From contig NZ_CP102282.1 of the NCBI RefSeq assembly GCF_025150745.1, forward strand, positions 569,501-633,500: a stretch of 64,000 nucleotides of DNA, written 5' to 3'. The notes under the pieces are model-generated. The model had not been told where the DNA came from. It ran no database searches and worked only from the letters and a program-made list of their open reading frames with translations. Shown in pieces: positions 1-64,000 of this stretch. The translations under genes and the position numbers were made by a program. The DNA is from Eubacterium ventriosum. GTDB taxonomy: Bacteria > Bacillota > Clostridia > Lachnospirales > Lachnospiraceae. Within the stretch, counting starts at the first letter, position 1. Every line of letters starts with the position of its first letter.

Positions 1-342
1 GAGTATATTGAAAGTTCAAAAGGCAGGGATGTGCGAATCCATATTGTGGGAGACAAGATAGTTACTGCAATGGAACGTGTTAACGAAGATGACTTCCGCG
101 CTAACATTACAAATGGCGGAAAGATGAAGAAATACACGCCTACAGAGGAACAGTGTGAAATGGCACTTAAGGTCTGCAGAGAGTTAAAGCTTGATTTTGC
201 CGGAGTGGACATTATGTTTGGAAAGCAGGGTGAACCTGTATTGTGCGAAGTTAATTCTAACGCACATTTTAAGAACATATATGACTGTACGGGAGTAAAT
301 GTGGCAGATGAAATTATGGAGTATATACTTAATAAAGTTTAG
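1..342 (+). CDS. RimK-like ATP-grasp ligase, C-terminal part (5' end outside window)
   Basis: The frame is open from the first base, so the gene is cut by the window edge and the GTG at 31 is not a real start. The visible 113 residues match the C-terminal half of RimK-type ATP-grasp enzymes: a GRDVRIHIVGDK strand, an ERVNEDDFRANITNGG segment, a PTEEQ helix, and the metal-binding end AGVDIMFG...VLCEVNSNAHF. Such enzymes join an amino acid or peptide to a carboxylate through an acyl phosphate. The substrate cannot be read here. A second ATP-grasp gene lies just beyond the dlt operon, so this one may also act on an envelope or carrier substrate. That link is inference. Confidence 0.85.
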   Translation, partial: EYIESSKGRDVRIHIVGDKIVTAMERVNEDDFRANITNGGKMKKYTPTEEQCEMALKVCRELKLDFAGVDIMFGKQGEPVLCEVNSNAHFKNIYDCTGVNVADEIMEYILNKV

Positions 343-460
343 ATAACACAGAAAATATCTGTCAGGCATATAATCTGATGACAAATTACGAAAAGCTTTA
401 TGAAAAACGAAAGAAATTCTAAAGATAGGGTAAAGAAAAAGTTAATTGTTGAAAATTGTA

Positions 461-489
461 TTGAAAATAAAAATATATGATGATATGAT
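461..489 (+). promoter_or_regulatory. Putative sigma-A promoter of the dlt operon
   Basis: TTGAAA at 461-466 and TATGAT at 484-489 are separated by 17 bases, about 80 bases before the dltA start. It is the best promoter-like pair in the 227-base gap between the ATP-grasp gene and dltA. No terminator is obvious before it. Confidence 0.45.
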
Positions 490-569
490 GTGTAGGAAAG
501 AAAAAACGACAATATTGTATCACAATCAGACATTCAATACAGTTAACGACAAGATAAAGGGGTAAGAGT

Positions 570-2102
570 ATGAATATATTAGAAAATATTAAATATTATG
601 CAGCAACCAGTGAATCTAGGATTGCTATTAAAAGTGGAGATAGTGTTCTAACTTATAAACAGTTGGAGGAATATTCTAACAGGCTTGCTGCGTGGATTAA
701 TAGGAACCTTAGTAGCAACAAGGTTCCTATTGTTGTATATGGGCATAAGAATCCATATATGGTTGTGTGCTTTTTAGCGTGCGTTAAGTCAGGAAGGGCT
801 TATTGTCCACAGGACATATCCATACCGGATACAAGAGTTATGGATACGGCAGAGTGTGTTAATCCTGAAGTGATTTTTAAAGTAGAAGGCGATATGGATT
901 TTGATGGCTATAATGTGAAAAATCTTGACAGCATTAAAAAGATAATAGAAGAGGAACAGGAAGAATATTGTCCGGAATGGGCTACTAAACCGGAAGATAT
1001 ATACTATATTCTGTTTACGTCAGGAAGCACAGGAAAGCCGAAAGGAGTAAAGATTACTTTTGACTGTTTAAACAATTATTTGGATTGGTCAGTTAATTTG
1101 GGAAGTTCAAAGCAGGACAAGGAAGGAAAGAATTTTGTCAATCAGGCACCATTTTCTTTTGATTTGTCGGTGATGGATTTGTATACAAGTCTTGCATGTG
1201 GTGGAACACTTCACACAATGACAAAGAAGATGCAGGAAGATTACAATGCTATGTTTGAACACTTTAAACAGTCAGATATTAATGTGTGGGTATCAACACC
1301 GTCTTTTGCAGATATGTGTTTGTCAGACAGAAAGTTTTCAGGAGAGTTAATTCCTAATTTGGAAGTATTTCTTTTTTGCGGTGAGGTACTTACAACGGCA
1401 ACAGTTTCAAAGCTTCACCAGAGATTCCCGAAAGCTAAGGTTATTAATACATATGGACCAACAGAGTCTACAGTTGCAGTAACAGATGTTGAGATTACAC
1501 CTGAACTACTTGAAAATATAATGAGTCAGGGCAAGTCATTGCCTGTTGGACACGAGAAAAAAGGAACAATTATTGAAATTCACGGTGAGCAGGGTGAAAT
1601 ATTAGAAGAAGGACAACAGGGTGAAATTATTATAATCGGTGACACGGTAAGTACCGGATATTATAAAAGAGATGATTTAACAAAGAAGGCATTCTTTCAG
1701 TGTGAACGTAATGGAATAAAATACAGAGCATACCATACAGGAGATGCAGGATATCTAAAAGAGGGGCAACTTTTCTATAACGGACGAATTGACTTACAGG
1801 TTAAACTTCACGGCTACCGTATTGAAGTGGAGGATATTGAAAATAATATGCTAAGGCTTCCGCAAATAAGTCACGCGGTTGTTTTACCAAATATAAAAGA
1901 CGGAAAGGTGAAAAGTCTTACAGCTTTTGTGACAGGTGATAAAGGTGAAAAGTCTGATTTGGAATTTAGCAGACAAATAAAGACGGAACTTAAGGAAATA
2001 CTTCCGGCGTATATGGTGCCTAAAAAGATAAAATATGTTGATAACATTCCTATGAATAGCAATGGAAAGGCAGACCGAAAATATTTAGGAGGATTGTTGT
2101 AA
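570..2102 (+). CDS. dltA: D-alanine--D-alanyl carrier protein ligase DltA
   Basis: The 510-residue product is an adenylate-forming enzyme that activates D-alanine with ATP and loads it onto the phosphopantetheine arm of DltC, in the cytoplasm. The nucleotide loop TSGSTGKPKG is at residues 150-159, NTYGPTE near 296, YHTGD near 384, a GRIDLQVKLHGYRIE hinge, and the catalytic C-terminal lysine in NSNGKADRK at Lys500. Its length is normal for the family. The start has AAAGGGG upstream. Its stop overlaps the dltB start (TAATG), so the two are translationally coupled. Amino-acid adenylation domains of peptide synthetases look similar, but the dltBCD neighbours settle the assignment. Confidence 0.96.
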   Translation: MNILENIKYYAATSESRIAIKSGDSVLTYKQLEEYSNRLAAWINRNLSSNKVPIVVYGHKNPYMVVCFLACVKSGRAYCPQDISIPDTRVMDTAECVNPEVIFKVEGDMDFDGYNVKNLDSIKKIIEEEQEEYCPEWATKPEDIYYILFTSGSTGKPKGVKITFDCLNNYLDWSVNLGSSKQDKEGKNFVNQAPFSFDLSVMDLYTSLACGGTLHTMTKKMQEDYNAMFEHFKQSDINVWVSTPSFADMCLSDRKFSGELIPNLEVFLFCGEVLTTATVSKLHQRFPKAKVINTYGPTESTVAVTDVEITPELLENIMSQGKSLPVGHEKKGTIIEIHGEQGEILEEGQQGEIIIIGDTVSTGYYKRDDLTKKAFFQCERNGIKYRAYHTGDAGYLKEGQLFYNGRIDLQVKLHGYRIEVEDIENNMLRLPQISHAVVLPNIKDGKVKSLTAFVTGDKGEKSDLEFSRQIKTELKEILPAYMVPKKIKYVDNIPMNSNGKADRKYLGGLL

Positions 2103-3250
2103 TGAGCTTTTTTTCAGGAGAGTATTTTTTTACGGTACTTATATTGGTTTTGGCAGGTGCTCTTATACTTGGTTTTTTGGAAAAGCCTCTTAAATGGTAC
2201 AATATAACAGTTTCCATATTAGTTATAGTTCTTGTTTTAGGTGGTGAACCTATTAAATTTGTATATTTCCTTGCATATTTTGCAATAGAGCTTGCAATTG
2301 TAAAAATATATGAATGGCTTAGAAGGACTAAGGGAAGGCAATTATGGATATACAGGCTTTTTGTTTTATTTTCAATAACACCATTAATATTCTGTAAGCT
2401 GTGCGAACTTGAAACATTTAAAAATATGGGATGGTTCCAGTTTATAGGAATATCATATTTAACCTTTAGAGTGGTACAGATTATTATTGAAATGTACGAC
2501 GGGGTTATTGAGAGCATAAGCCCTTCTGATTTTGCAGAGTTTCTAATATTCTTCCCGACTTTCAGTTGTGGACCGATAGACAGAAGCCGAAGATTTATGG
2601 CTGATTCAGGGAAGGCTTATAAGAGAAGTGAATACTTAGAGCTTTTCGGAACGGGGATTGAAAAGATGGCATGGGGGTTGTTGTATAAATTTGTTCTTGC
2701 AAACCTTGCTTATAAAGTTATGAGTCTTGTAATGGCAAAAACAATATTGCAGGTTTTGGCATATTCTTATGCATATGGAATATATATGTTCTTTGACTTT
2801 GCAGGATACAGTCTTATGGCGATTGGAACCGGATATATGCTTGGCATAAAAGTTCCGGAAAACTTTAACAAACCTTTTATCAGCACTGATATGAAAGACT
2901 TCTGGGCAAGATGGCACATATCATTATCAGAATGGTTTAGGGATTTTATCTTTACCAGATTTATAATGTCCTCAATGAAGAAGAAAAGGTTTAAGACACG
3001 ACTTACAACAGCATCAGTTGGTTTCATTATCAATATGTTTGTAATGGGAATCTGGCACGGACTTGCAATACAGTATCTGGTGTATGGTCTGTATCACGGT
3101 GTGTTGCTAGCGTTAACTGAAATATACCAGAAGAAGTCCAAATTCTATAAGAAAAATAAGAAAAAAAGATGGTATAAAATTGTATCATGGGCAATAACAA
3201 TGAATTTTGTAATGTTTGGTTTTCTGATATTCTCAGGACATATAATATAA
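2102..3250 (+). CDS. dltB: D-alanyl transfer protein DltB (MBOAT family)
   Basis: A 382-residue multi-pass membrane protein of the MBOAT family. It moves D-alanine from DltC across the membrane toward teichoic acid. Hydrophobic segments alternate with short basic loops. The family signature FWARWHISLSEWFRDFIF is near residues 268-285, and the conserved histidine lies in MGIWHG near residue 319. The start overlaps the dltA stop. A gap of about 100 bases before dltC holds no recognisable gene. Confidence 0.95.
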   Translation: MSFFSGEYFFTVLILVLAGALILGFLEKPLKWYNITVSILVIVLVLGGEPIKFVYFLAYFAIELAIVKIYEWLRRTKGRQLWIYRLFVLFSITPLIFCKLCELETFKNMGWFQFIGISYLTFRVVQIIIEMYDGVIESISPSDFAEFLIFFPTFSCGPIDRSRRFMADSGKAYKRSEYLELFGTGIEKMAWGLLYKFVLANLAYKVMSLVMAKTILQVLAYSYAYGIYMFFDFAGYSLMAIGTGYMLGIKVPENFNKPFISTDMKDFWARWHISLSEWFRDFIFTRFIMSSMKKKRFKTRLTTASVGFIINMFVMGIWHGLAIQYLVYGLYHGVLLALTEIYQKKSKFYKKNKKKRWYKIVSWAITMNFVMFGFLIFSGHII

Positions 3251-3353
3251 GATTGTAGTGCAAAAGGCATTACCTCGTTAGTGCTTGCATAATGGTGAGA
3301 TAATGTAACCAAAATAAATAATTAAATGCGTAAATGAAAAGGAGATACTAAAA

Positions 3354-3590
3354 ATGGAAGAGAAGATTTTAGATTTATTAGAAGAAATTTGTGAGGATGA
3401 TATTATTAGAGAAGAAAGAGACATGGACCTTTTTGAAGAAGATATTTTGGATTCATTAGGGTTTGCAGAACTTTTGACAAGAATTGAAGAGGAAACAGGA
3501 GTTATTATTTCACCTTCAGAAGTTGTTAGAGATGACATTAATACGGTTAACAAGATTTTGGAATTAGTTAAAAGCAAAAAACAGGGGTAA
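3354..3590 (+). CDS. dltC: D-alanyl carrier protein DltC
   Basis: A 78-residue acidic acyl-carrier-like protein. The phosphopantetheine attachment site is Ser34 in the motif ILDSLGFAEL. DltA charges it and it hands D-alanine to DltB. Size and charge are typical. The AAAGGAG ribosome site supports the start. dltD begins eight bases after the stop, so they are co-transcribed. Without context it could be any carrier protein, but the operon leaves little doubt. Confidence 0.95.
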   Translation: MEEKILDLLEEICEDDIIREERDMDLFEEDILDSLGFAELLTRIEEETGVIISPSEVVRDDINTVNKILELVKSKKQG

Positions 3591-3598
3591 TAAATCAG

Positions 3599-4783
3599 AT
3601 GAAAAACATAAAAGCAATACTTATAGCATTTCTTATGTTTGCGGTTACGGTTACAGCAGTTAAATTTGTAGCTACTAAAGAAATGCCAAAGTATAGTGTA
3701 AAGTATGGAACATGGATTGATCCGTCTAAATTTTCAAGTAATAAGGGCTTGAAAAATTTGCTAAAGGATAAAAATTCAATTGCAGTATTTGGCTCTTCTG
3801 AACTGAAGCATTGCCAGAACTCAGGATTTCACGGCAATACTATTTTTCAGAATACTGATATGAAGCCTGTTTTTATAGGAAAAGGTGGCTATCAGAGTTT
3901 GTATCATGCCATTGCAGTTGGAAGTATAGGAGAAACATTAAAGGGAAGAAAGATTGTCATAAGTGTGTCGCCACAGTGGTTTAAAAATACTGGTGTTAAA
4001 GAGGACGCATTTGGAGCAACTTATTCGGAAAGCAATTTTATTGAGTTTCTAAAAAATAAAGACATTAGCGATAGCACTAAGGATTATGTTATAAGCAGAG
4101 CCATTGACCTTACAAAAAACAATCCTACAATGTGTAATAGAATAAAGGATGATGTAAGATGGTATAGGGATAACAGTAAGAATCCGTGGGATATTTTTAG
4201 AAAAAGTATTCACACAAGGCTGGTGGAAGACAAAGCGGACATTAAGCTTTTCTTTAATGCATGGAAGTCAGGTATGTTGGGTAAAAGTAGTGACGAAAAA
4301 GCAGACGGTACTACAAACAAAAAGATTAAATGGAAAAAATACTATAAGAAAGCCGAGAAAAAGGGCATAAAGAAAACATCAAAAAACCAAATGGGTATGC
4401 TTGATAATGTTTATAATAAAAAATACAAAAAACTTGTAGATCATAACATAAGATGGAAACCTACTTACACAGAAAAATCCGTTGAAGGAAAGGATTTGGC
4501 TTGCCTGCTTCAAATCTGCAAAGAGGAAAATCTACAGGTTATGGTGGTTCTTCAGCCTTTTAACGGTTTGTATAATGACTATATCAGATGGCCTAAGAAA
4601 AAGCGAAATGCAATTTATAATAAAATCAGAAAAATAGCAAAAGAGTATGATGTACAGCTTGCAGACATGACTGACGGAGAATATGAAAAATATTACTTTG
4701 AAGACGAAAGTCATCTGGCATTGAAAGGACTGGTAACGTTTAATGAAAAAATTTATAATTTTTATAAACAACCTTCGAAATAG
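3599..4783 (+). CDS. dltD: D-alanyl-teichoic acid biosynthesis protein DltD
   Basis: The 394-residue protein has one N-terminal membrane segment (residues 5-25) and an extracellular SGNH-like domain. The nucleophile motif FGSSEL is near residues 63-68 and the Asp/His pair sits in EDESHLALKG with His372. DltD acts outside the membrane in the last D-alanyl transfer to teichoic acid. The middle part (residues 220-280) is very lysine-rich. The 3' end overlaps the proposed dltX gene by 41 bases. Confidence 0.94.
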   Translation: MKNIKAILIAFLMFAVTVTAVKFVATKEMPKYSVKYGTWIDPSKFSSNKGLKNLLKDKNSIAVFGSSELKHCQNSGFHGNTIFQNTDMKPVFIGKGGYQSLYHAIAVGSIGETLKGRKIVISVSPQWFKNTGVKEDAFGATYSESNFIEFLKNKDISDSTKDYVISRAIDLTKNNPTMCNRIKDDVRWYRDNSKNPWDIFRKSIHTRLVEDKADIKLFFNAWKSGMLGKSSDEKADGTTNKKIKWKKYYKKAEKKGIKKTSKNQMGMLDNVYNKKYKKLVDHNIRWKPTYTEKSVEGKDLACLLQICKEENLQVMVVLQPFNGLYNDYIRWPKKKRNAIYNKIRKIAKEYDVQLADMTDGEYEKYYFEDESHLALKGLVTFNEKIYNFYKQPSK

Positions 4784-4904
4784 CGAAAAAGCAATGTTTA
4801 TAGGGAAAATTTTTCTCTTTTATGGTATATTTATGGTGTTGTGGCTATATTTTGTTATGTCAAAGGATTCGGCAGCACCAACATTTATATATGAAGAGTT
4901 TTAA
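4743..4904 (+). CDS. dltX: DltX-like microprotein, overlapping the end of dltD
   Basis: A 53-codon frame running from an ATG inside the last codons of dltD to a TAA at 4904. The protein has a basic start (MKKFIIFINNLRNSEK), one membrane span (about residues 19-40, FIGKIFLFYGIFMVLWLYFV) and the C-terminal hexapeptide FIYEEF. DltX is a membrane microprotein of about 50 residues whose conserved C-terminal hexapeptide (FIYNEF-like, with an essential tyrosine) is reported to carry D-alanine between DltB and DltD. An internal ATG at 4794 would give 36 residues. The longer start matches the family length and has AAAGGA upstream, at a rather long spacing. In most described operons dltX precedes dltA. 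Confidence 0.82.
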   Translation: MKKFIIFINNLRNSEKAMFIGKIFLFYGIFMVLWLYFVMSKDSAAPTFIYEEF

Positions 4905-4973
4905 AATATAGCCCGATGCATGATTGTTAGCAGATGACAATTATGCAGACTATCAAAAAGATGGAGATTAGGT

Positions 4974-5804
4974 ATGATAGGGTGGCTAATATATTCGGCT
5001 GTAGATGTTGAAAAAAATAAATATTATATTCAAATGTATAAGGACAAGTTTAAAGAACATTTTATAGAGATTAAGCTTGTAATTGTGGAAGAACTTGAAA
5101 ACATGGAGCAATACGTGAAATGTAATAAGGTTGATTTTGCAATTAACAGAAGTAGAAATCACATTATGGGAGAACTCTTGGAACAAAAAGGAGTGAGAGT
5201 CTTTAACAGCAGTTCAGTTACAAGAATAGCTAATAATAAAGGAATCACGTATGAGTTTTTGAAAGATGTGGTTCCTTTTTTGGCAGTTAAATATGGAAAT
5301 GAAATAATAGAGAGCAAAATAGAAAATAAAGGATTTGAATATCCTTATGTAATAAAAAGTTGCAGTGGTCATGGCGGAAGTCAGGTATTTCTTGTAAATA
5401 ACAGCAAGGAAGAAGAACAGGCAGTTAAGGCAATGAACGGTCAGGAATATGTTGTGCAGCAGTGCTGCTCTGATCTTGGTCGTGATGTCAGGGTATACAT
5501 AATAGGAAATAAAATTATTAAGGCAGTTCTTAGAACCTCGACGGAAAGCTTTAAAAGTAACTATAGTTTAGGTGGAAAGGTTCAGGAATACACTCTTAAT
5601 AATGAAGAAAAAGCAATGGTGGAGAGAATAGTAGATAAGTTGCCACAGGACTATGCAGGAATTGATTTTACTTTCAATAACGGGAAGGCGGTTTTTAATG
5701 AAATCGAAGATGCAGTTGGGGCAAGAATGCTGTATCAGGTGTCGGATATTGATATTGTGGAAATGTATATTAAGTATATTTTAGAACAATTGAGCAAAGA
5801 ATGA
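4974..5804 (+). CDS. RimK-like ATP-grasp ligase
   Basis: A 276-residue complete ATP-grasp protein. The N-terminal pre-ATP-grasp part contains FAINRSRNH, as in RimK relatives. Next come YPYVIKSCSGHGGSQVFLV (ATP lid), YVVQQCCSDLGRDVRVYIIG, and the metal-binding end AGIDFTF...FNEIEDAVGARMLY. The last motif ends in Glu-Asp-Ala rather than the usual Glu-Val-Asn, so it is somewhat divergent. It lies 70 bases after dltX and is probably in the same transcript. The other ATP-grasp gene lies on the far side of dlt and shares the DVR-I-GNKI and GGK strands. Substrate unknown; a role in modifying a teichoic-acid or carrier component is a guess. Confidence 0.8.
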   Translation: MIGWLIYSAVDVEKNKYYIQMYKDKFKEHFIEIKLVIVEELENMEQYVKCNKVDFAINRSRNHIMGELLEQKGVRVFNSSSVTRIANNKGITYEFLKDVVPFLAVKYGNEIIESKIENKGFEYPYVIKSCSGHGGSQVFLVNNSKEEEQAVKAMNGQEYVVQQCCSDLGRDVRVYIIGNKIIKAVLRTSTESFKSNYSLGGKVQEYTLNNEEKAMVERIVDKLPQDYAGIDFTFNNGKAVFNEIEDAVGARMLYQVSDIDIVEMYIKYILEQLSKE

Positions 5805-5820
5805 TAAAAACACTAAAACT

Positions 5821-5848
5821 TTGTAAAAGAAAGAAAATATGTTATACT
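5821..5848 (+). promoter_or_regulatory. Putative promoter of the tarI-tarJ operon (extended -10)
   Basis: TTGTAA at 5821-5826 and TATACT at 5843-5848 with a 16-base spacer. TG at 5840-5841 gives an extended -10 (TGtTATACT). The tarI start follows 53 bases later. Confidence 0.5.
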
Positions 5849-5900
5849 TAATGAAGTTTATATAAAGAAATTTTATACAGTATGTAAGGAGAACAAGATT

Positions 5901-6605
5901 ATGATATTTGGAGCAGTTTTAGCAGGTGGAATTGGTAGCAGAATGGGAAATGTAGAAAAGCCAAAGCAGTATCTTAACATTGCAGGAAAGCCTATTATCA
6001 TTCATACATTAGAAAAATTTTATGTAAATGATAAATTCGAAAAGATTATTGTTTTGTGTCCTAACCAGTGGGTTAATCACACAGAAAACTTAATTAAGAA
6101 ATATATTGGCGAGAATGACAAGATAGTTGTAATCAGTGGTGGTTCTACAAGAAATGAAACTATTATGAATGCAATTGCATACATTGAAGATCACTATACA
6201 ATAGACGATGATTCTGTTATTGTTACACACGATTCAGTAAGACCATTTGTAACACATAGAATTATTGAAGAAAATATTAAATATGCTCAGGAATATGGTG
6301 CATGCGATACTGTAGTTCCTGCAACAGATACAATTGTAAAAAGTATGGATAACGAAATTATATCAGAAATTCCTGACAGAAGTAAAATGTATCAGGGACA
6401 GACACCACAGTCATTTAAGATTAAAAAATTAAAATCATTATATGAAGGTTTAAGCGAAGAAGAAAAAACAATTCTTACGGACGCAGCAAAGATTTTTGTT
6501 ATAAAGGGTGAAAAAGTTCATTTGGTAGAAGGGGAAGTTTCTAACACAAAAATTACTTATCCATATGATTTACGTGTGGCTGAAACATTAATAAGCGAGA
6601 AATAA
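5901..6605 (+). CDS. tarI: D-ribitol-5-phosphate cytidylyltransferase TarI
   Basis: A 234-residue nucleotidyltransferase of the IspD/TarI family. It makes CDP-ribitol from CTP and ribitol 5-phosphate. The N-terminal signature GAVLAGGIGSRMG (3-16) is followed by KPKQYL. The internal segments THDSVRPFV and PDRSKMYQGQTPQSF are typical of this family. IspD of the isoprenoid pathway is the close alternative, but TarJ directly downstream identifies it as TarI. Strong ribosome site AAGGAG. The gene supplies activated ribitol for wall polymer synthesis. Confidence 0.92.
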   Translation: MIFGAVLAGGIGSRMGNVEKPKQYLNIAGKPIIIHTLEKFYVNDKFEKIIVLCPNQWVNHTENLIKKYIGENDKIVVISGGSTRNETIMNAIAYIEDHYTIDDDSVIVTHDSVRPFVTHRIIEENIKYAQEYGACDTVVPATDTIVKSMDNEIISEIPDRSKMYQGQTPQSFKIKKLKSLYEGLSEEEKTILTDAAKIFVIKGEKVHLVEGEVSNTKITYPYDLRVAETLISEK

Positions 6606-6638
6606 TACTCGTGGAAGTTTATCGGAGGTTAAATAATT

Positions 6639-7664
6639 ATGATAAATACAGTATACCAGTTAGTAGCACCCAGAAGATTTGAAATTAAGTATAGTGACAT
6701 AGACTTAAATAATAACAAGGTCATTGTACGACCAACATATTTATCAATATGTAATGCAGACCAGCGTTATTATCAGGGATTAAGAGATGCGGAAATTTTA
6801 AGAAAGAAATTACCTATGGCTCTTATACATGAAGCAATCGGAGAAGTAGTAAGAGATCCTTCAGGCAATTTTAAAACAGGCGAATTGGTTGTTATGGTGC
6901 CAAACACACCTGTTGAAAAAGATGACATAATAGCAGAGAATTATTTAAGAACAAGTAAGTTTAGAGCAAGCGGATTTGACGGCTTTATGCAGGAATATGT
7001 TGAAATCACTCCAGACAGACTTGTTAGATTGCCACAGGATATCGACAGAACAGTTGCAGCATTTACTGAGATAGTTAGTGTTAGTGTTCATGCAATTGGA
7101 AGATTTGACAAGATTGCTCATAAGAGAAGAAATGTTATCGGAATCTGGGGTGACGGAAACCTTGGATATATAACAGCAGTGTTCTTTAAGACTATGTTCC
7201 CTGAAACTAAGTTGTATATTTTTGGAGTTAACCCTGATAAGTTACAGGATTTTACTTTTGCAGATGCAACATTTACAGTAGAGCACATTCCTGAAGATGT
7301 TAAGATTGACCATGCGTTTGAGTGTGTTGGTGGAGCAGGTTCAGGTAAGGCTATTAATCAGATTATTGATTATATTAATCCTGAAGGAACAATATCAATT
7401 CTTGGAGTATCAGAGTATCCTGTACCTATTAATACAAGAATGGTACTTGAAAAGGGACTTAGAATTTTTGGAAGCAGCAGAAGTGGTGTGGCAGACTTTG
7501 AAAAGACAGTTGCACTTTACAAGTCTAATCCTGAAATAATAAATTACTTATCTAATATTGTAGGAGCAGTAGTTCCTGTAAGAACAATAGAAGATATGAA
7601 GAAGGCATTTGAAATGGACATTCAGAAAGCTTTCGGAAAAACAATTATGATGTGGGATAAATAA
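6639..7664 (+). CDS. tarJ: Ribulose-5-phosphate reductase TarJ
   Basis: The 341-residue protein is a medium-chain dehydrogenase. It reduces ribulose 5-phosphate to ribitol 5-phosphate with NADPH, the substrate for TarI. The N-terminus VYQLVAPRRFEI, followed by RPTYLSICNADQRYYQG and LPMALIHEAIGEV, is close to TarJ sequences. The nucleotide-binding turn is GIWGDGNLGY near residues 161-170. Cys, His and Glu residues in the catalytic half fit a zinc enzyme. It starts 33 bases after tarI and is clearly in the same operon. Confidence 0.92.
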   Translation: MINTVYQLVAPRRFEIKYSDIDLNNNKVIVRPTYLSICNADQRYYQGLRDAEILRKKLPMALIHEAIGEVVRDPSGNFKTGELVVMVPNTPVEKDDIIAENYLRTSKFRASGFDGFMQEYVEITPDRLVRLPQDIDRTVAAFTEIVSVSVHAIGRFDKIAHKRRNVIGIWGDGNLGYITAVFFKTMFPETKLYIFGVNPDKLQDFTFADATFTVEHIPEDVKIDHAFECVGGAGSGKAINQIIDYINPEGTISILGVSEYPVPINTRMVLEKGLRIFGSSRSGVADFEKTVALYKSNPEIINYLSNIVGAVVPVRTIEDMKKAFEMDIQKAFGKTIMMWDK

Positions 7665-7686
7665 AAAATGATAGGGGGAGAGGCTT

Positions 7687-9066
7687 ATGTTTAAAATAAT
7701 AATGCCTGTTTATAACGCAGAAGAATATCTTGAAAAAGCAGTAGACAGTATAATAAACCAAACATTATCATTTAAGGACAATGTGGTGATACATTTAATA
7801 GATGATTCAAGCAGTGACGGTTCTTTAGAATTATGCAATAAATACAAAGAACAATATCCGGATAATTTTATTGTTACACATTTTGAAGAAAATCAGGGCG
7901 TTTCGGCAGTGAGAAACTACGGAATAAAGATGTGTAAACACGAGAAAAATGTAATAGTAGGGTTTGTTGACTCTGATGATTATTTGGATAACAAATCTTT
8001 GGAAACAGTATGGAATTTCTTTGAAAATCATAAGGACATACAGCTTGTAACCTCAGAAATATATCATTTTGGAGCAAGAAATGATGAACATAAATCCAAT
8101 TGGAGATTTGAAGAAAGAGAAGTTGTAAACATAAAAGAAGATTTTAATTATCCTCAATACTATATTGGTGGCGTGTTCTTAAAAGACAAGGCGTTACGTT
8201 CACTTAAGTTTGACGTTAATATGGACTTTTGGGAAGATGCAATGGCAATAAACAAGGTTATTTTAAAGCTGGGCAAATATGGTCTGGCTAGGGGTGCCAT
8301 TTATTATTACAGAAAGATGGAAAACGAATCATCGCTTGTTGATAAGGCGTGGAGAAAAAAAGAAAGATATACTACTTTTTTGGAAGACGGATATAAGCGT
8401 CTTATGAAATGCAGCCTGTTAAGAAAGTTTAAAGTTGTTCCATATATTCAGTATGTAGTTGCTTACCATTTAAGATTATTCTTATTGGAAGGTAACAGAG
8501 AAGTTGTAATGGAAATGGTTCCAGAGGAAGAAATGCAGACGTTTAAAGACAGGTTAAGTAATGTATTGAAAAAGGTAAGTGATGAAGTTATTTGTTCAAT
8601 GAACACAGCACTTCCTGTAATAGAAATGGAATTGTCATTAAAGTACAAAAAGAAAGTCAGAGCTAAGAAGACAATTACGGATAATGATATGGTTTTCCAA
8701 TATGGAGAAAAACAATTAGCAAGATTATCAGAACGTAATGTAAGAGTTATTGGAATTATGGACAAGCCCGGATATGAAGGAATGCTACGTGGAAGATTCA
8801 GCACTCCTTTATATGCTATGAAGAAGGATGATTATATTTTTGTACAAAACGGAGACGAAAAAATAAAAACAGACCGTTACAAGTGTAAAAAACAACTGTA
8901 TATTTTAGATGAATTAATGAGAAATTATAAGAATGCAGGTTTTGTAGTTAGAATTCCGGAAGAATGGAAAGAAATTCAGTTTGGAATACACACAAACGAT
9001 GCAGATATTCTGCTTAATAAAGTTGAAGTTAATTCAGAAGATAAACAGGAGAATGAGGATGAATAA
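7687..9066 (+). CDS. Family 2 glycosyltransferase, teichoic-acid type
   Basis: A 459-residue protein with an N-terminal GT-A domain: FKIIMPVYNAEEYLEKAVDSI, LIDDSSSDGS, GVSAVRNYG, and the metal-binding VDSDDY near residues 98-102, then WEDAM. The C-terminal 140 residues contain no motif I know. The position immediately after tarIJ suggests it decorates ribitol-phosphate polymer or a linkage unit, as TarS/TarP-type enzymes do. The sugar cannot be read. Its end overlaps the next gene by eight bases. Confidence 0.85.
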   Translation: MFKIIMPVYNAEEYLEKAVDSIINQTLSFKDNVVIHLIDDSSSDGSLELCNKYKEQYPDNFIVTHFEENQGVSAVRNYGIKMCKHEKNVIVGFVDSDDYLDNKSLETVWNFFENHKDIQLVTSEIYHFGARNDEHKSNWRFEEREVVNIKEDFNYPQYYIGGVFLKDKALRSLKFDVNMDFWEDAMAINKVILKLGKYGLARGAIYYYRKMENESSLVDKAWRKKERYTTFLEDGYKRLMKCSLLRKFKVVPYIQYVVAYHLRLFLLEGNREVVMEMVPEEEMQTFKDRLSNVLKKVSDEVICSMNTALPVIEMELSLKYKKKVRAKKTITDNDMVFQYGEKQLARLSERNVRVIGIMDKPGYEGMLRGRFSTPLYAMKKDDYIFVQNGDEKIKTDRYKCKKQLYILDELMRNYKNAGFVVRIPEEWKEIQFGIHTNDADILLNKVEVNSEDKQENEDE

Positions 9067-10549
9067 ACTTGGAGAAATATTTAACATGGCATTTGTTGTG
9101 GTGTTTTACATGATAAGTGTACTTGTAGTAGGGAATATGATTACAGGCTCATATATTGCATCATTATTATCTGTTCCTGTTTTTGTGCTTATTGCCTTTG
9201 CAATGAGTAAACAATACCTATGGCTTGATAGAATTAATCTTAAAGTTACATGGGCAGTAATTCAGGTACTTTCAGCAATTTTAATGGTGTATATGGCATT
9301 TGCACTGGAAGTTAACCTATCCTGGGACTGGGGTGGATTAATTAAGAATGCAACTAATGTAGTATTTCATAATCAATTGCTATATGAGCAGGATGTGGCA
9401 AGATATCCTAATAATGAGTTCTGGTTAGCTTTTTTAGTTATATTATTTAAGATTGTAAGAATGATTTATGCATCAGCAACCATTGAAACATTTAAAACAG
9501 TATCAATTGTTGTAAGTTGCGTATTTGTTCAGTTAACAATATTTTTTATTCACAAAACAGCAAAGCTTGTATGGAATGAAAAGAAGGCTTTTGTTGTTGG
9601 AATCATAACTGTATGTTGCCTTCCATTGTATTTGTATGCAATGTTTGCATATACTGATACATCAGGAATGCTATTAGCAATTCTTATGTTGTATTTCTAT
9701 ATTAAATATAATAAAACAGACGGAAGGGCAAATATAGCTTATATCATTTTAATTGGAATTGTTGCTGGAATTTCTTACAAAATTAAAGTGACAATATTCA
9801 TACTTTTTATGGCTATGATTTGCGAATTGTTCTTAAATCTTAAAGATGCTAAGCAAATAAAGAAGTTTGTAATGTTTGTTGTAATAGCAATGGTTGGAGT
9901 TGTGGCAGTTGTAAGTGCATCAAATAAAGTGATTTCAAGTCAGTTTGAAATTAGTGAAGAAGTGGAAGATGCAAATGAATTTCCACTTACACATTGGGTT
10001 ATGATGGCATTAGGGGAAACCGGCGGATATTGTGAAGAGGACGTTTCATATACAAAAAGTTTTCCTACATACGAAGAAAAAAATAAAGCAGACATAAAAG
10101 AGATTAAAAAGCGTGTAAGGGAAAAAGGCAAAGCAGGTTTGATAGAGCATATATGTTATACAAAGCTTAAAAGAACCTGGGGAGACAGTTGTTTGGCAGG
10201 TGATGATTATGCCGGCAGATTTCCTGTAGACGAGAATGGAATATGGCAAAGAGTATTTACTTTTCATGGCAGTGACCATTGGATAGGTTTAATTTATTCA
10301 TGGCTATATTATATTGTACTTATTGTCGGAATATTGTTATCGGGAATCTTTGCAATAAGAAGAACTAATGAACAGCAGAAAATGCTTGTTTTAAGGATAG
10401 CGTTGTTTGGAATTATTTTATTCCTGTCAATTTGGGAATGCAATTCCAGATATCTTGTGGCATTTATACCGGTTCTGATTATGACATCGGTAGATGGTAT
10501 ATTTATGACAAGAGAGAAAATTAAAAATAAAAAATTGAGAATACAATAA
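9059..10549 (+). CDS. Multi-pass membrane protein, GT-C/PMT-like glycosyltransferase
   Basis: The product has about 496 residues with roughly 11-13 membrane segments. An early external loop carries acidic residues (LEVNLSWDWGG), and a motif near PNNEFWLAFLVILFK resembles the first loop of lipid-phosphate-dependent sugar transferases. A further upstream in-frame ATG at 8981 exists, but GGAG at 9048-9051 fits the start at 9059, giving a normal overlap with the preceding gene. The family call is from topology and loop composition only. It probably transfers a sugar from a polyprenyl phosphate onto an envelope polymer. Confidence 0.65.
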   Translation: MNKLGEIFNMAFVVVFYMISVLVVGNMITGSYIASLLSVPVFVLIAFAMSKQYLWLDRINLKVTWAVIQVLSAILMVYMAFALEVNLSWDWGGLIKNATNVVFHNQLLYEQDVARYPNNEFWLAFLVILFKIVRMIYASATIETFKTVSIVVSCVFVQLTIFFIHKTAKLVWNEKKAFVVGIITVCCLPLYLYAMFAYTDTSGMLLAILMLYFYIKYNKTDGRANIAYIILIGIVAGISYKIKVTIFILFMAMICELFLNLKDAKQIKKFVMFVVIAMVGVVAVVSASNKVISSQFEISEEVEDANEFPLTHWVMMALGETGGYCEEDVSYTKSFPTYEEKNKADIKEIKKRVREKGKAGLIEHICYTKLKRTWGDSCLAGDDYAGRFPVDENGIWQRVFTFHGSDHWIGLIYSWLYYIVLIVGILLSGIFAIRRTNEQQKMLVLRIALFGIILFLSIWECNSRYLVAFIPVLIMTSVDGIFMTREKIKNKKLRIQ

Positions 10550-10552
10550 ATA

Positions 10553-10616
10553 AAACTCCCAATAAAAGGTTTGAACGGTAGATGTTCTATACAACCTGTT
10601 TGTTGGGAGTTTTTGT
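10553..10616. terminator. Bidirectional terminator between convergent genes
   Basis: AAACTCCCAA and TTGGGAGTTT arms, extended inward by AGGTT/AACCT, are followed by TTTTTG on the plus strand and an A/T-rich tail on the minus strand. It serves the tarIJ operon and the convergent GtrB-like gene. Confidence 0.8.
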
Positions 10617-10621
10617 TATGT

Positions 10622-11563
10622 TTATTTATCTTTTTTGATTTCTAAGCCATTAGTTGTTTCAGATACAATGTATCTTGGACGTAACTGGATTTCTTCATAT
10701 ATTTTAGAAATATAATATCCGATAATTCCAAGGCTGAACATTAATATTCCACCAATGATAAGCATTAGAAGTATTACGGTTGTAAATCCTTCCAAAGAAT
10801 ATCCAAGGAAATATTTTACTATTGAATATACACCAAATATTACTGCAAAGATGAAGAATATTATTCCACATCCTGTTACTAGCTGCATTGGAGCAGCTGA
10901 AAAAGAAGTAATATTGTTAATTGCATACTTAACAAGTGATTTGAAAGACCATTTGGACTCGCCAAGTTCTCTTTCCTGAACATCAAATTCAACGTAAGCT
11001 GTTTTATATCCTACCCATGATGAAAGTGCACGGAAGAATACGTGTCTTTCAGGAAGTGCAAGGAATGAATCAACTACCTTACGGTCCAGTAATTTAAAGT
11101 CTGATGCACGGGACATATCAATTCCTGTGGAACCACTTATAATATTGTAAAAAGTCTTTACAAACATCTTATGTATAAAGCTTTCTTTTCCACGTGAAGC
11201 CTTAACACCTTCCACAACTTCGAAACCTTCTGTCCAAAGCTTATACATTTCCAAAATTGTTTTTGGTGGATGTTGCAGATCACAATCCATAACTACACAA
11301 CAATCACCGCTTGCATGTTCAAGACCTGCAAATACTGCGCCTTCCTTTCCAAAGTTACGGGAAAAACATACACCCTTAATATTCTTATTATTAGCTGAAG
11401 CATTAACTATTTCTTCCCATGTTGTATCTTTTGAACCGTCATTTACAAAAATAATTTCATACTCAATATTGTTTTCCGACAAAAGAGATGAAACTACTTC
11501 TGCAGTCTTGTGAATCATCGCCCCCTCATTGTATGCAGGGATAACCACTGAAAGTAAACTCAT
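10622..11563 (-). CDS. GtrB-like polyprenyl-phosphate glycosyltransferase
   Basis: A 313-residue protein with an N-terminal DPM1-type GT2 domain (LSVVIPAYNEG, IIFVNDGSKDTT, FSRNFGKEGAV, VMDCDLQHPP) and two C-terminal membrane segments (about residues 230-290). It ends with the typical YISKIYEEIQLRPRYIV. The family loads a sugar nucleotide's sugar onto undecaprenyl phosphate at the inner face of the membrane, for later use by GT-C enzymes. A second paralogue is at 22582. The flanking GT-C-like proteins are plausible users of its product. Confidence 0.88.
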   Translation of the reverse strand: MSLLSVVIPAYNEGAMIHKTAEVVSSLLSENNIEYEIIFVNDGSKDTTWEEIVNASANNKNIKGVCFSRNFGKEGAVFAGLEHASGDCCVVMDCDLQHPPKTILEMYKLWTEGFEVVEGVKASRGKESFIHKMFVKTFYNIISGSTGIDMSRASDFKLLDRKVVDSFLALPERHVFFRALSSWVGYKTAYVEFDVQERELGESKWSFKSLVKYAINNITSFSAAPMQLVTGCGIIFFIFAVIFGVYSIVKYFLGYSLEGFTTVILLMLIIGGILMFSLGIIGYYISKIYEEIQLRPRYIVSETTNGLEIKKDK

Positions 11564-11835
11564 ATCTCTACTCCTTTTGTAATGTAATAATATCGAAATA
11601 AACTGAAAAGTTTGATATTATCTGTTTTATTATGATAATCCTAAAGTAATATTTTATACTTTATAGAGAATAAATGCAAGTTATGTTGTAAGATTTGCAT
11701 ATAAGTTATATACAAGATTTATGGTAATGGGCATTAATTGAAGTTTGTATATTTTTATGGTAAACTTAAAAGTAATGTGTAAATGTAACACAGGAAGAAA
11801 ATAGAAAAATACAGAAAGGAAACATACATATTTAA
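11564..11835. other. Divergent intergenic region
   Basis: AT-rich sequence between the GtrB-like gene (minus) and the DUF6056-like gene (plus). On the plus strand TTGAAG (11739-11744), a 16-base spacer and TAAACT (11761-11766) with an upstream TG form an extended -10 promoter candidate. I see no repeat, RNA or small gene here. Confidence 0.4.
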
Positions 11836-13323
11836 ATGTATGATTTTGGGAGGATGAACAAAGTTAAAAAATGGCAATGGGGACTACTTTTTTTTGTACT
11901 ATGTGCATTATGCTTTTTGTATCCATACACAGGTGATGACTGGGCATGGGGAAGCAGCATAGGAATAGAAAGATTAAACACATGGTTCGATAATTATAGC
12001 GGACGTTATTTCGGCAATTTAATTGTACTTGCACTTACAAGATCAAATATTTTAAAGACAATTGTAATGTCAGCATGTATTACATTAATTGTCTGGATGA
12101 TTACAAAAACAAATGAAGGTAAGTGGCAGATGGCTACTTTGGTTACAATACTTATTTTTACTGCACCTAAGGCAGTTATAAGACAGAGTATTGTTTGGAC
12201 AGCCGGATTTTCAAATTATACTACATCCATTGTTCTTATTCTTTTGTACGGATTGTTTGTAAGAAATTTATTCATAGAAGATGGAAAGAAGCATTCTAAT
12301 GTATGGGCAATTCCAATGCTTATATTAGGATTTTTGACAACACTTATTGTAGAACACGTAACAATACTTGCAGTTATAATGGCAGTATATATTATTGCAT
12401 TTAATTTTATAAAAAACAGAAAAATAGAATTGTCTCACGTGGCATATTTCGTGGGAACAATTGCAGGGACAGCAACAATGTTTTCTAATTCTGTTTACTC
12501 GTCTATTGGAAGCGGAAGCGATGGTTACAGAACTGTCGGAGCAAGTGAAGGCGGAACATTGGAGAGAATTATAACTAATTACTTTGATGTAATTGGAAAA
12601 GAAATGATGTTTGATAATATTGTTTTGTGTGTTGTAATGGCAATTGTTGTATTAATAGCTTTTATTCAATACCATGACAAGCTAGAAAGTAACATGGCAA
12701 AGATTGTTTCATGTATTTCGTTAACATTGGTTATGGGAACATTGGTATATGGAATTGTAACAAGAGTTGATACAGAATGGATTTACAATTGGAAATATGG
12801 AAAGTATCTTGACGGCGTATTTAATGTTATTTTCTGGATTTCATTACTTGTACTTGTTTTAAGCCTTTTTAAGGATAAATATGTAAAGTACAGATTGTCT
12901 TTTATATTGGGATGCATAGCGTGTGTGTCAGGACCATTACTTATGGTTACACCAATTGGACCAAGATGTTTCTTTGCAACATTTGTTTTAACAATATGGT
13001 TTATTGCAGAAGTATGTAATCTGGTTAATATAAATGAGGATATATATGGTATCCTGACAAAAATGGAAATTGCAGCCCTTGTAATTGTTATGGGAATGCA
13101 GTTTGCAGTATATGCACCGATTTATAAAGCTGATAGAGCAAGACTTGATAAAGTAAGAAAAGCGGAAAGTGAAGGAAAATCAGAAGTTACTATTCAGAGA
13201 CTTCCTTATGAGGGATATATTCACGCACCATCACCTAGTGAGGAAATATGGGAATACAGATATAAGTTATTTTACAATATTTCACAGGACCTAAAGATTA
13301 AAGTGGTGGAACATAAATATTAA
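11836..13323 (+). CDS. DUF6056-like multi-pass membrane protein
   Basis: About 495 residues with a dozen hydrophobic segments. The N-terminal loop YPYTGDDWAWGS, followed by a basic/aromatic segment NYSGRYFGN, is typical of DUF6056-type Firmicutes proteins, which look like GT-C glycosyltransferases and lie near teichoic-acid genes. I recall this family from its motif, so the name is tentative. An alternative ATG at 11854 has GGGAGG directly against it with no spacing, so the first ATG is kept. Followed after 29 bases by a GT2-glycerophosphotransferase fusion. Confidence 0.65.
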   Translation: MYDFGRMNKVKKWQWGLLFFVLCALCFLYPYTGDDWAWGSSIGIERLNTWFDNYSGRYFGNLIVLALTRSNILKTIVMSACITLIVWMITKTNEGKWQMATLVTILIFTAPKAVIRQSIVWTAGFSNYTTSIVLILLYGLFVRNLFIEDGKKHSNVWAIPMLILGFLTTLIVEHVTILAVIMAVYIIAFNFIKNRKIELSHVAYFVGTIAGTATMFSNSVYSSIGSGSDGYRTVGASEGGTLERIITNYFDVIGKEMMFDNIVLCVVMAIVVLIAFIQYHDKLESNMAKIVSCISLTLVMGTLVYGIVTRVDTEWIYNWKYGKYLDGVFNVIFWISLLVLVLSLFKDKYVKYRLSFILGCIACVSGPLLMVTPIGPRCFFATFVLTIWFIAEVCNLVNINEDIYGILTKMEIAALVIVMGMQFAVYAPIYKADRARLDKVRKAESEGKSEVTIQRLPYEGYIHAPSPSEEIWEYRYKLFYNISQDLKIKVVEHKY

Positions 13324-13352
13324 AAATAGCAAAATAATGAAGGGGAAAATAA

Positions 13353-16178
13353 ATGAAAATTTCAGTAATTATTGCAGCTTATAATGCAGAAAAATATTTG
13401 GTAGAAACGTTGCAGAGTGTAGTTAATCAGACATTGGATGACTATGAAATCATTACAATAAATGATGGCTCTAAAGATGGAACACTGGATATATTAAAGG
13501 AATATGAGAAAGAATATCCTAATTTTACAGTAATAAGTAAAGAAAACGGCGGGGTGTCAGCTGCAAGAAATGATGGATTAAACGTGGCACAGGGTAAGTA
13601 TGTTTATTTCTATGATGCTGATGATATATTAGAATTGGAAGCCTTAGAGAAGATGTATGAGGCTGCTGAAAATAATAAGGCAGAGTTGGTAATTGCCGGA
13701 TATGATATGTTTGACCAGTATAAGACTACAGAAGTAAAAGAGTTGAACAGCTTACTTGAATTAGAGAAAATAGATAAATATGATACAGACATTTTAAAAA
13801 CATTCTCTTTAACAAACAAATTGTTTAGAAGAGATATAATAGAAAAATATAATTTAAGATTGCCACCAATATCTTATTCTGAAGATGGCGTTTTTTCAAT
13901 GAATTATGTTTATCATATCACTAAAATCACCGGATTGGAAATGGTAGTTACCCATTACAGAAGAATGATTGGTGACACTAATGCGGCAACACAGAATATA
14001 TCAGATTCTAAGGTGGAAGATTATATTGAAGCTCACAGACTTATTCTTCAGGCTGCAAGAGATAGTATATTAAGGGATTTTCCTAAATACAAATCCATTA
14101 ATCAGGTAAGAGCAGAAGATAAGGAATTAACAGAGTATTTAAATAGAATTATTTATAAAGAGTTAAATATTCTCATTAAGCAGTTTTATTCAAAATTCTG
14201 GTCTTTGAAAAAAAGCACAATTGAAAAAATTAAAGACGAAATCTTAGAAAAAATAGAAATCTTAGATTTACAGAATGCATCTTTGGTAGCCGACGAAAAC
14301 CCAGATATTTCTTTATATAATATTATTACAGATGAGGAAGAAATGAAGGAAAATGCATATTTTACAGCAGTATTATATGGCAAAGAAAATGATGAAGAAC
14401 AGTTTATTAAGTGCTTAGACAGTCTGGCTAACCAGAATCTTGTTGGGGTAAATATTATTTTACCTGAAAGTATGAAGAAAATAGTTGAGGACAATGACTG
14501 CTTCCAGAAAAATATGATTTTCATAGAGGCGCAGTCTGAAGAAGAGTTGTTTAGAAAAGCACTTGAGACAACTAAGACCAGATATATAACTTTTTGTGAT
14601 AGTAAGATTTTATATTCAAATAACACATTCAAATATGTGTTTAAGAGATTTATAAAGACTCATAAGGACTTTTTAATAGAACTTATTTATCATACTAATT
14701 TCAATGAGCCACAGCCTGTTTATTTAAACAGAATAGCTCAGGAATCAGTTATGAATGAAGTTGGATATAATGATAATCTTTGCATGGATTATACATTGGC
14801 AAACAAGTTCTTTGATGTGTATTTTGTCCGTGAAATAATAACGGATGAAAAAGGAATAAAGGAACATATTGAAGATTTCTATAAAAAGGGTTGCTATACA
14901 TTCTTTAATGATGGCATAGTTCATTTTGATGGAAAAGAAAGAGAATTTATTTCTTTCATTGAACATGACGGAAGTACAGAATATATAAAAAAATATTTTG
15001 AAGATGCACAGGTTGACTTAAATAGTGAGGATTTGGCAATGAATCCGGGAGAAGCATTAGTTAAGTTACAGGACATTTCTAATTTTAAAGAGAAAACTTT
15101 TGTTAACAATGTAATTAAGTTTGCAATAGAAAGATACAAGACAAAGGAAGTGATAAACAGAACATTGTTTATCAGTGTTAGAAAGAACGGAGAGCTTGAA
15201 GGAAATGCCAAGGCTTTATATCCTTATGTAAAGGGTGATAAAGTGATTTTCGCTAAGCAGTTACCACATAATCCGTTACAGATATTAAAAGCTGTCAAAT
15301 TGATTTGTACAAGTAAAGTTATTGTAACAGATGATTATGTAAAATATTTAAGATATTTTGATTTAAAGCCTGAACAGAGAGTTATACAGTTGTGGCATGC
15401 CTGTGGAGCATTTAAGAAGTTTGGACAGAGAGGAACAAATTTGGAAATTAAGACAGACTTAGCAACTCATGCCCAGTACAATCTTGTGTCAGTAAGTGGT
15501 GCAGAAGTGCGACCTATTTATGCAGATGCTTTTGACGTTGACTTAAAGAAGGTTAAGGCTTTAGGCGTACCTAGAACAGATGAATTTTTTGATAAGGAAC
15601 TTATAGAACATAAGAGAGAGGCAATATATAAGGCATATCCTGAATTAAAGGGAAAATTTGTTATTATATACGCACCTACATTTAGAGATGAAGGCGAGGG
15701 AAGAAGTCAGTTTAATCCGAAGATTGATTTTGACAGATTATCAGAAAAACTGTTGCCTAACCAGCAGTTTATTATTTGTCCTCATCCGGTAATGAAGAAT
15801 GATATTGTGCCTAAGAAATACGACAATATTAAGGTTGTAAGAGATTTCTCAACAAACGATTTTATGTTTGTTTCAGATATGTTAATAACAGATTATTCTT
15901 CAGTTATTTTTGAGTATGCGTTATTAAAGAAGCCTATTGGATTCTTCTGTTATGATTTGGCCATATATGATAGAGGATTTTATTTGAATTATCCGGATGA
16001 CCTTCCGGGTGAAGTATATGAAAACCAGGAACAATTGGAAGAGTTTTTGCAAGATTCCGAAAATACAAAGTTAACAGAAAAGTACGATACATTTATTAAA
16101 AAATATATGTCAGGTTGTGACGGACACAGTTGTGAACGTTTGGCAGGTTTAATAAATTCATATGTGGGGAGAAAATAA
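13353..16178 (+). CDS. GT2 plus CDP-glycerol/ribitol phosphotransferase fusion (TagF-like)
   Basis: The 941-residue protein has an N-terminal GT2 domain (KISVIIAAYNAEKYLVETL; ITINDGSKDGT; GGVSAARNDG; FYDADD). A linker follows (about 270-600) with a second degenerate GT2-like stretch at NAYFTAVLYGKENDEEQF. A C-terminal glycerophosphotransferase domain carries LWHACGAFKKFG, APTFRD, CPHPVM and ITDYSSVIFEYALLKKP. The last domain polymerises polyol phosphate from CDP-glycerol or CDP-ribitol. The GT2 domain probably adds a sugar. Acts at the cytoplasmic membrane face. Its stop is directly followed by the next start. Which polyol it uses is unknown. Confidence 0.88.
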   Translation: MKISVIIAAYNAEKYLVETLQSVVNQTLDDYEIITINDGSKDGTLDILKEYEKEYPNFTVISKENGGVSAARNDGLNVAQGKYVYFYDADDILELEALEKMYEAAENNKAELVIAGYDMFDQYKTTEVKELNSLLELEKIDKYDTDILKTFSLTNKLFRRDIIEKYNLRLPPISYSEDGVFSMNYVYHITKITGLEMVVTHYRRMIGDTNAATQNISDSKVEDYIEAHRLILQAARDSILRDFPKYKSINQVRAEDKELTEYLNRIIYKELNILIKQFYSKFWSLKKSTIEKIKDEILEKIEILDLQNASLVADENPDISLYNIITDEEEMKENAYFTAVLYGKENDEEQFIKCLDSLANQNLVGVNIILPESMKKIVEDNDCFQKNMIFIEAQSEEELFRKALETTKTRYITFCDSKILYSNNTFKYVFKRFIKTHKDFLIELIYHTNFNEPQPVYLNRIAQESVMNEVGYNDNLCMDYTLANKFFDVYFVREIITDEKGIKEHIEDFYKKGCYTFFNDGIVHFDGKEREFISFIEHDGSTEYIKKYFEDAQVDLNSEDLAMNPGEALVKLQDISNFKEKTFVNNVIKFAIERYKTKEVINRTLFISVRKNGELEGNAKALYPYVKGDKVIFAKQLPHNPLQILKAVKLICTSKVIVTDDYVKYLRYFDLKPEQRVIQLWHACGAFKKFGQRGTNLEIKTDLATHAQYNLVSVSGAEVRPIYADAFDVDLKKVKALGVPRTDEFFDKELIEHKREAIYKAYPELKGKFVIIYAPTFRDEGEGRSQFNPKIDFDRLSEKLLPNQQFIICPHPVMKNDIVPKKYDNIKVVRDFSTNDFMFVSDMLITDYSSVIFEYALLKKPIGFFCYDLAIYDRGFYLNYPDDLPGEVYENQEQLEEFLQDSENTKLTEKYDTFIKKYMSGCDGHSCERLAGLINSYVGRK

Positions 16179-17198
16179 ATGGGAAAAAAGATATCTTTTG
16201 TAAGTTCAAAAAATAGAGGGATAACCCTTGATATGTTAGTAGTAAAGGACTTTTTCAGAGTAAATGATGAGAAAGTTGAATTTAAGGATGTGATTGCAAA
16301 TGAAAATGCAAAAAATTCCCTTGTAAAAAAAGGAAACATAAGCATAAGAAAGGAGTATTGCAAAAACAATACTGACATAATATGCGTTGACGGTTCAATT
16401 GCAGGAAAATTACCTAAGAATGCACCGGAAGGAAAGAGAGTTCTTATAGCAACACCTTATGATTACCAGTTTAAGGCAATTAATGAACATGACAAGGGAG
16501 CATTTAAGAAAAAGAATACGTATAAGAATTTTACACATATTATTGTAGGTTCACCTTTTGAAAAAGAGCTTTTGAAAAAATGCTATAATACACCGAAGTC
16601 AGAAATAATTGATCAGGTGTGTATGCCATACTCGTGGAGATTGAATCAGGAAGAATTTAAGAAAAAACATTATGATAAGTATTGTAAACATTATCCAATG
16701 TTAAAAGGCAAAAAGATTTTGGCAATATTATTAACTGGAGAGTTGGATGAAGATGAGGAAAATCCATATGCAGAAGTTAACTGGAATAAGATTTTTGATA
16801 ACTTAGATGATGACTGGATTATTTTTACTAACAGTGGGAAGCTGTTGGAGAATATGACTCATATAGGTTACGAACACAGAAACCAGTTTGTATATTCCAA
16901 TAGAACATTTGATACAAGAGAAGTATTATCATTTGCTGATTGTTTAGTAACAAATAGTGGATTGTATGCAACATATTTTGCAGTTAGACAGAAACCTATT
17001 TATTGCCTAAAATATACTAACTGTCAGTTTGAAAAATATATGAAGAGAAAGTTTTCAAATTTATACATTAAAAACGTTGAAGACATTGATATGACAAAAT
17101 TTTCAGAATTTACTTCAGAGAACGAAAAGTTTTGCAAATATTTCTCATATGATTGCGGTGAAAATCCATCAGCCAAGATATCTGAAATTTTTGAATAG
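16179..17198 (+). CDS. Divergent glycerophosphotransferase-like protein
   Basis: A 339-residue protein starting immediately after the preceding stop. The last 110 residues resemble the second half of TagF-type domains: SFADCLVTNSGLYATYFAVRQKPIYCL takes the place of the usual DVLITDYSSVIFEYALLKKPI. Thus the Thr-Asp-Tyr-Ser-Ser donor-binding motif is replaced by Thr-Asn-Ser-Gly. The N-terminal half (ISFVSSKNRGITLDMLVV) may be a degenerate GT-B domain. It could be an enzyme with changed donor specificity or a non-catalytic partner of the upstream fusion. I cannot name a function. Confidence 0.6.
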   Translation: MGKKISFVSSKNRGITLDMLVVKDFFRVNDEKVEFKDVIANENAKNSLVKKGNISIRKEYCKNNTDIICVDGSIAGKLPKNAPEGKRVLIATPYDYQFKAINEHDKGAFKKKNTYKNFTHIIVGSPFEKELLKKCYNTPKSEIIDQVCMPYSWRLNQEEFKKKHYDKYCKHYPMLKGKKILAILLTGELDEDEENPYAEVNWNKIFDNLDDDWIIFTNSGKLLENMTHIGYEHRNQFVYSNRTFDTREVLSFADCLVTNSGLYATYFAVRQKPIYCLKYTNCQFEKYMKRKFSNLYIKNVEDIDMTKFSEFTSENEKFCKYFSYDCGENPSAKISEIFE

Positions 17199-17226
17199 AA
17201 TATAGTAACAGGAAAGAGTAAGCATT

Positions 17227-17775
17227 ATGAATTTTTTTCAAAAATTAACAGGACATTTTTTAACAATAACACGCCATAGACATAAGGTTATTGCCCATTG
17301 CGCAAAGGCGGGAATATTGTGGCAGGGACTTAGACACGACCTGTCAAAATATACTCCAACTGAGTTTATCCCTGGAGTAAAATACTATATGGGAGATAGA
17401 AGTCCAAATGAAGGGGAAAGAATGGACAAGGGCTATTCTAAGGCATGGTTACATCATAAGGGACGTAACAGACATCATTTTGAATATTGGGTTGATTACA
17501 ATATGAAAAGTCATAAGAACGAACCTGTTGAAATGCCTTATAATTATGTAGCGGAAATGTACTGTGACAGACTGGCAGCAGGCAAAATATATAACGGTGA
17601 TAAATACAAACAGACTGATCCGTTAGAATATTTTGTCAGAAGAAAATCAAGTAGAATTATTCATCCAAAAACCAGTGATGAAATTGAAAAGCTACTTGTT
17701 ATAACTGCCAATGAGGGAGAAGATGCAGCATTTAAATGCATAAGACAGAAATTAAAAAGCCAGAAGAAAGTATAG
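17227..17775 (+). CDS. DUF5662 family protein
   Basis: A 182-residue soluble protein with many histidines in HD-like spacing: RHRHKVIAHCAK (18-29), RHDLSKY (37-43), WLHHKGRNRHHFEYW (75-89), then EMYCDRLAA. This pattern is that of DUF5662, an uncharacterised family probably binding metal. Function unknown. It is embedded in the glycosylation cluster with 28 bases before it and 51 after it, so it is likely in the operon. Confidence 0.75.
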   Translation: MNFFQKLTGHFLTITRHRHKVIAHCAKAGILWQGLRHDLSKYTPTEFIPGVKYYMGDRSPNEGERMDKGYSKAWLHHKGRNRHHFEYWVDYNMKSHKNEPVEMPYNYVAEMYCDRLAAGKIYNGDKYKQTDPLEYFVRRKSSRIIHPKTSDEIEKLLVITANEGEDAAFKCIRQKLKSQKKV

Positions 17776-17826
17776 TTGGTAATACCGACTATACTTTTTG
17801 TAAATATTTTTACGAGAGGGAGAAAG

Positions 17827-19953
17827 ATGAAAGATAAAACTACAACAATTTACAAAAACGCCATATTAAACAAGGCAACAGATGTTTTGCAAATATTTAT
17901 TAAATATATAATCGTAATTATTTCTATGTTATTCTTAGGATTTATTTTCTTACAGAGCTTTTTTGGATCAACGTTTTTAGATTTTTGTGAATCATCTTTT
18001 TTTATTGAAAAACCATTTTGGAGTACAGTCCTTATAGTGCTGATTCCAATTTTAATTGCCATAATCGTAAAGATTATTCTGCAGAAGTATTCTATTTCAA
18101 TAGTTACTCCAAATTATATTTTCCTTGGAATAGTAACGGTAGTTTATACGATTTTAATGATTATGTTTGTGTACAAAACAGGCATTCCGGCAATGGACGA
18201 CCAGGAACTTATTTTGAACGCAGCCAATGACTTGCTTAACAATGTACCTGATATGTGGGATAAAGGAGCATATTGCTATAGATTTCCTAATCAGAACGGT
18301 TTTGTTTTGTTTGTGGCACTTGGATTGAAAATGTTTGGCGCAGATAATCAGATGGTTTTCCAATATTTAAACATACCGATGCTTATATTAAGTTCATTCT
18401 TTTTAAGCAAAACCATTTACCTTTTATTTAATGATAAGAAACTGGCACGTTATTCATATATTTTACTTTTGGGATTCTTCCAGTTGAATTGTTATGTAAC
18501 ATTTGTTTATGGAACATTATACGGACTTGCAGCTTCAGTTGCAGGAATATTCCTTTTGATTAAATATTTCAAAAAGAGAAATATTGTTAACGGACTTGTA
18601 GGTATTTCACTTCTTTCAATAGGATATGGATTTAAGTCAAACTATCTGATTATGATTGTTGCAGCTTGTCTGTTATTATTATTTGATGCAATAGTAAAAA
18701 AGAGTTTGAAATCAGTAATCTCTTTAGTGTGGGGAATTGTTTTTTATGTTGTTGTAGTTACTTCAATTTCGTCAACTATTTATCATCTTACAGGAAAGAA
18801 AGTAGATGAGGGAACTCCAAATACAGCTTGGGTAGCTATGGGATTGCAGGAAAGTTACAAGGCTCCGGGATGGTGGAATGGGTATAATGCTAAGGTTTTT
18901 GCAGACAATGAATATGATATTTCAAAAACAAAAGAGGCAATTTCACAAAATATATCTGAAAGAATGGAAGAATTAAAAAAAGATAAAGACTATACAATGT
19001 CATTTTTTAGCAAAAAAACAGCATCTCAATGGAGTGAAGGAACATTTGAATGTTTTTATATAACAAACTTGGATAGAGGACGACTTTCTAATCCAACATG
19101 GACAGATTCGGTGAAGAATCTAATGGTGGACGGACATTCAGCCAATCGTGCAGTTACTACAATATGTAATTATTTTATTGTATTTTTGTGGCTTGGAATA
19201 ATATTATTCTTAATATTCGATTTCCGAAAACTGGATGCTTATAAGTTGATTTTTGCAATTACATTTATAGGAGGATTCCTATTCCATCTTGTTTGGGAAG
19301 CAAAAGGTCAGTATACAATAATTTATGCTTATCTTATGATTCCATATATGCTTAGAGGCTATCAGTTATTGCTTAGAAGAGTATGCAACATAAGCCTTGG
19401 CGAAAAAGAGGCTAAAGAAAAGAGAGGAACAATTATTCCTGTGGTTGTCATTGCTTTAGTTGTAATAGTAATAGGCATTTCAAATAATAAAGTTGTAAAT
19501 GAAACAATAAAGCTAAATGGCGATAAGGAAAGATATGAGTCATATATGAGCCATCAGATTGATGACTTGGATGATGGAAATTATACTATAATACCTGCAA
19601 ATGATTCATCAGTAACACTGGCAGGATTAATAGGCAATGATAAAAAATATTCAGATAAGTTTGTAGTTGACTGTTCACTTATAAGTCTTTGTGGTAAGAA
19701 CAGCAACGGAATATCTGACCAGTCACTTGGAATACTGGAAGGCAAAATAGATCCTGGAACTTCAGTAGGACTAAGTGCAACAGACCGTTCAATATTCCAG
19801 CGTTGGATTGTTAAAAAGGTAAAAGACAATACTTATGAAATATATGATGAATACAATCTGGCATTAACATATGACAAGAAGGAAAAGAAACTTTCAATTG
19901 AACAGTATACCGGAGATAAAAACCAACAGTGGGTTATATATTTGGCAAAATAG
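17827..19953 (+). CDS. GT-C-like membrane protein with C-terminal ricin-type lectin domain
   Basis: About 708 residues. Roughly 12 membrane segments (residues 15-540) enclose an external loop with PAMDDQELILNAANDLL, the acidic loop expected in GT-C sugar transferases. The last 150 residues are soluble and contain a beta-trefoil-like repeat with FQRWIVKKVKDNTYEIYDEYN and NQQWVIY, the QxW signature of ricin-B lectins. A TTG at 17776 is open in frame, but ATG 17827 has GAGGGAG upstream and a normal start. The lectin tail would face outside and could hold the polymer being glycosylated. Substrate unknown. Confidence 0.7.
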   Translation: MKDKTTTIYKNAILNKATDVLQIFIKYIIVIISMLFLGFIFLQSFFGSTFLDFCESSFFIEKPFWSTVLIVLIPILIAIIVKIILQKYSISIVTPNYIFLGIVTVVYTILMIMFVYKTGIPAMDDQELILNAANDLLNNVPDMWDKGAYCYRFPNQNGFVLFVALGLKMFGADNQMVFQYLNIPMLILSSFFLSKTIYLLFNDKKLARYSYILLLGFFQLNCYVTFVYGTLYGLAASVAGIFLLIKYFKKRNIVNGLVGISLLSIGYGFKSNYLIMIVAACLLLLFDAIVKKSLKSVISLVWGIVFYVVVVTSISSTIYHLTGKKVDEGTPNTAWVAMGLQESYKAPGWWNGYNAKVFADNEYDISKTKEAISQNISERMEELKKDKDYTMSFFSKKTASQWSEGTFECFYITNLDRGRLSNPTWTDSVKNLMVDGHSANRAVTTICNYFIVFLWLGIILFLIFDFRKLDAYKLIFAITFIGGFLFHLVWEAKGQYTIIYAYLMIPYMLRGYQLLLRRVCNISLGEKEAKEKRGTIIPVVVIALVVIVIGISNNKVVNETIKLNGDKERYESYMSHQIDDLDDGNYTIIPANDSSVTLAGLIGNDKKYSDKFVVDCSLISLCGKNSNGISDQSLGILEGKIDPGTSVGLSATDRSIFQRWIVKKVKDNTYEIYDEYNLALTYDKKEKKLSIEQYTGDKNQQWVIYLAK

Positions 19954-19983
19954 AAAGTGGTTGCGTATAATATATTTTAGAAT

Positions 19984-20147
19984 TTGAACGCAGATAAGCA
20001 TTCCCCCGCTTCAAGTGCGCGGAGCACTAAGCGGCGGGTGAGGGGGGGATGCTTATGTCAGTGGGAGTTGAAAGCTCCCACTGACAGATCGCGAAGCGAC
20101 TGCGTTCATGAGCAAGTAGCGAAGCGGATTGCGAATGTCCGCTTTAC
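19984..20147 (+). repeat. Dispersed GC-rich repeat, family 1, copy 1
   Basis: A 164-base element, much richer in G+C than its surroundings. It is identical to 26020-26182 except for one extra G in a G run. It folds as an outer stem (TGAACGCAG/CTGCGTTCA), an arm joining GATAAGCAT and ATGCTTATGTC, a perfect hairpin GTCAGTGGGAG/CTCCCACTGAC, and a 3' hairpin AGCGGA/TCCGCT. GCGAAGCG occurs twice. It lies between convergent genes. Open frames through it are by-products of the repeat. Confidence 0.88.
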
Positions 20148-20180
20148 TTGGTTCCGTGGGGCCAACATATTTAGCACAAA

Positions 20181-20218
20181 AACAGAGCTGCATTGACGTT
20201 TGCCAATGCAGCTCTGTT
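20181..20218. terminator. Terminator between convergent genes
   Basis: A perfect 15-bp stem AACAGAGCTGCATTG/CAATGCAGCTCTGTT with an 8-base loop. On the minus strand it runs into TTTTTGTG, so it mainly ends the PIG-L gene. On the plus strand the tail is weaker. Confidence 0.8.
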
Positions 20219-20248
20219 AATTAAAAACTTTTTATAGTCCGGTTATTA

Positions 20249-21727
20249 TTATTTTCCTGCAACATAATCTGTTGCCTTAACCCAGTTTTCATAAGGAATC
20301 ATCTGAGCCCAATATGTATTGATAGGTTTTGTTTCATTCTTGTATAAGTCAACTAAAGACTGCTTGAATGTTAATTCTTCATCTGTAATTCTCTTAAGAC
20401 CGGCAGGTATTGTCCAGTAGCATTTGCCAAAGTACCATAATTTATCATAATTACCAGTGATTCTACATGCGTTTGTTACAGCCTGGTCTGTGTTTTTGTG
20501 ATGGATATGACCTGTTTCTCCGGCAGGACTATGTGTTGCAATCAAATCCCAATTCTTACTCTTAATAAGTTTAGTTACATCAGCAGCAACACCGTCTTTT
20601 ACAGAATCCCAATCATATTTAACCCATTTCTTATTAGCATCTCTAACAAGGTCAGGATAATCTAAAATAATTCCCTTAATGCCTGCTTTTTCCATTACAG
20701 ACTTAAATTCATTCTTTCTAACATCTGTGAAATGATTTGTAAGACATACAACAAACCAGTTACCTGATTTTAAATGAGCACCGCCCCATAATGTTTCGTC
20801 ATCAGGATGGGCAACAATCATAAGCTTGTTACATCCGCTAGTATCAATGTTGTCATATAATAATGAATTTTCAAAGAAGCCTGTTTTATTTTCTACAACT
20901 AAGAGCATTCTTAATGTTTCTTTCTTTTTTGAAGGAGTTGCAGTAATGTAAACTTCACCCGGTCTCTTTGTTGTTATAAGACCATTGTCATCAACTGTTG
21001 CTATAGATTGATCTTCAGATTTATACTGTATTTTTTCAATGTCATGATTTGTGTACTGAAGAACAATCTGATAATTGTTTCCGTATTTAACTGTTGCTTT
21101 ATTGCCATTCTTAAAACTAATCTGTGGAAATTCCTCAGTTTTAATTTTATAAGTCTTTTTAACCTTTGTTTCTTTGGAGTAAACAGTGATTTTGACTTTA
21201 CCTTTTTTCTTTATTGTAAGTAAACCATCTTCAGATATTGTGGCAACATTATCGTTAGAACTGTCCCAAGTTATTTCTTCCAATGTTTTCTTAGGTGTAG
21301 TCTTGTAATTTAACTGATACTGCTGACCTATGTAATAATGTTTCTTCCTGCCAACAACTTTGATTGATTTTACATTTTTAAAAACTTTAACCTTGCATTT
21401 AGCCTTTTTTGAAGTACCTTTAATCTGGGCATATACTGTAATGTTACCTTTTTTAAGAGCCTTGACAACCCCTTTCTTATTTACAGTGGCTACCTTTTTG
21501 TTTGATGAAGAATAAACTACATCGCTCTTTTTGTAATTGCCTGATAACTTGACTTTAAGCTGCTTGCGCTGTGTAGCAAACATTGTTATCTTTTTGCTAT
21601 TGTTGTTAAAAGATACAGCTTTTGGAGCTGCATGTACGCTTAATGTACCAATGCCACATAGACATGTCAGCAAAGCAAGAGTTGTAATTAATTTTTTTGT
21701 TACTGAATTTTTGCTCATTTTTTTCAC
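20249..21727 (-). CDS. Secreted PIG-L deacetylase with bacterial Ig-like repeats
   Basis: A 492-residue protein with a signal peptide (about 1-33, ending VHAA). Three Ig-like Big_2 repeats (about 36-120, 120-195, 197-275) are recognised by the recurring VATVNKKGVVKALKKG pattern. The C-terminal PIG-L/LmbE domain has the metal motif AHPDDE near residue 307 and HIHH near residue 408. PIG-L enzymes remove acetyl groups from N-acetylglucosamine-type sugars. Secretion and Ig repeats suggest action on the wall or an outside glycan. The protein is lysine-rich. Its substrate is not visible. Confidence 0.88.
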   Translation of the reverse strand: MKKMSKNSVTKKLITTLALLTCLCGIGTLSVHAAPKAVSFNNNSKKITMFATQRKQLKVKLSGNYKKSDVVYSSSNKKVATVNKKGVVKALKKGNITVYAQIKGTSKKAKCKVKVFKNVKSIKVVGRKKHYYIGQQYQLNYKTTPKKTLEEITWDSSNDNVATISEDGLLTIKKKGKVKITVYSKETKVKKTYKIKTEEFPQISFKNGNKATVKYGNNYQIVLQYTNHDIEKIQYKSEDQSIATVDDNGLITTKRPGEVYITATPSKKKETLRMLLVVENKTGFFENSLLYDNIDTSGCNKLMIVAHPDDETLWGGAHLKSGNWFVVCLTNHFTDVRKNEFKSVMEKAGIKGIILDYPDLVRDANKKWVKYDWDSVKDGVAADVTKLIKSKNWDLIATHSPAGETGHIHHKNTDQAVTNACRITGNYDKLWYFGKCYWTIPAGLKRITDEELTFKQSLVDLYKNETKPINTYWAQMIPYENWVKATDYVAGK

Positions 21728-21877
21728 CTCATTTTAATATTTTCATTCTCAAAGAACAATTCTATTGTATTATTCGAAAAAAAGCAACATAAACTTTGTT
21801 GCTGATAGTTCCAAACAGTAAAAAATTAAGTAAATTTTGTAAACAAATTGTATATCGAAAAACAAAAAAATGCAAAA

Positions 21878-21922
21878 AAAAAATCCACCGGAAAACGATT
21901 ATGCAACGCACCGACGGATTTA
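21878..21922 (-). terminator. Terminator of the gtrA gene
   Basis: On the minus strand AAATCCGTCGG pairs with CCGGTGGATTT (two G-U pairs) and is followed by a long T run. It lies 10 bases past the gtrA stop. Confidence 0.8.
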
Positions 21923-21931
21923 GTATTAATA

Positions 21932-22420
21932 TTAAGCTTCTGTTTTATCTTTTTTAAAAATAACAAGTTTGCTGAATACATAGTTAAGTAATACAACAAG
22001 AAATGACATTGTAATCTTGCACACGCTACCTTCCAATCCGAAGATTGCCTGATTAAATCCGTGGCTTACAAGGAAAGGAACACCGAAGATTTCGATTAAA
22101 CCTGTTGCGATTCTCGCAGACAAGAATAAGCTTAATTCCTTAAGAACAAACTTAGGATTCCATGAATAACTTTCAAATACGAAAAGCTTGTTTGTTATGT
22201 AAGCAAAAGTTACAGCTAAAACCCATGAAACCACATTGGCAACAAAAACATCAATAGTGCTTGCTGAAATATGAAGGGGTCCTGTTAAATGGTTGCCCGG
22301 ATGGCAAAACATAACCATAAGACTGTAAACTACCCAGTTAACAACAGTGGTTCCACCACCCATAATAAGGTACATAATAATTTCTTTATATTTAATAAAA
22401 AGTTGTTTAATAGTTTCCAT
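21932..22420 (-). CDS. GtrA family membrane protein
   Basis: A 162-residue protein with four membrane segments in the GtrA pattern: IKYKEIIMYLIMGGGTTVVNW at the start, a long middle loop, VFVANVVSWVLAVTFAYITNKLFVF, and FSKLVIFKK at the end. GtrA proteins help move lipid-linked sugars across the membrane or support their transfer in teichoic-acid and O-antigen glycosylation. The divergent neighbour at 22582 is a GtrB-like enzyme, the natural partner. Confidence 0.88.
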   Translation of the reverse strand: METIKQLFIKYKEIIMYLIMGGGTTVVNWVVYSLMVMFCHPGNHLTGPLHISASTIDVFVANVVSWVLAVTFAYITNKLFVFESYSWNPKFVLKELSLFLSARIATGLIEIFGVPFLVSHGFNQAIFGLEGSVCKITMSFLVVLLNYVFSKLVIFKKDKTEA

Positions 22421-22581
22421 TAAAAATCTCCTCCACTTAATTTAACTTCGACAAGTATAACACAAAAAATAAAAGTTGTAACTATTTCCTTAAAAATCGG
22501 GAAAAATCAATAATTTACTGTAGATAATTGCAAGAAACAAATAAAATGTTATAATGAACAGGTATGAAAAGGAGGGACAAT

Positions 22582-23547
22582 ATGAAGCCAATATTATACA
22601 TAGTTATACCTTGTTATAATGAAGAAGAGGTTTTACCTATTACAAAAGACTTATTTTTAAACAAACTTAAGGAATTAATTTCAAAAGAAAAGATCAGTGA
22701 TTCAAGTAGAGTAATGTTTGTTAATGACGGCAGTAAGGATTCAACATGGGAGATTATTAAGAAGCTGGCATTAGAAGATGAACATTTCATCGGAATTACA
22801 CAGAGTAGAAACAGAGGACATCAGAATGCAGTTCTTGCAGGTTTGATGGAAGCAAAAGACAAGTGTGACATTACTATATCTATTGACTGTGACGGTCAGG
22901 ATGATATTAATGCCATGAATGAAATGGTTGATGAATATTTAGAAGGAAGCGAAATCGTGTATGGTGTGCGTTCTAAGAGAGATACAGATACTTTCTTTAA
23001 AAGAGCCACTGCTGAAGGCTTCTATAAAGTTTTAAATATAATGGGAGCAGAGGTTGTGTTTAACCATGCAGATTACAGACTTGTTAGTAGTAGAGTTCTT
23101 AATGAGTTTGCTAATTTTAAGGAAGTTAATCTTTTCCTTAGAGGAATGTTTCCACTTGTAGGTTTTAAGAGCACAAGCGTATATTATGAAAGAAATGAAA
23201 GAATTGCAGGGGAAAGTCATTATCCGTTAAAGAAGATGCTGGCACTTGCATTTGATGGAATTACAAGTTTAAGCATTAAACCAATACGAATGATTACAAG
23301 CTTTGGCTTTATTGTGGCATTGGTAAGTTTCATTTTTATTATAGTTTCTATTATACAGAAATTCGTTGGCACAACAGTAACAGGATGGACAAGTACAATA
23401 GCTGTTATATGTTTTGTTAGCGGTGTTCAGTTAATATGTATGGGTGTTCTTGGAGAATATATTGGAAAGATATATATGGAAGTAAAACACAGACCACGTT
23501 ACATAATTAGTGAACGAACAGAAGATTTAAAAGAGAAGGATAAGTAA
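22582..23547 (+). CDS. GtrB-like polyprenyl-phosphate glycosyltransferase
   Basis: A 321-residue DPM1-type GT2 enzyme: YIVIPCYNEEEVLP, VMFVNDGSKDSTW, SRNRGHQNAVLAG, ISIDCDGQDD. Two C-terminal membrane segments (about 230-290) and the ending IGKIYMEVKHRPRYII follow. An in-frame ATG at 22564 contains the ribosome site AAAGGAGG itself, so 22582 is the real start. It forms a lipid-phosphate sugar donor. It is divergent to gtrA and overlaps functionally with the copy at 10622. Its stop is one base before the next start. Confidence 0.88.
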   Translation: MKPILYIVIPCYNEEEVLPITKDLFLNKLKELISKEKISDSSRVMFVNDGSKDSTWEIIKKLALEDEHFIGITQSRNRGHQNAVLAGLMEAKDKCDITISIDCDGQDDINAMNEMVDEYLEGSEIVYGVRSKRDTDTFFKRATAEGFYKVLNIMGAEVVFNHADYRLVSSRVLNEFANFKEVNLFLRGMFPLVGFKSTSVYYERNERIAGESHYPLKKMLALAFDGITSLSIKPIRMITSFGFIVALVSFIFIIVSIIQKFVGTTVTGWTSTIAVICFVSGVQLICMGVLGEYIGKIYMEVKHRPRYIISERTEDLKEKDK

Positions 23548-23548
23548 G

Positions 23549-24571
23549 ATGGAGCAAAAAAAAGGAGCGGGTAGAATAGCAAAATGGGATAACGCAAGAT
23601 GGATTCTGATTACACTTGTAGTTATATGCCATTTTTTTGAAAATTATTTAGGAAACCCAGTAGCTAATTCACTGTTTTTTTATGTATACACATTTCATAT
23701 GCCGGCATTCTTCCTTATAGCAGGTTTGTTTTCAAAGAAAACAGTAGAAGACAGAAGAATCGACAAAGTTGCACCTTACATATTAATTTACATATTTATT
23801 AAAATAGTAAATTGGATTGTACAAATGATAATTTACGGGAAATATACTTCTATAAATTGGTTTGTTGAATCGGGAGTTGCATGGTTTGCATTGGCAATGT
23901 TTTTTATGTATATAATAACATTTTACACAAAACGCTTTAAACCGGTTTATGTGTTTGTCTTATCTGTAGTTATTGCAATGATTTTAGGCTATACAGGTGA
24001 GAATACAGATATTTTCTGTTGGTTGAGAATTGTTAATTTTTATCCATTTTTCTATTTAGGATATGTTATTTCAATAGAAGACATAACGAAATGGTTGGAA
24101 AATAAAAAAATAAAAGTAATGGCAATTATTTCGTTGATTACTTATTTTGTAATATGTTATGTAGGAATTGACAAAATCTTTTGGCTAAGATTTTTGTTAA
24201 CAGGAAGAAGTGGATATTACCGTTTGGAATATGGAATGGCATATGGTCCGCTGATTAGATTAGGAGTGTATGTTATTTCATTCTTTATAGTATTTATGTT
24301 CCTAAGCATTATGCCGAAAAGAAGATTTATTTTATCAAAGATAGGTCAGAGAAGCTTAAGTGTATATGTATTCCACTATGTTTTTATCTATATTTATATG
24401 GCAAGCAGTTTGTACAAATATTTGCCTTACAAGTATCCTAACAAATGGTGGTTATTTATTGTTGCAATTGGAATAGTAGTCACATTAATATGTGGAACAA
24501 AATGGCCTGATGCATTATGCAAATGGATTATGAATAGTAATATTAAATATAGAAAGAATGCCAAACAGTAA
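23549..24571 (+). CDS. Acyltransferase 3 family membrane protein
   Basis: The 340-residue protein has about ten membrane segments. The N-terminal KWDNARWILITLVVICHFFEN carries the conserved histidine of acyltransferase-3 proteins, and FYVYTFHMPAFFLIAGLFSKK is the typical second segment. These move acetyl or other acyl groups onto exported sugars. It is adjacent to the GtrB-like gene, with which it is probably co-transcribed, so acetylation of the same polymer is plausible. Confidence 0.87.
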   Translation: MEQKKGAGRIAKWDNARWILITLVVICHFFENYLGNPVANSLFFYVYTFHMPAFFLIAGLFSKKTVEDRRIDKVAPYILIYIFIKIVNWIVQMIIYGKYTSINWFVESGVAWFALAMFFMYIITFYTKRFKPVYVFVLSVVIAMILGYTGENTDIFCWLRIVNFYPFFYLGYVISIEDITKWLENKKIKVMAIISLITYFVICYVGIDKIFWLRFLLTGRSGYYRLEYGMAYGPLIRLGVYVISFFIVFMFLSIMPKRRFILSKIGQRSLSVYVFHYVFIYIYMASSLYKYLPYKYPNKWWLFIVAIGIVVTLICGTKWPDALCKWIMNSNIKYRKNAKQ

Positions 24572-24613
24572 TTATTTTAATCAATAGGAAAATCCTATAA
24601 TGAAAGGAAGTAT

Positions 24614-25270
24614 ATGAACAGTTACGATAATAACGGACAGATAAATAACTACAATAATTCATATATGAATGAACCGGAGCAGAGGAAAATCCCATATGTA
24701 ACAGCAGTGCTTGTTGCAATAAATGTGGTAGTCTTTCTAGTGATGGAATTTTTTGGCTCAACAGAAAGTGGTGAATATATGTATGCTCACGGAGCATCAT
24801 ATGCACCGGATATTTTCGAAAACGGACAATGGTATAGAATACTAACAAGTATGTTTATGCATTTTGGAGCAGAACACCTGATAAACAACATGGTAATGCT
24901 TTATATCCTTGGATATCAGATAGAAGAAAACTTCGGAAGAGTAAAATATCTTATAACATACTTTATATGTGGCATAGCCGGAGGCATAATCTCATCAGGA
25001 ATCGAAATGATAACAGGAGAGTACTCCATAAGTGCCGGAGCTTCAGGAGCAATTTTTGGCATCTTCGGTGTCCTACTGGTAATGATATTCAAAAGCAGAA
25101 AACAACTGGGACAGGTATCTGCACCACGACTAATCTTGTTATTTATACTAATGGTCTTCGGCAACATGCAGGAAGGCGTAGATTGGATGGCACATCTGGG
25201 CGGAGCAGTTACAGGAGTTGTTATTGCATTAGCAATATATAGACCTGGAAACAAACCGCTACATTTATAA
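24614..25270 (+). CDS. Rhomboid family intramembrane serine protease
   Basis: 218 residues with six membrane segments. The catalytic serine lies in GASGAIFGIFG near residue 143, the histidine in WMAHLGGAVTG near 193, and HLINNM near 94 is the conserved loop. The N-terminal 30 residues are asparagine-rich and cytoplasmic. It cleaves membrane proteins within the bilayer; the target is unknown. AAAGGAAG precedes the start. The gene stops just before a family-2 repeat. Confidence 0.9.
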   Translation: MNSYDNNGQINNYNNSYMNEPEQRKIPYVTAVLVAINVVVFLVMEFFGSTESGEYMYAHGASYAPDIFENGQWYRILTSMFMHFGAEHLINNMVMLYILGYQIEENFGRVKYLITYFICGIAGGIISSGIEMITGEYSISAGASGAIFGIFGVLLVMIFKSRKQLGQVSAPRLILLFILMVFGNMQEGVDWMAHLGGAVTGVVIALAIYRPGNKPLHL

Positions 25271-25568
25271 GGACAATAGCAAATTACAATTTTTATGGAT
25301 AGTTGTAAAGCTAACATATCAATATTTTATCCATCGGGGAGCAGAAATTTATGCAAGCAAACAATAGGCAGATTTTTGAAATTTTGCGAGCATAGTGTAA
25401 GCCAAAAATCAACTGTCTGAGCCGTAGGCGAGTTTTGATTTTTGGACTTACAATAAACGGCGGAGCAAAATAATAAAATCAACGTGTTTGCGGTATAAAT
25501 TTCTGTTCAACGATGGTAAATACAAAATATTGATTTGCAACTATCTAAATATGAATTTGCTATTATCC
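25271..25568 (+). repeat. Palindromic dispersed repeat, family 2, copy A
   Basis: A 298-base imperfect palindrome filling the gap between the rhomboid and HIT genes. Arms: GGACAATAGCAAATT with AATTTGCTATTATCC, then ATCAATATTTTATCCATCG with its near complement, then CAGAAATTTAT with ATAAATTTCTG. The core (25350-25495) matches copies B and C. The tip hairpin has the stem CCAAAAATCAA/TTTTGATTTTTGG and the conserved loop CTGTCTGAGCCGTAGGCGAG. No gene is seen. Confidence 0.85.
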
Positions 25569-25601
25569 AATAAAAAGAATTGGATTTAGGAGGTAAGTTT
25601 T

Positions 25602-26012
25602 ATGAGCGATTGTATTTTTTGTAAAATTGCTGGAGGTGAAATTCCTTCAATTACTTTGTTTGAAGATGATAAGGTTAAGGTTATTTTTGATGCAGGCCCT
25701 GCAACAGTAGGTCATGCATTGGTTATTCCTAAGAGCCATGCAGCTAATGTTTTTGAGATTGACGATGAACTTTTGGCTCACGCTCACATCGTAGCTAAGA
25801 AGGTTGCAACTGCACTTAAGGAAGCAACAGGTTGTGAAGGTGTTAATATTTTGCAGAACAATGGAGAAATAGCAGGTCAGTCTGTTTTCCATCTTCATAT
25901 TCATGTTATTCCAAGATATAGCAAGGATGATGCTAATATTAAGTGGACACCGGGAACTCAGGATGTTGATAAGCTTAATGCTATCGCAGAAAAGGTTCAG
26001 AAGATTTTATAG
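25602..26012 (+). CDS. HIT family nucleotide hydrolase
   Basis: A 136-residue cytoplasmic protein beginning CIFCKIAGGEIPS and ending with the histidine triad HLHIHVIPR near residues 97-105. These traits place it in the Hint branch that hydrolyses AMP-linked or diadenosine compounds. Strong AGGAGG before the start. It stands alone between two repeats. Confidence 0.92.
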   Translation: MSDCIFCKIAGGEIPSITLFEDDKVKVIFDAGPATVGHALVIPKSHAANVFEIDDELLAHAHIVAKKVATALKEATGCEGVNILQNNGEIAGQSVFHLHIHVIPRYSKDDANIKWTPGTQDVDKLNAIAEKVQKIL

Positions 26013-26019
26013 GAATGGT

Positions 26020-26182
26020 TTGAACGCAGATAAGCATTCCCCCGCTTCAAGTGCGCGGAGCACTAAGCGGCGGGTGAGGGGGGATGCTTATGTCAGTGGG
26101 AGTTGAAAGCTCCCACTGACAGATCGCGAAGCGACTGCGTTCATGAGCAAGTAGCGAAGCGGATTGCGAATGTCCGCTTTAC
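26020..26182 (+). repeat. Dispersed GC-rich repeat, family 1, copy 2
   Basis: 163 bases, identical to 19984-20147 apart from a G run of six instead of seven. It begins eight bases after the HIT stop and again sits between convergent genes, ahead of a terminator. It has the same outer stem and three hairpins. Confidence 0.88.
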
Positions 26183-26226
26183 AATTTAGAAAACTATTCG
26201 GTATTAAAAAGAAATATGTAGTAAAA

Positions 26227-26265
26227 AAACGGAACTATGTCAAAATATTTGATATAGTTCCGTTT
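26227..26265. terminator. Bidirectional terminator after the HIT gene and murG
   Basis: AAACGGAACTAT/ATAGTTCCGTTT, a 12-bp stem with T-rich tails on both strands (TTTCTTTG; TTTTTTTAC), between convergent genes. Confidence 0.85.
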
Positions 26266-26326
26266 CTTTGTTGAAATATTGATAACCAGTCTCCTTTTAT
26301 ACAATATGAAATTTTTGTATATCTAA

Positions 26327-27388
26327 TTATTTCACAAGACTATTAATCAAATCAACAATCATATCAACTCCGCCTGTTCCGGCAGATTTTTTCATTGCGT
26401 CAATGTATTTACTGCGATTCTCATAAACTGAGTTTACTGTGTTAACCAAGTCCTCAGCAGTAGCTGTGTCTTCATCTATAACTTCACTAAAGCCCTGTTT
26501 CTTGTAGGACTTAGCATTAAGTATCTGGTCGCCACGGCTTGCTCTTGCAGACAATGGAATAAGAATGTTAGGTTTATTTAATGCAGCAATTTCACAGATT
26601 GAGTTTGCACCGGCTCTTGAAATAATCAAATCAGCCATAGCAAAGAAATCTTTCATTTCGTCGCTGATATATTCAAACTGAGCATAACCTTCCATATCTT
26701 TAAGGCTTTCGTCAACCTTGCCCTTGCCGCATAGATGAGCAACCTGGAAGTTCTTTAACAATTCAGGTAAAGCCTTTCTTACAAGTTTATTAACATTTTC
26801 AGCACCAAGACTTCCGCCTGTTACCATAATTACAGGTTTGTTAGCAGAGAAACCACACATATCAAGTGCTGTAATTTTATTACCTTCAAATAATTCCTTA
26901 CGGATAGGTGAACCTGTATGTACTGCCTTAGAACCAAGATATGCAGCAGTTTCAGGGAAGTTATGACATACCTTTGTAGACTTCTTAATTGCAAGCTTAT
27001 TAGCAAGTCCCGGAGTCATATCTGATTCGTGGATAATAACAGGAATCTTATACTTACTTGCTGCATAAACAACAGGTACAGTTACGAAACCACCCTTTGA
27101 AAAAACAATATCAGGCTTATATTTCTTCATAAACTTCTTAGCTTCAAAATATCCTTTTAAAACACGGAAAGGATCAGAAAAATTCTTCCAGCTAAAATAA
27201 CGGCGAAGCTTACCTGAAGAAATACCGATATAGTCAAGACCGGCATCTTCAACAAGCTGTTTCTCCATTCCGTTGTATGTACCAATATATTTAATTTCAA
27301 AACCGGATTCTTTAAGTTTAGGAACTAAAGCAATGTTTGGTGTTACGTGGCCGGCAGTTCCACCACCGGTTAATACTATTTTTTTCAT
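26327..27388 (-). CDS. murG: Lipid II synthase MurG
   Basis: A 353-residue GT28 enzyme that adds N-acetylglucosamine to lipid I on the inner membrane face. N-terminal LTGGGTAGHVTPNIAL, HESDMTPGLANKLA, TGGSLGAENVN, and the UDP-sugar motif LIISRAGANSICEIAALNKPNILIPL are all typical. Length is normal. It is alone here, outside any division cluster, beside envelope-polymer genes. It starts directly after repeat copy B. Confidence 0.95.
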   Translation of the reverse strand: MKKIVLTGGGTAGHVTPNIALVPKLKESGFEIKYIGTYNGMEKQLVEDAGLDYIGISSGKLRRYFSWKNFSDPFRVLKGYFEAKKFMKKYKPDIVFSKGGFVTVPVVYAASKYKIPVIIHESDMTPGLANKLAIKKSTKVCHNFPETAAYLGSKAVHTGSPIRKELFEGNKITALDMCGFSANKPVIMVTGGSLGAENVNKLVRKALPELLKNFQVAHLCGKGKVDESLKDMEGYAQFEYISDEMKDFFAMADLIISRAGANSICEIAALNKPNILIPLSARASRGDQILNAKSYKKQGFSEVIDEDTATAEDLVNTVNSVYENRSKYIDAMKKSAGTGGVDMIVDLINSLVK

Positions 27389-27435
27389 TTTAATACCTCT
27401 CTTTTACATATGTTATATCACTAAGTAAGACACAA

Positions 27436-27685
27436 GATAATTTATTCGGATTGATTGCAAACAATTTTTGAAAATCTCGCAAAAAGTTATGCAAGCAAAC
27501 AATAGGCAGATTTTTGAAATTTTGCGAGCATAGAGTATGTCGTAAAAGTGACTGTTTGAGCCGTAGGCGAGTTTCACTTTTCGACATACAATAAGCGGCG
27601 GAGCAAAATGATAAAATCAACGTGTTTGCGGTATAACTTTTTGCGAGATTTTAGTAGTGTTTGCAACAATCCATAAATAAATTAT
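27436..27685 (+). repeat. Palindromic dispersed repeat, family 2, copy B
   Basis: A 250-base palindrome between murG and the LCP gene, its 3' arm touching the LCP stop codon. The inner arms CGCAAAAAGTTAT/ATAACTTTTTGCG are perfect and differ from copy A. The tip stem GTATGTCG..AAAAGTGA/TCACTTTTCGACATAC also differs. The loop ACTGTTTGAGCCGTAGGCGA and the sides AAGCAAACAATAGGCAG and AACGTGTTTGCGG are conserved. Confidence 0.85.
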
Positions 27686-29064
27686 TTATTATCTGAAGCC
27701 TGATATTCTTTAGCCTTGCTTTCAAGGGTTGTGTAATCTGTGCCATCTAAAGCAAGTTTCATCAATTCAGTTGCGTTGCTTTCAGATTGTTCATCCTGGA
27801 GCATTACTGATTTGAACAGACCGTTCCATGTTAATTTCTGTGATGCACTCTGTCCTGTTACACTGTAGGATACGATTTGCCATCCTGTTTTTGAAAACTC
27901 ACTTTTGCCCATAAGCTGTGTCTGGAGTTTTACAAGTGAGCCAATGTTCATGTCTGTTTTAAAGCTTTCTCCAACAGCACTAAGGATTGAGTCTGTGTTT
28001 GTAATCATTGATGTTGAAAGTACTTTTGATGATAATGCTTTTAATACTTTAACCTGATTACGGTTACGCTGTAAGTCACCATCGCCGAATGAATGTCTTT
28101 CACGAACAAATGTAAGTGCTTCGTTACCATTCATTTCCTGTTTACCCTTTTTGTACTTGTATGTTTTACGTTCACCGTTGTCTTCATCATATGAAGCGTA
28201 TGTTTTTGTGCTAAATGACTTGTCAACATCTACTGTAATGCCACCAAGAGCATCTACAAGTTTGGCAAAACCTGTAAAGTTAAGCTGTACATAATGATAG
28301 TTCTTGCTTGAAACAGGTATATTGTAAAGTGTTTTTAATGTATCCATAATTGCAGTGTTACCAACGCCCCATGTTACTTCCTGAGCCCAGTTCCAACCAC
28401 TTGAAGTAAGTTCAGAACCATTCTGATCGTAGGCAATACCTGTTCCGTATTTTCCGGCGTGAGTAAGTTTGTCGTATGAATCAGGTGCAACGCTCTTTGC
28501 AATAATTGGTACGTAGTAATCTCTTGGTGTTGAAATCATAAGTACTGTAGAAGTTTTAGGATTTACAACAGCAAGAATATTTGTATCTGAACGGTAGTTT
28601 TCCTTCGGATTGTATGTACCAAATTCATCACTGGCTGATACGAAAACAACGAAAGGTTCCTCAGAAACTTTTTTGCCGTCGCTGTAGTTATTAAGGAATC
28701 CTAAAAATTGTCCCATGTAAAATAAAAGTATGCCAAGTATTATTGAAATTATAACGGACAATATTTTACCTGAAGTACGGGCTGCACGGCCACCCTTCTG
28801 TGTTAAAAGGGCAATTGCAAAAAGAACAACCAATACAATAACTAAAACAGCAAGATAAGTTGTGCTTAAAATATTGGCAGAAACTACCTGATAAACAAGA
28901 AGCCCTGACAAAACAAGCTGTATTAATGCTAAGATGACGCCTAAAACAGAGCCACCTTTATTTCCCTTTTTCTTTTTATCCTTTCCGGAAACATTTCCCG
29001 ATTCAGAAGAGTATCCGTAATAACCGGTTTTGTTATCTAAATCGGACATCATTTTTCTACTCAT
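27682..29064 (-). CDS. LytR-CpsA-Psr family polymer ligase
   Basis: A 460-residue membrane protein. A cytoplasmic N-terminus (about 1-35) is followed by three hydrophobic segments and an extracellular LCP domain (about 140-400) with TSTVLMISTPRDYYVPI, KLTHAGKYGTG, ALGGITVDVDKSF and FVRERHSFGDGDLQRNRNQ. LCP enzymes transfer teichoic acid or other glycopolymers from their lipid carrier to peptidoglycan. It is divergent to the polymer cluster that starts at 29378, as expected for its ligase. AGGAGG precedes the start. Confidence 0.92.
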   Translation of the reverse strand: MSRKMMSDLDNKTGYYGYSSESGNVSGKDKKKKGNKGGSVLGVILALIQLVLSGLLVYQVVSANILSTTYLAVLVIVLVVLFAIALLTQKGGRAARTSGKILSVIISIILGILLFYMGQFLGFLNNYSDGKKVSEEPFVVFVSASDEFGTYNPKENYRSDTNILAVVNPKTSTVLMISTPRDYYVPIIAKSVAPDSYDKLTHAGKYGTGIAYDQNGSELTSSGWNWAQEVTWGVGNTAIMDTLKTLYNIPVSSKNYHYVQLNFTGFAKLVDALGGITVDVDKSFSTKTYASYDEDNGERKTYKYKKGKQEMNGNEALTFVRERHSFGDGDLQRNRNQVKVLKALSSKVLSTSMITNTDSILSAVGESFKTDMNIGSLVKLQTQLMGKSEFSKTGWQIVSYSVTGQSASQKLTWNGLFKSVMLQDEQSESNATELMKLALDGTDYTTLESKAKEYQASDNK

Positions 29065-29377
29065 AAGTACCTCCTTGTAATTTTGATTTTAAATTTGTGT
29101 AAAATTATTTTATGTACATATACTAAATATGCATACTTACGGTAAGTATACTACATAATTATGAAAAAACAAAGTATACAAGGTATTATAATAGTATTAA
29201 AGGTGTGATTAAATTGTGAAATTTGGACAATTTGAATAGGCTAAATAAGGCTAAAAAGTAGCATTAATTGACAAATATTAGTGGCTTTGGTAAAATTGTG
29301 TTAAATTCTAGGCTAAGGACGGTTTGCCTAAATCAAAATAATTATGAGATTAAGCCTATAAGTAAGTAGGAGACGAT
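29065..29377. promoter_or_regulatory. Divergent control region: palindrome and promoter
   Basis: ATACTTACGGTAAGTAT at 29133-29149 is a perfect 8+1+8 palindrome lying over a likely minus-strand -10 (TATACT) for the LCP gene. On the plus strand TTGACA (29268-29273) and TAAAAT (29291-29296) are separated by 17 bases, with an upstream TG, forming a very good promoter for the polymer cluster. The 80-base leader has several AGGCTA/GCCTA motifs that could pair. No gene is seen. Confidence 0.6.
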
Positions 29378-30745
29378 ATGAGAGAATCTAGAGCGTTTAG
29401 AAGAATAATCGTGCTATTATTATTAGCAATAGTAATTGTAGCACAGACTTATATATTCTGGTATTTTTGGAATACCCATTATAGTCAGGGAATGACAAGA
29501 GAGTTCTTCTTTAAGGGCCATATAGTAATGCTTTTTGTATATGGATTAATGTTTACAATATTTTGTAATGTATACGGAGCATTTAAGTTGGGAAGTTTGC
29601 AGTATTCGAATTTAGTTTTTTCACAGATACTTGCATTATTATTTACAAACTTTATTATTTATTTACAGATTTCGTTGTTATCACTTAAGATGGTTAGTCC
29701 GGCAGCAATTATCGGAATGAGTTTCGATAATGTTTTGTGCTGTCTTATTTGGTGTGGTTTGGCAATAAAGGTATACAGATGGCTTTATCCACCAAGGGAT
29801 ATGTTACTTATCTACAGTGACAGAGATCCTGATAACCTTGTTAAGAAGATTAAGACACGTCAGGACAAGTATATGATAACAGAAGCAGTTCATTGTGATG
29901 AACCTGTTGATAAAGTTAGAAAGTTAATTAGAAAGCATCAGGCAGTTTTGGTTTGTGACATACCAAGTGGAAAGAGAAATAACATTGTGAAATACTGCTA
30001 TATGTATGATAAGAGAGCATATGTTACACCTAAACTTTCAGATATTATTCTGATTGGAGCAGGACAGAACACTATGTTTGACTCACCTCTTCTTGTAACA
30101 AGAGTTAGAGGTTTAAAATGGGAAGAAGCGTTTATTAAGAGAGTTATTGATATTATTATTTCTCTTATTCTATGTATTCCAACAGTGATTGTTACATTAA
30201 TAGTAGCAATTGCAGATATGATTTGGGACAGAGGACCTATTTTTTATACACAGAAAAGACTTACACAGAATGGAAAGACGTTTAGGATTCTAAAGTTTAG
30301 AAGTATGAAAGTGGACAGTGAAACAGATGGTGCACGACTTGCAGCTAAGGATGATGACAGAATTACTAAGATTGGTAAGGTTTTAAGAGCTACTCATTTA
30401 GATGAGTTGCCACAGGTATTTAACATTCTTATGGGACAGATGTCAGTTGTAGGTCCAAGACCTGAAAGACCTGAGATTGCAGCACAGTATGAAGAAGAAA
30501 TTCCTGAATTCAGATTCCGATTAAAGGTTAAGGCAGGATTGACAGGGTACGCTCAGGTATATGGAAAATATAATACAACTCCTTACGATAAGTTGAAGTT
30601 AGATTTGTACTATATACAGCATTATAAAGTGTGGACAGATATACAGTTGATTTTGATGACATTTAAGATTATGTTCCTTAAAGAGAACACTGAAGGTGTT
30701 GAGAAGGAGCAGAAAACCGCAAGTATTAAGAAAAAGGTGAAGTAG
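29378..30745 (+). CDS. Polyprenyl-phosphate sugar-1-phosphate transferase
   Basis: 455 residues: four N-terminal membrane segments, a central soluble domain (about 140-250) and a C-terminal bacterial sugar-transferase domain. The latter begins at KRVIDIIISLIL and contains GPIFYTQKRLTQNGKTFRILKFRSM, THLDELPQVFNILMGQMSVVGPRPERP and GLTGYAQVYGKYNT. It starts polymer synthesis by moving a sugar phosphate onto undecaprenyl phosphate. It heads a run of glycosyl- and glycerophosphotransferases, so it likely starts that polymer's lipid-linked unit. Sugar unknown. Confidence 0.92.
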   Translation: MRESRAFRRIIVLLLLAIVIVAQTYIFWYFWNTHYSQGMTREFFFKGHIVMLFVYGLMFTIFCNVYGAFKLGSLQYSNLVFSQILALLFTNFIIYLQISLLSLKMVSPAAIIGMSFDNVLCCLIWCGLAIKVYRWLYPPRDMLLIYSDRDPDNLVKKIKTRQDKYMITEAVHCDEPVDKVRKLIRKHQAVLVCDIPSGKRNNIVKYCYMYDKRAYVTPKLSDIILIGAGQNTMFDSPLLVTRVRGLKWEEAFIKRVIDIIISLILCIPTVIVTLIVAIADMIWDRGPIFYTQKRLTQNGKTFRILKFRSMKVDSETDGARLAAKDDDRITKIGKVLRATHLDELPQVFNILMGQMSVVGPRPERPEIAAQYEEEIPEFRFRLKVKAGLTGYAQVYGKYNTTPYDKLKLDLYYIQHYKVWTDIQLILMTFKIMFLKENTEGVEKEQKTASIKKKVK

Positions 30746-30746
30746 A

Positions 30747-31565
30747 ATGACAGAAAATTATTCAGTGTTGATGTCGGTTTATCATAAGGAAAAACCTGAA
30801 TATTTCAGGGCAGCCATAGAAAGTATACTTAATCAGACAGTAAAGACTAATGATTTTGTTATTGTCTGTGACGGTCCTTTAAATGAAGGCCTGGATAATG
30901 TTATTACAGAGGTTGTAACAGCTAATCCGGGCTTATTCAATATTTATAGAATGACAGAAAACAAAGGGCTTGCCATAGCTCTTAACAATGGAATATTACA
31001 GTGCAAAAACCAGATAATTGCCAGAATGGACAGCGATGACATAAGTAGAAATGACCGAATGGAAAAGCAGTTAAAGGCAATGAAGGAACATGACGCAGAC
31101 ATTGTAAGCTCTAATTTAATAGAGTTTGACGGCGATGTGTCTAACACAACCCTTACAAGACAGGTGCCTGAAAGTCATAAGGATATAGTGGCTTTTGCAA
31201 AAAAGAGAACACCGTTTAACCATCCGGCTGTTATGTACAGAAAGTCAGCAGTTGAGGATTCAGGATTTTATGATGATTATAGATTTTTTGAAGATTATAA
31301 TCTTTGGGTTGCAATGCTAATGAAAGGACATAAGGGATATAATGTTCAGGAGAATCTTTTGTACATGAGGGCAGGTCAGGATATGTACAAGAGACGTGGC
31401 GGATTAGGCTATATTAAGTGCATATTCAGATTTAATAACCATTTAAGAAAGATTGGCTTTATATCTTTTGGTGCGTTTTTGAAAGGGATATTTGTGCGTA
31501 TAGTTGTAAGTATAATTCCTAACGGACTAAGAAAAACAATATATTCCAAGGCACTTAGAAAATAA
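30747..31565 (+). CDS. Family 2 glycosyltransferase
   Basis: A 272-residue GT2 enzyme: YSVLMSVYHKEKPEYFRAAIESILNQT, IVCDGPLN, ENKGLAIALNNG, and the metal site ARMDSDD near residues 93-97. FNHPAVMYRKS and FEDYNLWVAML are also typical. It probably adds the second sugar to the lipid-linked unit made by the upstream enzyme, one base away. Confidence 0.88.
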   Translation: MTENYSVLMSVYHKEKPEYFRAAIESILNQTVKTNDFVIVCDGPLNEGLDNVITEVVTANPGLFNIYRMTENKGLAIALNNGILQCKNQIIARMDSDDISRNDRMEKQLKAMKEHDADIVSSNLIEFDGDVSNTTLTRQVPESHKDIVAFAKKRTPFNHPAVMYRKSAVEDSGFYDDYRFFEDYNLWVAMLMKGHKGYNVQENLLYMRAGQDMYKRRGGLGYIKCIFRFNNHLRKIGFISFGAFLKGIFVRIVVSIIPNGLRKTIYSKALRK

Positions 31566-31585
31566 AAATCTAAAAGGATTGTACA

Positions 31586-32701
31586 ATGAAAAAGGCAATT
31601 TTGAGAGTGTTTTTTAAACCTCTTACCATAATAAATAGAATAAAGAAGAAGGATGAGAAGCTTATCTTCTTCTATTCAAATCTGGGATTTAGAGATAATG
31701 TAAAAGCTTTTTATGATTATCTTATAGAAAACAATTATAATGAACAATTTAAAATAGTAGTTAGCATAAATGACTGGGAACAGTATGTGAAAAGAGCTCC
31801 AAAGAATGTTACTTTCATTAATAATAAGCAGGGCATTAAATGGTTTATGAAAGCTAAATATGCTTTTTATTGTTTTGGAAAGTATCCAATAAAGCCGTCC
31901 AAAAAGCAGACGGTTATAAATCTTTGGCATGGCACACCTCTTAAACGAATCGGTCATCTTGAGAAGGGTTGTGAGAACATTGACTATGACTTTTTTTCAA
32001 AGGTTCTTACAAGTGCGCCTATGTATAAGCCGATAATGGCTGATATTTTCGGATGTACAGAGAACCGGGTTGAAGTTATGGGAAATCCCCGTAATGATGA
32101 AATGTTCAAAAAAGACAGAATTAAGGATGACTATATAAAAGGAGGCGCAGGTAAGCTTATACTTTGGCTTCCAACATACAGAGAATACGATGAAGGCTTT
32201 ATTATTTCCATACTAAATAAAGATGAACTTAACAGTTTAAATACTTATCTTATGGATAATAACATTAAGATGATTGTAAAGCTTCACCCACTTCAGACAG
32301 CAGATACACAGGGAATAGAATTATCCCACATTAAGTTTATTACTCAGGATGAGCTTAACAGGTCAGACATGACTGTGTATACTTTATTAAGAAATGCAGA
32401 TGGGTTAATAACAGATTATTCATCAGTATATTTTGATTATATGCTTCTTAACAGACCGATAGGTTTTGCAGTGGAAGATATGGAAAAATATAAGAACAAA
32501 AGAGGATTTATTTTTGACAACCCTAAGGAATATATGCCGGGGCCTGAAATTAGGAACCTTTCAGATATAGAAGAATTTATTGAAAATATCGTTTCAGGCA
32601 ATGACTTGTATAAGGAAGCAAGAGAGTCAGTAAATGATAAGATTAATTATTATAAAGACGGCAATTGCTGTAAGAGAGTAGCAGAAACATTTATTAAATA
32701 A
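31586..32701 (+). CDS. TagB-like glycerophosphotransferase
   Basis: A 371-residue single-domain CDP-glycerol phosphotransferase. Motifs: INLWHGTPLKRIG near 112-124, MGNPRNDEMF, WLPTYREYDEG, KLHPLQTAD and GLITDYSSVYFDYMLLNRPIGF. Its length matches primase-type TagB enzymes that add the first glycerol phosphate to the linkage unit. It could instead extend the chain. The stop overlaps the next frame. Confidence 0.85.
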   Translation: MKKAILRVFFKPLTIINRIKKKDEKLIFFYSNLGFRDNVKAFYDYLIENNYNEQFKIVVSINDWEQYVKRAPKNVTFINNKQGIKWFMKAKYAFYCFGKYPIKPSKKQTVINLWHGTPLKRIGHLEKGCENIDYDFFSKVLTSAPMYKPIMADIFGCTENRVEVMGNPRNDEMFKKDRIKDDYIKGGAGKLILWLPTYREYDEGFIISILNKDELNSLNTYLMDNNIKMIVKLHPLQTADTQGIELSHIKFITQDELNRSDMTVYTLLRNADGLITDYSSVYFDYMLLNRPIGFAVEDMEKYKNKRGFIFDNPKEYMPGPEIRNLSDIEEFIENIVSGNDLYKEARESVNDKINYYKDGNCCKRVAETFIK

Positions 32702-32712
32702 TGGAGAGTTGT

Positions 32713-35154
32713 ATGAATGCTTCAACATTAAAACAGAAATTAAAAAGGAATAAAATAGCAAGAATTGGTGCGAAGGTTCTTTTGCCTAATCCTTATCCAA
32801 AATATTATGAAAAATTAGATGTGGACAGAAACATAATTTTATATGAATCATTTTATGGAAAAGGAATGACTTGTGGACCTAAGGCAATATTTGATCAGTT
32901 AACTAAGAGTATAGTCGTTACATCAACTAAGCATGTCTGGGTTTATGACGATGAGAAACAGTGGGCAGCAAATTTTAAAAAGTATGAGAAATGCGATTAT
33001 GTTAAGTTTGTAAAATTCAAAAGTGACGAGTATTACAAAATGCTTGCCAGCGCAGGAGTTCTTATAAATAATAGCACTTTTCCACCATGTTTTATTAGAA
33101 AGCCTGAACAGGATTATATTAATACATGGCACGGAATACCGCTTAAGCTTATGGGATATGATATGCCTAACGGAAATATTGAATCTGCCAATACGGAAAG
33201 AAATTTCTTGCAGGCTAATTATTTGCTTTCACCTAATGAACATCATACAAAGATGTATACGGAAGCTTATAAGCTTAAAGGAATATATGAAGGTAAGATT
33301 ATTGAAACCGGACAGGCAAGAACAGATACTATTTTTAACGCAGATAGAAATGAAGTGATAAAGAGCCTTAGATATTCAGGTGTTAATGTAGATGAAAATA
33401 AGAAGATTATAATGTATGCCCCAACATGGAAGGGCAACAGCTTTTCCAATCCACAGGCAGATGGAGAAGAATATGAAAAGCTTTATAACAAGGTTTGTGA
33501 AGTAATAGATACTAGTGAATGGCAGGTTTTAATAAAACCACATCAGGCTGTTTTCGATAAGATTAAGGATGATGAGAAATTAAAAGGTTGTCTTGTAAGT
33601 CCAAGACTTGATACTAATGAAGTTTTAAGTGTTACAGATGTGCTTGTGTCAGATTATTCAAGTATATTTTTTGATTTCCTTGTAACAGACAGACCTATAA
33701 TGTTTTATATTCCTGATTTAGAGGAATATAAAGATACAAGAGGATTGTACATGGAGCCTGAAAAACTTCCGGGACCTGCAACTGACAGTTTAGACAAGCT
33801 AAGTGAAATGCTTGCAAATCCTTACGAAGCAGTAAAAGATTGGGCAGACAATTACAGAAATGCCAAAGAGCAGTTTTGTCCGGATGATGACGGCCATGTA
33901 TCAGAGAGAATTGTAAATGCAATTTTTAAGAATGAATATGATCATATTAAAGTGGTAAGACCGCTTCAGAATAAGAAGAAAATATTTATTTCGCTGGGAA
34001 GGGCACTTCAGAATGGAATAACCCATTCATTTTTAAGCCTTTTAAATAATTTGAACTATGACAGATTTGACGTTACGGCTTATCTTTATGAGCCTATAGC
34101 AGATGATCAGATTTTAAGAATAAACCAGATTAATAAGAATGTAAGAGTACTTGTAAGAACAGGAGGCAATGTGGCAACAAAAGAAGAGTTGTCCAAGATG
34201 TATTTTAGTATGGCCTTTAACTGTAAAGGTTCGTACGAAAAAATGTTGCCTGAAAAGTATTTTGAAAGAGAAGCGAGAAGACTGGTAGGGGATTGCAACT
34301 TTGATTCAGTTGTAGAGTTTTGTGGTTACTCACCAATTCTTGCATTAATATTGCCAAAGATAAAAAATAAAAAAACGGCAATATGGCAGCATAATGATTT
34401 GATTGCAGATGCCAACAGAAAGTTAGGTCATAAGAAACCGTTAAGGAGAAAGATGAGCATAATCTTTAACTTGTATCCAAGATGGGACAGATTAGTTTCC
34501 TGCAGTCATTCAGTTATGGAAGTTAACGAGAAGAATCTTTCAAGACCGGAGATTGAAGGTAAGTTCTCATATGCAAAGAATACTATTAACTATATGAGAG
34601 TTTTGGACAGCTTAGATAACGATTGTACTTATAAAAACTTTTCATTACCGGCAAGTAATGAAACAAGCTTTGTAACAATGGGAAGATTGTCTACAGAGAA
34701 GAATCATGGAAATCTTGTCAGGGCATTTGGAGAATATGTTAAGGAATATCCTAACAGCAAGCTTTATATTATAGGTGAAGGTCCTTTAAGGGAACAGGTT
34801 GAGGGCGAGATTGCAAGACTTAATCTTAAGGACAAGGTTATTCTTACGGGAAATCTTATAAATCCATTTACTTTAATGAAAAACTGTAAATGTTTTATAC
34901 TTCCATCTATATATGAAGGACAACCTATGGTATTATTAGAAGCGCGTATTGTAGGGCTTCCTATAATAGTTTCAGATTTTTCATCAGTTAAGGATAGTCT
35001 GATGGAAAACGGACAATATTTGATTAATTCTTCAGAAGAAAGTATACTAGGGGGGTTAAGGGCTTTTTCAGAAGGAAAAGTTCCGAAATGTAATTTTGAT
35101 CCAAAACAGTATAACAGAGAAGCTGTGGAAGAATTTGAAAACGCGATTATGTAA
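32713..35154 (+). CDS. Glycerophosphotransferase fused to a GT4 glycosyltransferase
   Basis: About 813 residues. The first half (to about 410) is TagF-like, with NTWHGIPLKLMG, MYAPTWKGNSF, IKPHQAVFD and DVLVSDYSSIFFDFLVTDRP. The second half is a GT-B family 4 enzyme with ITHSFLSLLNNL, KTAIWQHNDL, FVTMGRLSTEKNHGNLVRAF, LYIIGEGPLREQVE and PSIYEGQPMVLLEARIVGLP. An ATG at 32701 overlaps the previous stop, but GGAG at 32703-32706 fits the ATG at 32713. The fusion would add both polyol phosphate and sugar to one polymer. Confidence 0.85.
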   Translation: MNASTLKQKLKRNKIARIGAKVLLPNPYPKYYEKLDVDRNIILYESFYGKGMTCGPKAIFDQLTKSIVVTSTKHVWVYDDEKQWAANFKKYEKCDYVKFVKFKSDEYYKMLASAGVLINNSTFPPCFIRKPEQDYINTWHGIPLKLMGYDMPNGNIESANTERNFLQANYLLSPNEHHTKMYTEAYKLKGIYEGKIIETGQARTDTIFNADRNEVIKSLRYSGVNVDENKKIIMYAPTWKGNSFSNPQADGEEYEKLYNKVCEVIDTSEWQVLIKPHQAVFDKIKDDEKLKGCLVSPRLDTNEVLSVTDVLVSDYSSIFFDFLVTDRPIMFYIPDLEEYKDTRGLYMEPEKLPGPATDSLDKLSEMLANPYEAVKDWADNYRNAKEQFCPDDDGHVSERIVNAIFKNEYDHIKVVRPLQNKKKIFISLGRALQNGITHSFLSLLNNLNYDRFDVTAYLYEPIADDQILRINQINKNVRVLVRTGGNVATKEELSKMYFSMAFNCKGSYEKMLPEKYFEREARRLVGDCNFDSVVEFCGYSPILALILPKIKNKKTAIWQHNDLIADANRKLGHKKPLRRKMSIIFNLYPRWDRLVSCSHSVMEVNEKNLSRPEIEGKFSYAKNTINYMRVLDSLDNDCTYKNFSLPASNETSFVTMGRLSTEKNHGNLVRAFGEYVKEYPNSKLYIIGEGPLREQVEGEIARLNLKDKVILTGNLINPFTLMKNCKCFILPSIYEGQPMVLLEARIVGLPIIVSDFSSVKDSLMENGQYLINSSEESILGGLRAFSEGKVPKCNFDPKQYNREAVEEFENAIM

Positions 35155-35187
35155 AAAATAATTATATAAAATAAGGAAAGGATAAAG

Positions 35188-35220
35188 GTCACTTAAAAGT
35201 GACACCTTAGAATTCTAAGG
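35188..35220 (+). promoter_or_regulatory. Paired hairpins covering the tagD ribosome site
   Basis: Two perfect palindromes one base apart: GTCACTTAAAAGTGAC (35188-35203) and CCTTAGAATTCTAAGG (35205-35220). The tagD ribosome site AAGGA (35217-35221) lies in the 3' arm of the second. CCTT could also pair with AAGG at 35185-35188, extending the first hairpin and freeing the ribosome site. Confidence 0.55.
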
Positions 35221-35232
35221 ATGGTATAAATT

Positions 35233-35649
35233 ATGAAGAGAGTTATTACTTATGGTACATTTGATATGCTTCACTATGGACATATTAATTTGCTAAGAAG
35301 AGCAAAGGAACTTGGAGATTATCTTGTAGTTGTTCTTTCAACAGATGAGTTTAACTGGAATTCAAAACAGAAGAAATGTTATTTCACATATGAACAAAGA
35401 AAGCAGGTTCTTGAAGCAATCAGATATGTAGACCTTGTTATTCCTGAAGAAAACTGGGAACAGAAGATTAGTGATGTTCAGGATTATAAGATTGACACAT
35501 TTGTAATGGGAAATGACTGGGAAGGAAAGTTCGACTTCTTAAAGGATTACTGTGAAGTTGTATATCTTCCAAGAACAGAAGGAATTTCAACAACACAGAT
35601 TAAGACAGATTTAAACCACGAAGATATGGCTGCTAAGGGAGATAAGTAA
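35233..35649 (+). CDS. tagD: Glycerol-3-phosphate cytidylyltransferase TagD/TarD
   Basis: A 138-residue enzyme making CDP-glycerol from CTP and glycerol 3-phosphate. It shows the nucleotide site YGTFDMLHYGH (residues 7-17), GNDWEGKFDFL and the C-terminal signature RTEGISTTQIK. Size is normal. It supplies donor for the TagB/TagF-like enzymes around it. Its stop overlaps the start of the following gene. Translation may be controlled by the hairpins upstream. Confidence 0.95.
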   Translation: MKRVITYGTFDMLHYGHINLLRRAKELGDYLVVVLSTDEFNWNSKQKKCYFTYEQRKQVLEAIRYVDLVIPEENWEQKISDVQDYKIDTFVMGNDWEGKFDFLKDYCEVVYLPRTEGISTTQIKTDLNHEDMAAKGDK

Positions 35650-37838
35650 TGGTTAGCATTATAGTAACTCATAAGAAAGATACATTATATTTAAAAGATT
35701 GTTTGGAAAGTATTGCCGAACAGCAATTTAAGGATTACGAAACTATTCTTGTAGTTGACCACACAGAGGATAATATCGAACCTTTAATAGAAGAGTTCAA
35801 GGATAAGATTAACTTAAAGGTGTTTTATCTTGAAGATAAACATGGTGTCAGCAGTGCAAGAAACCTTGGTCTTGATAAGGCAACAGGAGAGTATGTCTAT
35901 TTCCTTGATAATGACGATTACCTGTATGGTGATTCTATTAAGTTATTATTGGACGTAATGGATGAAGATACAGATATGGCTTATGGAAGAATGAAACATA
36001 CATGGTTCCAGAAGCAGGCATTTAATGACAGCCAGGGTGATGATGACGACAATAATGATAATGACGCAGATGATAAAAAAGTAATTTATGACTTTAATGA
36101 ACCTTACGCGAATATGCTTGAAAAATATCGTAAATTAGACAAGATTACTGTTTTATCAGCTATTTATAAGAAGTCATTATTTACAGACAATAATATTAGA
36201 TTTAATGAAAAACAGACATATTTTTCAGATACAAAAGTTTTAGTTCAGCTTTTAAATAACGCTAAGAATATTAAAAGCAACGAAGAATCAGTATATGTTA
36301 AGCGCCATCATAATGATAAGGCTAAGAATCCTGCAATTTCGCAGTTTCCTAGAGAGGAAACAATGTTGGATTATTTTGTTGCATACAAGAATGCAATTAA
36401 GGCAGCAGGAACAAATGAGAGAATTATAAACCATTTATATTATATTCTTGCAAAGTTTGTTGTTAAAGAATACATTATGAAAATGCGTTGGTCAGAAGAT
36501 GACAGATGGAGAAATGAATTCTTTACGGAATTAGCAACTCTTGCAAAAGATATTAATAACAAAGTATTAAAAGATGATTTTACACATGCTGAAAAGGCAA
36601 TGGTTAAATCAATGAAACATAACGATTTCGCTAAGATGAAAAAGAAAGCTATGCGTGTTCTTTTCAACAGAAAAATCGTAAAAATGATAAAGAACCCAAG
36701 AGTAAGAAATAAGACTATTACTCTTTATGTATTTAACAAGATGAAATTAAAAGAAAACTGGGTGGTTTTTGAAAGCTTTATGGGAAGAAACTGTTCAGGA
36801 CAGCCTAAATATGTATATAAATATTTGCAGGAAGCTTATGGCGACAAGTATAAATGCATATGGGTTGTTGACAGAAAAGGTGTTGAAATACCGGGAAAAC
36901 ATAAAACATGTAAGCGTTTCAGCTTGAAATACTATTACTATATGAATAGAAGCAAATATTGGGTTAACAATATGAGACAGCCTCTTAGCATTCCGAGACG
37001 TGAAGAAACAGTTATGTTAGCTACATGGCATGGAACACCACTTAAGAGACTTGTATTTGATATGGATGATGTACATTCAGCGAACCCAAGATACAAGGAT
37101 ATTGTATTTAAACAGACAAGAGCATGGGATTATTTGTTATCTGACAATCCTTTCTCAACAGAAAGATTCCAGAGCTGTTTCAGATTTGAAAAAGAAAAGA
37201 TTTTGGAATACGGATATCCTGCTAATGACCCAATGTATGCACCTGACAGAGAAGAGCAGGCAGCAAAGATTAAAGAGAAACTTGGAATTCCAAAGGATAA
37301 GAAAGTTATCCTTTATGCTCCAACATGGAGAGATGACCAGTTCTACGAAGCAGGACAGTATGGTTTTGAACTTGATCTTGATGTTAACAGACTTCAGGAA
37401 GAGTTTGGGGATGAATATGTATTGTTATTAAGACTTCACTATTTCATAGTAGACCAGCTTGATTTAAGTAAATATGGTGATTTTACAGTTGACGGCAGCA
37501 GTTATGATGATATTACTGATTTGTATCTTATTTCAGATATGCTTATTACAGACTACTCATCAGTATTCTTTGATTATGCTAACCTGAAACGTCCTGTACT
37601 TTATTACACATACGATTTGGACAAGTATAGAGATGTACTTAGAGGATTTTATCTTGATATGGAAAAGGACTTACCGGGGCCATTGCTTTTAACTAACGAT
37701 GAAGTAGTTGATGCAATTAAGAATATCGACAAAATCAAAGAACAATACAAAGACAGATATGAAGAATTCTACAACAGATTCTGTTGTGTTGATGACGGAC
37801 ACGCAGCCCAGAGAGTAGTAGAAAAAGTATTTAAATAA
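35649..37838 (+). CDS. GT2 plus TagF-like fusion, tandem copy 1
   Basis: A 729-residue protein: an N-terminal GT2 domain (VSIIVTHKKDTLYLKDCLESI, HGVSSARNLG, FLDNDDYL) with an acidic Asp/Asn run near residues 130-144, and a C-terminal glycerophosphotransferase domain (ATWHGTPLKRLVFDMDD, YAPTWRDDQ, LLRLHYF, MLITDYSSVFFDYANLKRP). It is closely similar to the next gene along its whole length. It probably polymerises polyol phosphate on the cytoplasmic membrane face and adds a sugar. Start GTAATGG overlaps tagD. Confidence 0.88.
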   Translation: MVSIIVTHKKDTLYLKDCLESIAEQQFKDYETILVVDHTEDNIEPLIEEFKDKINLKVFYLEDKHGVSSARNLGLDKATGEYVYFLDNDDYLYGDSIKLLLDVMDEDTDMAYGRMKHTWFQKQAFNDSQGDDDDNNDNDADDKKVIYDFNEPYANMLEKYRKLDKITVLSAIYKKSLFTDNNIRFNEKQTYFSDTKVLVQLLNNAKNIKSNEESVYVKRHHNDKAKNPAISQFPREETMLDYFVAYKNAIKAAGTNERIINHLYYILAKFVVKEYIMKMRWSEDDRWRNEFFTELATLAKDINNKVLKDDFTHAEKAMVKSMKHNDFAKMKKKAMRVLFNRKIVKMIKNPRVRNKTITLYVFNKMKLKENWVVFESFMGRNCSGQPKYVYKYLQEAYGDKYKCIWVVDRKGVEIPGKHKTCKRFSLKYYYYMNRSKYWVNNMRQPLSIPRREETVMLATWHGTPLKRLVFDMDDVHSANPRYKDIVFKQTRAWDYLLSDNPFSTERFQSCFRFEKEKILEYGYPANDPMYAPDREEQAAKIKEKLGIPKDKKVILYAPTWRDDQFYEAGQYGFELDLDVNRLQEEFGDEYVLLLRLHYFIVDQLDLSKYGDFTVDGSSYDDITDLYLISDMLITDYSSVFFDYANLKRPVLYYTYDLDKYRDVLRGFYLDMEKDLPGPLLLTNDEVVDAIKNIDKIKEQYKDRYEEFYNRFCCVDDGHAAQRVVEKVFK

Positions 37839-37899
37839 AAGATTTAACTAATTTTAAAAATTTAAAAACTAACGGTTTTTAAAGTTTGAAAACAGGTAG

Positions 37900-37957
37900 C
37901 CCTAACTATAATATTGAAATCAAAGCATGTTTTCACAGTATTGTAGTTAGGGTTTTT
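37900..37957 (+). terminator. Terminator between the tandem TagF-like genes
   Basis: CCCTAACTATAATATTG pairs with CAGTATTGTAGTTAGGG (17-base arms) and is followed by TTTTTAAGG. It ends or attenuates the transcript before the second paralogue. Confidence 0.85.
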
Positions 37958-38016
37958 AAGGTATAGAGATTAATAAATTAAAAGTTGATTTTTTTATTTG
38001 TTTATAAGGAGAAGGT

Positions 38017-40230
38017 ATGTTAAGCATTATTATTGCTTTTGGAAAAGGAAAAGAATATTTAAAAGATTGTTTTGACAGCATTAAGGAGCAGGATTATAAA
38101 GACATAGAAACAGTGCTTGTTTTAGACAAAGCTAACATAAATCCGGAAGAAAATATTGAAGAACTGATAAGTGAGTTTTCACAGTCAATTAATTTAAAAG
38201 TTTATGAAACCGGTGATAATTCAGGAGTAAGTGCCGCCAGAAATTTGGGACTTTTAAAGGCTAATGGAGAGTATGTGTATTTCCTTGATAGTGATGATTA
38301 TCTTATGGAAGATACATTAACCGGATTAATGCAAACAATGGATGGGAATAAAGACCTTACATATGGTCGTATTTTTCATACATGGTTTAAGAAGGCCGCT
38401 TTTAACGTGGATCAGGGAGATGTTATCGACGATGGAAGCGAACAGGAAGTAGATTCTAAGGTTAATAATGATGATAACTTTAATTTCTCAGAAATAAATG
38501 ATTATAAGTTAAAAAATTTCGCCAATTTATCAGAAATAACAGTTCTAGGGACAGTGTTTAAAAAGAAATTCTTAACAGATAATAATATTAAGTTTAATGA
38601 AGAGCAGAAATATTATTCTGATCCGGAATTTTGGACTAAAGTTCTTATGAATGTGAAAAATTATGGCTGCAATAAGGATAGTATTTACGTAAAGAGATAT
38701 CACAATGACAAGATTAATCTGCCATCTATTTCTCAAATGGAAGATGATAGGAAGGATGCTCATTTTGTTCAATCATTTCTTGATTGTATGAAATTATCAG
38801 AGAGCAAAAATGATATTAGAAATCACTTTGAAAAAATGGCCTGCGATTATTACGTAAAAGTATTTAGCAGAAAGTTTCATGGTAATTCAGCAGATAAAGA
38901 ATCAATTGATTTTGCCTTAATGTCTTCTATGGTTAAGGAATGTGGAAAGAAGACCATTTCAAAATATGGTTTTGTGGAAAAGAAAATTCTTAGAAATGCC
39001 ACAGACTATAATATGGAAAAAGTAAAAAAATGGTCAAATATAAGACTTATTAAGAGAAAACTTGTAATGATGTTTACAAGCAAAAAGCATATGTATAGAA
39101 CCATTAATCTATACGTTTTTGGCAAGATGAAACAGAAAGACAACTGGATTGTTTTTGAAAGTTTTGTTGGAAGAAACTATTCAGGACAGCCAAAATATAT
39201 TTACCGGTACCTTCAGAAGAATTACGGTTCCAAATTTAAATATATTTGGGTTGTTAATGACAAAAATCTTGTAATTGACGGAAATTGTAAGAAGATTAAG
39301 CGCTTTGGATTAAAATATTATTATTACATGACAAGAAGTAAATATTGGGTTAACAATATGAGACAACCTCACGCATATCCGAAGAGAGACAGTCAGATAA
39401 TGCTTGAAACATGGCATGGAACGCCACTTAAAAAACTGGTTTTTGATATGGATGATGTACACTCAGCTAACCCTAAATATAAGCAGATTGTTTACAAGCA
39501 GTCAAGAAAATGGGACTACCTATTATCAGATAACCCGTTTTCAACAGAAAAGTTTCAGAGCTGTTTTATGTATGAAAAAGACAAAATTCTAGAATTGGGA
39601 TACCCGGCAAATGATCCTTTGTATGATAAGGATTTAGATAAAAAAGCAGATGAATTAAAAATAAAACTTGGCATACCAAAGAATAAAAAAGTTCTTCTTT
39701 ATGCACCAACATGGAGAGATGATAATTCTTACGGTGCCGGTGAGTACAAGTTTGAATTGGCACTGGACCTTAAACGTTTAAAAGAAGAAATAGGTGATGA
39801 ATATGTAATTCTTCTTAGAATGCATTACTGGATAGTAGACAAGCTTGATTTAACAGGAATGTCTGATTTTGTTATTAATGTAAGTAATTACAGTGACATA
39901 ACAGACATATATATTGTGTCAGATATTTGTATGACAGACTATTCATCAGTATTTTTTGACTATGCTAATCTTAAACGCCCTATTTTGTACTATATGTATG
40001 ACCTTGAAAAATACAGAGACGTTCTTAGAGGTTTTTATCTTGATATTGAAAAAGAACTTCCGGGACCAATACTTCAGACTAACGATGAAGTAATAGATGC
40101 AATTAAAAATATTGATAAGGTTAATGAAGAATACAAAGATAAATATCAGGAATTTTATAATAGATTCTGTTGCATAGACGACGGTAATGCGGCAAAGCGT
40201 GTATGCGAAAAAGTATTCGGTGTAAAGTAG
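38017..40230 (+). CDS. GT2 plus TagF-like fusion, tandem copy 2
   Basis: A 737-residue paralogue of the preceding gene with the same order of domains: GT2 (LSIIIAFGKGKEYLKDCFDSI, SGVSAARNLG, FLDSDDYL) and TagF-like (ETWHGTPLKKLVFDMDD, YAPTWRDDN, LRMHYW, CMTDYSSVFFDYANLKRP). The C-terminal domains are nearly interchangeable, while the GT2 halves differ more. This fits duplication followed by change in sugar or acceptor choice. A terminator stands between the copies, so this one may have its own promoter. AAGGAGAAGG precedes the start. Confidence 0.88.
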   Translation: MLSIIIAFGKGKEYLKDCFDSIKEQDYKDIETVLVLDKANINPEENIEELISEFSQSINLKVYETGDNSGVSAARNLGLLKANGEYVYFLDSDDYLMEDTLTGLMQTMDGNKDLTYGRIFHTWFKKAAFNVDQGDVIDDGSEQEVDSKVNNDDNFNFSEINDYKLKNFANLSEITVLGTVFKKKFLTDNNIKFNEEQKYYSDPEFWTKVLMNVKNYGCNKDSIYVKRYHNDKINLPSISQMEDDRKDAHFVQSFLDCMKLSESKNDIRNHFEKMACDYYVKVFSRKFHGNSADKESIDFALMSSMVKECGKKTISKYGFVEKKILRNATDYNMEKVKKWSNIRLIKRKLVMMFTSKKHMYRTINLYVFGKMKQKDNWIVFESFVGRNYSGQPKYIYRYLQKNYGSKFKYIWVVNDKNLVIDGNCKKIKRFGLKYYYYMTRSKYWVNNMRQPHAYPKRDSQIMLETWHGTPLKKLVFDMDDVHSANPKYKQIVYKQSRKWDYLLSDNPFSTEKFQSCFMYEKDKILELGYPANDPLYDKDLDKKADELKIKLGIPKNKKVLLYAPTWRDDNSYGAGEYKFELALDLKRLKEEIGDEYVILLRMHYWIVDKLDLTGMSDFVINVSNYSDITDIYIVSDICMTDYSSVFFDYANLKRPILYYMYDLEKYRDVLRGFYLDIEKELPGPILQTNDEVIDAIKNIDKVNEEYKDKYQEFYNRFCCIDDGNAAKRVCEKVFGVK

Positions 40231-40335
40231 AAAAAATAAATGATTTGTAAAAAAAGTCGGTGCCTTTAATCTTTTATAGATAAAGTAACCTGATTAATAA
40301 GCAGAAACATAAAAATGTTACAAAACATAATGCAT

Positions 40336-40363
40336 TTGACATATTTTTGTAAATATATATAAT
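40336..40363 (+). promoter_or_regulatory. Consensus sigma-A promoter of the tagGH-type exporter
   Basis: TTGACA (40336-40341) and TATAAT (40358-40363), both perfect boxes, are 16 bases apart. They lie 116 bases before the permease start, so the exporter genes have a separate, probably strong, promoter with a long untranslated leader. Confidence 0.65.
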
Positions 40364-40479
40364 TAAACCATGTATCGCCTAAATTAAGGACATACAGGAC
40401 TGGACTTAGAATAAGTACAAATTAAAGAGAGAGAAGGTCCTAAGCTTAATAGGGCAAACATATTGGATTGGAGATTTTT

Positions 40480-41289
40480 ATGAAGAATTATATCGACAGT
40501 TTTATGAGATATAGATTCCTTTTAGTTGAATTAGTTAAGAAAGGAATTAAATTAAAATACAGAAGATCATATTTAGGATTAATATGGACTCTGTTGGAAC
40601 CATTGCTTACAATGATAGTTCTTACATTTGTATTCGGATCTATGCTTGGAAGTAAAGGTGGAGTTTACGGACCGGAATTATATCCGGTATATATTCTTTG
40701 TGGACGACTTTTATATAGTTGTTTCTCAAGTGCCTCAAAGATAGGAATGAGATCAATAAGATCAAACCAGGCAATGATAAAGAAAGTATACGTACCAAAA
40801 TATCTATATCCTTTATCAAGTGTAATTTATAACTACGTTATATTCTTACTATCACTTATAGTACTTGCGATAGTAGGTGTTGTAAGAGGAATTCCACTTA
40901 CATGGCATATTATAGAAATAGTAATTCCTGTTTTTGTATTATTAATTATGTGTATAGCAGCAGCAATGTTCCTTTCAACAGTCTGCGTATTCTTTAGAGA
41001 CATTGAATACCTTTGGGACGTATTACTTATGCTGTTAATGTATTGCTCAGCAATATTCTATTATGTTGATAATATTGGAAGCTCAGTGGTTAGAACAGTA
41101 ATCAGAATGAACCCGCTGTATTGTATTATTGAAAACTTCAGACACATTGTATTGTTAGGAGAATCAATATTTACAAGCTCAATGGAAATCAATATGTTGA
41201 TTTATTCATCAGTGTTTAGTGTTGTTGCACTTATCATAAGTGTAATTGTATTTAAAAAGAATCAGGACAGATTTATCCTATACATCTAA
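40480..41289 (+). CDS. Teichoic-acid ABC exporter permease (TagG-like)
   Basis: 269 residues, six membrane segments, ABC-2 type. The N-terminal amphipathic part RYRFLLVELVKKGIKLKYRRSYLGLIWTLLEPLL is the hallmark of TagG/Wzm polysaccharide exporters. An in-frame TTG at 40468 is less likely than ATG 40480, which has GGAG six bases upstream. With the next gene it moves lipid-linked polymer to the outer membrane face. Confidence 0.92.
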   Translation: MKNYIDSFMRYRFLLVELVKKGIKLKYRRSYLGLIWTLLEPLLTMIVLTFVFGSMLGSKGGVYGPELYPVYILCGRLLYSCFSSASKIGMRSIRSNQAMIKKVYVPKYLYPLSSVIYNYVIFLLSLIVLAIVGVVRGIPLTWHIIEIVIPVFVLLIMCIAAAMFLSTVCVFFRDIEYLWDVLLMLLMYCSAIFYYVDNIGSSVVRTVIRMNPLYCIIENFRHIVLLGESIFTSSMEINMLIYSSVFSVVALIISVIVFKKNQDRFILYI

Positions 41290-41301
41290 AGGAGGCTGAT
41301 T

Positions 41302-42051
41302 ATGGGCAATAAAAAAATTGCACTTAAAGTTGAAAATATAAGTATCCGCTTTAACTTAAGTAAAGAAAAAGTAGATAACTTAAAAGAATTAATAATAAAG
41401 AAATTAAAAGGGCAGAAGATTCACTTTAATGAATTTTGGGCTTTGAAAAACATAAATTTTGAACTGCAAAAAGGTGACCGTTTAGGAATCCTTGGATTAA
41501 ACGGTGCCGGAAAAAGTACACTTCTTAAAGTAATCGCAGGTGTGTACAAACCAACGACAGGTACAGTAAAAAGATACGGACACATTGCTCCAATGATAGA
41601 ATTGGGCGCAGGCTTTGATCCTAACTACACAGGAAGAGAGAACGTATTCCTGTACGGTTCAGTACTTGGATTTTCAAGAGAATTTCTTGAAGAAAAATAT
41701 GACGAAATCTTAGAGTTCTCAGAACTTGGAGAATTCATAGATGTACCAATAAAGAACTATTCATCAGGTATGAGAGCAAGACTTGGATTCTCAATCGCTA
41801 CAGTAGTAGAACCTGAAATCCTAATATTGGATGAAGTATTATCAGTAGGTGATGCTAAGTTCAGAAAGAAATGTGAGCGAAAAATGCAGAAAATGTTCGA
41901 CCACGGCGTAACAGTATTATTCGTATCACACAGCCTTGCACAGGTAAAAAGACTCTGTAACAAAGCCATTCTCCTTGAACATGGTCAGCTAATAGCCCAG
42001 GGAGACATAGACGACGTTTCAGAAATATACGAAAGAAAACTGGAGGAATAA
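41302..42051 (+). CDS. Teichoic-acid ABC exporter ATPase (TagH-like)
   Basis: A 249-residue ATPase with Walker A GLNGAGKST near 62-70, signature SSGMRARLGF, Walker B ILILDEVLSVGDAKF, and the H-loop FVSHS. The HIAPMIELGAGFDPNYTGREN stretch is typical of polysaccharide exporters. It has no long C-terminal substrate-recognition domain, unlike B. subtilis TagH, so recognition may lie elsewhere. It starts 12 bases after the permease. Confidence 0.93.
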   Translation: MGNKKIALKVENISIRFNLSKEKVDNLKELIIKKLKGQKIHFNEFWALKNINFELQKGDRLGILGLNGAGKSTLLKVIAGVYKPTTGTVKRYGHIAPMIELGAGFDPNYTGRENVFLYGSVLGFSREFLEEKYDEILEFSELGEFIDVPIKNYSSGMRARLGFSIATVVEPEILILDEVLSVGDAKFRKKCERKMQKMFDHGVTVLFVSHSLAQVKRLCNKAILLEHGQLIAQGDIDDVSEIYERKLEE

Positions 42052-42053
42052 AA

Positions 42054-42302
42054 ATGCATTACGTAACAAAAGGAACATGCTCAAGAGCAATCGACTTTGA
42101 CGTAGTAGACGGCAAAGTAACAAATACAAAATTCACAATGGGATGCATGGGAAACACACAGGGTGTTGCATCACTTGTAGAAGGAATGGAAGTAGAAGAA
42201 GTAATCAAAAGATTAAAAGGCATCGACTGCGGAGGCAGAGGAACATCATGCCCAGATCAGTTGGCAAAAGCACTTGAACAATACTTAGAAGAAAACAAGT
42301 AA
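42054..42302 (+). CDS. TSCPD domain protein
   Basis: An 82-residue protein with the signature TSCPDQLAKAL near the end and three further cysteines (GTCSRAIDF, MGCMGNTQG, IDCGGRG). TSCPD domains occur alone or at the end of ribonucleotide reductases and probably bind metal. Function of the free form is unknown. Two bases after the exporter ATPase, so co-transcribed, though a functional link is doubtful. Confidence 0.85.
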   Translation: MHYVTKGTCSRAIDFDVVDGKVTNTKFTMGCMGNTQGVASLVEGMEVEEVIKRLKGIDCGGRGTSCPDQLAKALEQYLEENK

Positions 42303-42388
42303 GAAATAAAGTAAACAGATCGTTGTAAAAATTGGAAAATAATGTGGAATGATTGGTTTACATAAAATCAAACAAAATAACAAAAAAC

Positions 42389-42426
42389 AAGCGGGTTCGT
42401 TATGACTAGTCATAATAAACCCGTTT
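42389..42426 (+). terminator. Terminator after the TSCPD gene
   Basis: AAGCGGGTTCGTTATGACTA pairs with GTCATAATAAACCCGTTT, with one or two mismatches. The tail TTTCGAC is weak, so termination may be incomplete. Confidence 0.6.
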
Positions 42427-42433
42427 CGACTAT

Positions 42434-42663
42434 AATTGAAAAAGCTAACAGAACTTCTTGTCACAGGAAAAATTTTATATGCAAACACGTTGAAATTCTT
42501 ATTTTGCTCCGCCGCCTATTGCAAAGCGAAAACCTAAACTCGCCTACGGCTCAGACAGTAGGTTTTGCGCTTTACGCTATGCTCGCAAAATTGCGAATTT
42601 CTGCCTATTGTTTGCGTATATAAAATTTTTCCTGTGACAAGAGAATCAATAGCTTTTGCAATT
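42434..42663 (-). repeat. Palindromic dispersed repeat, family 2, copy C
   Basis: About 230 bases in the opposite direction to copies A and B. Outer arms CTTGTCACAGGAAAAATTTT and its exact complement are again perfect but unrelated in sequence to those of A and B. Read on the minus strand, the tip loop CTGTCTGAGCCGTAGGCGAG, the segment GCAAACAATAGGCAG and the segment GGCGGAGCAAAATAA are conserved. Located between the TSCPD gene and mtnN. Confidence 0.85.
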
Positions 42664-42683
42664 GAAATAGAAAAGGAGAAATT

Positions 42684-43376
42684 ATGCTAGGAATAATAGG
42701 CGCTATGGACGTAGAGGTCAATAGCATTAAATCAGAATTAGAAAACGTAGAAATCAAGAATATTGCCGCAATGGACTTTTACAAAGGCACCCTTGCCGGC
42801 AAGGAAGTAGTAGCTGTAAAATGTGGTATCGGCAAGGTTAACGCAGCCATTTGTGCACAGATACTTGTAAGTGTATTTGGGGTAAGTGCCTTAGTTAACA
42901 CAGGTGTTGCCGGCTCACTTAACAATGATATTAACATTTGCGACATTGTAGTTTCAACAAGTGCGTTAGAACACGACATGGACGTTACACCTTTAGGATA
43001 TGCCAAAGGGGTAATTCCAGATATGGACCAGTCAGAGTTTAAGGCAGATGAGAACCTTATTAAACTTGCAAAGGACAGCGCAGAGGAAGCAGGGCTTGAC
43101 GTTAAAATTTTTGAAGGCAAGGTAGTTTCAGGTGACCAGTTTATTGGAACACATGAAGCAAAGGTTTATTTAAGAGATACCTTTAATGGTGACTGTGCAG
43201 AAATGGAAGGAGCTTCAATCGCCCACACTGCATATTTAAATAAAACACCTTATGTTGTAATTAGAGCAATCTCTGACAAAGCAGACGGTGGAGCACAGAT
43301 GGATTATCCTACTTTTGAAGCAAAAGCAGCAGAAAATTCAATTAAACTTATAAATTGTATGATTAAAAATTATTAG
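42684..43376 (+). CDS. mtnN: 5'-methylthioadenosine/S-adenosylhomocysteine nucleosidase
   Basis: A 230-residue enzyme that splits adenine from MTA and SAH in methyl-group recycling. It begins MLGIIGAMDVEVNSI, has GIGKVNAAICAQ, VNTGVAGSL, VVSGDQFIG, the purine and ribose site AEMEGASIAH, and the catalytic region VIRAISDKADGGA. Length is normal. AAAGGAG precedes the start. Eight bases before the next gene. Confidence 0.95.
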   Translation: MLGIIGAMDVEVNSIKSELENVEIKNIAAMDFYKGTLAGKEVVAVKCGIGKVNAAICAQILVSVFGVSALVNTGVAGSLNNDINICDIVVSTSALEHDMDVTPLGYAKGVIPDMDQSEFKADENLIKLAKDSAEEAGLDVKIFEGKVVSGDQFIGTHEAKVYLRDTFNGDCAEMEGASIAHTAYLNKTPYVVIRAISDKADGGAQMDYPTFEAKAAENSIKLINCMIKNY

Positions 43377-43384
43377 GAGCAGAT

Positions 43385-43717
43385 ATGGATAACATTAAAA
43401 TCATATTTTTTGACATAGACGGAACACTAATCGATATGGAAAAGAAATGTGTTACGGAAAAGATGCTTGAAACACTAAGAAGATTACAGGAAAAAGGCAT
43501 TGGCGTAAATAAAGTTCTTGAATACTATGGCATAGACAAGTCTCAGGCAATGGCTTTCGGTGACGGCAATAATGACATTGAAATGTTTGAACAAGTTGGA
43601 CATCCTATAGCAATGGGAAATGCATCTGATGATTTAAAAGCCATATCAGAGCAGATTTGCGGTCATGTTGCGGAAGATGGAATTTACTATTTTTGTAAGG
43701 AAAACAATTTAATCTAA
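43385..43717 (+). CDS. Cof-type HAD protein with internal deletion (cap lost)
   Basis: Only 110 residues, whereas Cof-type HAD phosphatases have about 260. The N-terminus (FFDIDGTLIDMEKK...LRRLQEKGI) is joined directly to what is normally the C-terminal part (KGIGVNKVLEYYGI, AFGDGNNDIEMFE, GYPIAMGNA-like GHPIAMGNA). Motif II (the Thr of a TGR-type turn) and the whole C2 cap are absent. The junction falls at a KGI that occurs on both sides in complete relatives, which suggests an in-frame deletion. Motif I Asp residues and motif IV remain. It is probably inactive or a decaying gene, though the frame is intact. Confidence 0.75.
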   Translation: MDNIKIIFFDIDGTLIDMEKKCVTEKMLETLRRLQEKGIGVNKVLEYYGIDKSQAMAFGDGNNDIEMFEQVGHPIAMGNASDDLKAISEQICGHVAEDGIYYFCKENNLI

Positions 43718-43835
43718 AAATTAAATGTCGAATTACGACGAACGGTTTTTGGTGTGCAATAAAAGAAAATGTGCTAAAATGCTAATAAGTTTTCAGATGG
43801 ATTACTATACATTTAAGTGAGGGGGATTTTTTAGT

Positions 43836-44522
43836 ATGGCAGATTATACTTTTATTGAAATGAAGGAATGGTTTTATAACAATGCACCGAAGATAATTAA
43901 CGAGAAATACTTTCTATACGTAATGGGAAGTATTTTTTTGTTGGGAATTTTTACAAAATGGCTGGCGGCATTTGGATATGGCAGAATGATTAGAAAAGCA
44001 GAGCATATGTCAAATCCAAAGAATGCAACTTTAAGACAGATTAAAATGAAATATGACAGCATAAAAGAAATAAACGGGCACGTGGCGAATCCAATGATTT
44101 TTGCTGCAAGAAGTCTGAATAAATGCAAATTAGGTATATTTTCATTAAATAAGCTTAATAATATTATAAACGTGTGTATTATTTTAAGTGTTACATTGGC
44201 AGTTGGAACAGGTTTTGGAATTTATCTTACGGGAAAAAGTAAGATAGAGGCGATAGTATACGTTTTGATTGGATATTTCTTTGGAATGGTTCTTGACATG
44301 ATTAACCGAAGCACAAAAATATCCGAAAAACAGACAGAACTTACCTATATTTTGATTGATTATTTGGAAGATTCAGTTGTGGTTAGAGAAAATAGCCATA
44401 TGGAAAAACCGGGAAATGAAAATATTGTACAAGAAAAGCAGTCTGAAACTAGTACTAATAACAAGGAATTTGAATCAGATGAACAAATCCTTAATCAGGT
44501 GATTGGCGAATTTCTACAATAA
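43836..44522 (+). CDS. Unknown membrane protein
   Basis: A 228-residue protein with an N-terminal membrane segment (about 26-42), a basic cytoplasmic stretch (NPKNATLRQIKMKYDSIKE), two more segments (about 108-130 and 137-155) and a hydrophilic acidic tail. I recognise no family. It resembles small membrane proteins common in Lachnospiraceae. GTGAGGGGG precedes the start and TGcTAAAAT at 43772-43780 could be an extended -10. Confidence 0.65.
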   Translation: MADYTFIEMKEWFYNNAPKIINEKYFLYVMGSIFLLGIFTKWLAAFGYGRMIRKAEHMSNPKNATLRQIKMKYDSIKEINGHVANPMIFAARSLNKCKLGIFSLNKLNNIINVCIILSVTLAVGTGFGIYLTGKSKIEAIVYVLIGYFFGMVLDMINRSTKISEKQTELTYILIDYLEDSVVVRENSHMEKPGNENIVQEKQSETSTNNKEFESDEQILNQVIGEFLQ

Positions 44523-44544
44523 TCAACAATGTAAGGCAAAAGTC

Positions 44545-44573
44545 TTGAAAAAATCGTTTCAACATTTTATAAT
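44545..44573 (+). promoter_or_regulatory. Promoter of pgi
   Basis: TTGAAA (44545-44550), 17 bases, TATAAT (44568-44573), 37 bases before the pgi start. Confidence 0.6.
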
Positions 44574-44609
44574 GTAATTTAGTTTTGTAATAAACGGAGG
44601 AATTGAGAC

Positions 44610-45956
44610 ATGGCTAAAGTTACATTTGATTATTCAAAGGCTGAATCATTTATCTCAAATGATGAAGTTAACAGCATGAAAGAAATTGCCGAAAACGCAA
44701 AAAAAGTTTTAGTTGAAAGAACAGGGGCAGGTAATGATTTCCTTGGATGGATTGATTTGCCGGTTGATTACGATAAAGAAGAATTTGACAGAATCAAGAA
44801 AGCAGCAGCAAAGATTCAGAGCGATTCAGAAGTACTTATCGTTATAGGTATTGGTGGTTCTTATCTTGGAGCAAGAGCTGCAATTGAATTTTTAAGACAT
44901 GGTTTTTACAACAATGTGCCTAAGAAAGTAAGAAAGACACCTGAAATCTACTATGCAGGTAATAGCATTAGCCCTTCATACTTACAGGGATTACTTGATG
45001 TAGTTGGAGATAGAGATTTCTCAGTTAACATTATTTCTAAGTCTGGTACAACAACAGAACCAGCTATCGCTTTCAGAGTTTTCAAAGAAAAACTCGAAAA
45101 GAAATATGGAAAAGAAGAAGCTGCAAAGAGAATTTATGCAACAACTGATGCTAAGAAGGGTGCATTAAAAGGACTTGCAACAGCAGAAGGATACGAAAGC
45201 TTCGTAGTTCCTGATGATGTTGGAGGACGTTTCTCAGTTCTTACAGCAGTAGGTTTATTACCAATTGCAGTAAGTGGTGCTGACATTGACAAGTTAATGG
45301 AAGGTGCAGCAAGCGGAAGAGAGAAAGCATTAAACAACGCATTCGAAGAAAATGATGCAATGAAATATGCAGCAATTAGAAATATATTATTAAGAAAAGG
45401 TAAGCTTATCGAAGTTACAGCTAACTACGAACCAAGTCTTCATTACTTTGGTGAATGGTGGAAACAGTTGTACGGCGAAAGCGAAGGAAAAGACCAGAAG
45501 GGTATTTTCCCGGCAGCAGTTGACCTTACAACAGACCTTCACTCAATGGGACAGTTCATTCAGGACGGTTCAAGAACAATGTTTGAAACAGTAATCAACA
45601 TTGAAAAGTCAAGAGCTTCAGTAGTTATCGACGAAGATCCTGAAGATTTAGACGGACTTAACTACTTAGCAGGTAAGGATATGGATTTTGTAAACAAGAG
45701 TGCCATGAACGGTACAATTCTTGCTCACACAGATGGAAATGTTCCTAACCTTATGGTAAGGGTTCCTGAACAGAACGAATTTTACCTTGGTGAATTATTC
45801 TATATGTATGAATTTGCATGTGGCGTAAGTGGTTACATTCTTGGAGTTAATCCATTTAACCAGCCTGGTGTAGAAAGCTACAAGAAGAATATGTTCGCAT
45901 TACTTGGCAAGCCGGGATACGAAGATATGACAGAAGCATTATTAAAGAGATTATAA
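44610..45956 (+). CDS. pgi: Glucose-6-phosphate isomerase
   Basis: A 448-residue cytoplasmic enzyme converting glucose 6-phosphate and fructose 6-phosphate. Motifs: [50 protein letters not shown] (a PGI signature), [17 protein letters not shown] and [20 protein letters not shown]. Length is right for the short Firmicutes form. It has its own promoter and terminator, so it is a single-gene unit. Confidence 0.97.
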
Positions 45957-46075
45957 TCTTAAGGATATTTAGTTTAACAATAAATTATAGTTTGAAAGCT
46001 ATTTAGTTTAATGGATATTGTAATTTAAACAGTTTCTAATAAAGAATTTAGTATTAGAGATATATAAGAATTTTT

Positions 46076-46108
46076 AGGAGATGGGATTTTTTCCTGTCTC
46101 CTTTTCTT
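46076..46108 (+). terminator. Terminator after pgi
   Basis: AGGAGA-TG-GGA pairs with TCC-TG-TCTCCT around a T-rich loop and is followed by TTTTCTTTC. Confidence 0.75.
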
Positions 46109-46172
46109 TCTTGCGAAATAAGCTAATGTGCTTTACAATTAGAATTAAGAGTTTGCCAAAAAAGGAGTAGTT

Positions 46173-47171
46173 ATGAGTAAAAAAAGTGTTTCCATAAAAG
46201 ATATTGCAAAATTAGCAGGGGTGTCAATTGCTACTGTTTCAAGGGTAATTAACCGGAATGGAAAGGTTGCACCTGAAACTGAAAAGAAAATATTGCAGGT
46301 TATGGAAGAAAACCACTATGTACCTAATCTTTTGGCAAAAGGTTTTAGAACTCAGAAATTCACAACAATCGGAATAATTGTTCCTGATATTTCCATTGAA
46401 TTTTTTAGCAAAATAGCAAAAAAAGTTCAAACTATTTTTTTTGAAAGAGGATATGCAACCATAATATGTAACACCAATGAGGATTACAAAATGGAACGCC
46501 AGTGCATTAATATGCTTCAGGCTCAGCACGTAGGGGGGATTATTCATATAGTCTCCGTTACAACCGAGAAGGAGAAAAAGACTTCAATACCTACGGTTTA
46601 TATAGACAGAGAACCGGCGTATGGAAACACCAAAAAGGATATGGTTCTTATTGAAAGCGACAACGTGTCAGGTGGATATCAGGCAACAAACGAAATGATT
46701 AAAAAAGGTTGCAAAAATATAATTTGTTTTTGCCCTAAGGATAAAGGCTCAACACATATAAAAAGATGGGAAGGCTATTGTAAGGCAATGGAAGAAACAG
46801 GAGGTAAGCCACGATTAGTAAGTCTTGACAATGTATCGGAGGTGGATGCTTACGAGAAAGCCATAGAACTATTCGGGAAAGACAAAGAGATTGATGGAGT
46901 TTTTGCCACAACTGACCTTATTGCCATAGGTGTATTAAAGGCATTAAAAGAATTAAAAATAAAGGTGCCTTCTCAGGTAAAAGTATTCGGCTATGATAAT
47001 AGCCTGTTATCAGAGATTGCTACAACACCTATAGCTACGGTGGAACAGCCGATAGAGTTAATGTCTGAAAAAGCAGCTGAAATGTTGGAAAAACTAATGG
47101 ACGGAGAAAGACCGAAAGAAAGCCATATTGTGGTTCCGGTGAAATTAGTGAAAAGAAAAACAGGAAAATAA
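46173..47171 (+). CDS. LacI family transcription regulator
   Basis: A 332-residue repressor: helix-turn-helix and hinge VSIKDIAKLAGVSIATVSRVIN at residues 5-26, then a periplasmic-binding-like sensor domain (TIGIIVPDISIEFFSKIAKKVQ, GGIIHIV, DGVFATTDLIAIGVLKAL). It probably controls the sugar genes downstream. A 14-bp LacI-type palindrome lies just after the gene, over the promoter of the next one. An inducer such as allose, ribose or a phosphate of these is inference. Confidence 0.9.
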   Translation: MSKKSVSIKDIAKLAGVSIATVSRVINRNGKVAPETEKKILQVMEENHYVPNLLAKGFRTQKFTTIGIIVPDISIEFFSKIAKKVQTIFFERGYATIICNTNEDYKMERQCINMLQAQHVGGIIHIVSVTTEKEKKTSIPTVYIDREPAYGNTKKDMVLIESDNVSGGYQATNEMIKKGCKNIICFCPKDKGSTHIKRWEGYCKAMEETGGKPRLVSLDNVSEVDAYEKAIELFGKDKEIDGVFATTDLIAIGVLKALKELKIKVPSQVKVFGYDNSLLSEIATTPIATVEQPIELMSEKAAEMLEKLMDGERPKESHIVVPVKLVKRKTGK

Positions 47172-47199
47172 GTTATTTGATAAATTATAGAAGAATATA

Positions 47200-47228
47200 T
47201 TGACAATAATAATGTAAACGTTTACACT
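47200..47228 (+). promoter_or_regulatory. Promoter with LacI/CcpA-type operator before the epimerase
   Basis: TTGACA (47200-47205), 17-base spacer, TACACT (47223-47228). The perfect palindrome TGTAAACGTTTACA (47213-47226) covers the spacer and -10. It matches the catabolite-response consensus and could also be the target of the LacI gene next door. Either would block polymerase. Confidence 0.7.
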
Positions 47229-47349
47229 AAAAACAAGTAAGAAACATAAGAGACAACCAAATGGGAAACGTATATGTGTTTCTCATAGTTTTTAGAAAAG
47301 ATGTAAATTTTTATATCATCGAATTATGAAAGAAGAAAGGAAGAATATT

Positions 47350-48000
47350 ATGGAAAAATTATTATGTCCATCAATGATGTGTGCAAATTACAGAAACTTG
47401 GAGAAGGAAGTTAATGATTTAATTGAAGCAGGGGTAGATATCTTCCATATTGATATTATGGACGGACAGTTTGTTCCAAACTTTGGAATGGGATTACAGG
47501 ATGTGGAGTATATTTGCAAAGCATCAACAATACCTGTTGATGCACATTTGATGATTGAAAATCCTGGCAACTATGTTGAGAAGTTTGCAAAATTGGGAAT
47601 TGACATTATTTATATTCATCCCGAATCAGATGTACATCCAACAAGAACATTACAGTCAATTATAGACTTGGGCGTAAAGCCGGGCATTGCAATTAATCCG
47701 GGAACAGCGGTAGAAACAATTAAGCCATTGTTACCATTTGTGGATTATGTAATGGTAATGAGTGTTAATCCGGGATTCTCAGGACAGAAGTACATCTCTT
47801 CAGTAGATGAAAAGATTGCACAGCTAGTAGAATTAAAAGAAAAATATGGCTACGAGGTAATGCTTGATGGTGCATGCTCACCTGAAAGAGTGGAAACTTT
47901 AAGCAAGGTTGGTGTTAAAGGATTTATCCTTGGAACATCAGCATTATTTGGCAAGGAAAAATCTTATAAAGAGATTGTTAAAGAGTTAAGAAGCTTGTAG
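47350..48000 (+). CDS. alsE: Ribulose/allulose-phosphate 3-epimerase
   Basis: A 216-residue TIM-barrel enzyme: CPSMMCANYRNLEKEV, HIDIMDGQFVPNFGMG, DAHLMIENP, MSVNPGFSGQKYI, and the phosphate-binding GFILGTSALFG. The MMCA start and the neighbouring AlsK-like kinase favour allulose-6-phosphate 3-epimerase over ribulose-phosphate epimerase. An earlier in-frame ATG at 47326 is less likely than ATG 47350, which has AAAGGAAG. In the allose pathway it makes fructose 6-phosphate. Confidence 0.8.
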   Translation: MEKLLCPSMMCANYRNLEKEVNDLIEAGVDIFHIDIMDGQFVPNFGMGLQDVEYICKASTIPVDAHLMIENPGNYVEKFAKLGIDIIYIHPESDVHPTRTLQSIIDLGVKPGIAINPGTAVETIKPLLPFVDYVMVMSVNPGFSGQKYISSVDEKIAQLVELKEKYGYEVMLDGACSPERVETLSKVGVKGFILGTSALFGKEKSYKEIVKELRSL

Positions 48001-48059
48001 AAGTGTCAAAGTAGAAATTTAACAGAATTGTTGTGCATAAAATAAGGCAGAGGTGACTT

Positions 48060-48968
48060 ATGAATAATGAATGTGTAATTGGTATTGATATTGGCGGAAC
48101 TAATATAAGAATCGGGCGTACTGATGAAAATGATCAGCTTGTGGATTTTGAAAGGGTTTCAAGCAAGGAAACATTTAAGGACGGAAACATATCAGAAAGT
48201 TTGATTGAAGTTTTAAAGAATTATCTTGATAAGTATTGCAAGAATGTGCAGGTTAAGCAGATTGCAATTGGAATCCCTGCAACTTTAAGTTCAGACAGAA
48301 AGCAGATTCTTCAGGTTCCTAACATAAAAGGAATGGATGGTCTTTTTCTTGGAAAAGAATTAGAAGAAAATCTTGGCATTCCTGTTGTATTGGAAAAAGA
48401 CGTAAATATGTTATATTACTGGGATAAGTATGATAAAAAGCTTAGTGATGAAGGTGTAGGCATTGGTGTTTACATTGGCACAGGAGTGGGTAATGCAATA
48501 TTTATCAATGGAAAACCACTGGCAGGCAAAGATGGTGTGGCAGGAGAACTTGGTCACATTCCAATGATCGGTGGAACAAGTCAATGTGGCTGTGGAAACC
48601 TTGGCTGCTCAGAGTGTTATGCGTCAGGTTGGAAGTTGGTTGAGTTGAAAGAGGAATACTATCCTGATGTAGATATGAATGATTTGTTTGTAAAGAAAAG
48701 CAATGATACGGTGCTAAAGAATTTTGTGGACAATATTGCCTGCGTGGCATGCACTGAAATCAATATACTAAATCCTGACTCCATTATTTTCGGTGGCGGA
48801 GTAATTAATATGAAAGGCTTCCCTAAGGATTATTTGGAAGAAAGATTGTATGTGCATGCAAGAAAACCGTATCCGGCAGAAAGCCTTGAAATCCAGTACT
48901 CAGAAGATAAAGTAGACAACGGAGTAAAAGGCGCAATAATATTTGCAAAAACATTGTTAGAAAAATAG
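48060..48968 (+). CDS. alsK: ROK family sugar kinase, allose-kinase-like
   Basis: A 302-residue ROK kinase with GIDIGGTNIRIGR (ATP phosphate loop), GVYIGTGVGNAIFING, the sugar-binding GVAGELGHIP, and the zinc motif CGCGNLGCSECYASG. The PNIKGMDGLFLGKEL and IIFGGGVINMKGFPKDYLEE segments resemble E. coli AlsK. It would phosphorylate D-allose or a related hexose taken up by the transporter downstream. Operon with the epimerase, 59 bases apart. Confidence 0.8.
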   Translation: MNNECVIGIDIGGTNIRIGRTDENDQLVDFERVSSKETFKDGNISESLIEVLKNYLDKYCKNVQVKQIAIGIPATLSSDRKQILQVPNIKGMDGLFLGKELEENLGIPVVLEKDVNMLYYWDKYDKKLSDEGVGIGVYIGTGVGNAIFINGKPLAGKDGVAGELGHIPMIGGTSQCGCGNLGCSECYASGWKLVELKEEYYPDVDMNDLFVKKSNDTVLKNFVDNIACVACTEINILNPDSIIFGGGVINMKGFPKDYLEERLYVHARKPYPAESLEIQYSEDKVDNGVKGAIIFAKTLLEK

Positions 48969-49313
48969 AGAATATATAATAATTGATATTTATTAATGAG
49001 AAAATAAGAGTCGCTTAGTGCGGCTCTTATTTTCGGTTGGGGTGGATGAATGGCCGGATGGGAATAAGGACAACTTTTAACATAAAATACAAAAATACAC
49101 AAAACATACAAGAAAAAACAAGCAAATAACAACAAAATCACATAAAAAATAAAAACGTTATTAGTAAAAATATCCATAAAAAAAGTAAAAAATAGAAAAA
49201 AATTGCTATTTAATCTAAAAATATTCTATTTTTTTTGTACAAGATAAAATCTATAATGAACGTAGTCAATGAGACGGGAAAACAAAAAGTTAAAAAACAG
49301 GAGGAACAGTTAA
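48969..49313 (+). promoter_or_regulatory. Terminator and activator-type promoter region of the mgl-like operon
   Basis: AAAATAAGAG/CTCTTATTTT with inner CGC/GCG (49001-49033) ends the kinase transcript. The rest is very A-rich. TATAAT at 49252-49257 is a clean -10, but the -35 position is just T residues, which fits a promoter needing an activator. The YesN-type regulator downstream is the obvious candidate. AAACGTTATTAGTAAAAAT (49154-49172) loosely resembles a stretch before the isomerase gene near 60434. No gene is seen. Confidence 0.45.
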
Positions 49314-50600
49314 ATGAGAAAATCAAAATTATTAACAGTGTTGGTAGCAGCAGCAATTGGAGTTTCAATGGTAGGATGTGGTTCATCAGGAGGAAGTTCA
49401 AGTAGTGGAAGTGGCGGAAGCAGTTCAGGCGGAGACGTAGCCAATAAGGACAAGCCTTTATGTTGGTACAATCGTCAGCCATCAAACAGTTCAACAGGTG
49501 AACTTGATAAGACAGCACTTACATTTAATGACAAAACATATTATGTAGGATTTGATGCTAATCAGGGTGCGGAACTTCAGGGACAGATGGTTGTTGATTA
49601 CATTAAAAAACACATTGATAAAATTGATAGAAACGGAGACGGAGTAATCGGATATGTACTTGCAATTGGTGATATCGGACATAATGATTCAATAGCACGT
49701 ACATGTGGTGTTCGTTCACAGCTTGGAACAGCAGTAGACAAAGATGGAAGCGTTGATTCATCACCTGCAGGAACAAACGTTGATGGAACATCAAAAGTAG
49801 TTAAAGATGCAAAATTAGAAGTTAACGGAAAAACATATACAATCAGAGAACTTGCTTCTCAGGAAATGAAAAACTCAGCCGGAGCAACATGGGATGCAGC
49901 AACAGCAGGTAACGCAATTGGAACATGGACAGCTTCATTTGGTAAACAGATTGATGTAGTTGTTTCTAATAACGATGGTATGGGAATGTCAATGTTCAAT
50001 GCATGGGCAAAGGACAACAAAGTTCCAACATTTGGATATGATGCTAACAGCGATGCAGTAGCAGCAATTGCAGAAGGCTACGGCGGAACAATTTCACAGC
50101 ACGCAGACGTACAGGCATACCTTACACTTAGAGTTCTTCGTAATGCACTTGATGGTGTAGATGTAGATACAGGTATCGGTACAGCAGATGATGCAGGAAA
50201 CTGCCTTACAAAGGATGAAGATTACAGATACAGCGAAGAAGAAAGATCATATTACGCATTAAACGTAGCTGTAACAGAAGACAATTATAAAGACTTTACA
50301 GATTCAACAAAGATTTATGACAAGGTTTCAAAACAGCTTGATGCAAGTAAGAGTCCTGAAAAGAAAGTATGGCTTAACATTTACAATGCATCAGATAACT
50401 TCCTTAGCTCAACATATCAGCCATTACTTGAAAAGTATGATGATCTTCTTAACCTTAAAGTAGATTACATCGGTGGTGATGGTCAGACAGAATCAAATAT
50501 TACAAACCGTTTAGGTAACCCTAGCGAATATGATGCATTTGCAATTAACATGGTTAAAACAGATAATGCAGCTTCATATACATCAATTCTTTCAAAATAG
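49314..50600 (+). CDS. Galactose-type sugar-binding lipoprotein, circularly permuted
   Basis: 428 residues. Signal and lipobox MVGC with Cys22, then a Ser/Gly linker (23-41). The mature part starts at KPLCWYNRQPS (47-57), which in MglB-like proteins comes after about 90 residues. YYVGFDANQG, the calcium loop DRNGDGVIG (105-113), VVVSNNDGMGMS and VPTFGYDAN follow in the usual order. The missing first block appears at the very end: KKVWLNIYNASDNFL...YDAFAINMV...SILSK (350-428). It also has a 50-residue insert around 139-185. It captures galactose-like sugar for the ABC transporter that follows. Confidence 0.8.
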   Translation: MRKSKLLTVLVAAAIGVSMVGCGSSGGSSSSGSGGSSSGGDVANKDKPLCWYNRQPSNSSTGELDKTALTFNDKTYYVGFDANQGAELQGQMVVDYIKKHIDKIDRNGDGVIGYVLAIGDIGHNDSIARTCGVRSQLGTAVDKDGSVDSSPAGTNVDGTSKVVKDAKLEVNGKTYTIRELASQEMKNSAGATWDAATAGNAIGTWTASFGKQIDVVVSNNDGMGMSMFNAWAKDNKVPTFGYDANSDAVAAIAEGYGGTISQHADVQAYLTLRVLRNALDGVDVDTGIGTADDAGNCLTKDEDYRYSEEERSYYALNVAVTEDNYKDFTDSTKIYDKVSKQLDASKSPEKKVWLNIYNASDNFLSSTYQPLLEKYDDLLNLKVDYIGGDGQTESNITNRLGNPSEYDAFAINMVKTDNAASYTSILSK

Positions 50601-50630
50601 AATTCTAATTAAAGATTAAACTGGTTGTAG

Positions 50631-50652
50631 AAGGGGGCTTTAAAGCCCCCTT
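50631..50652 (+). other. Intercistronic hairpin after the binding protein
   Basis: A perfect 22-base palindrome with GGGGGC/GCCCCC arms without a following T run. Such hairpins protect the 3' end of the highly needed binding-protein message or partly stop transcription before the transporter genes. Confidence 0.7.
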
Positions 50653-50676
50653 ATTAAAAGAAGAGGAAGTATAAAT

Positions 50677-52185
50677 ATGGCAGGAGATAAGAATGAATAC
50701 ATCTTGTCGATTAATGGAATGAGCAAATCATTTGGCCGAAATAAGGTTTTAAAACATATTAGTTTAAATGTTAAACCGGGGTCTATCATGGGACTTATGG
50801 GTGAAAACGGAGCCGGAAAATCGACAATGATGAAATGTCTCTTCGGAACTTATCAAAAGGACGAAGGAACGATAATATTAGATGGAAAAGAAGTAAACTT
50901 TTCAGGTCCTAAAGAAGCACTGGAAAATGGTGTGGCAATGGTACATCAGGAACTTAACCAGTGCCTTGAGAGAAGTGTTGTAGATAATTTGTTTTTAGGA
51001 AGATATCCTAAGAACTCAATGGGCGTAGTTGATGAAGGAAGAATGAAAAAAGAAGCTTCAGACTTATTCAGAAAACTTGGAATTACAGTTAATATGACTC
51101 AGCCAATGAAGAAAATGTCTGTATCACAAAGACAGATGTGTGAAATAGCAAAAGCTATATCATACAATTCAAAAGTAATTGTACTTGATGAACCTACATC
51201 ATCACTAACAGCACCGGAAGTTGAAAAGTTATTTAAGATGATGAGACAGTTGAAAGAACAGGGAATCTCATTAATATACATATCACACAAAATGGATGAA
51301 ATATTCGAAATTTGTGATCAGATTTCAGTTTTACGAGATGGAAGTCTTGTTATGACAAAAGACAGCAAAGACACAGATATGAATGAACTTATTTCAGCAA
51401 TGGTTGGACGTTCACTTGATAACAGATTTCCACCTGTAGATAATAAGCCGGGAGAAGTTATTTTCTCAGTGGAAAATTTGTCTACTAAATACGCACCTAA
51501 ACTTCAGAATATATCATTTGACATAAGAAAAGGAGAAATCTTCGGATTATATGGACTTGTAGGTGCAGGAAGAACGGAATTACTTGAAACAATATTTGGA
51601 ATGCGTACAAGAGCAGCAGGAAATGTAATTTATGATGGAAAAATAATGAATTTTACATCAACAAAGGATGCAATGGATCATGGCTTTGCACTTATAACAG
51701 AAGAAAGAAAGGCCAATGGCTTATTCTTAAAGGGAGACATTACATTTAATACTACTATTGCAAATATGAATCACTACAAAAAAGGTATAGCATTATCCAA
51801 AGATGAAATGGTTCGTGCAACGGCAAATGAAATAAAAGTTATGCATACTAAATGTATGGGACCGGATGATATGATTTCAAGCCTTTCAGGTGGTAATCAG
51901 CAGAAAGCAATATTTGGAAGATGGCTTGAACGTTCACCTAATATCTTTATGATGGATGATCCAACAAGAGGTATTGATGTTGGAGCCAAATACGAAATAT
52001 ATGAATTGATTATAAACATGGCAAAACAGGGAAAAACAATTATAGTTGTTTCATCTGAAATGCCGGAAATTTTAGGTATAACTAATAGAATAGGCGTTAT
52101 GTCTAATGGACATTTGGCAGGAATAGTTAACACTAAAGAAACAGATCAGGAAGAATTATTAAGACTTAGTGCTAAGTATTTGTAA
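50677..52185 (+). CDS. mglA: Sugar ABC transporter ATPase (MglA-like)
   Basis: A 502-residue double ATPase. First half: Walker A MGENGAGKST near 47-56, Q-loop VHQEL, VSQRQMCEIAKA, VLDEPTSSL, YISHKMDEIFEI. Second half: GLVGAGRTELLETIFG, LSGGNQQKAIFGRWL, MMDDPTRGIDVGAKYEIY. The order and the altered second Walker A are typical of MglA/RbsA. It powers uptake with the following permease. AGAGGAAG precedes the start. Confidence 0.93.
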   Translation: MAGDKNEYILSINGMSKSFGRNKVLKHISLNVKPGSIMGLMGENGAGKSTMMKCLFGTYQKDEGTIILDGKEVNFSGPKEALENGVAMVHQELNQCLERSVVDNLFLGRYPKNSMGVVDEGRMKKEASDLFRKLGITVNMTQPMKKMSVSQRQMCEIAKAISYNSKVIVLDEPTSSLTAPEVEKLFKMMRQLKEQGISLIYISHKMDEIFEICDQISVLRDGSLVMTKDSKDTDMNELISAMVGRSLDNRFPPVDNKPGEVIFSVENLSTKYAPKLQNISFDIRKGEIFGLYGLVGAGRTELLETIFGMRTRAAGNVIYDGKIMNFTSTKDAMDHGFALITEERKANGLFLKGDITFNTTIANMNHYKKGIALSKDEMVRATANEIKVMHTKCMGPDDMISSLSGGNQQKAIFGRWLERSPNIFMMDDPTRGIDVGAKYEIYELIINMAKQGKTIIVVSSEMPEILGITNRIGVMSNGHLAGIVNTKETDQEELLRLSAKYL

Positions 52186-52205
52186 AAAAGAGAGGAGCAT
52201 AAGAT

Positions 52206-53858
52206 ATGGCAGAGAAAGGATTTATTCTTTCGGCTGAAGAGGAGTTAAAACTTCGAGAGCCCATAGATGAATATATAGGAAAAATACAGGAACAGATAGA
52301 TGCTTTAAGATTAGATGGTACAGACAAAGTTAGAAGCTTAAAGAACCATATTGCAGTTGTAAAAGAAAGCAAAAATCTATCAAAAGAAGAAAAGACAAAA
52401 ATTATCGAAAACGATAAAAAAGTATTAGAAGAGGCAAACGCAGTTGAAAGTCGTAATAAAGACAAAGTAAACAAATTAATTGCAGAAGCTGAAGATTATC
52501 TTTCAAAAAATTATAACAGCCAGTACTACAATAAGGTGGTTAACAGTTGTGAAGCTGAAAAAGAGGCTGAAAAGAAAGAGTATGAGAGAATTTGTGCAGT
52601 ATTAAAAGAAGAACATACAGCACAGTTAAGTAAATTATCCGATCCGGATGAGATTAAAGATGAAAAATATGTTTACAAGAATAAAATATATGATGTGAAG
52701 ATGGCACATGAATCAAAATGTCAGGAAATCAAAGACAGAAAACATGATGCGTTTTTACATAAGTATCATTTAATCGACTTGTTGCGAATGTCAAAATATA
52801 CATTTGTACAAAAGAGAGCACAGAGTATAGAAAACTATAAGTATTCATTTAATTTAGCACAGTTTCTTTACAAGAATGGCTTGTATATTGTTATTGTTCT
52901 AATATTTATTGGATTATGTGCAGTAACTCCAATAGTAAAAAATACACAGTTGCTTACATACACAAACATACTTAACATTTTGCAACAGGCTTCCCCTAGA
53001 ATGTTCCTCGCCCTTGGGGTTGCAGGATTAATCCTTTTAACAGGAACGGACCTTTCCGTAGGACGTATGGTTGGTATGGGTATGGTAGCGTCGACCATAA
53101 TAATGCATAACGGTATTAATACAGGTGGAGTATTTGGCCACATATTTGACTTTTCAAGTATGGGTCCTGTAAACAGAGCAATTTTGGCATTAGTTGTCTG
53201 CATTGTACTTACAACATTCTTTGCTATGATAGCAGGATTCTTTATGGCAAGATTTAAGATGCATCCATTTATTTCAACAATGGCTAACATGCTTATTATC
53301 TTTGGTTTAGTTACATATGCAACAAAAGGTGTTTCATTCGGTGCAATTGACCAGGCAATACCTAATATTTTCATTCCTCAAATAGGTGGTTTCCCAACAA
53401 TTATACTTTGGGCATTAGTTGCCATTGCAATTGTATGGTTTATCTGGAATAAAACAACTTTTGGAAAAAATCTGTTTGCTGTAGGTGGAAATCCTGAAGC
53501 AGCAGCAGTATCAGGAATCTCAGTATTCAAAGTAACTATGGGAGCATTCATTCTTGCAGGTATTCTTTATGGATTTGGTTCATGGCTTGAATGTAACAGA
53601 ATGATTGGTTCAGGTAGTGCAGCATATGGACAAGGATGGGATATGGATGCAATCGCAGCCTGCGTAGTTGGTGGTGTATCATTTACAGGTGGTATTGGTA
53701 AGATTTCAGGTGTAGTAACAGGTGTTCTTATTTTCACTTCCCTTACTTATTCACTTACAATCCTTGGAATCGATACAAACCTCCAGTTTATTTTTGAAGG
53801 TATTATCATCCTTGCAGCAGTAACTCTTGACTGCCTTAAATATGTACAGAAAAAATAA
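52206..53858 (+). CDS. mglC: Sugar ABC permease (MglC-like) with long cytoplasmic N-terminus
   Basis: A 550-residue protein. The C-terminal 330 residues are a normal MglC/RbsC permease with about ten segments, including LILLTGTDLSVGRMVGMG, FFMARFKMHPFISTMANMLI, GKNLFAVGGNPEAAAVSGI and GSWLECNRMIGSGSAAYGQGWDMDAIAACVVGG. Before these lie about 220 hydrophilic, Lys/Glu-rich residues that look like coiled coil (EEKTKIIENDKKVLEEANAVESRN). MglC is usually near 330-340 residues, so the extension is an addition of unknown role. It immediately follows the ATPase gene. Confidence 0.9.
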   Translation: MAEKGFILSAEEELKLREPIDEYIGKIQEQIDALRLDGTDKVRSLKNHIAVVKESKNLSKEEKTKIIENDKKVLEEANAVESRNKDKVNKLIAEAEDYLSKNYNSQYYNKVVNSCEAEKEAEKKEYERICAVLKEEHTAQLSKLSDPDEIKDEKYVYKNKIYDVKMAHESKCQEIKDRKHDAFLHKYHLIDLLRMSKYTFVQKRAQSIENYKYSFNLAQFLYKNGLYIVIVLIFIGLCAVTPIVKNTQLLTYTNILNILQQASPRMFLALGVAGLILLTGTDLSVGRMVGMGMVASTIIMHNGINTGGVFGHIFDFSSMGPVNRAILALVVCIVLTTFFAMIAGFFMARFKMHPFISTMANMLIIFGLVTYATKGVSFGAIDQAIPNIFIPQIGGFPTIILWALVAIAIVWFIWNKTTFGKNLFAVGGNPEAAAVSGISVFKVTMGAFILAGILYGFGSWLECNRMIGSGSAAYGQGWDMDAIAACVVGGVSFTGGIGKISGVVTGVLIFTSLTYSLTILGIDTNLQFIFEGIIILAAVTLDCLKYVQKK

Positions 53859-53887
53859 ATATTAGAAAATATTTCTTAATGATAAAG

Positions 53888-53973
53888 CTAAAAGTCGTTC
53901 TAATTATCTATATGATTAATGGAACGGCTTTTAGTCTAAATTGGTTTAAAAGCAATTCATAGTTTGTTATAAT
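53888..53973 (+). promoter_or_regulatory. Hairpin and promoter between permease and regulator genes
   Basis: CTAAAAGTCGTTC/GAACGGCTTTTAG (53888-53933) closes the transporter transcript, although the T tail is poor. TGtTATAAT (53965-53973) is an extended -10 for the two-component genes, 22 bases before the start. Confidence 0.5.
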
Positions 53974-53995
53974 AAAAAAAACAGGTGGGAGAAAT

Positions 53996-55639
53996 ATGGA
54001 AATAAAAAATAATACTGATATAGAGAAAACTAATATGGAAAATTACAAAGTTATTTTGGTGGATGACGAAGAAGAAGTAATTGATGCAATAAAAAGCCGA
54101 ATATTATGGGAACAATTAGGTTTGCAGATTGTAGGCAGTGCAACAAATGGTGTAAAAGCATTAGAATTAGTAGAAAAGTTACAACCTGACATTGTTATAA
54201 CTGACATAAAAATGCCTTATATGAATGGTCTGGAACTGTCGAGAAGATTAAACGATGAATACAGAAATGTTCATATAATTATTTTTACGGGATTTGATGA
54301 ATTTGATTATGCAAAAGAAGCAGTGCATCTTGAAATAGATGAATATATGCTTAAACCAATTAACGCTGTGGAATTGTCAGAGTGCCTTAAGCGTGTTAAG
54401 AATTCATTGGATAAAGAAAGAGAAGAAAAATTAAATGTTCAAAAGCTTGAAAATTATTTCGATGATGTTTTGCCAATTATTCAGACTAACTTTTTTGTTT
54501 CGTTAATAGAGGGAAGAGTTAACGAAAGTGAATATGAGAAATTTTTGCAGGCATACAAGATAGATTTAAATGGACCGTATTTTTGTTGTGCAGTTTTTCA
54601 CACTTCAGAAAATAATGTTCCGGAAGAAATGTCGCCATTATTATTATCTATGTCAGTTGAGAGAGAGATAAAAGCAAGAATAGTGGGAAAATTCAAGTGT
54701 AGGGAATTTATATATTTAGGAAATACAGTTCTTATTATAGAATTGAAATCAAAAGAAGAGACAGTAGAACTTACTGATGTTTGTGATAAATTCTGTAAGT
54801 GGGTTAACAGAGTAATTGGAGCAGTAGTAACTGCAGGAATAGGTATGGTATGTGATAACATATCAAATATTAATAATTCGTATGATGGGGCAAGGGAAGC
54901 CGTATCATACAGAGTATTATATGGAACAAAGAGAGCCATAAATATTGATGAAATCACACCAAACAAACAAAATATGGGATTACAGTCAGAAGAAACAAAG
55001 ATGCATGAATTGTTTAAGGCCATTTATCTGGGAAACGAACAGGAAATAGAGGCGGCAACAAACAGGGAAGTTGACAGAATACATAGCAATTCCAATACGG
55101 TTAGCCAATATAAGTTATATACAATGGAAATGGTAGGAGCATTCTACAGATTTTGCGAAAATAATTTTATTGACTTTAACGATTTTCTGGGTGAAATGAG
55201 CAACCCTTATGAAAAGGTGCCAAAAATGGATGAAAGCACACTAAAAAAATGGATTGTGCAAGTTTCCACAGAAATGGGAAAACAATTAAAGAGTGTCCGA
55301 AACAGTAAATCACGAAGACTGATAAATGACGCAAAAAATATCGTTGCAAACAGATATATGGAAGAAGATTTATCCTTGGATAAGGTTTGCTCAATAATGG
55401 GAGTGTCTAATTCATACTTTTCTTCTATATTTAAGAAGGAAACAGGAATTTCTTTTGTATCTTATTTAACAGATTATAGAATGGATATAGCAGCAAAGTT
55501 AATTTTAGATACAAATGAGAAAAGCTACAAGATTGGTGAAATGGTTGGATATATGGACGCAAACTATTTTAGTTATGTATTCAAAAAGAAATTTGGAATT
55601 TCACCATCTAAATATCGAAATGCAAAATTAAAATCATAA
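53996..55639 (+). CDS. YesN-like response regulator (REC plus AraC helix-turn-helix)
   Basis: 547 residues: receiver domain (about 17-135) with VDDEEE, phosphorylated Asp70 in VITDIKMPYMNG, and the Lys of MLKPIN; a long middle part (about 150-430); and a C-terminal AraC double HTH (ISSYF-type NSYFSSIFKKETGISFVSYL and NYFSYVFKKKFGISPSKYR). It is the partner of the histidine kinase 20 bases downstream. It is likely to activate one or both sugar promoters of the island. GGTGGGAG marks the start. Confidence 0.92.
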   Translation: MEIKNNTDIEKTNMENYKVILVDDEEEVIDAIKSRILWEQLGLQIVGSATNGVKALELVEKLQPDIVITDIKMPYMNGLELSRRLNDEYRNVHIIIFTGFDEFDYAKEAVHLEIDEYMLKPINAVELSECLKRVKNSLDKEREEKLNVQKLENYFDDVLPIIQTNFFVSLIEGRVNESEYEKFLQAYKIDLNGPYFCCAVFHTSENNVPEEMSPLLLSMSVEREIKARIVGKFKCREFIYLGNTVLIIELKSKEETVELTDVCDKFCKWVNRVIGAVVTAGIGMVCDNISNINNSYDGAREAVSYRVLYGTKRAINIDEITPNKQNMGLQSEETKMHELFKAIYLGNEQEIEAATNREVDRIHSNSNTVSQYKLYTMEMVGAFYRFCENNFIDFNDFLGEMSNPYEKVPKMDESTLKKWIVQVSTEMGKQLKSVRNSKSRRLINDAKNIVANRYMEEDLSLDKVCSIMGVSNSYFSSIFKKETGISFVSYLTDYRMDIAAKLILDTNEKSYKIGEMVGYMDANYFSYVFKKKFGISPSKYRNAKLKS

Positions 55640-55659
55640 ATATATGCAGGGATGGAATA

Positions 55660-57537
55660 TTGAAAAATAAAAGTAAAACAGGCGGGAAAAATCTTAATAG
55701 AGGAAGAAGAAAATGGTTTCACAAAGGGGAATTTATAGGTCTTGATATACAGTCAGTAATAATGACTGTTTTAACTATGCTTACAATTGCAGTTACTGTA
55801 GTTATGGGCTTGTTAATTTATAACAGATTTAAGATGTCAGTTAAAGAAACAAATATATCAAGCACTGAGGGCATAGTAGACAGCGTAGTAGAAAAAATGA
55901 ATTCTGATTTGTACAATATAAGACAGATTTCAAATGCAGCGAACTATAACATTATTCAACAATACGACGTTTCGAGTCAGGAATTTAATAACCAGTTTAG
56001 CCTTCTTTACGAAACAAATTCTGACAAAATACAAAGCCTGGTTTTGTACAACAATGAAGGAAAACTTATGGCATCAGAACCAATTTCTTCAGAGAAAAAG
56101 AACGTAGAAATTAAAAAACAGGATTGGTTTTATAATGCAAAGAAAGAAATAGAGAACATTCATTTTTCAAAACCTCATTTGCAAAATATATTTATGGATG
56201 GAACATACAAGTATAATTGGGTTATTTCTCTTAGCCGTTCAGTTGACATAAATGATGGAGATGAGCCAATAAGTGGAATATTATTAGTAGATATGAAATA
56301 TTCAATTATTGAAGAAACCTTTGAAAGAATTAATGGTAATTCCAACGGTATATATTATTATTTGTGTGATGGTAATGGAGATATAATTTATCATCCAAGA
56401 AAGGTTGAAATTGACAGAAACAAGTTAACCGAAAGCAACAGGGAACTTGCTTCATATGAAGACGGAATATATGAACTTAAATTAAATGGAAGAAAAGCAA
56501 ATTATGTTATAAGTAATATGGCATATACAGGTTGGAAAGTTGTGGGTGTTGTGCCGGAAAGCACGCAAATTATGAGCATGAACCAGTTTAGATATTATAT
56601 TGTAATAACCATTATAATATTGCTGATGATGCTTCTTGTTGTAAATAGATTTATTTCAAAGAGAATTTCAAAGCCTATTAGAGAGTTAGATGAATCCGTT
56701 AAGGCTTATGAAGCAGGTGGCAAAAAAGAAATTTATGTTGGAGGTTCTTCAGAGATAAGACATCTGGGATATTCAGTTCAGAAATCATATGAACAGATTG
56801 AAGAATTGATGGACGAGATTATTAAGCAACAGACTCAAAGAAGAAAAAGTGAATTAGCAGCATTGCAAAGTCAGATAAATCCACACTTCTTATATAATAC
56901 ATTAGAATCCATTACCTGGATGGTGGAAGCAAACAGAAACGCAGATGCGGTATTGATGATTTCGGAGCTTGCTAAGTTACTTAGAATAAGCTTATCAAAA
57001 GGAAAAACAATAATAAGAATTGCAGATGAAATACAACACAGTAAAAGTTATATGAGCATTCAAATGGTAAGATACAAAGAACGATTTGGAATAAAATTCC
57101 ACATTGATGAAGAAATTAATGATTACTGTATTGTAAAACTGGTAATACAGCCCATATTAGAGAATGCAATTTATTATGGTGTAGGCGATATGGATGCTGA
57201 TGAAGGCGGAATGATAACTGTTACAGGAAGAAAGATTGAAGAGGATATATACATATCTATAGAAGATAATGGAATGGGTATGAGAGAAGAAGTAGTGGAA
57301 AATATTCTTACAGATAACAGTAAAGTTCCAAAACATGGTTCAGGTGTAGGTGTAATAAATGTTCATAATAGAATACAGCTTATGTTTGGTGAAGAATATG
57401 GATTAAAAGTCGAAAGTGAAGCAGACGAGGGAACAAAAGTTACAATACATATACCGGCAATACCATTTAATAGTGAAAATCAAAGTAAAATGGAAGAGAA
57501 AAGTGTAGAAAGGAAGGGCAAAAATGAAAAAAAATAA
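55660..57537 (+). CDS. YesM-like sensor histidine kinase
   Basis: A 625-residue kinase. Membrane segment at about 27-52, an extracellular Cache-like domain (about 55-300), a second segment (about 309-329), a HAMP linker, then the LytS/YesM-type kinase domain with the phosphorylated histidine His409 in INPHFLYNTLESITWM and ATP motifs IQPILENAIYYG and IEDNGMGM...GSGVGVINVHNRI. The start is TTG, preceded by AGGGATGG; no in-frame ATG fits. The neighbouring binding proteins suggest it hears about sugar through them. Confidence 0.92.
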   Translation: MKNKSKTGGKNLNRGRRKWFHKGEFIGLDIQSVIMTVLTMLTIAVTVVMGLLIYNRFKMSVKETNISSTEGIVDSVVEKMNSDLYNIRQISNAANYNIIQQYDVSSQEFNNQFSLLYETNSDKIQSLVLYNNEGKLMASEPISSEKKNVEIKKQDWFYNAKKEIENIHFSKPHLQNIFMDGTYKYNWVISLSRSVDINDGDEPISGILLVDMKYSIIEETFERINGNSNGIYYYLCDGNGDIIYHPRKVEIDRNKLTESNRELASYEDGIYELKLNGRKANYVISNMAYTGWKVVGVVPESTQIMSMNQFRYYIVITIIILLMMLLVVNRFISKRISKPIRELDESVKAYEAGGKKEIYVGGSSEIRHLGYSVQKSYEQIEELMDEIIKQQTQRRKSELAALQSQINPHFLYNTLESITWMVEANRNADAVLMISELAKLLRISLSKGKTIIRIADEIQHSKSYMSIQMVRYKERFGIKFHIDEEINDYCIVKLVIQPILENAIYYGVGDMDADEGGMITVTGRKIEEDIYISIEDNGMGMREEVVENILTDNSKVPKHGSGVGVINVHNRIQLMFGEEYGLKVESEADEGTKVTIHIPAIPFNSENQSKMEEKSVERKGKNEKK

Positions 57538-58477
57538 AGTAATCTTTCTTGCTACAGAAATTATATTATGTGTTTTAGCACTTTTTTTCACTTTTAAAAT
57601 GTTTGATCAAAATGAGACAGAAAAGAAAGTTGCAGTAATTGTACAAAATTCAGGTGATAAAAATTGGGATTCTTTCATAAAGGGATTAAAAGAATCAGCC
57701 AAAGCCAATAATATTCATTTGATTATATGTAATGCCGATGAAATCAACAACATAGATGATCAAAAAGAATTAATTAATGAGCAAATAGAAAATGGAGTTG
57801 ATGCTTTTATAATAAGTCCGGCTCCGGGAAGCAAAACAAAGACAGAAATGAAGACTATTTGTGGAGACAAGCCATTTATATTAGTAACTGAAGATGTTTA
57901 TATGGGAGAAAATAAAAAATCTGAATACCCTGTAATAAAGCCTGATAATTACAAAATCGGCTATAGTCTTGGAAAAGAAATGGTTGGAAAATCTATAAAG
58001 AAAATAGGCATTGTACTAGGACAGGAAGAAAGAGAAGAAACAGCTGACAGATATAAAGGGTTTGAAGATGCAATAAAAGATAGTGGCATGAAAGTTGCGT
58101 GGAAATATAATGGCATAGAAAATAAAGACATTGTTAAAATTGTAAATCGCAGGAGTAAAGTTGATGCAATAGTAGTGTTAGATAACTATTCACTAGATGA
58201 TTTGGGTGAAAACGTCAGAGAGGATTCGTATAATGGTGCGAAAATATATGGTGTTGGAACTAATGTTGAGTCCCTTGTCCTTGTGGATTATGGAAAAGTG
58301 GAATGTGTGATAATTCCTGACGGATATGAAATGGGATATAAAAGTGTTAAGGAGATAACTGAAAGACTAAACCATACTTTTTATGTGATGAAAAGTACTA
58401 ATGTGGAACACAAAATAGTTTATAAAAAAGATTTATTTACTACTGATATTGAAAGGTTTTTGTATTCATATGAATAA
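57524..58477 (+). CDS. Membrane-anchored sugar-binding sensor protein
   Basis: A 317-residue protein with one N-terminal membrane anchor (about 5-25) and a type I periplasmic-binding fold outside: KVAVIVQNSGDKNWDSFIKGLKESAK, GVDAFIISPAPG, KIGIVLGQEE, VDAIVVLDNYSLDDLG. It overlaps the kinase gene by 14 bases. This arrangement equals the three-component systems of clostridia (e.g. XylFII-LytS-YesN) in which a tethered binding protein gives sugar status to a YesM/LytS-type kinase. The ligand is unknown. Confidence 0.8.
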   Translation: MKKNKVIFLATEIILCVLALFFTFKMFDQNETEKKVAVIVQNSGDKNWDSFIKGLKESAKANNIHLIICNADEINNIDDQKELINEQIENGVDAFIISPAPGSKTKTEMKTICGDKPFILVTEDVYMGENKKSEYPVIKPDNYKIGYSLGKEMVGKSIKKIGIVLGQEEREETADRYKGFEDAIKDSGMKVAWKYNGIENKDIVKIVNRRSKVDAIVVLDNYSLDDLGENVREDSYNGAKIYGVGTNVESLVLVDYGKVECVIIPDGYEMGYKSVKEITERLNHTFYVMKSTNVEHKIVYKKDLFTTDIERFLYSYE

Positions 58478-59504
58478 AAGAAAGAAAATTGTTGTATGTT
58501 TGATTTTAGGAATAATTCTAGTCTGCAATATTTGCGGTTGTCAAAGCAATAAAGAAGAGAAGAACAGCATACTTAGAGTAGGTATAGTGACTTATACACA
58601 GGATGATCCTTTTATAAATGCGTTAAAAGAACAGCTAAAAGGGAACTTAAAAACTATGGAAACGAAGGATATGAAGATAATGATCTCCGAAAGAAATGGA
58701 GACAATGACCAAAGGGATCAAAATGAAGCTGTTGAAGAGATGATTGATGCAGGATGCGATATAATGTGTATAAATTTAGTAGATAGAACAGAGCCTTCTA
58801 AGATTATAAAAATGGCAAGACAGAATAACATACCCGTTATTTTCTTTAACAGGGAACCGGTTAAAGAGGATTTGAAGCAATGGGATAAACTTTATTATGT
58901 AGGCTGTAATGCAGAACAGTCAGGTAAAATGCAGGGACAGATAGCAGCAAAATATATAAAAAAGAATAAAAAAGTTGATAAAAATTATGATGGAAAAATT
59001 CAATACGTATTATTGGAAGGTGAAGCGGGGCATCAGGATGCCATAAGTAGAACGGACTGTTCCGTAAAAACCATAATAGGCAAAGGTATAAAACTGGAAA
59101 AATTAAGTTATCAGTTTGCAGATTGGAATAGAGGACAGGCAGAAAACAAAACAAACCAATTAATTGAACAATATGGCGATAAGATAGAAATGATAATTTC
59201 CAACAATGATGAAATGGCATTAGGAGCATTGGAGGCATATAAAAAATCAAAATATGACAAGAAGCAGTGGCCGATTATTTTTGGAATTGACGGTTTGGAT
59301 GATGCTTTAACAGCAATAAAGAATGGCGAAATGCAAGGAACGGTATACAATGACAAAGAAGATCAGGCATTAGAAATTTCACGATTAGTTGTAGATATTT
59401 ATCAGGGCAATAGTATGAAAAATCATAATTTACAACTGGGAAAATATTATGTGTCTCAATACAAAAAAGTTGAAAAAAGCAGCATAGACAAATTCATAAA
59501 ATAA
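58470..59504 (+). CDS. Galactose/glucose-binding lipoprotein, normal order
   Basis: A 344-residue MglB-like lipoprotein. Signal with lipobox near NICGC, then LRVGIVTYTQDDPFINAL, MCINLVDRTEPSKII, IPVIFFNREP, YYVGCNAEQSG, the calcium loop DKNYDGKIQ, GEAGHQDAISRT, MIISNNDEMALGALEA and IIFGIDGLDDALTAI, all in standard order. TTG at 58449 is open in frame, but ATG 58470 gives the proper signal peptide. Its place in the regulatory operon, not the transport operon, suggests a signalling role. Confidence 0.85.
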   Translation: MNKRKKIVVCLILGIILVCNICGCQSNKEEKNSILRVGIVTYTQDDPFINALKEQLKGNLKTMETKDMKIMISERNGDNDQRDQNEAVEEMIDAGCDIMCINLVDRTEPSKIIKMARQNNIPVIFFNREPVKEDLKQWDKLYYVGCNAEQSGKMQGQIAAKYIKKNKKVDKNYDGKIQYVLLEGEAGHQDAISRTDCSVKTIIGKGIKLEKLSYQFADWNRGQAENKTNQLIEQYGDKIEMIISNNDEMALGALEAYKKSKYDKKQWPIIFGIDGLDDALTAIKNGEMQGTVYNDKEDQALEISRLVVDIYQGNSMKNHNLQLGKYYVSQYKKVEKSSIDKFIK

Positions 59505-59518
59505 AGGCGGGTCAATAT

Positions 59519-60160
59519 ATGTGGAATGAAAGGTTTAACAAAGAGTTTAAAGAAGAATCTAAGAAAGAGACAAATGAAAAGTCTAAAAACGAATTAAAAA
59601 AAGAACTTTTTGGAGAAGAGTTTTATGAAGAAATGGAACCGGAGAAAAGATTAGAAATTTTTCAAAAAAATATAGAGTCAGACAATAATAAAGAACTACG
59701 AGAATGCTTATGGACAGCAAGATATGGAAAAAGAAAGCCTAAAAAAGACTTATTCATAGGCTATCTTATGGAAATGAAATACATATCAGAAAGTGGTTCC
59801 ACTGATGTAGGCGGAGCGAAAAGAAAACAGTTGTGCAAGATTATTAATAATTTGTGCATCGGCAACTATGAAATTCTGTCAGAGGAGCAGCGTGGCATTC
59901 TTAAAAATGAGCTAAAGAATACATTTAAAAAATTTATTCAGGTAAGTCGAGGAGGAAGAGGCTTCACTTCGGCAGTTTTTGGACTGGGACAGTTATCTGA
60001 TGAGGGTATTGCAAAAAAGATAGCTGAACAAATAAGCAACATTGCATTCCTAACACCTCATATGTTCAGAATGGATAAAGAATTTAAAATCCTTCAGGCA
60101 GCAGCGCTGGAAGCATATAGGGAAGAATACCCCCATAGAGAACATTTTTTGAAAAAATAG
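59519..60160 (+). CDS. Unknown charged cytoplasmic protein
   Basis: 213 residues. The first 60 are extremely Glu/Lys rich, probably a coiled coil. The rest is globular, with ECLWTARYGKRKPKKDLFIGYLMEMKYISES and RGGRGFTSAVFGLGQLSD. No signal or membrane segment. I do not know the family for certain; it may be DUF6553. It starts 15 bases after the binding-protein stop, so it is in the two-component operon, which ends here. Function unknown. Confidence 0.65.
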   Translation: MWNERFNKEFKEESKKETNEKSKNELKKELFGEEFYEEMEPEKRLEIFQKNIESDNNKELRECLWTARYGKRKPKKDLFIGYLMEMKYISESGSTDVGGAKRKQLCKIINNLCIGNYEILSEEQRGILKNELKNTFKKFIQVSRGGRGFTSAVFGLGQLSDEGIAKKIAEQISNIAFLTPHMFRMDKEFKILQAAALEAYREEYPHREHFLKK

Positions 60161-60180
60161 GACAACCTTAGATTATACCA

Positions 60181-60229
60181 AAATACCCCACGGTTTGAGA
60201 AAATGAAAACCGCGGGGTATTTTTCTTTT
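60181..60229 (+). terminator. Terminator of the two-component operon
   Basis: AAAATACCCC-CGGTTT pairs with AAACCG-GGGGTATTTT, followed by TTTTCTTTT. A strong intrinsic terminator. Confidence 0.9.
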
Positions 60230-60701
60230 GGCTTGAATAGTTACAGACTTAGAGTTTGCCTCATATATAGTACAAATCCCGAATAGTCTTGAAGTAATTC
60301 ACCCCAAATCTCTCATATCAAGCGAAAATAAATGACAGAAAATGAAAAATAAAGAATTATTGATAATTCTATCTCAAATACCCAACAATCAGCATACATA
60401 TTACACAAAAAATACAATTTGCATACTAAAAAAATAACATTATTGTTAGAAAAATCAAAAAACCGGAAAAAGGCAAAAATAACACAAAGCAAAAAGTGAC
60501 AACAAATGAAACGTTTTTAACAACGAAAACTGTACAATATGCACAAAAGAAATATGTCTAAATTGTGAAAACCGTGAAAAATGTTGAAAATAGTTGACAG
60601 AAAATGAAAAGAGTACTACAATTATGCTATCAGATGAAAACAAATGACAAAACTTGAAAAAAAACAAAAGATAAAAGAAATAACAAAGAAAGGAAGGAAA
60701 T
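60230..60701 (+). promoter_or_regulatory. Long control region and promoter of the isomerase/second transporter operon
   Basis: 470 bases without a gene. TTGACA (60594-60599), 17 bases, TACAAT (60617-60622) is a near-consensus promoter. Upstream and across it, TGAAAA-type hexamers recur at 60566, 60574, 60584 and 60604, with TGACAG at 60596. TGACAGAAAATGAAAA occurs at the promoter and again near 60332. These may be regulator sites. AACATTATTGTTAGAAAAAT near 60434 loosely resembles a sequence before the mgl-like operon. Confidence 0.5.
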
Positions 60702-61622
60702 ATGAATTACGCAGGAAGATTTAATTCTTTTATATTAAAAGGTCAGAACGTATTTGATGCAATTAAGGCATATCACGAGATGGATGGCATTACACATTTA
60801 GAGTTTAACTACCCGGAACATTTTGCAGGATATGATTTAGAAGAAATCAAAAAGGCCATGGGTGATTTAAAAGTTAACGGATTGGCAGTTCGTTGGAGAA
60901 ATGATTTCACAAACGGAGACTTAACAAATCCTGATCCGGAACTTAGAGAAAGAGCCATCAGATATTGTAAGGAAGCTACAGATATTTGTAGAGAACTTGG
61001 TGGAACATACATAACATTATGGTTAGAAAATGACGGTTTTGATTATGCGTTCCAAGTTGACTATGAAGAAGCATGGAACCAAATGATAGATGCTTTCAGA
61101 GAATTAGCAGATTATGCACCAGACATGAAATACAGCATCGAGTACAAACCATTTGAACCAAGAAACTTCTCAATGGTTGACAGCACAGGAATGACATTAC
61201 TTCTTATTAAAGAGATAGACAGACAAAATGTAGGATGTACATTAGACTTCTGTCACATGTTAATGAAGAGAGATTCCCCGGCATACGGACTAGCACTTGC
61301 AGCAAGTATGGGAAAACTTTATGGATTACATATGAACGACGGATATTCACAGATGGACAGCGGAATGATATTTGGTTCAGTAAATATAGCTCACGCAGCT
61401 GAGTTTATCTACTATTTAAAGAAGTACAATTATCAGGGAGTTGTATTCTTCGATACATTCCCAATCAGAGAAAACGCAAAGCTTGAAACACAGGCAAACA
61501 TCAATTCATTCGAAAAGATTTCAAAAATAATTGATGAAATCGGAATGGACAGAATAGCTGAAGTAGTATCTAAACGTGACGGAGTTGAGGCACAGCGCCT
61601 TGTTCTGGACATGTTAAAATAA
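60702..61622 (+). CDS. Sugar (phosphate) isomerase/epimerase, TIM barrel
   Basis: A 306-residue xylose-isomerase-like TIM barrel. Metal-binding residues appear at the ends of strands: MKYSIEYKPFEP (Glu), GCTLDFCHMLM (Asp and His), YGLHMNDGYSQMDSG (His, Asp) and GVVFFDTFP (Asp). The family includes epimerases and isomerases of rare sugars. With the alsE/alsK-like genes and two sugar transporters nearby, a ketose epimerase or aldose isomerase is likely, but the substrate cannot be assigned. Confidence 0.8.
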   Translation: MNYAGRFNSFILKGQNVFDAIKAYHEMDGITHLEFNYPEHFAGYDLEEIKKAMGDLKVNGLAVRWRNDFTNGDLTNPDPELRERAIRYCKEATDICRELGGTYITLWLENDGFDYAFQVDYEEAWNQMIDAFRELADYAPDMKYSIEYKPFEPRNFSMVDSTGMTLLLIKEIDRQNVGCTLDFCHMLMKRDSPAYGLALAASMGKLYGLHMNDGYSQMDSGMIFGSVNIAHAAEFIYYLKKYNYQGVVFFDTFPIRENAKLETQANINSFEKISKIIDEIGMDRIAEVVSKRDGVEAQRLVLDMLK

Positions 61623-61657
61623 AGAGAAAATAAAAAAAGAAAAAGGAGAACACACAA

Positions 61658-62767
61658 ATGAGAAAGAAATTTTTAGCAGTTGCCCTTGCAGCAACAATGG
61701 TAATCGGTTTAGTTGGATGTGGAAATTCATCATCTAGCTCAAACAACGCAACAACAGCAGCCTCAAATGACAAACAGGCTACAGAGGAATTCAACCCTGA
61801 TACAGTTAAAGATAGCAAGACTATCGAAGATATCCGTAAAGATAACGGAGACGAAGTAAAAGTTAAGGGTGGTTTAAAGATGGGTGCCATCGCAAAGTCA
61901 TTCTCAAACGAATTCTGGCGTAACTTTAAAAATGGTTATGAACAGTCAGAAAAGGTACTTAAAGATGCAGGCGTAGACGTATCAATTAAGATTGACGGAA
62001 CAACAGATGAAAGTGATGAAATCGGACAGCAGACAATGACAGACAACTTAGTAAACCAGGGTTACAACGCTTTAATGTTAAGCCCAATCTCAGATTCAAA
62101 CTTAACAGCATCAGTTGATAACGCTAAAGGCAAAAAGATTCCTACAATTAACGTAAACGATGGATTAATCGCATCAGCAGATTACTTCGTAGGACCAGAT
62201 GCTTACCAGAATGGTGAATTAGCAGCTGAATGGGTTTCAAAACAGCTTGGTGACAAAGGTGATGTAGCTATCGTAATCGGTATGGCAAAAGCTTTCGCAG
62301 CTCGTGAAAGAACAGCAGGATTCAAGGGATGGATCAAAGACAACAATTCAGGACTTAACGTAGTAGCAGAACAGAATGCTGACTGGGATAGACAGAAAGC
62401 TAAAGAATTAGCAAGCACATGGATTCAGCAGAACCCAGACTTAAAGGCTATCTTCTGTAACAATGATGATATGGCTTTAGGTGTAGTAGAAGCAGTTGAA
62501 GAAGCTAAGAAAGATATCTTAGTAGTAGGTGTTGATGGTATCGGTGAAGCTTATGACTCAATCAGAGCTGGTAAGTTAGATGCAACAGTTGATTCATTTG
62601 GTTACTATATGTCACAGGTTGCTACAGAAGTAACATTAAGAGTATTAGCTGGACAGGATATTCCTAGAGTAACACATACTCCACAGGCTCTTATCGATAA
62701 GACTAACGTAGATAAAGACGCAAAAGACATCATTGGTTGGACAGATCCAAAATATGTATCAGAATAG
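61658..62767 (+). CDS. Sugar-binding lipoprotein, RbsB-like
   Basis: 369 residues with lipobox LVGC, a Ser/Asn/Thr linker and a type I binding fold in normal order: KMGAIAKSFSNEFWRNFKNGYEQSEK, GYNALMLSPISDSNLTASVDNAK, IPTINVNDG, YFVGPDAYQNGELAAEW, FAARERTAGFKGWI, AIFCNNDDMALGVVEAV and VGVDGIGEAYDSIRAGKLDATV. It captures a pentose or hexose for the ATPase gene that follows. It differs clearly from the two MglB-like proteins of this island. Confidence 0.9.
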   Translation: MRKKFLAVALAATMVIGLVGCGNSSSSSNNATTAASNDKQATEEFNPDTVKDSKTIEDIRKDNGDEVKVKGGLKMGAIAKSFSNEFWRNFKNGYEQSEKVLKDAGVDVSIKIDGTTDESDEIGQQTMTDNLVNQGYNALMLSPISDSNLTASVDNAKGKKIPTINVNDGLIASADYFVGPDAYQNGELAAEWVSKQLGDKGDVAIVIGMAKAFAARERTAGFKGWIKDNNSGLNVVAEQNADWDRQKAKELASTWIQQNPDLKAIFCNNDDMALGVVEAVEEAKKDILVVGVDGIGEAYDSIRAGKLDATVDSFGYYMSQVATEVTLRVLAGQDIPRVTHTPQALIDKTNVDKDAKDIIGWTDPKYVSE

Positions 62768-62803
62768 TTTAGACACAATAATTTAGAAGATTTGATTTGT
62801 AAA

Positions 62804-62831
62804 GTGGGAGAAAGGTAAAACTTTCTCCCAC
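62804..62831 (+). other. Intercistronic hairpin after the second binding protein
   Basis: GTGGGAGAAAG pairs perfectly with CTTTCTCCCAC around a six-base loop. No T run follows. It matches the position and likely role of the hairpin at 50631: raising binding-protein message over transporter message. Confidence 0.75.
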
Positions 62832-62852
62832 ATATATAAAGGAGGAACGATT

Positions 62853-64000
62853 ATGGCGAAGGCTGTTGAATTTGTTAAGATTAACAAACGCTTTCCGGGA
62901 GTACACGTCCTTAAAGATATCTCTTTTTCAGTAGAAGAAGGTGAAGTTCATGCATTGCTTGGTGAAAATGGTGCAGGAAAATCAACACTATTGAATATTT
63001 TGCATGGAGTTTATCCTGAATATGAAGGAGAGGTAAGACTTCATGGTGAAAAGGTAAGCTTTAAAGACACAAATGATGCTATTGTAAATGGCAAAATATC
63101 TAAGGTTCATCAGGAAACATTGGTAGTAAAAGATCTTACCGTTGGACAGAACGTAACAATGGGATATGAACCTAAAAAAGGAATCTTTATTGATTTCAAA
63201 AAAATGAATAAAGATGTAGACGTAATATTAGAAGACTTAAACTGTAACTTTAAATCATCAGATTTGGTTGCAACATTAACAGCAGGTGAAATGCAGATGT
63301 TAGCAATTGCAAGAGCATTATATCATCATTCAACGATTATATCTCTTGACGAGCCAACAGCTTCACTTACAACAAAAGAAACAGAAGCTTTGTTTGAAGT
63401 AGTAAGAAAACTTAAAAAACAGGGCGTAACAATATTATATGTAAGTCATAGATTGGAAGAAATTTTCCAGATTTGTGACAGAGCAACAATTCTTCGAGAT
63501 GGAGAATATATCCAGACAATGGACATTGCAAGTACTACAAGAGATGAACTGATTCACGCAATGGTTGGTCGAAATGTTGCAGCAGTGGCATCAAGACTTA
63601 AACCTAGTCCAATGACAGATGAAGTAGTATTAAAAGTAGAACATTTATGTAATGAAAATTATAATGATGTAAGTTTTGAACTTCACAAAGGCGAAATCTT
63701 AGGATTCTTCGGATTAGTTGGAGCAGGAAGAACTGAAGTCATGAGAACACTGATTGGTGCAGATCAGAGAACATCAGGAAAGATTATTCTTAAAGGTAAA
63801 GAAGTAAAGAATGGCTGGAATACAACAAAAGCCTTAAAAGCCGGCATCGGTTTATTACCTGAAGACAGAAAAACACAGGGATTTATGAATCTTTCTAATA
63901 ACTATGAAAATATAGCAATATCAAGCTTAGAGAAATATATGACAGGTCCATTTACAGACACAAAGAAGAAGATTAAAAACGCAGAAGTTTACTTCGAAGA
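62853..64000 (+). CDS. Sugar ABC transporter ATPase (3' end outside window)
   Basis: 382 codons visible, open to the window end. It is an RbsA/MglA-type double ATPase: Walker A LGENGAGKST near 38-47, KVHQET, LTAGEMQMLAIARAL, SLDEPTASL, YVSHRLEEIFQI in the first half, then FGLVGAGRTEVMRTLIG and LPEDRKTQGF in the second. The signature is TAGEMQ instead of the common SxGxxQ. GGAGG precedes the start. It forms the transporter of the preceding binding protein; the permease presumably lies beyond the edge. Confidence 0.9.
   Translation, partial: MAKAVEFVKINKRFPGVHVLKDISFSVEEGEVHALLGENGAGKSTLLNILHGVYPEYEGEVRLHGEKVSFKDTNDAIVNGKISKVHQETLVVKDLTVGQNVTMGYEPKKGIFIDFKKMNKDVDVILEDLNCNFKSSDLVATLTAGEMQMLAIARALYHHSTIISLDEPTASLTTKETEALFEVVRKLKKQGVTILYVSHRLEEIFQICDRATILRDGEYIQTMDIASTTRDELIHAMVGRNVAAVASRLKPSPMTDEVVLKVEHLCNENYNDVSFELHKGEILGFFGLVGAGRTEVMRTLIGADQRTSGKIILKGKEVKNGWNTTKALKAGIGLLPEDRKTQGFMNLSNNYENIAISSLEKYMTGPFTDTKKKIKNAEVYFE

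Follow-up and report, generated by a model that had tools for sequence, protein, structure and literature searches.

A hairpin repeat family with constant loops and variable stems, probably spread through Lachnospiraceae

Three copies of a palindromic repeat lie in the window, the 64,000-nt stretch of DNA that was analysed, and they raise a question about how hairpins change. Unpaired segments are common to all three copies, the stems around them differ in sequence, and each stem has its own complementary partner. Are such stems the mark of a selected RNA or DNA structure, as a preliminary description of this DNA held, or can events at the DNA level rewrite them? What that description had located was found: copies A and B on the plus strand and copy C on the minus strand, the common segments, three inner arms each with its own partner, three different tip stems, and the change from GATTTT/AAAATC to GAAATT/AATTTC in copy C.

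Copy A (25271-25568, plus strand) has its core at 25356-25493, from AGCAAACAATAGGCA to AACGTGTTTGCGG, which corresponds to the covariance-model match G000:C1:594856-594993 (alignment A1, row L002). The variable tip stem-loop (GTAAGCCAAAAATC...GATTTTTGGACTTAC) occupies 25397-25451; this and the other two tips were placed from the sequence and the list of tip blocks. The locus-specific left arm (25273-25355) has the right arm (25494-25568) as its partner, with 49 Watson-Crick pairs over 55 aligned arm positions; the outer edges of all arms given here are approximate. The right arm lies in the spacer 25271-25601 (331 nt). Copy B (27436-27685, plus strand) has its core at 27494-27631 (G000:C1:596994-597131; row L001), its tip stem-loop (GTATGTCG...CGACATAC) at 27535-27589, and arms at 27436-27493 and 27632-27690 (54 Watson-Crick pairs over 64 aligned positions), the right one extending to the 3' end of a reading frame at 27682-29064. 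For copy C (42434-42663, minus strand) the core is at 42479-42616 (G000:C1:611979-612116, minus strand; row L022) and the tip stem-loop at 42521-42575. Its low-coordinate arm (42434-42478) and high-coordinate arm (42617-42663, placed from the sequence and the arm pairing count) form 54 Watson-Crick pairs over 69 aligned positions. A terminator-like hairpin at about 42389-42425, recognised by eye, directly adjoins copy C. Another multi-hairpin structure occurs at 26019-26182 and 19983-20147; these two copies are 99% identical and are the sole matches in the home genome, and the one at 26019-26182 weakly matches Clostridiales-1 RNA (20.4 bits against a gathering score of 48).

A DNA search of the home genome (G000, 2.86 Mb in a single contig) with the core of copy B returned 30 full-length copies (L001-L030) at 77-100% identity plus partial ones, of which 27 full-length copies lie beyond the three in the window and were missing from the preliminary description. 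Covariance model R1, built from these 30 copies, gave 33 matches in the same genome, three of them partial or altered copies. At L158, L160 and L163, also in this genome, the tip or most of the core is gone and the arms are still paired, as judged by eye. The repeat unit measures about 250-330 bp, with outer arms of 20-80 bp around a core of about 138 bp. Judged by reading frames only, all 30 cores lie outside the neighbouring long frames; both neighbours read along the core in 14 copies and against it in 7, while 4 cores lie between divergent genes and 5 between convergent ones. This count disregards short frames within the element, and at L015 and L018 the chosen frame starts 5 and 9 bases inside the core edge. 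The repeat is therefore multi-copy, short, non-coding and, as far as reading frames place it, intergenic, as a MITE would be.

The order of parts is the same throughout. From the outside in, the locus-specific arms are followed by GCAAACA/TGTTTGC and then by unpaired ATAGGCA opposite AACG. Next inward comes a variable stem, GATTTT/AAAATC in 16 copies and one of 12 other versions elsewhere, which encloses a near-constant stem, ATTTTGC/GCAAAAT, followed by unpaired GAGCATAG opposite ATAGGCGGCGGA. The tip stem is variable, with 20 versions among the 30 copies, and the tip carries CTGTYTGAGC...GCGAG. In relatives the unpaired parts are kept while even the near-constant stem varies.

A match to a known RNA family would have removed the novelty of the repeat. 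At gathering scores no Rfam model matched in the window or over the element in ten loci with divergent copies, and a permissive search around copies A and B (E up to 5) gave no match over the element either. Clostridiales-1 RNA (RF01699; PMC2864571) is comparable as a structured candidate RNA of Clostridiales, of Rfam type 'Gene; sRNA', but its model matched neither copy A nor copy B (E up to 5) nor the elements in the ten loci. The two occur as neighbours in UBA7225, where some 30 nt separate the end of a full Clostridiales-1 RNA (95.6 bits) from a family copy (L031:82-255 and 286-428). The hairpin family is real, and no description of it was found in the open-licence literature searched.

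Further intergenic copies, which the preliminary description had named as support for a new family, also occur beyond the home genome. Model R2, built from 14 divergent copies, found the repeat in 49 of the 397 genomes searched within this bacterial family, representing 46 of 334 genera with the home genome included, when at most eight candidates were scored per genome. With the narrower R1, matches came from 6 of the 22 further genomes in the genus, from 1 of 13 further family members and from none of 24 further genomes in the order. At the level of the class R2 matched in 10 of 391 genomes; seven of these lie outside the family and are weak (28-36 bits), and two of the loci concerned (L294, L295) have mainly the tip motif in common, by eye. 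Within the genus the number of R1 matches ranges from 33 down to 0, a range in which draft genomes undercount because contigs end inside the element: those of G004 and G007 stop at the same base within it (the last base of L140 and L141), so that G007, scored as a miss, ends within a copy. An exact pattern scan of named genomes gave a single match, Lachnospiraceae bacterium UBA7225, because the stems vary too much for a DNA pattern. From this named carrier the host family was taken to be Lachnospiraceae, and the repeat has probably spread through that family. A phage origin was rejected, as viral contigs held no match to the exact pattern. A divergent copy in G002 separates a T-box leader from a gene start (L044:1179-1386 and about 1500-1660).

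Is the repeat an added unit? A comparison of orthologous sites, proposed in the preliminary description, answered this in part, in that spacers were shorter in relatives at all three window sites. The 331-nt spacer of copy A compares with 12, 28, 34, 57 and 62 nt in five relatives (L171 of G015 was left out, having no start-codon match). For copy B, 630-649 nt between matched stretches compare with 334-400 nt in six relatives, and for copy C, 375-403 nt compare with 22-79 nt in the four relatives in which both neighbours matched up to the spacer. Identity to these relatives is no more than about 65-82% in the genes that were matched, too low for the exact empty site to be read.

Copies in relatives suggest that the unit moves. 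In G288, three copies have an identical core and near-identical arms at different flanks, with a fourth copy close to them; in G342 the same holds for six copies. G413 has the same core with two classes of arms, found in four and in three copies, and part of the outer flank is also common there. Direct repeats of 10 and 11 bp were seen by eye beside two of the four G288 copies, the other two being without duplication, and an inspection of G000 by eye, which was not systematic, noticed no target duplication. Terminal inverted repeats common to copies are present in G288 and G342, while no terminal repeat common to the G000 copies was found. Each end of the G342 units is half of a 24-bp palindrome, and the units lie within such palindromes, with a TATA-like repeat (by eye); copies lacking tip or core occur there, as do single arms. 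In the same genome (L252-L268) 24-bp palindromes near TTTCATAAAGTATACTTTATGAAA recur, often 321 or 326 bp apart, and bound several kinds of unit, resembling a cassette array.

No transposase was recognised by eye among the neighbour frames of 69 loci. The two largest common frame groups run through the element itself, the next, which looked like ABC transporters, is common to 8 of the 69 loci, and the others to at most 4. REPINs and REP sequences with their RAYT (Y1) transposases (PMC3116915) resemble the repeat in being non-autonomous hairpins outside genes, for which folding in single-stranded DNA or mRNA is predicted. However, Y1 transposase (PF01797) had no match in G000 and was present in 5 of 10 carrier genomes and equally in 5 of 10 genomes without model matches. 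Mobilisation by RAYT is not supported.

The reading that we prefer, at a probability of about 0.53, is that the family consists of non-autonomous, MITE-like mobile hairpin units whose stems are rewritten by template switching and whose parts are exchanged between copies. The whole unit would insert through an enzyme supplied in trans. After insertion, polymerase template switching would copy one arm onto the other, and the arms would in this way diverge from those of other copies while remaining complementary; at times the same process would flip the core. Where copies recombine at their constant loops, tips and whole cores could be swapped, and the loops themselves may be kept constant by a sequence-specific partner, whether a mobiliser, an RNA-binding protein or an RNA. 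Selection at the RNA level may act as well. Several observations count against this reading: no mobiliser was found, two of the four G288 copies are without duplication, G000 has no common terminal repeat and no target duplication was noticed there, G-U cells outnumber A-C cells, the arms at one locus look like a terminator, the correlation between core and arms is weak, and there is but a single instance each of core inversion and of strong arm compensation between orthologues.

Orthologous loci record the kind of rewriting that this reading describes. At a locus where the flanks of G008 and G004/G010 are 91-92% identical, the core lies in opposite orientation, and 14 bp of the arms pair completely on either side of the comparison, three of the pairs being compensatory (by eye). 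Between the orthologues of G393 and G076 (flanks 84-85% identical) the loops are near-identical and the tips wholly unrelated, the G076 tip resembling those of other G076 copies; their arms have one clear compensatory pair and a second that needs a one-base register shift (by eye). In all, the comparisons yielded a single core inversion and a single orthologous pair of arms with strong compensation, with polarity unreadable for want of an outgroup. In G342 one tip was found in two arm classes. Similarity in the tip was uncorrelated with that in the rest of the core among 29 copies in G000 (Spearman -0.13, permutation p 0.90); the two parts have unrelated histories. Core and arm similarity were weakly correlated in the same 29 copies (0.14, p 0.009). 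The cores of L002 and L008 are 98% identical in unrelated arms, which is hard to reconcile with arm evolution by compensation alone without exchange, and that possibility was set aside.

Base-pair covariation is widely accepted as proof of functional RNA. Over the 30 home-genome copies 97.9% of core cells were paired, and 23 of 43 core pairs had changed on both sides, a number matched by none of 500 shuffles. The covariation score of 0.339 compared with 0.145 in shuffles (0/500) and with at most 0.084 when partners were slid by 1-3 columns. A fifth measure, further pair types, was matched by 25 of the 500 shuffles. The covariance-model and covariation check that the preliminary description had advised bore out a structured family, with its 33 home-genome matches and with none of 500 shuffles reaching the observed values on four of five measures. 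Among the 14 divergent copies 28 of 40 pairs had changed on both sides, the score was 0.512 against 0.185, and all five measures gave 0/500. In both alignments the structures tested were derived from the alignment itself. Covariation exceeded the shuffled and slid controls, as it would in a structured RNA, and template switching may yield the same.

According to published work, arms become homogenised and spacers inverted when template switching occurs between inverted repeats (PMC8604942), and template switching can also give rise to RNA stems and preserve them, with compensatory changes of several bases (PMC8794818). The types of pair and mismatch bear on this. Over 37 pairs the core stem cells comprised 1068 Watson-Crick, 19 G-U, 6 A-C and 17 other; 8 of the 19 G-U cells stand in a single column, and these mismatch and pair-type counts leave out six RNAalifold pairs that the 43-pair covariation test keeps. 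Sixteen of 30 extra pair types are unreachable through a G-U step and 14 are reachable; in rRNA 61% of instantaneous changes are G-U-bridgeable (PMC8794818), a different measure that makes the comparison indicative only. Mismatches in the inner 28 nt of the arms showed no significant strand bias (21 G-U against 14 A-C, p 0.31), while in two longer windows G-U exceeded A-C (40 against 21 and 72 against 46, p 0.02 in each). L005 was left out of the arm mismatch counts and of the tip, core and arm correlations because its right flank resembles an insertion sequence.

Full Watson-Crick replacement in nearly every change, few G-U pairs, inner-arm mismatches without significant strand bias and inversion of the core in place are predictions of template switching, so that covariation alone is no proof of selection for folding. 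On these grounds the earlier claim that compensatory change in every stem marks a selected structure is not supported in that form. The core-stem pattern fits DNA template switching plus exchange between copies. The excess of G-U over A-C in the core stems and longer arm windows indicates that RNA-level selection may act too. Furthermore, loops conserved across genera need function or selection, which counts against a purely DNA-level account.

These last points are also what a functional structured RNA would explain, a cis leader or small RNA multiplied by duplication, with selection for folding keeping the stems and a binding partner keeping the loops. From genus to genus the loops stay constant and the stems vary, the family occurs in 46 of 334 genera, G-U cells exceed A-C cells in the core stems (19 against 6), and both neighbours read along the core in 14 of the 30 copies; G008 and G010 have the core upstream of rpsL without a difference in 126 nt, although their flanks are 92% identical. 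Yet G-U pairs are few for a stepwise path, matches fall from 33 to 0 inside one genus (drafts undercounting), and no neighbour gene family is common to more than 8 of 69 loci. The core is also invertible relative to its neighbours, and 7 of the 30 copies oppose both of their tandem neighbours. We regard this explanation as possible but less likely.

A further possibility treats the constant-loop core as a portable module. It would move between unrelated arm pairs, either entering hairpins or replacing its counterpart in another copy, on terminal repeats that differ from lineage to lineage, its stems being rewritten by template switching. We advance this tentatively and think it rather unlikely to be correct; if true, what defines the mobile element would be its loops and not its ends.

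The arms themselves bear on the remaining explanations. Pairing of arms within a locus averaged 29.2, against 12.6 between loci (sd 3.4, maximum 27.5; 30 copies, the edge of L020 being misplaced). In the first 28 nt, 29 of 30 loci exceeded the 99th percentile of cross-locus pairing; between 28 and 75 nt only 11 of 30 did, so that very long arms are confined to a subset. The earlier view that the arms are specific to their locus is upheld. In the home genome the arms are mostly unrelated from locus to locus, with a faint common ancestry (5.3% of 435 pairs above the null's 99%; top pair L003-L025). The arms of L033 pair exactly over a run of 58 bp that takes in the core edge; those of L220 do so over 68 bp, with matches at 82 of 85 positions. 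For neither arm set was a second site seen, the related-query search covering the L220 genome only. These long exact arms are consistent with recent arrival, with correction of the arms or with arms made at insertion.

Could the core be mobile and insert into the loops of hairpins that were already there, terminators for instance, the arms being target sequence? At the G004/G010/G008 locus the arms resemble the terminator of the upstream gene, and four core-less relatives have a plain terminator-like hairpin in the same place (both by eye), which is consistent with insertion into an existing hairpin. The outer arms of L008, L011 and L030 likewise hold terminator-like hairpins, by eye, and the near-identical cores of L002 and L008 sit in unrelated arms. 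Usual terminator stems, however, are far shorter than the exact runs of L033 and L220. The arms travel with the core in G288, G342 and G413, and at the copy A site the five relatives have short spacers with no evident hairpin. That the arms are pre-existing terminators at every locus was rejected because of copy A, and the explanation as a whole is unlikely. The preliminary description had also suggested that insertion itself creates the arms, here taken as fold-back copying from one flank. This would suit the near-perfect arms known at one locus each (L033, L220) and the mostly unrelated arms of the home copies, but it fails as a general rule and is very improbable, given the same core with near-identical arms at different flanks in G288, G342 and G413, the arms that changed in step after insertion at the orthologous G008 and G004/G010 locus, and the traces of common arm ancestry among the home copies.

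Among known systems, bacterial MITEs and small palindromic repeats are among the closest to the mobile hairpin units of the preferred reading. Like them the repeat is short, multi-copy, intergenic, hairpin-forming and gene-free, and its arms serve as common terminal inverted repeats in some relatives. Unlike MITEs, the home-genome copies have no common terminal repeat, the constant part is the inner loops rather than the ends, and no partner transposase was found. Stem-loop repeat families of this class are described in a 2008 survey of 40 bacterial genomes (PMC2267715), with which the comparison holds at the level of the class rather than of family lists. Hairpin elements of sponge mitochondria (PMC2800124) are likewise intergenic repeats that invade related genomes, but according to that account their stems are conserved and their loops variable, the reverse of the present family.

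The family is of interest because its copies record rewritten stems, exchanged tips and an inverted core, and because its loops stay constant. Dozens of copies with two-sided stem rewriting, one flipped core and swapped tips offer a test of how much covariation comes from template switching without stepwise selection. For the bacteria themselves, this is an unannotated repeat family within a large bacterial family, and it may affect neighbouring genes.
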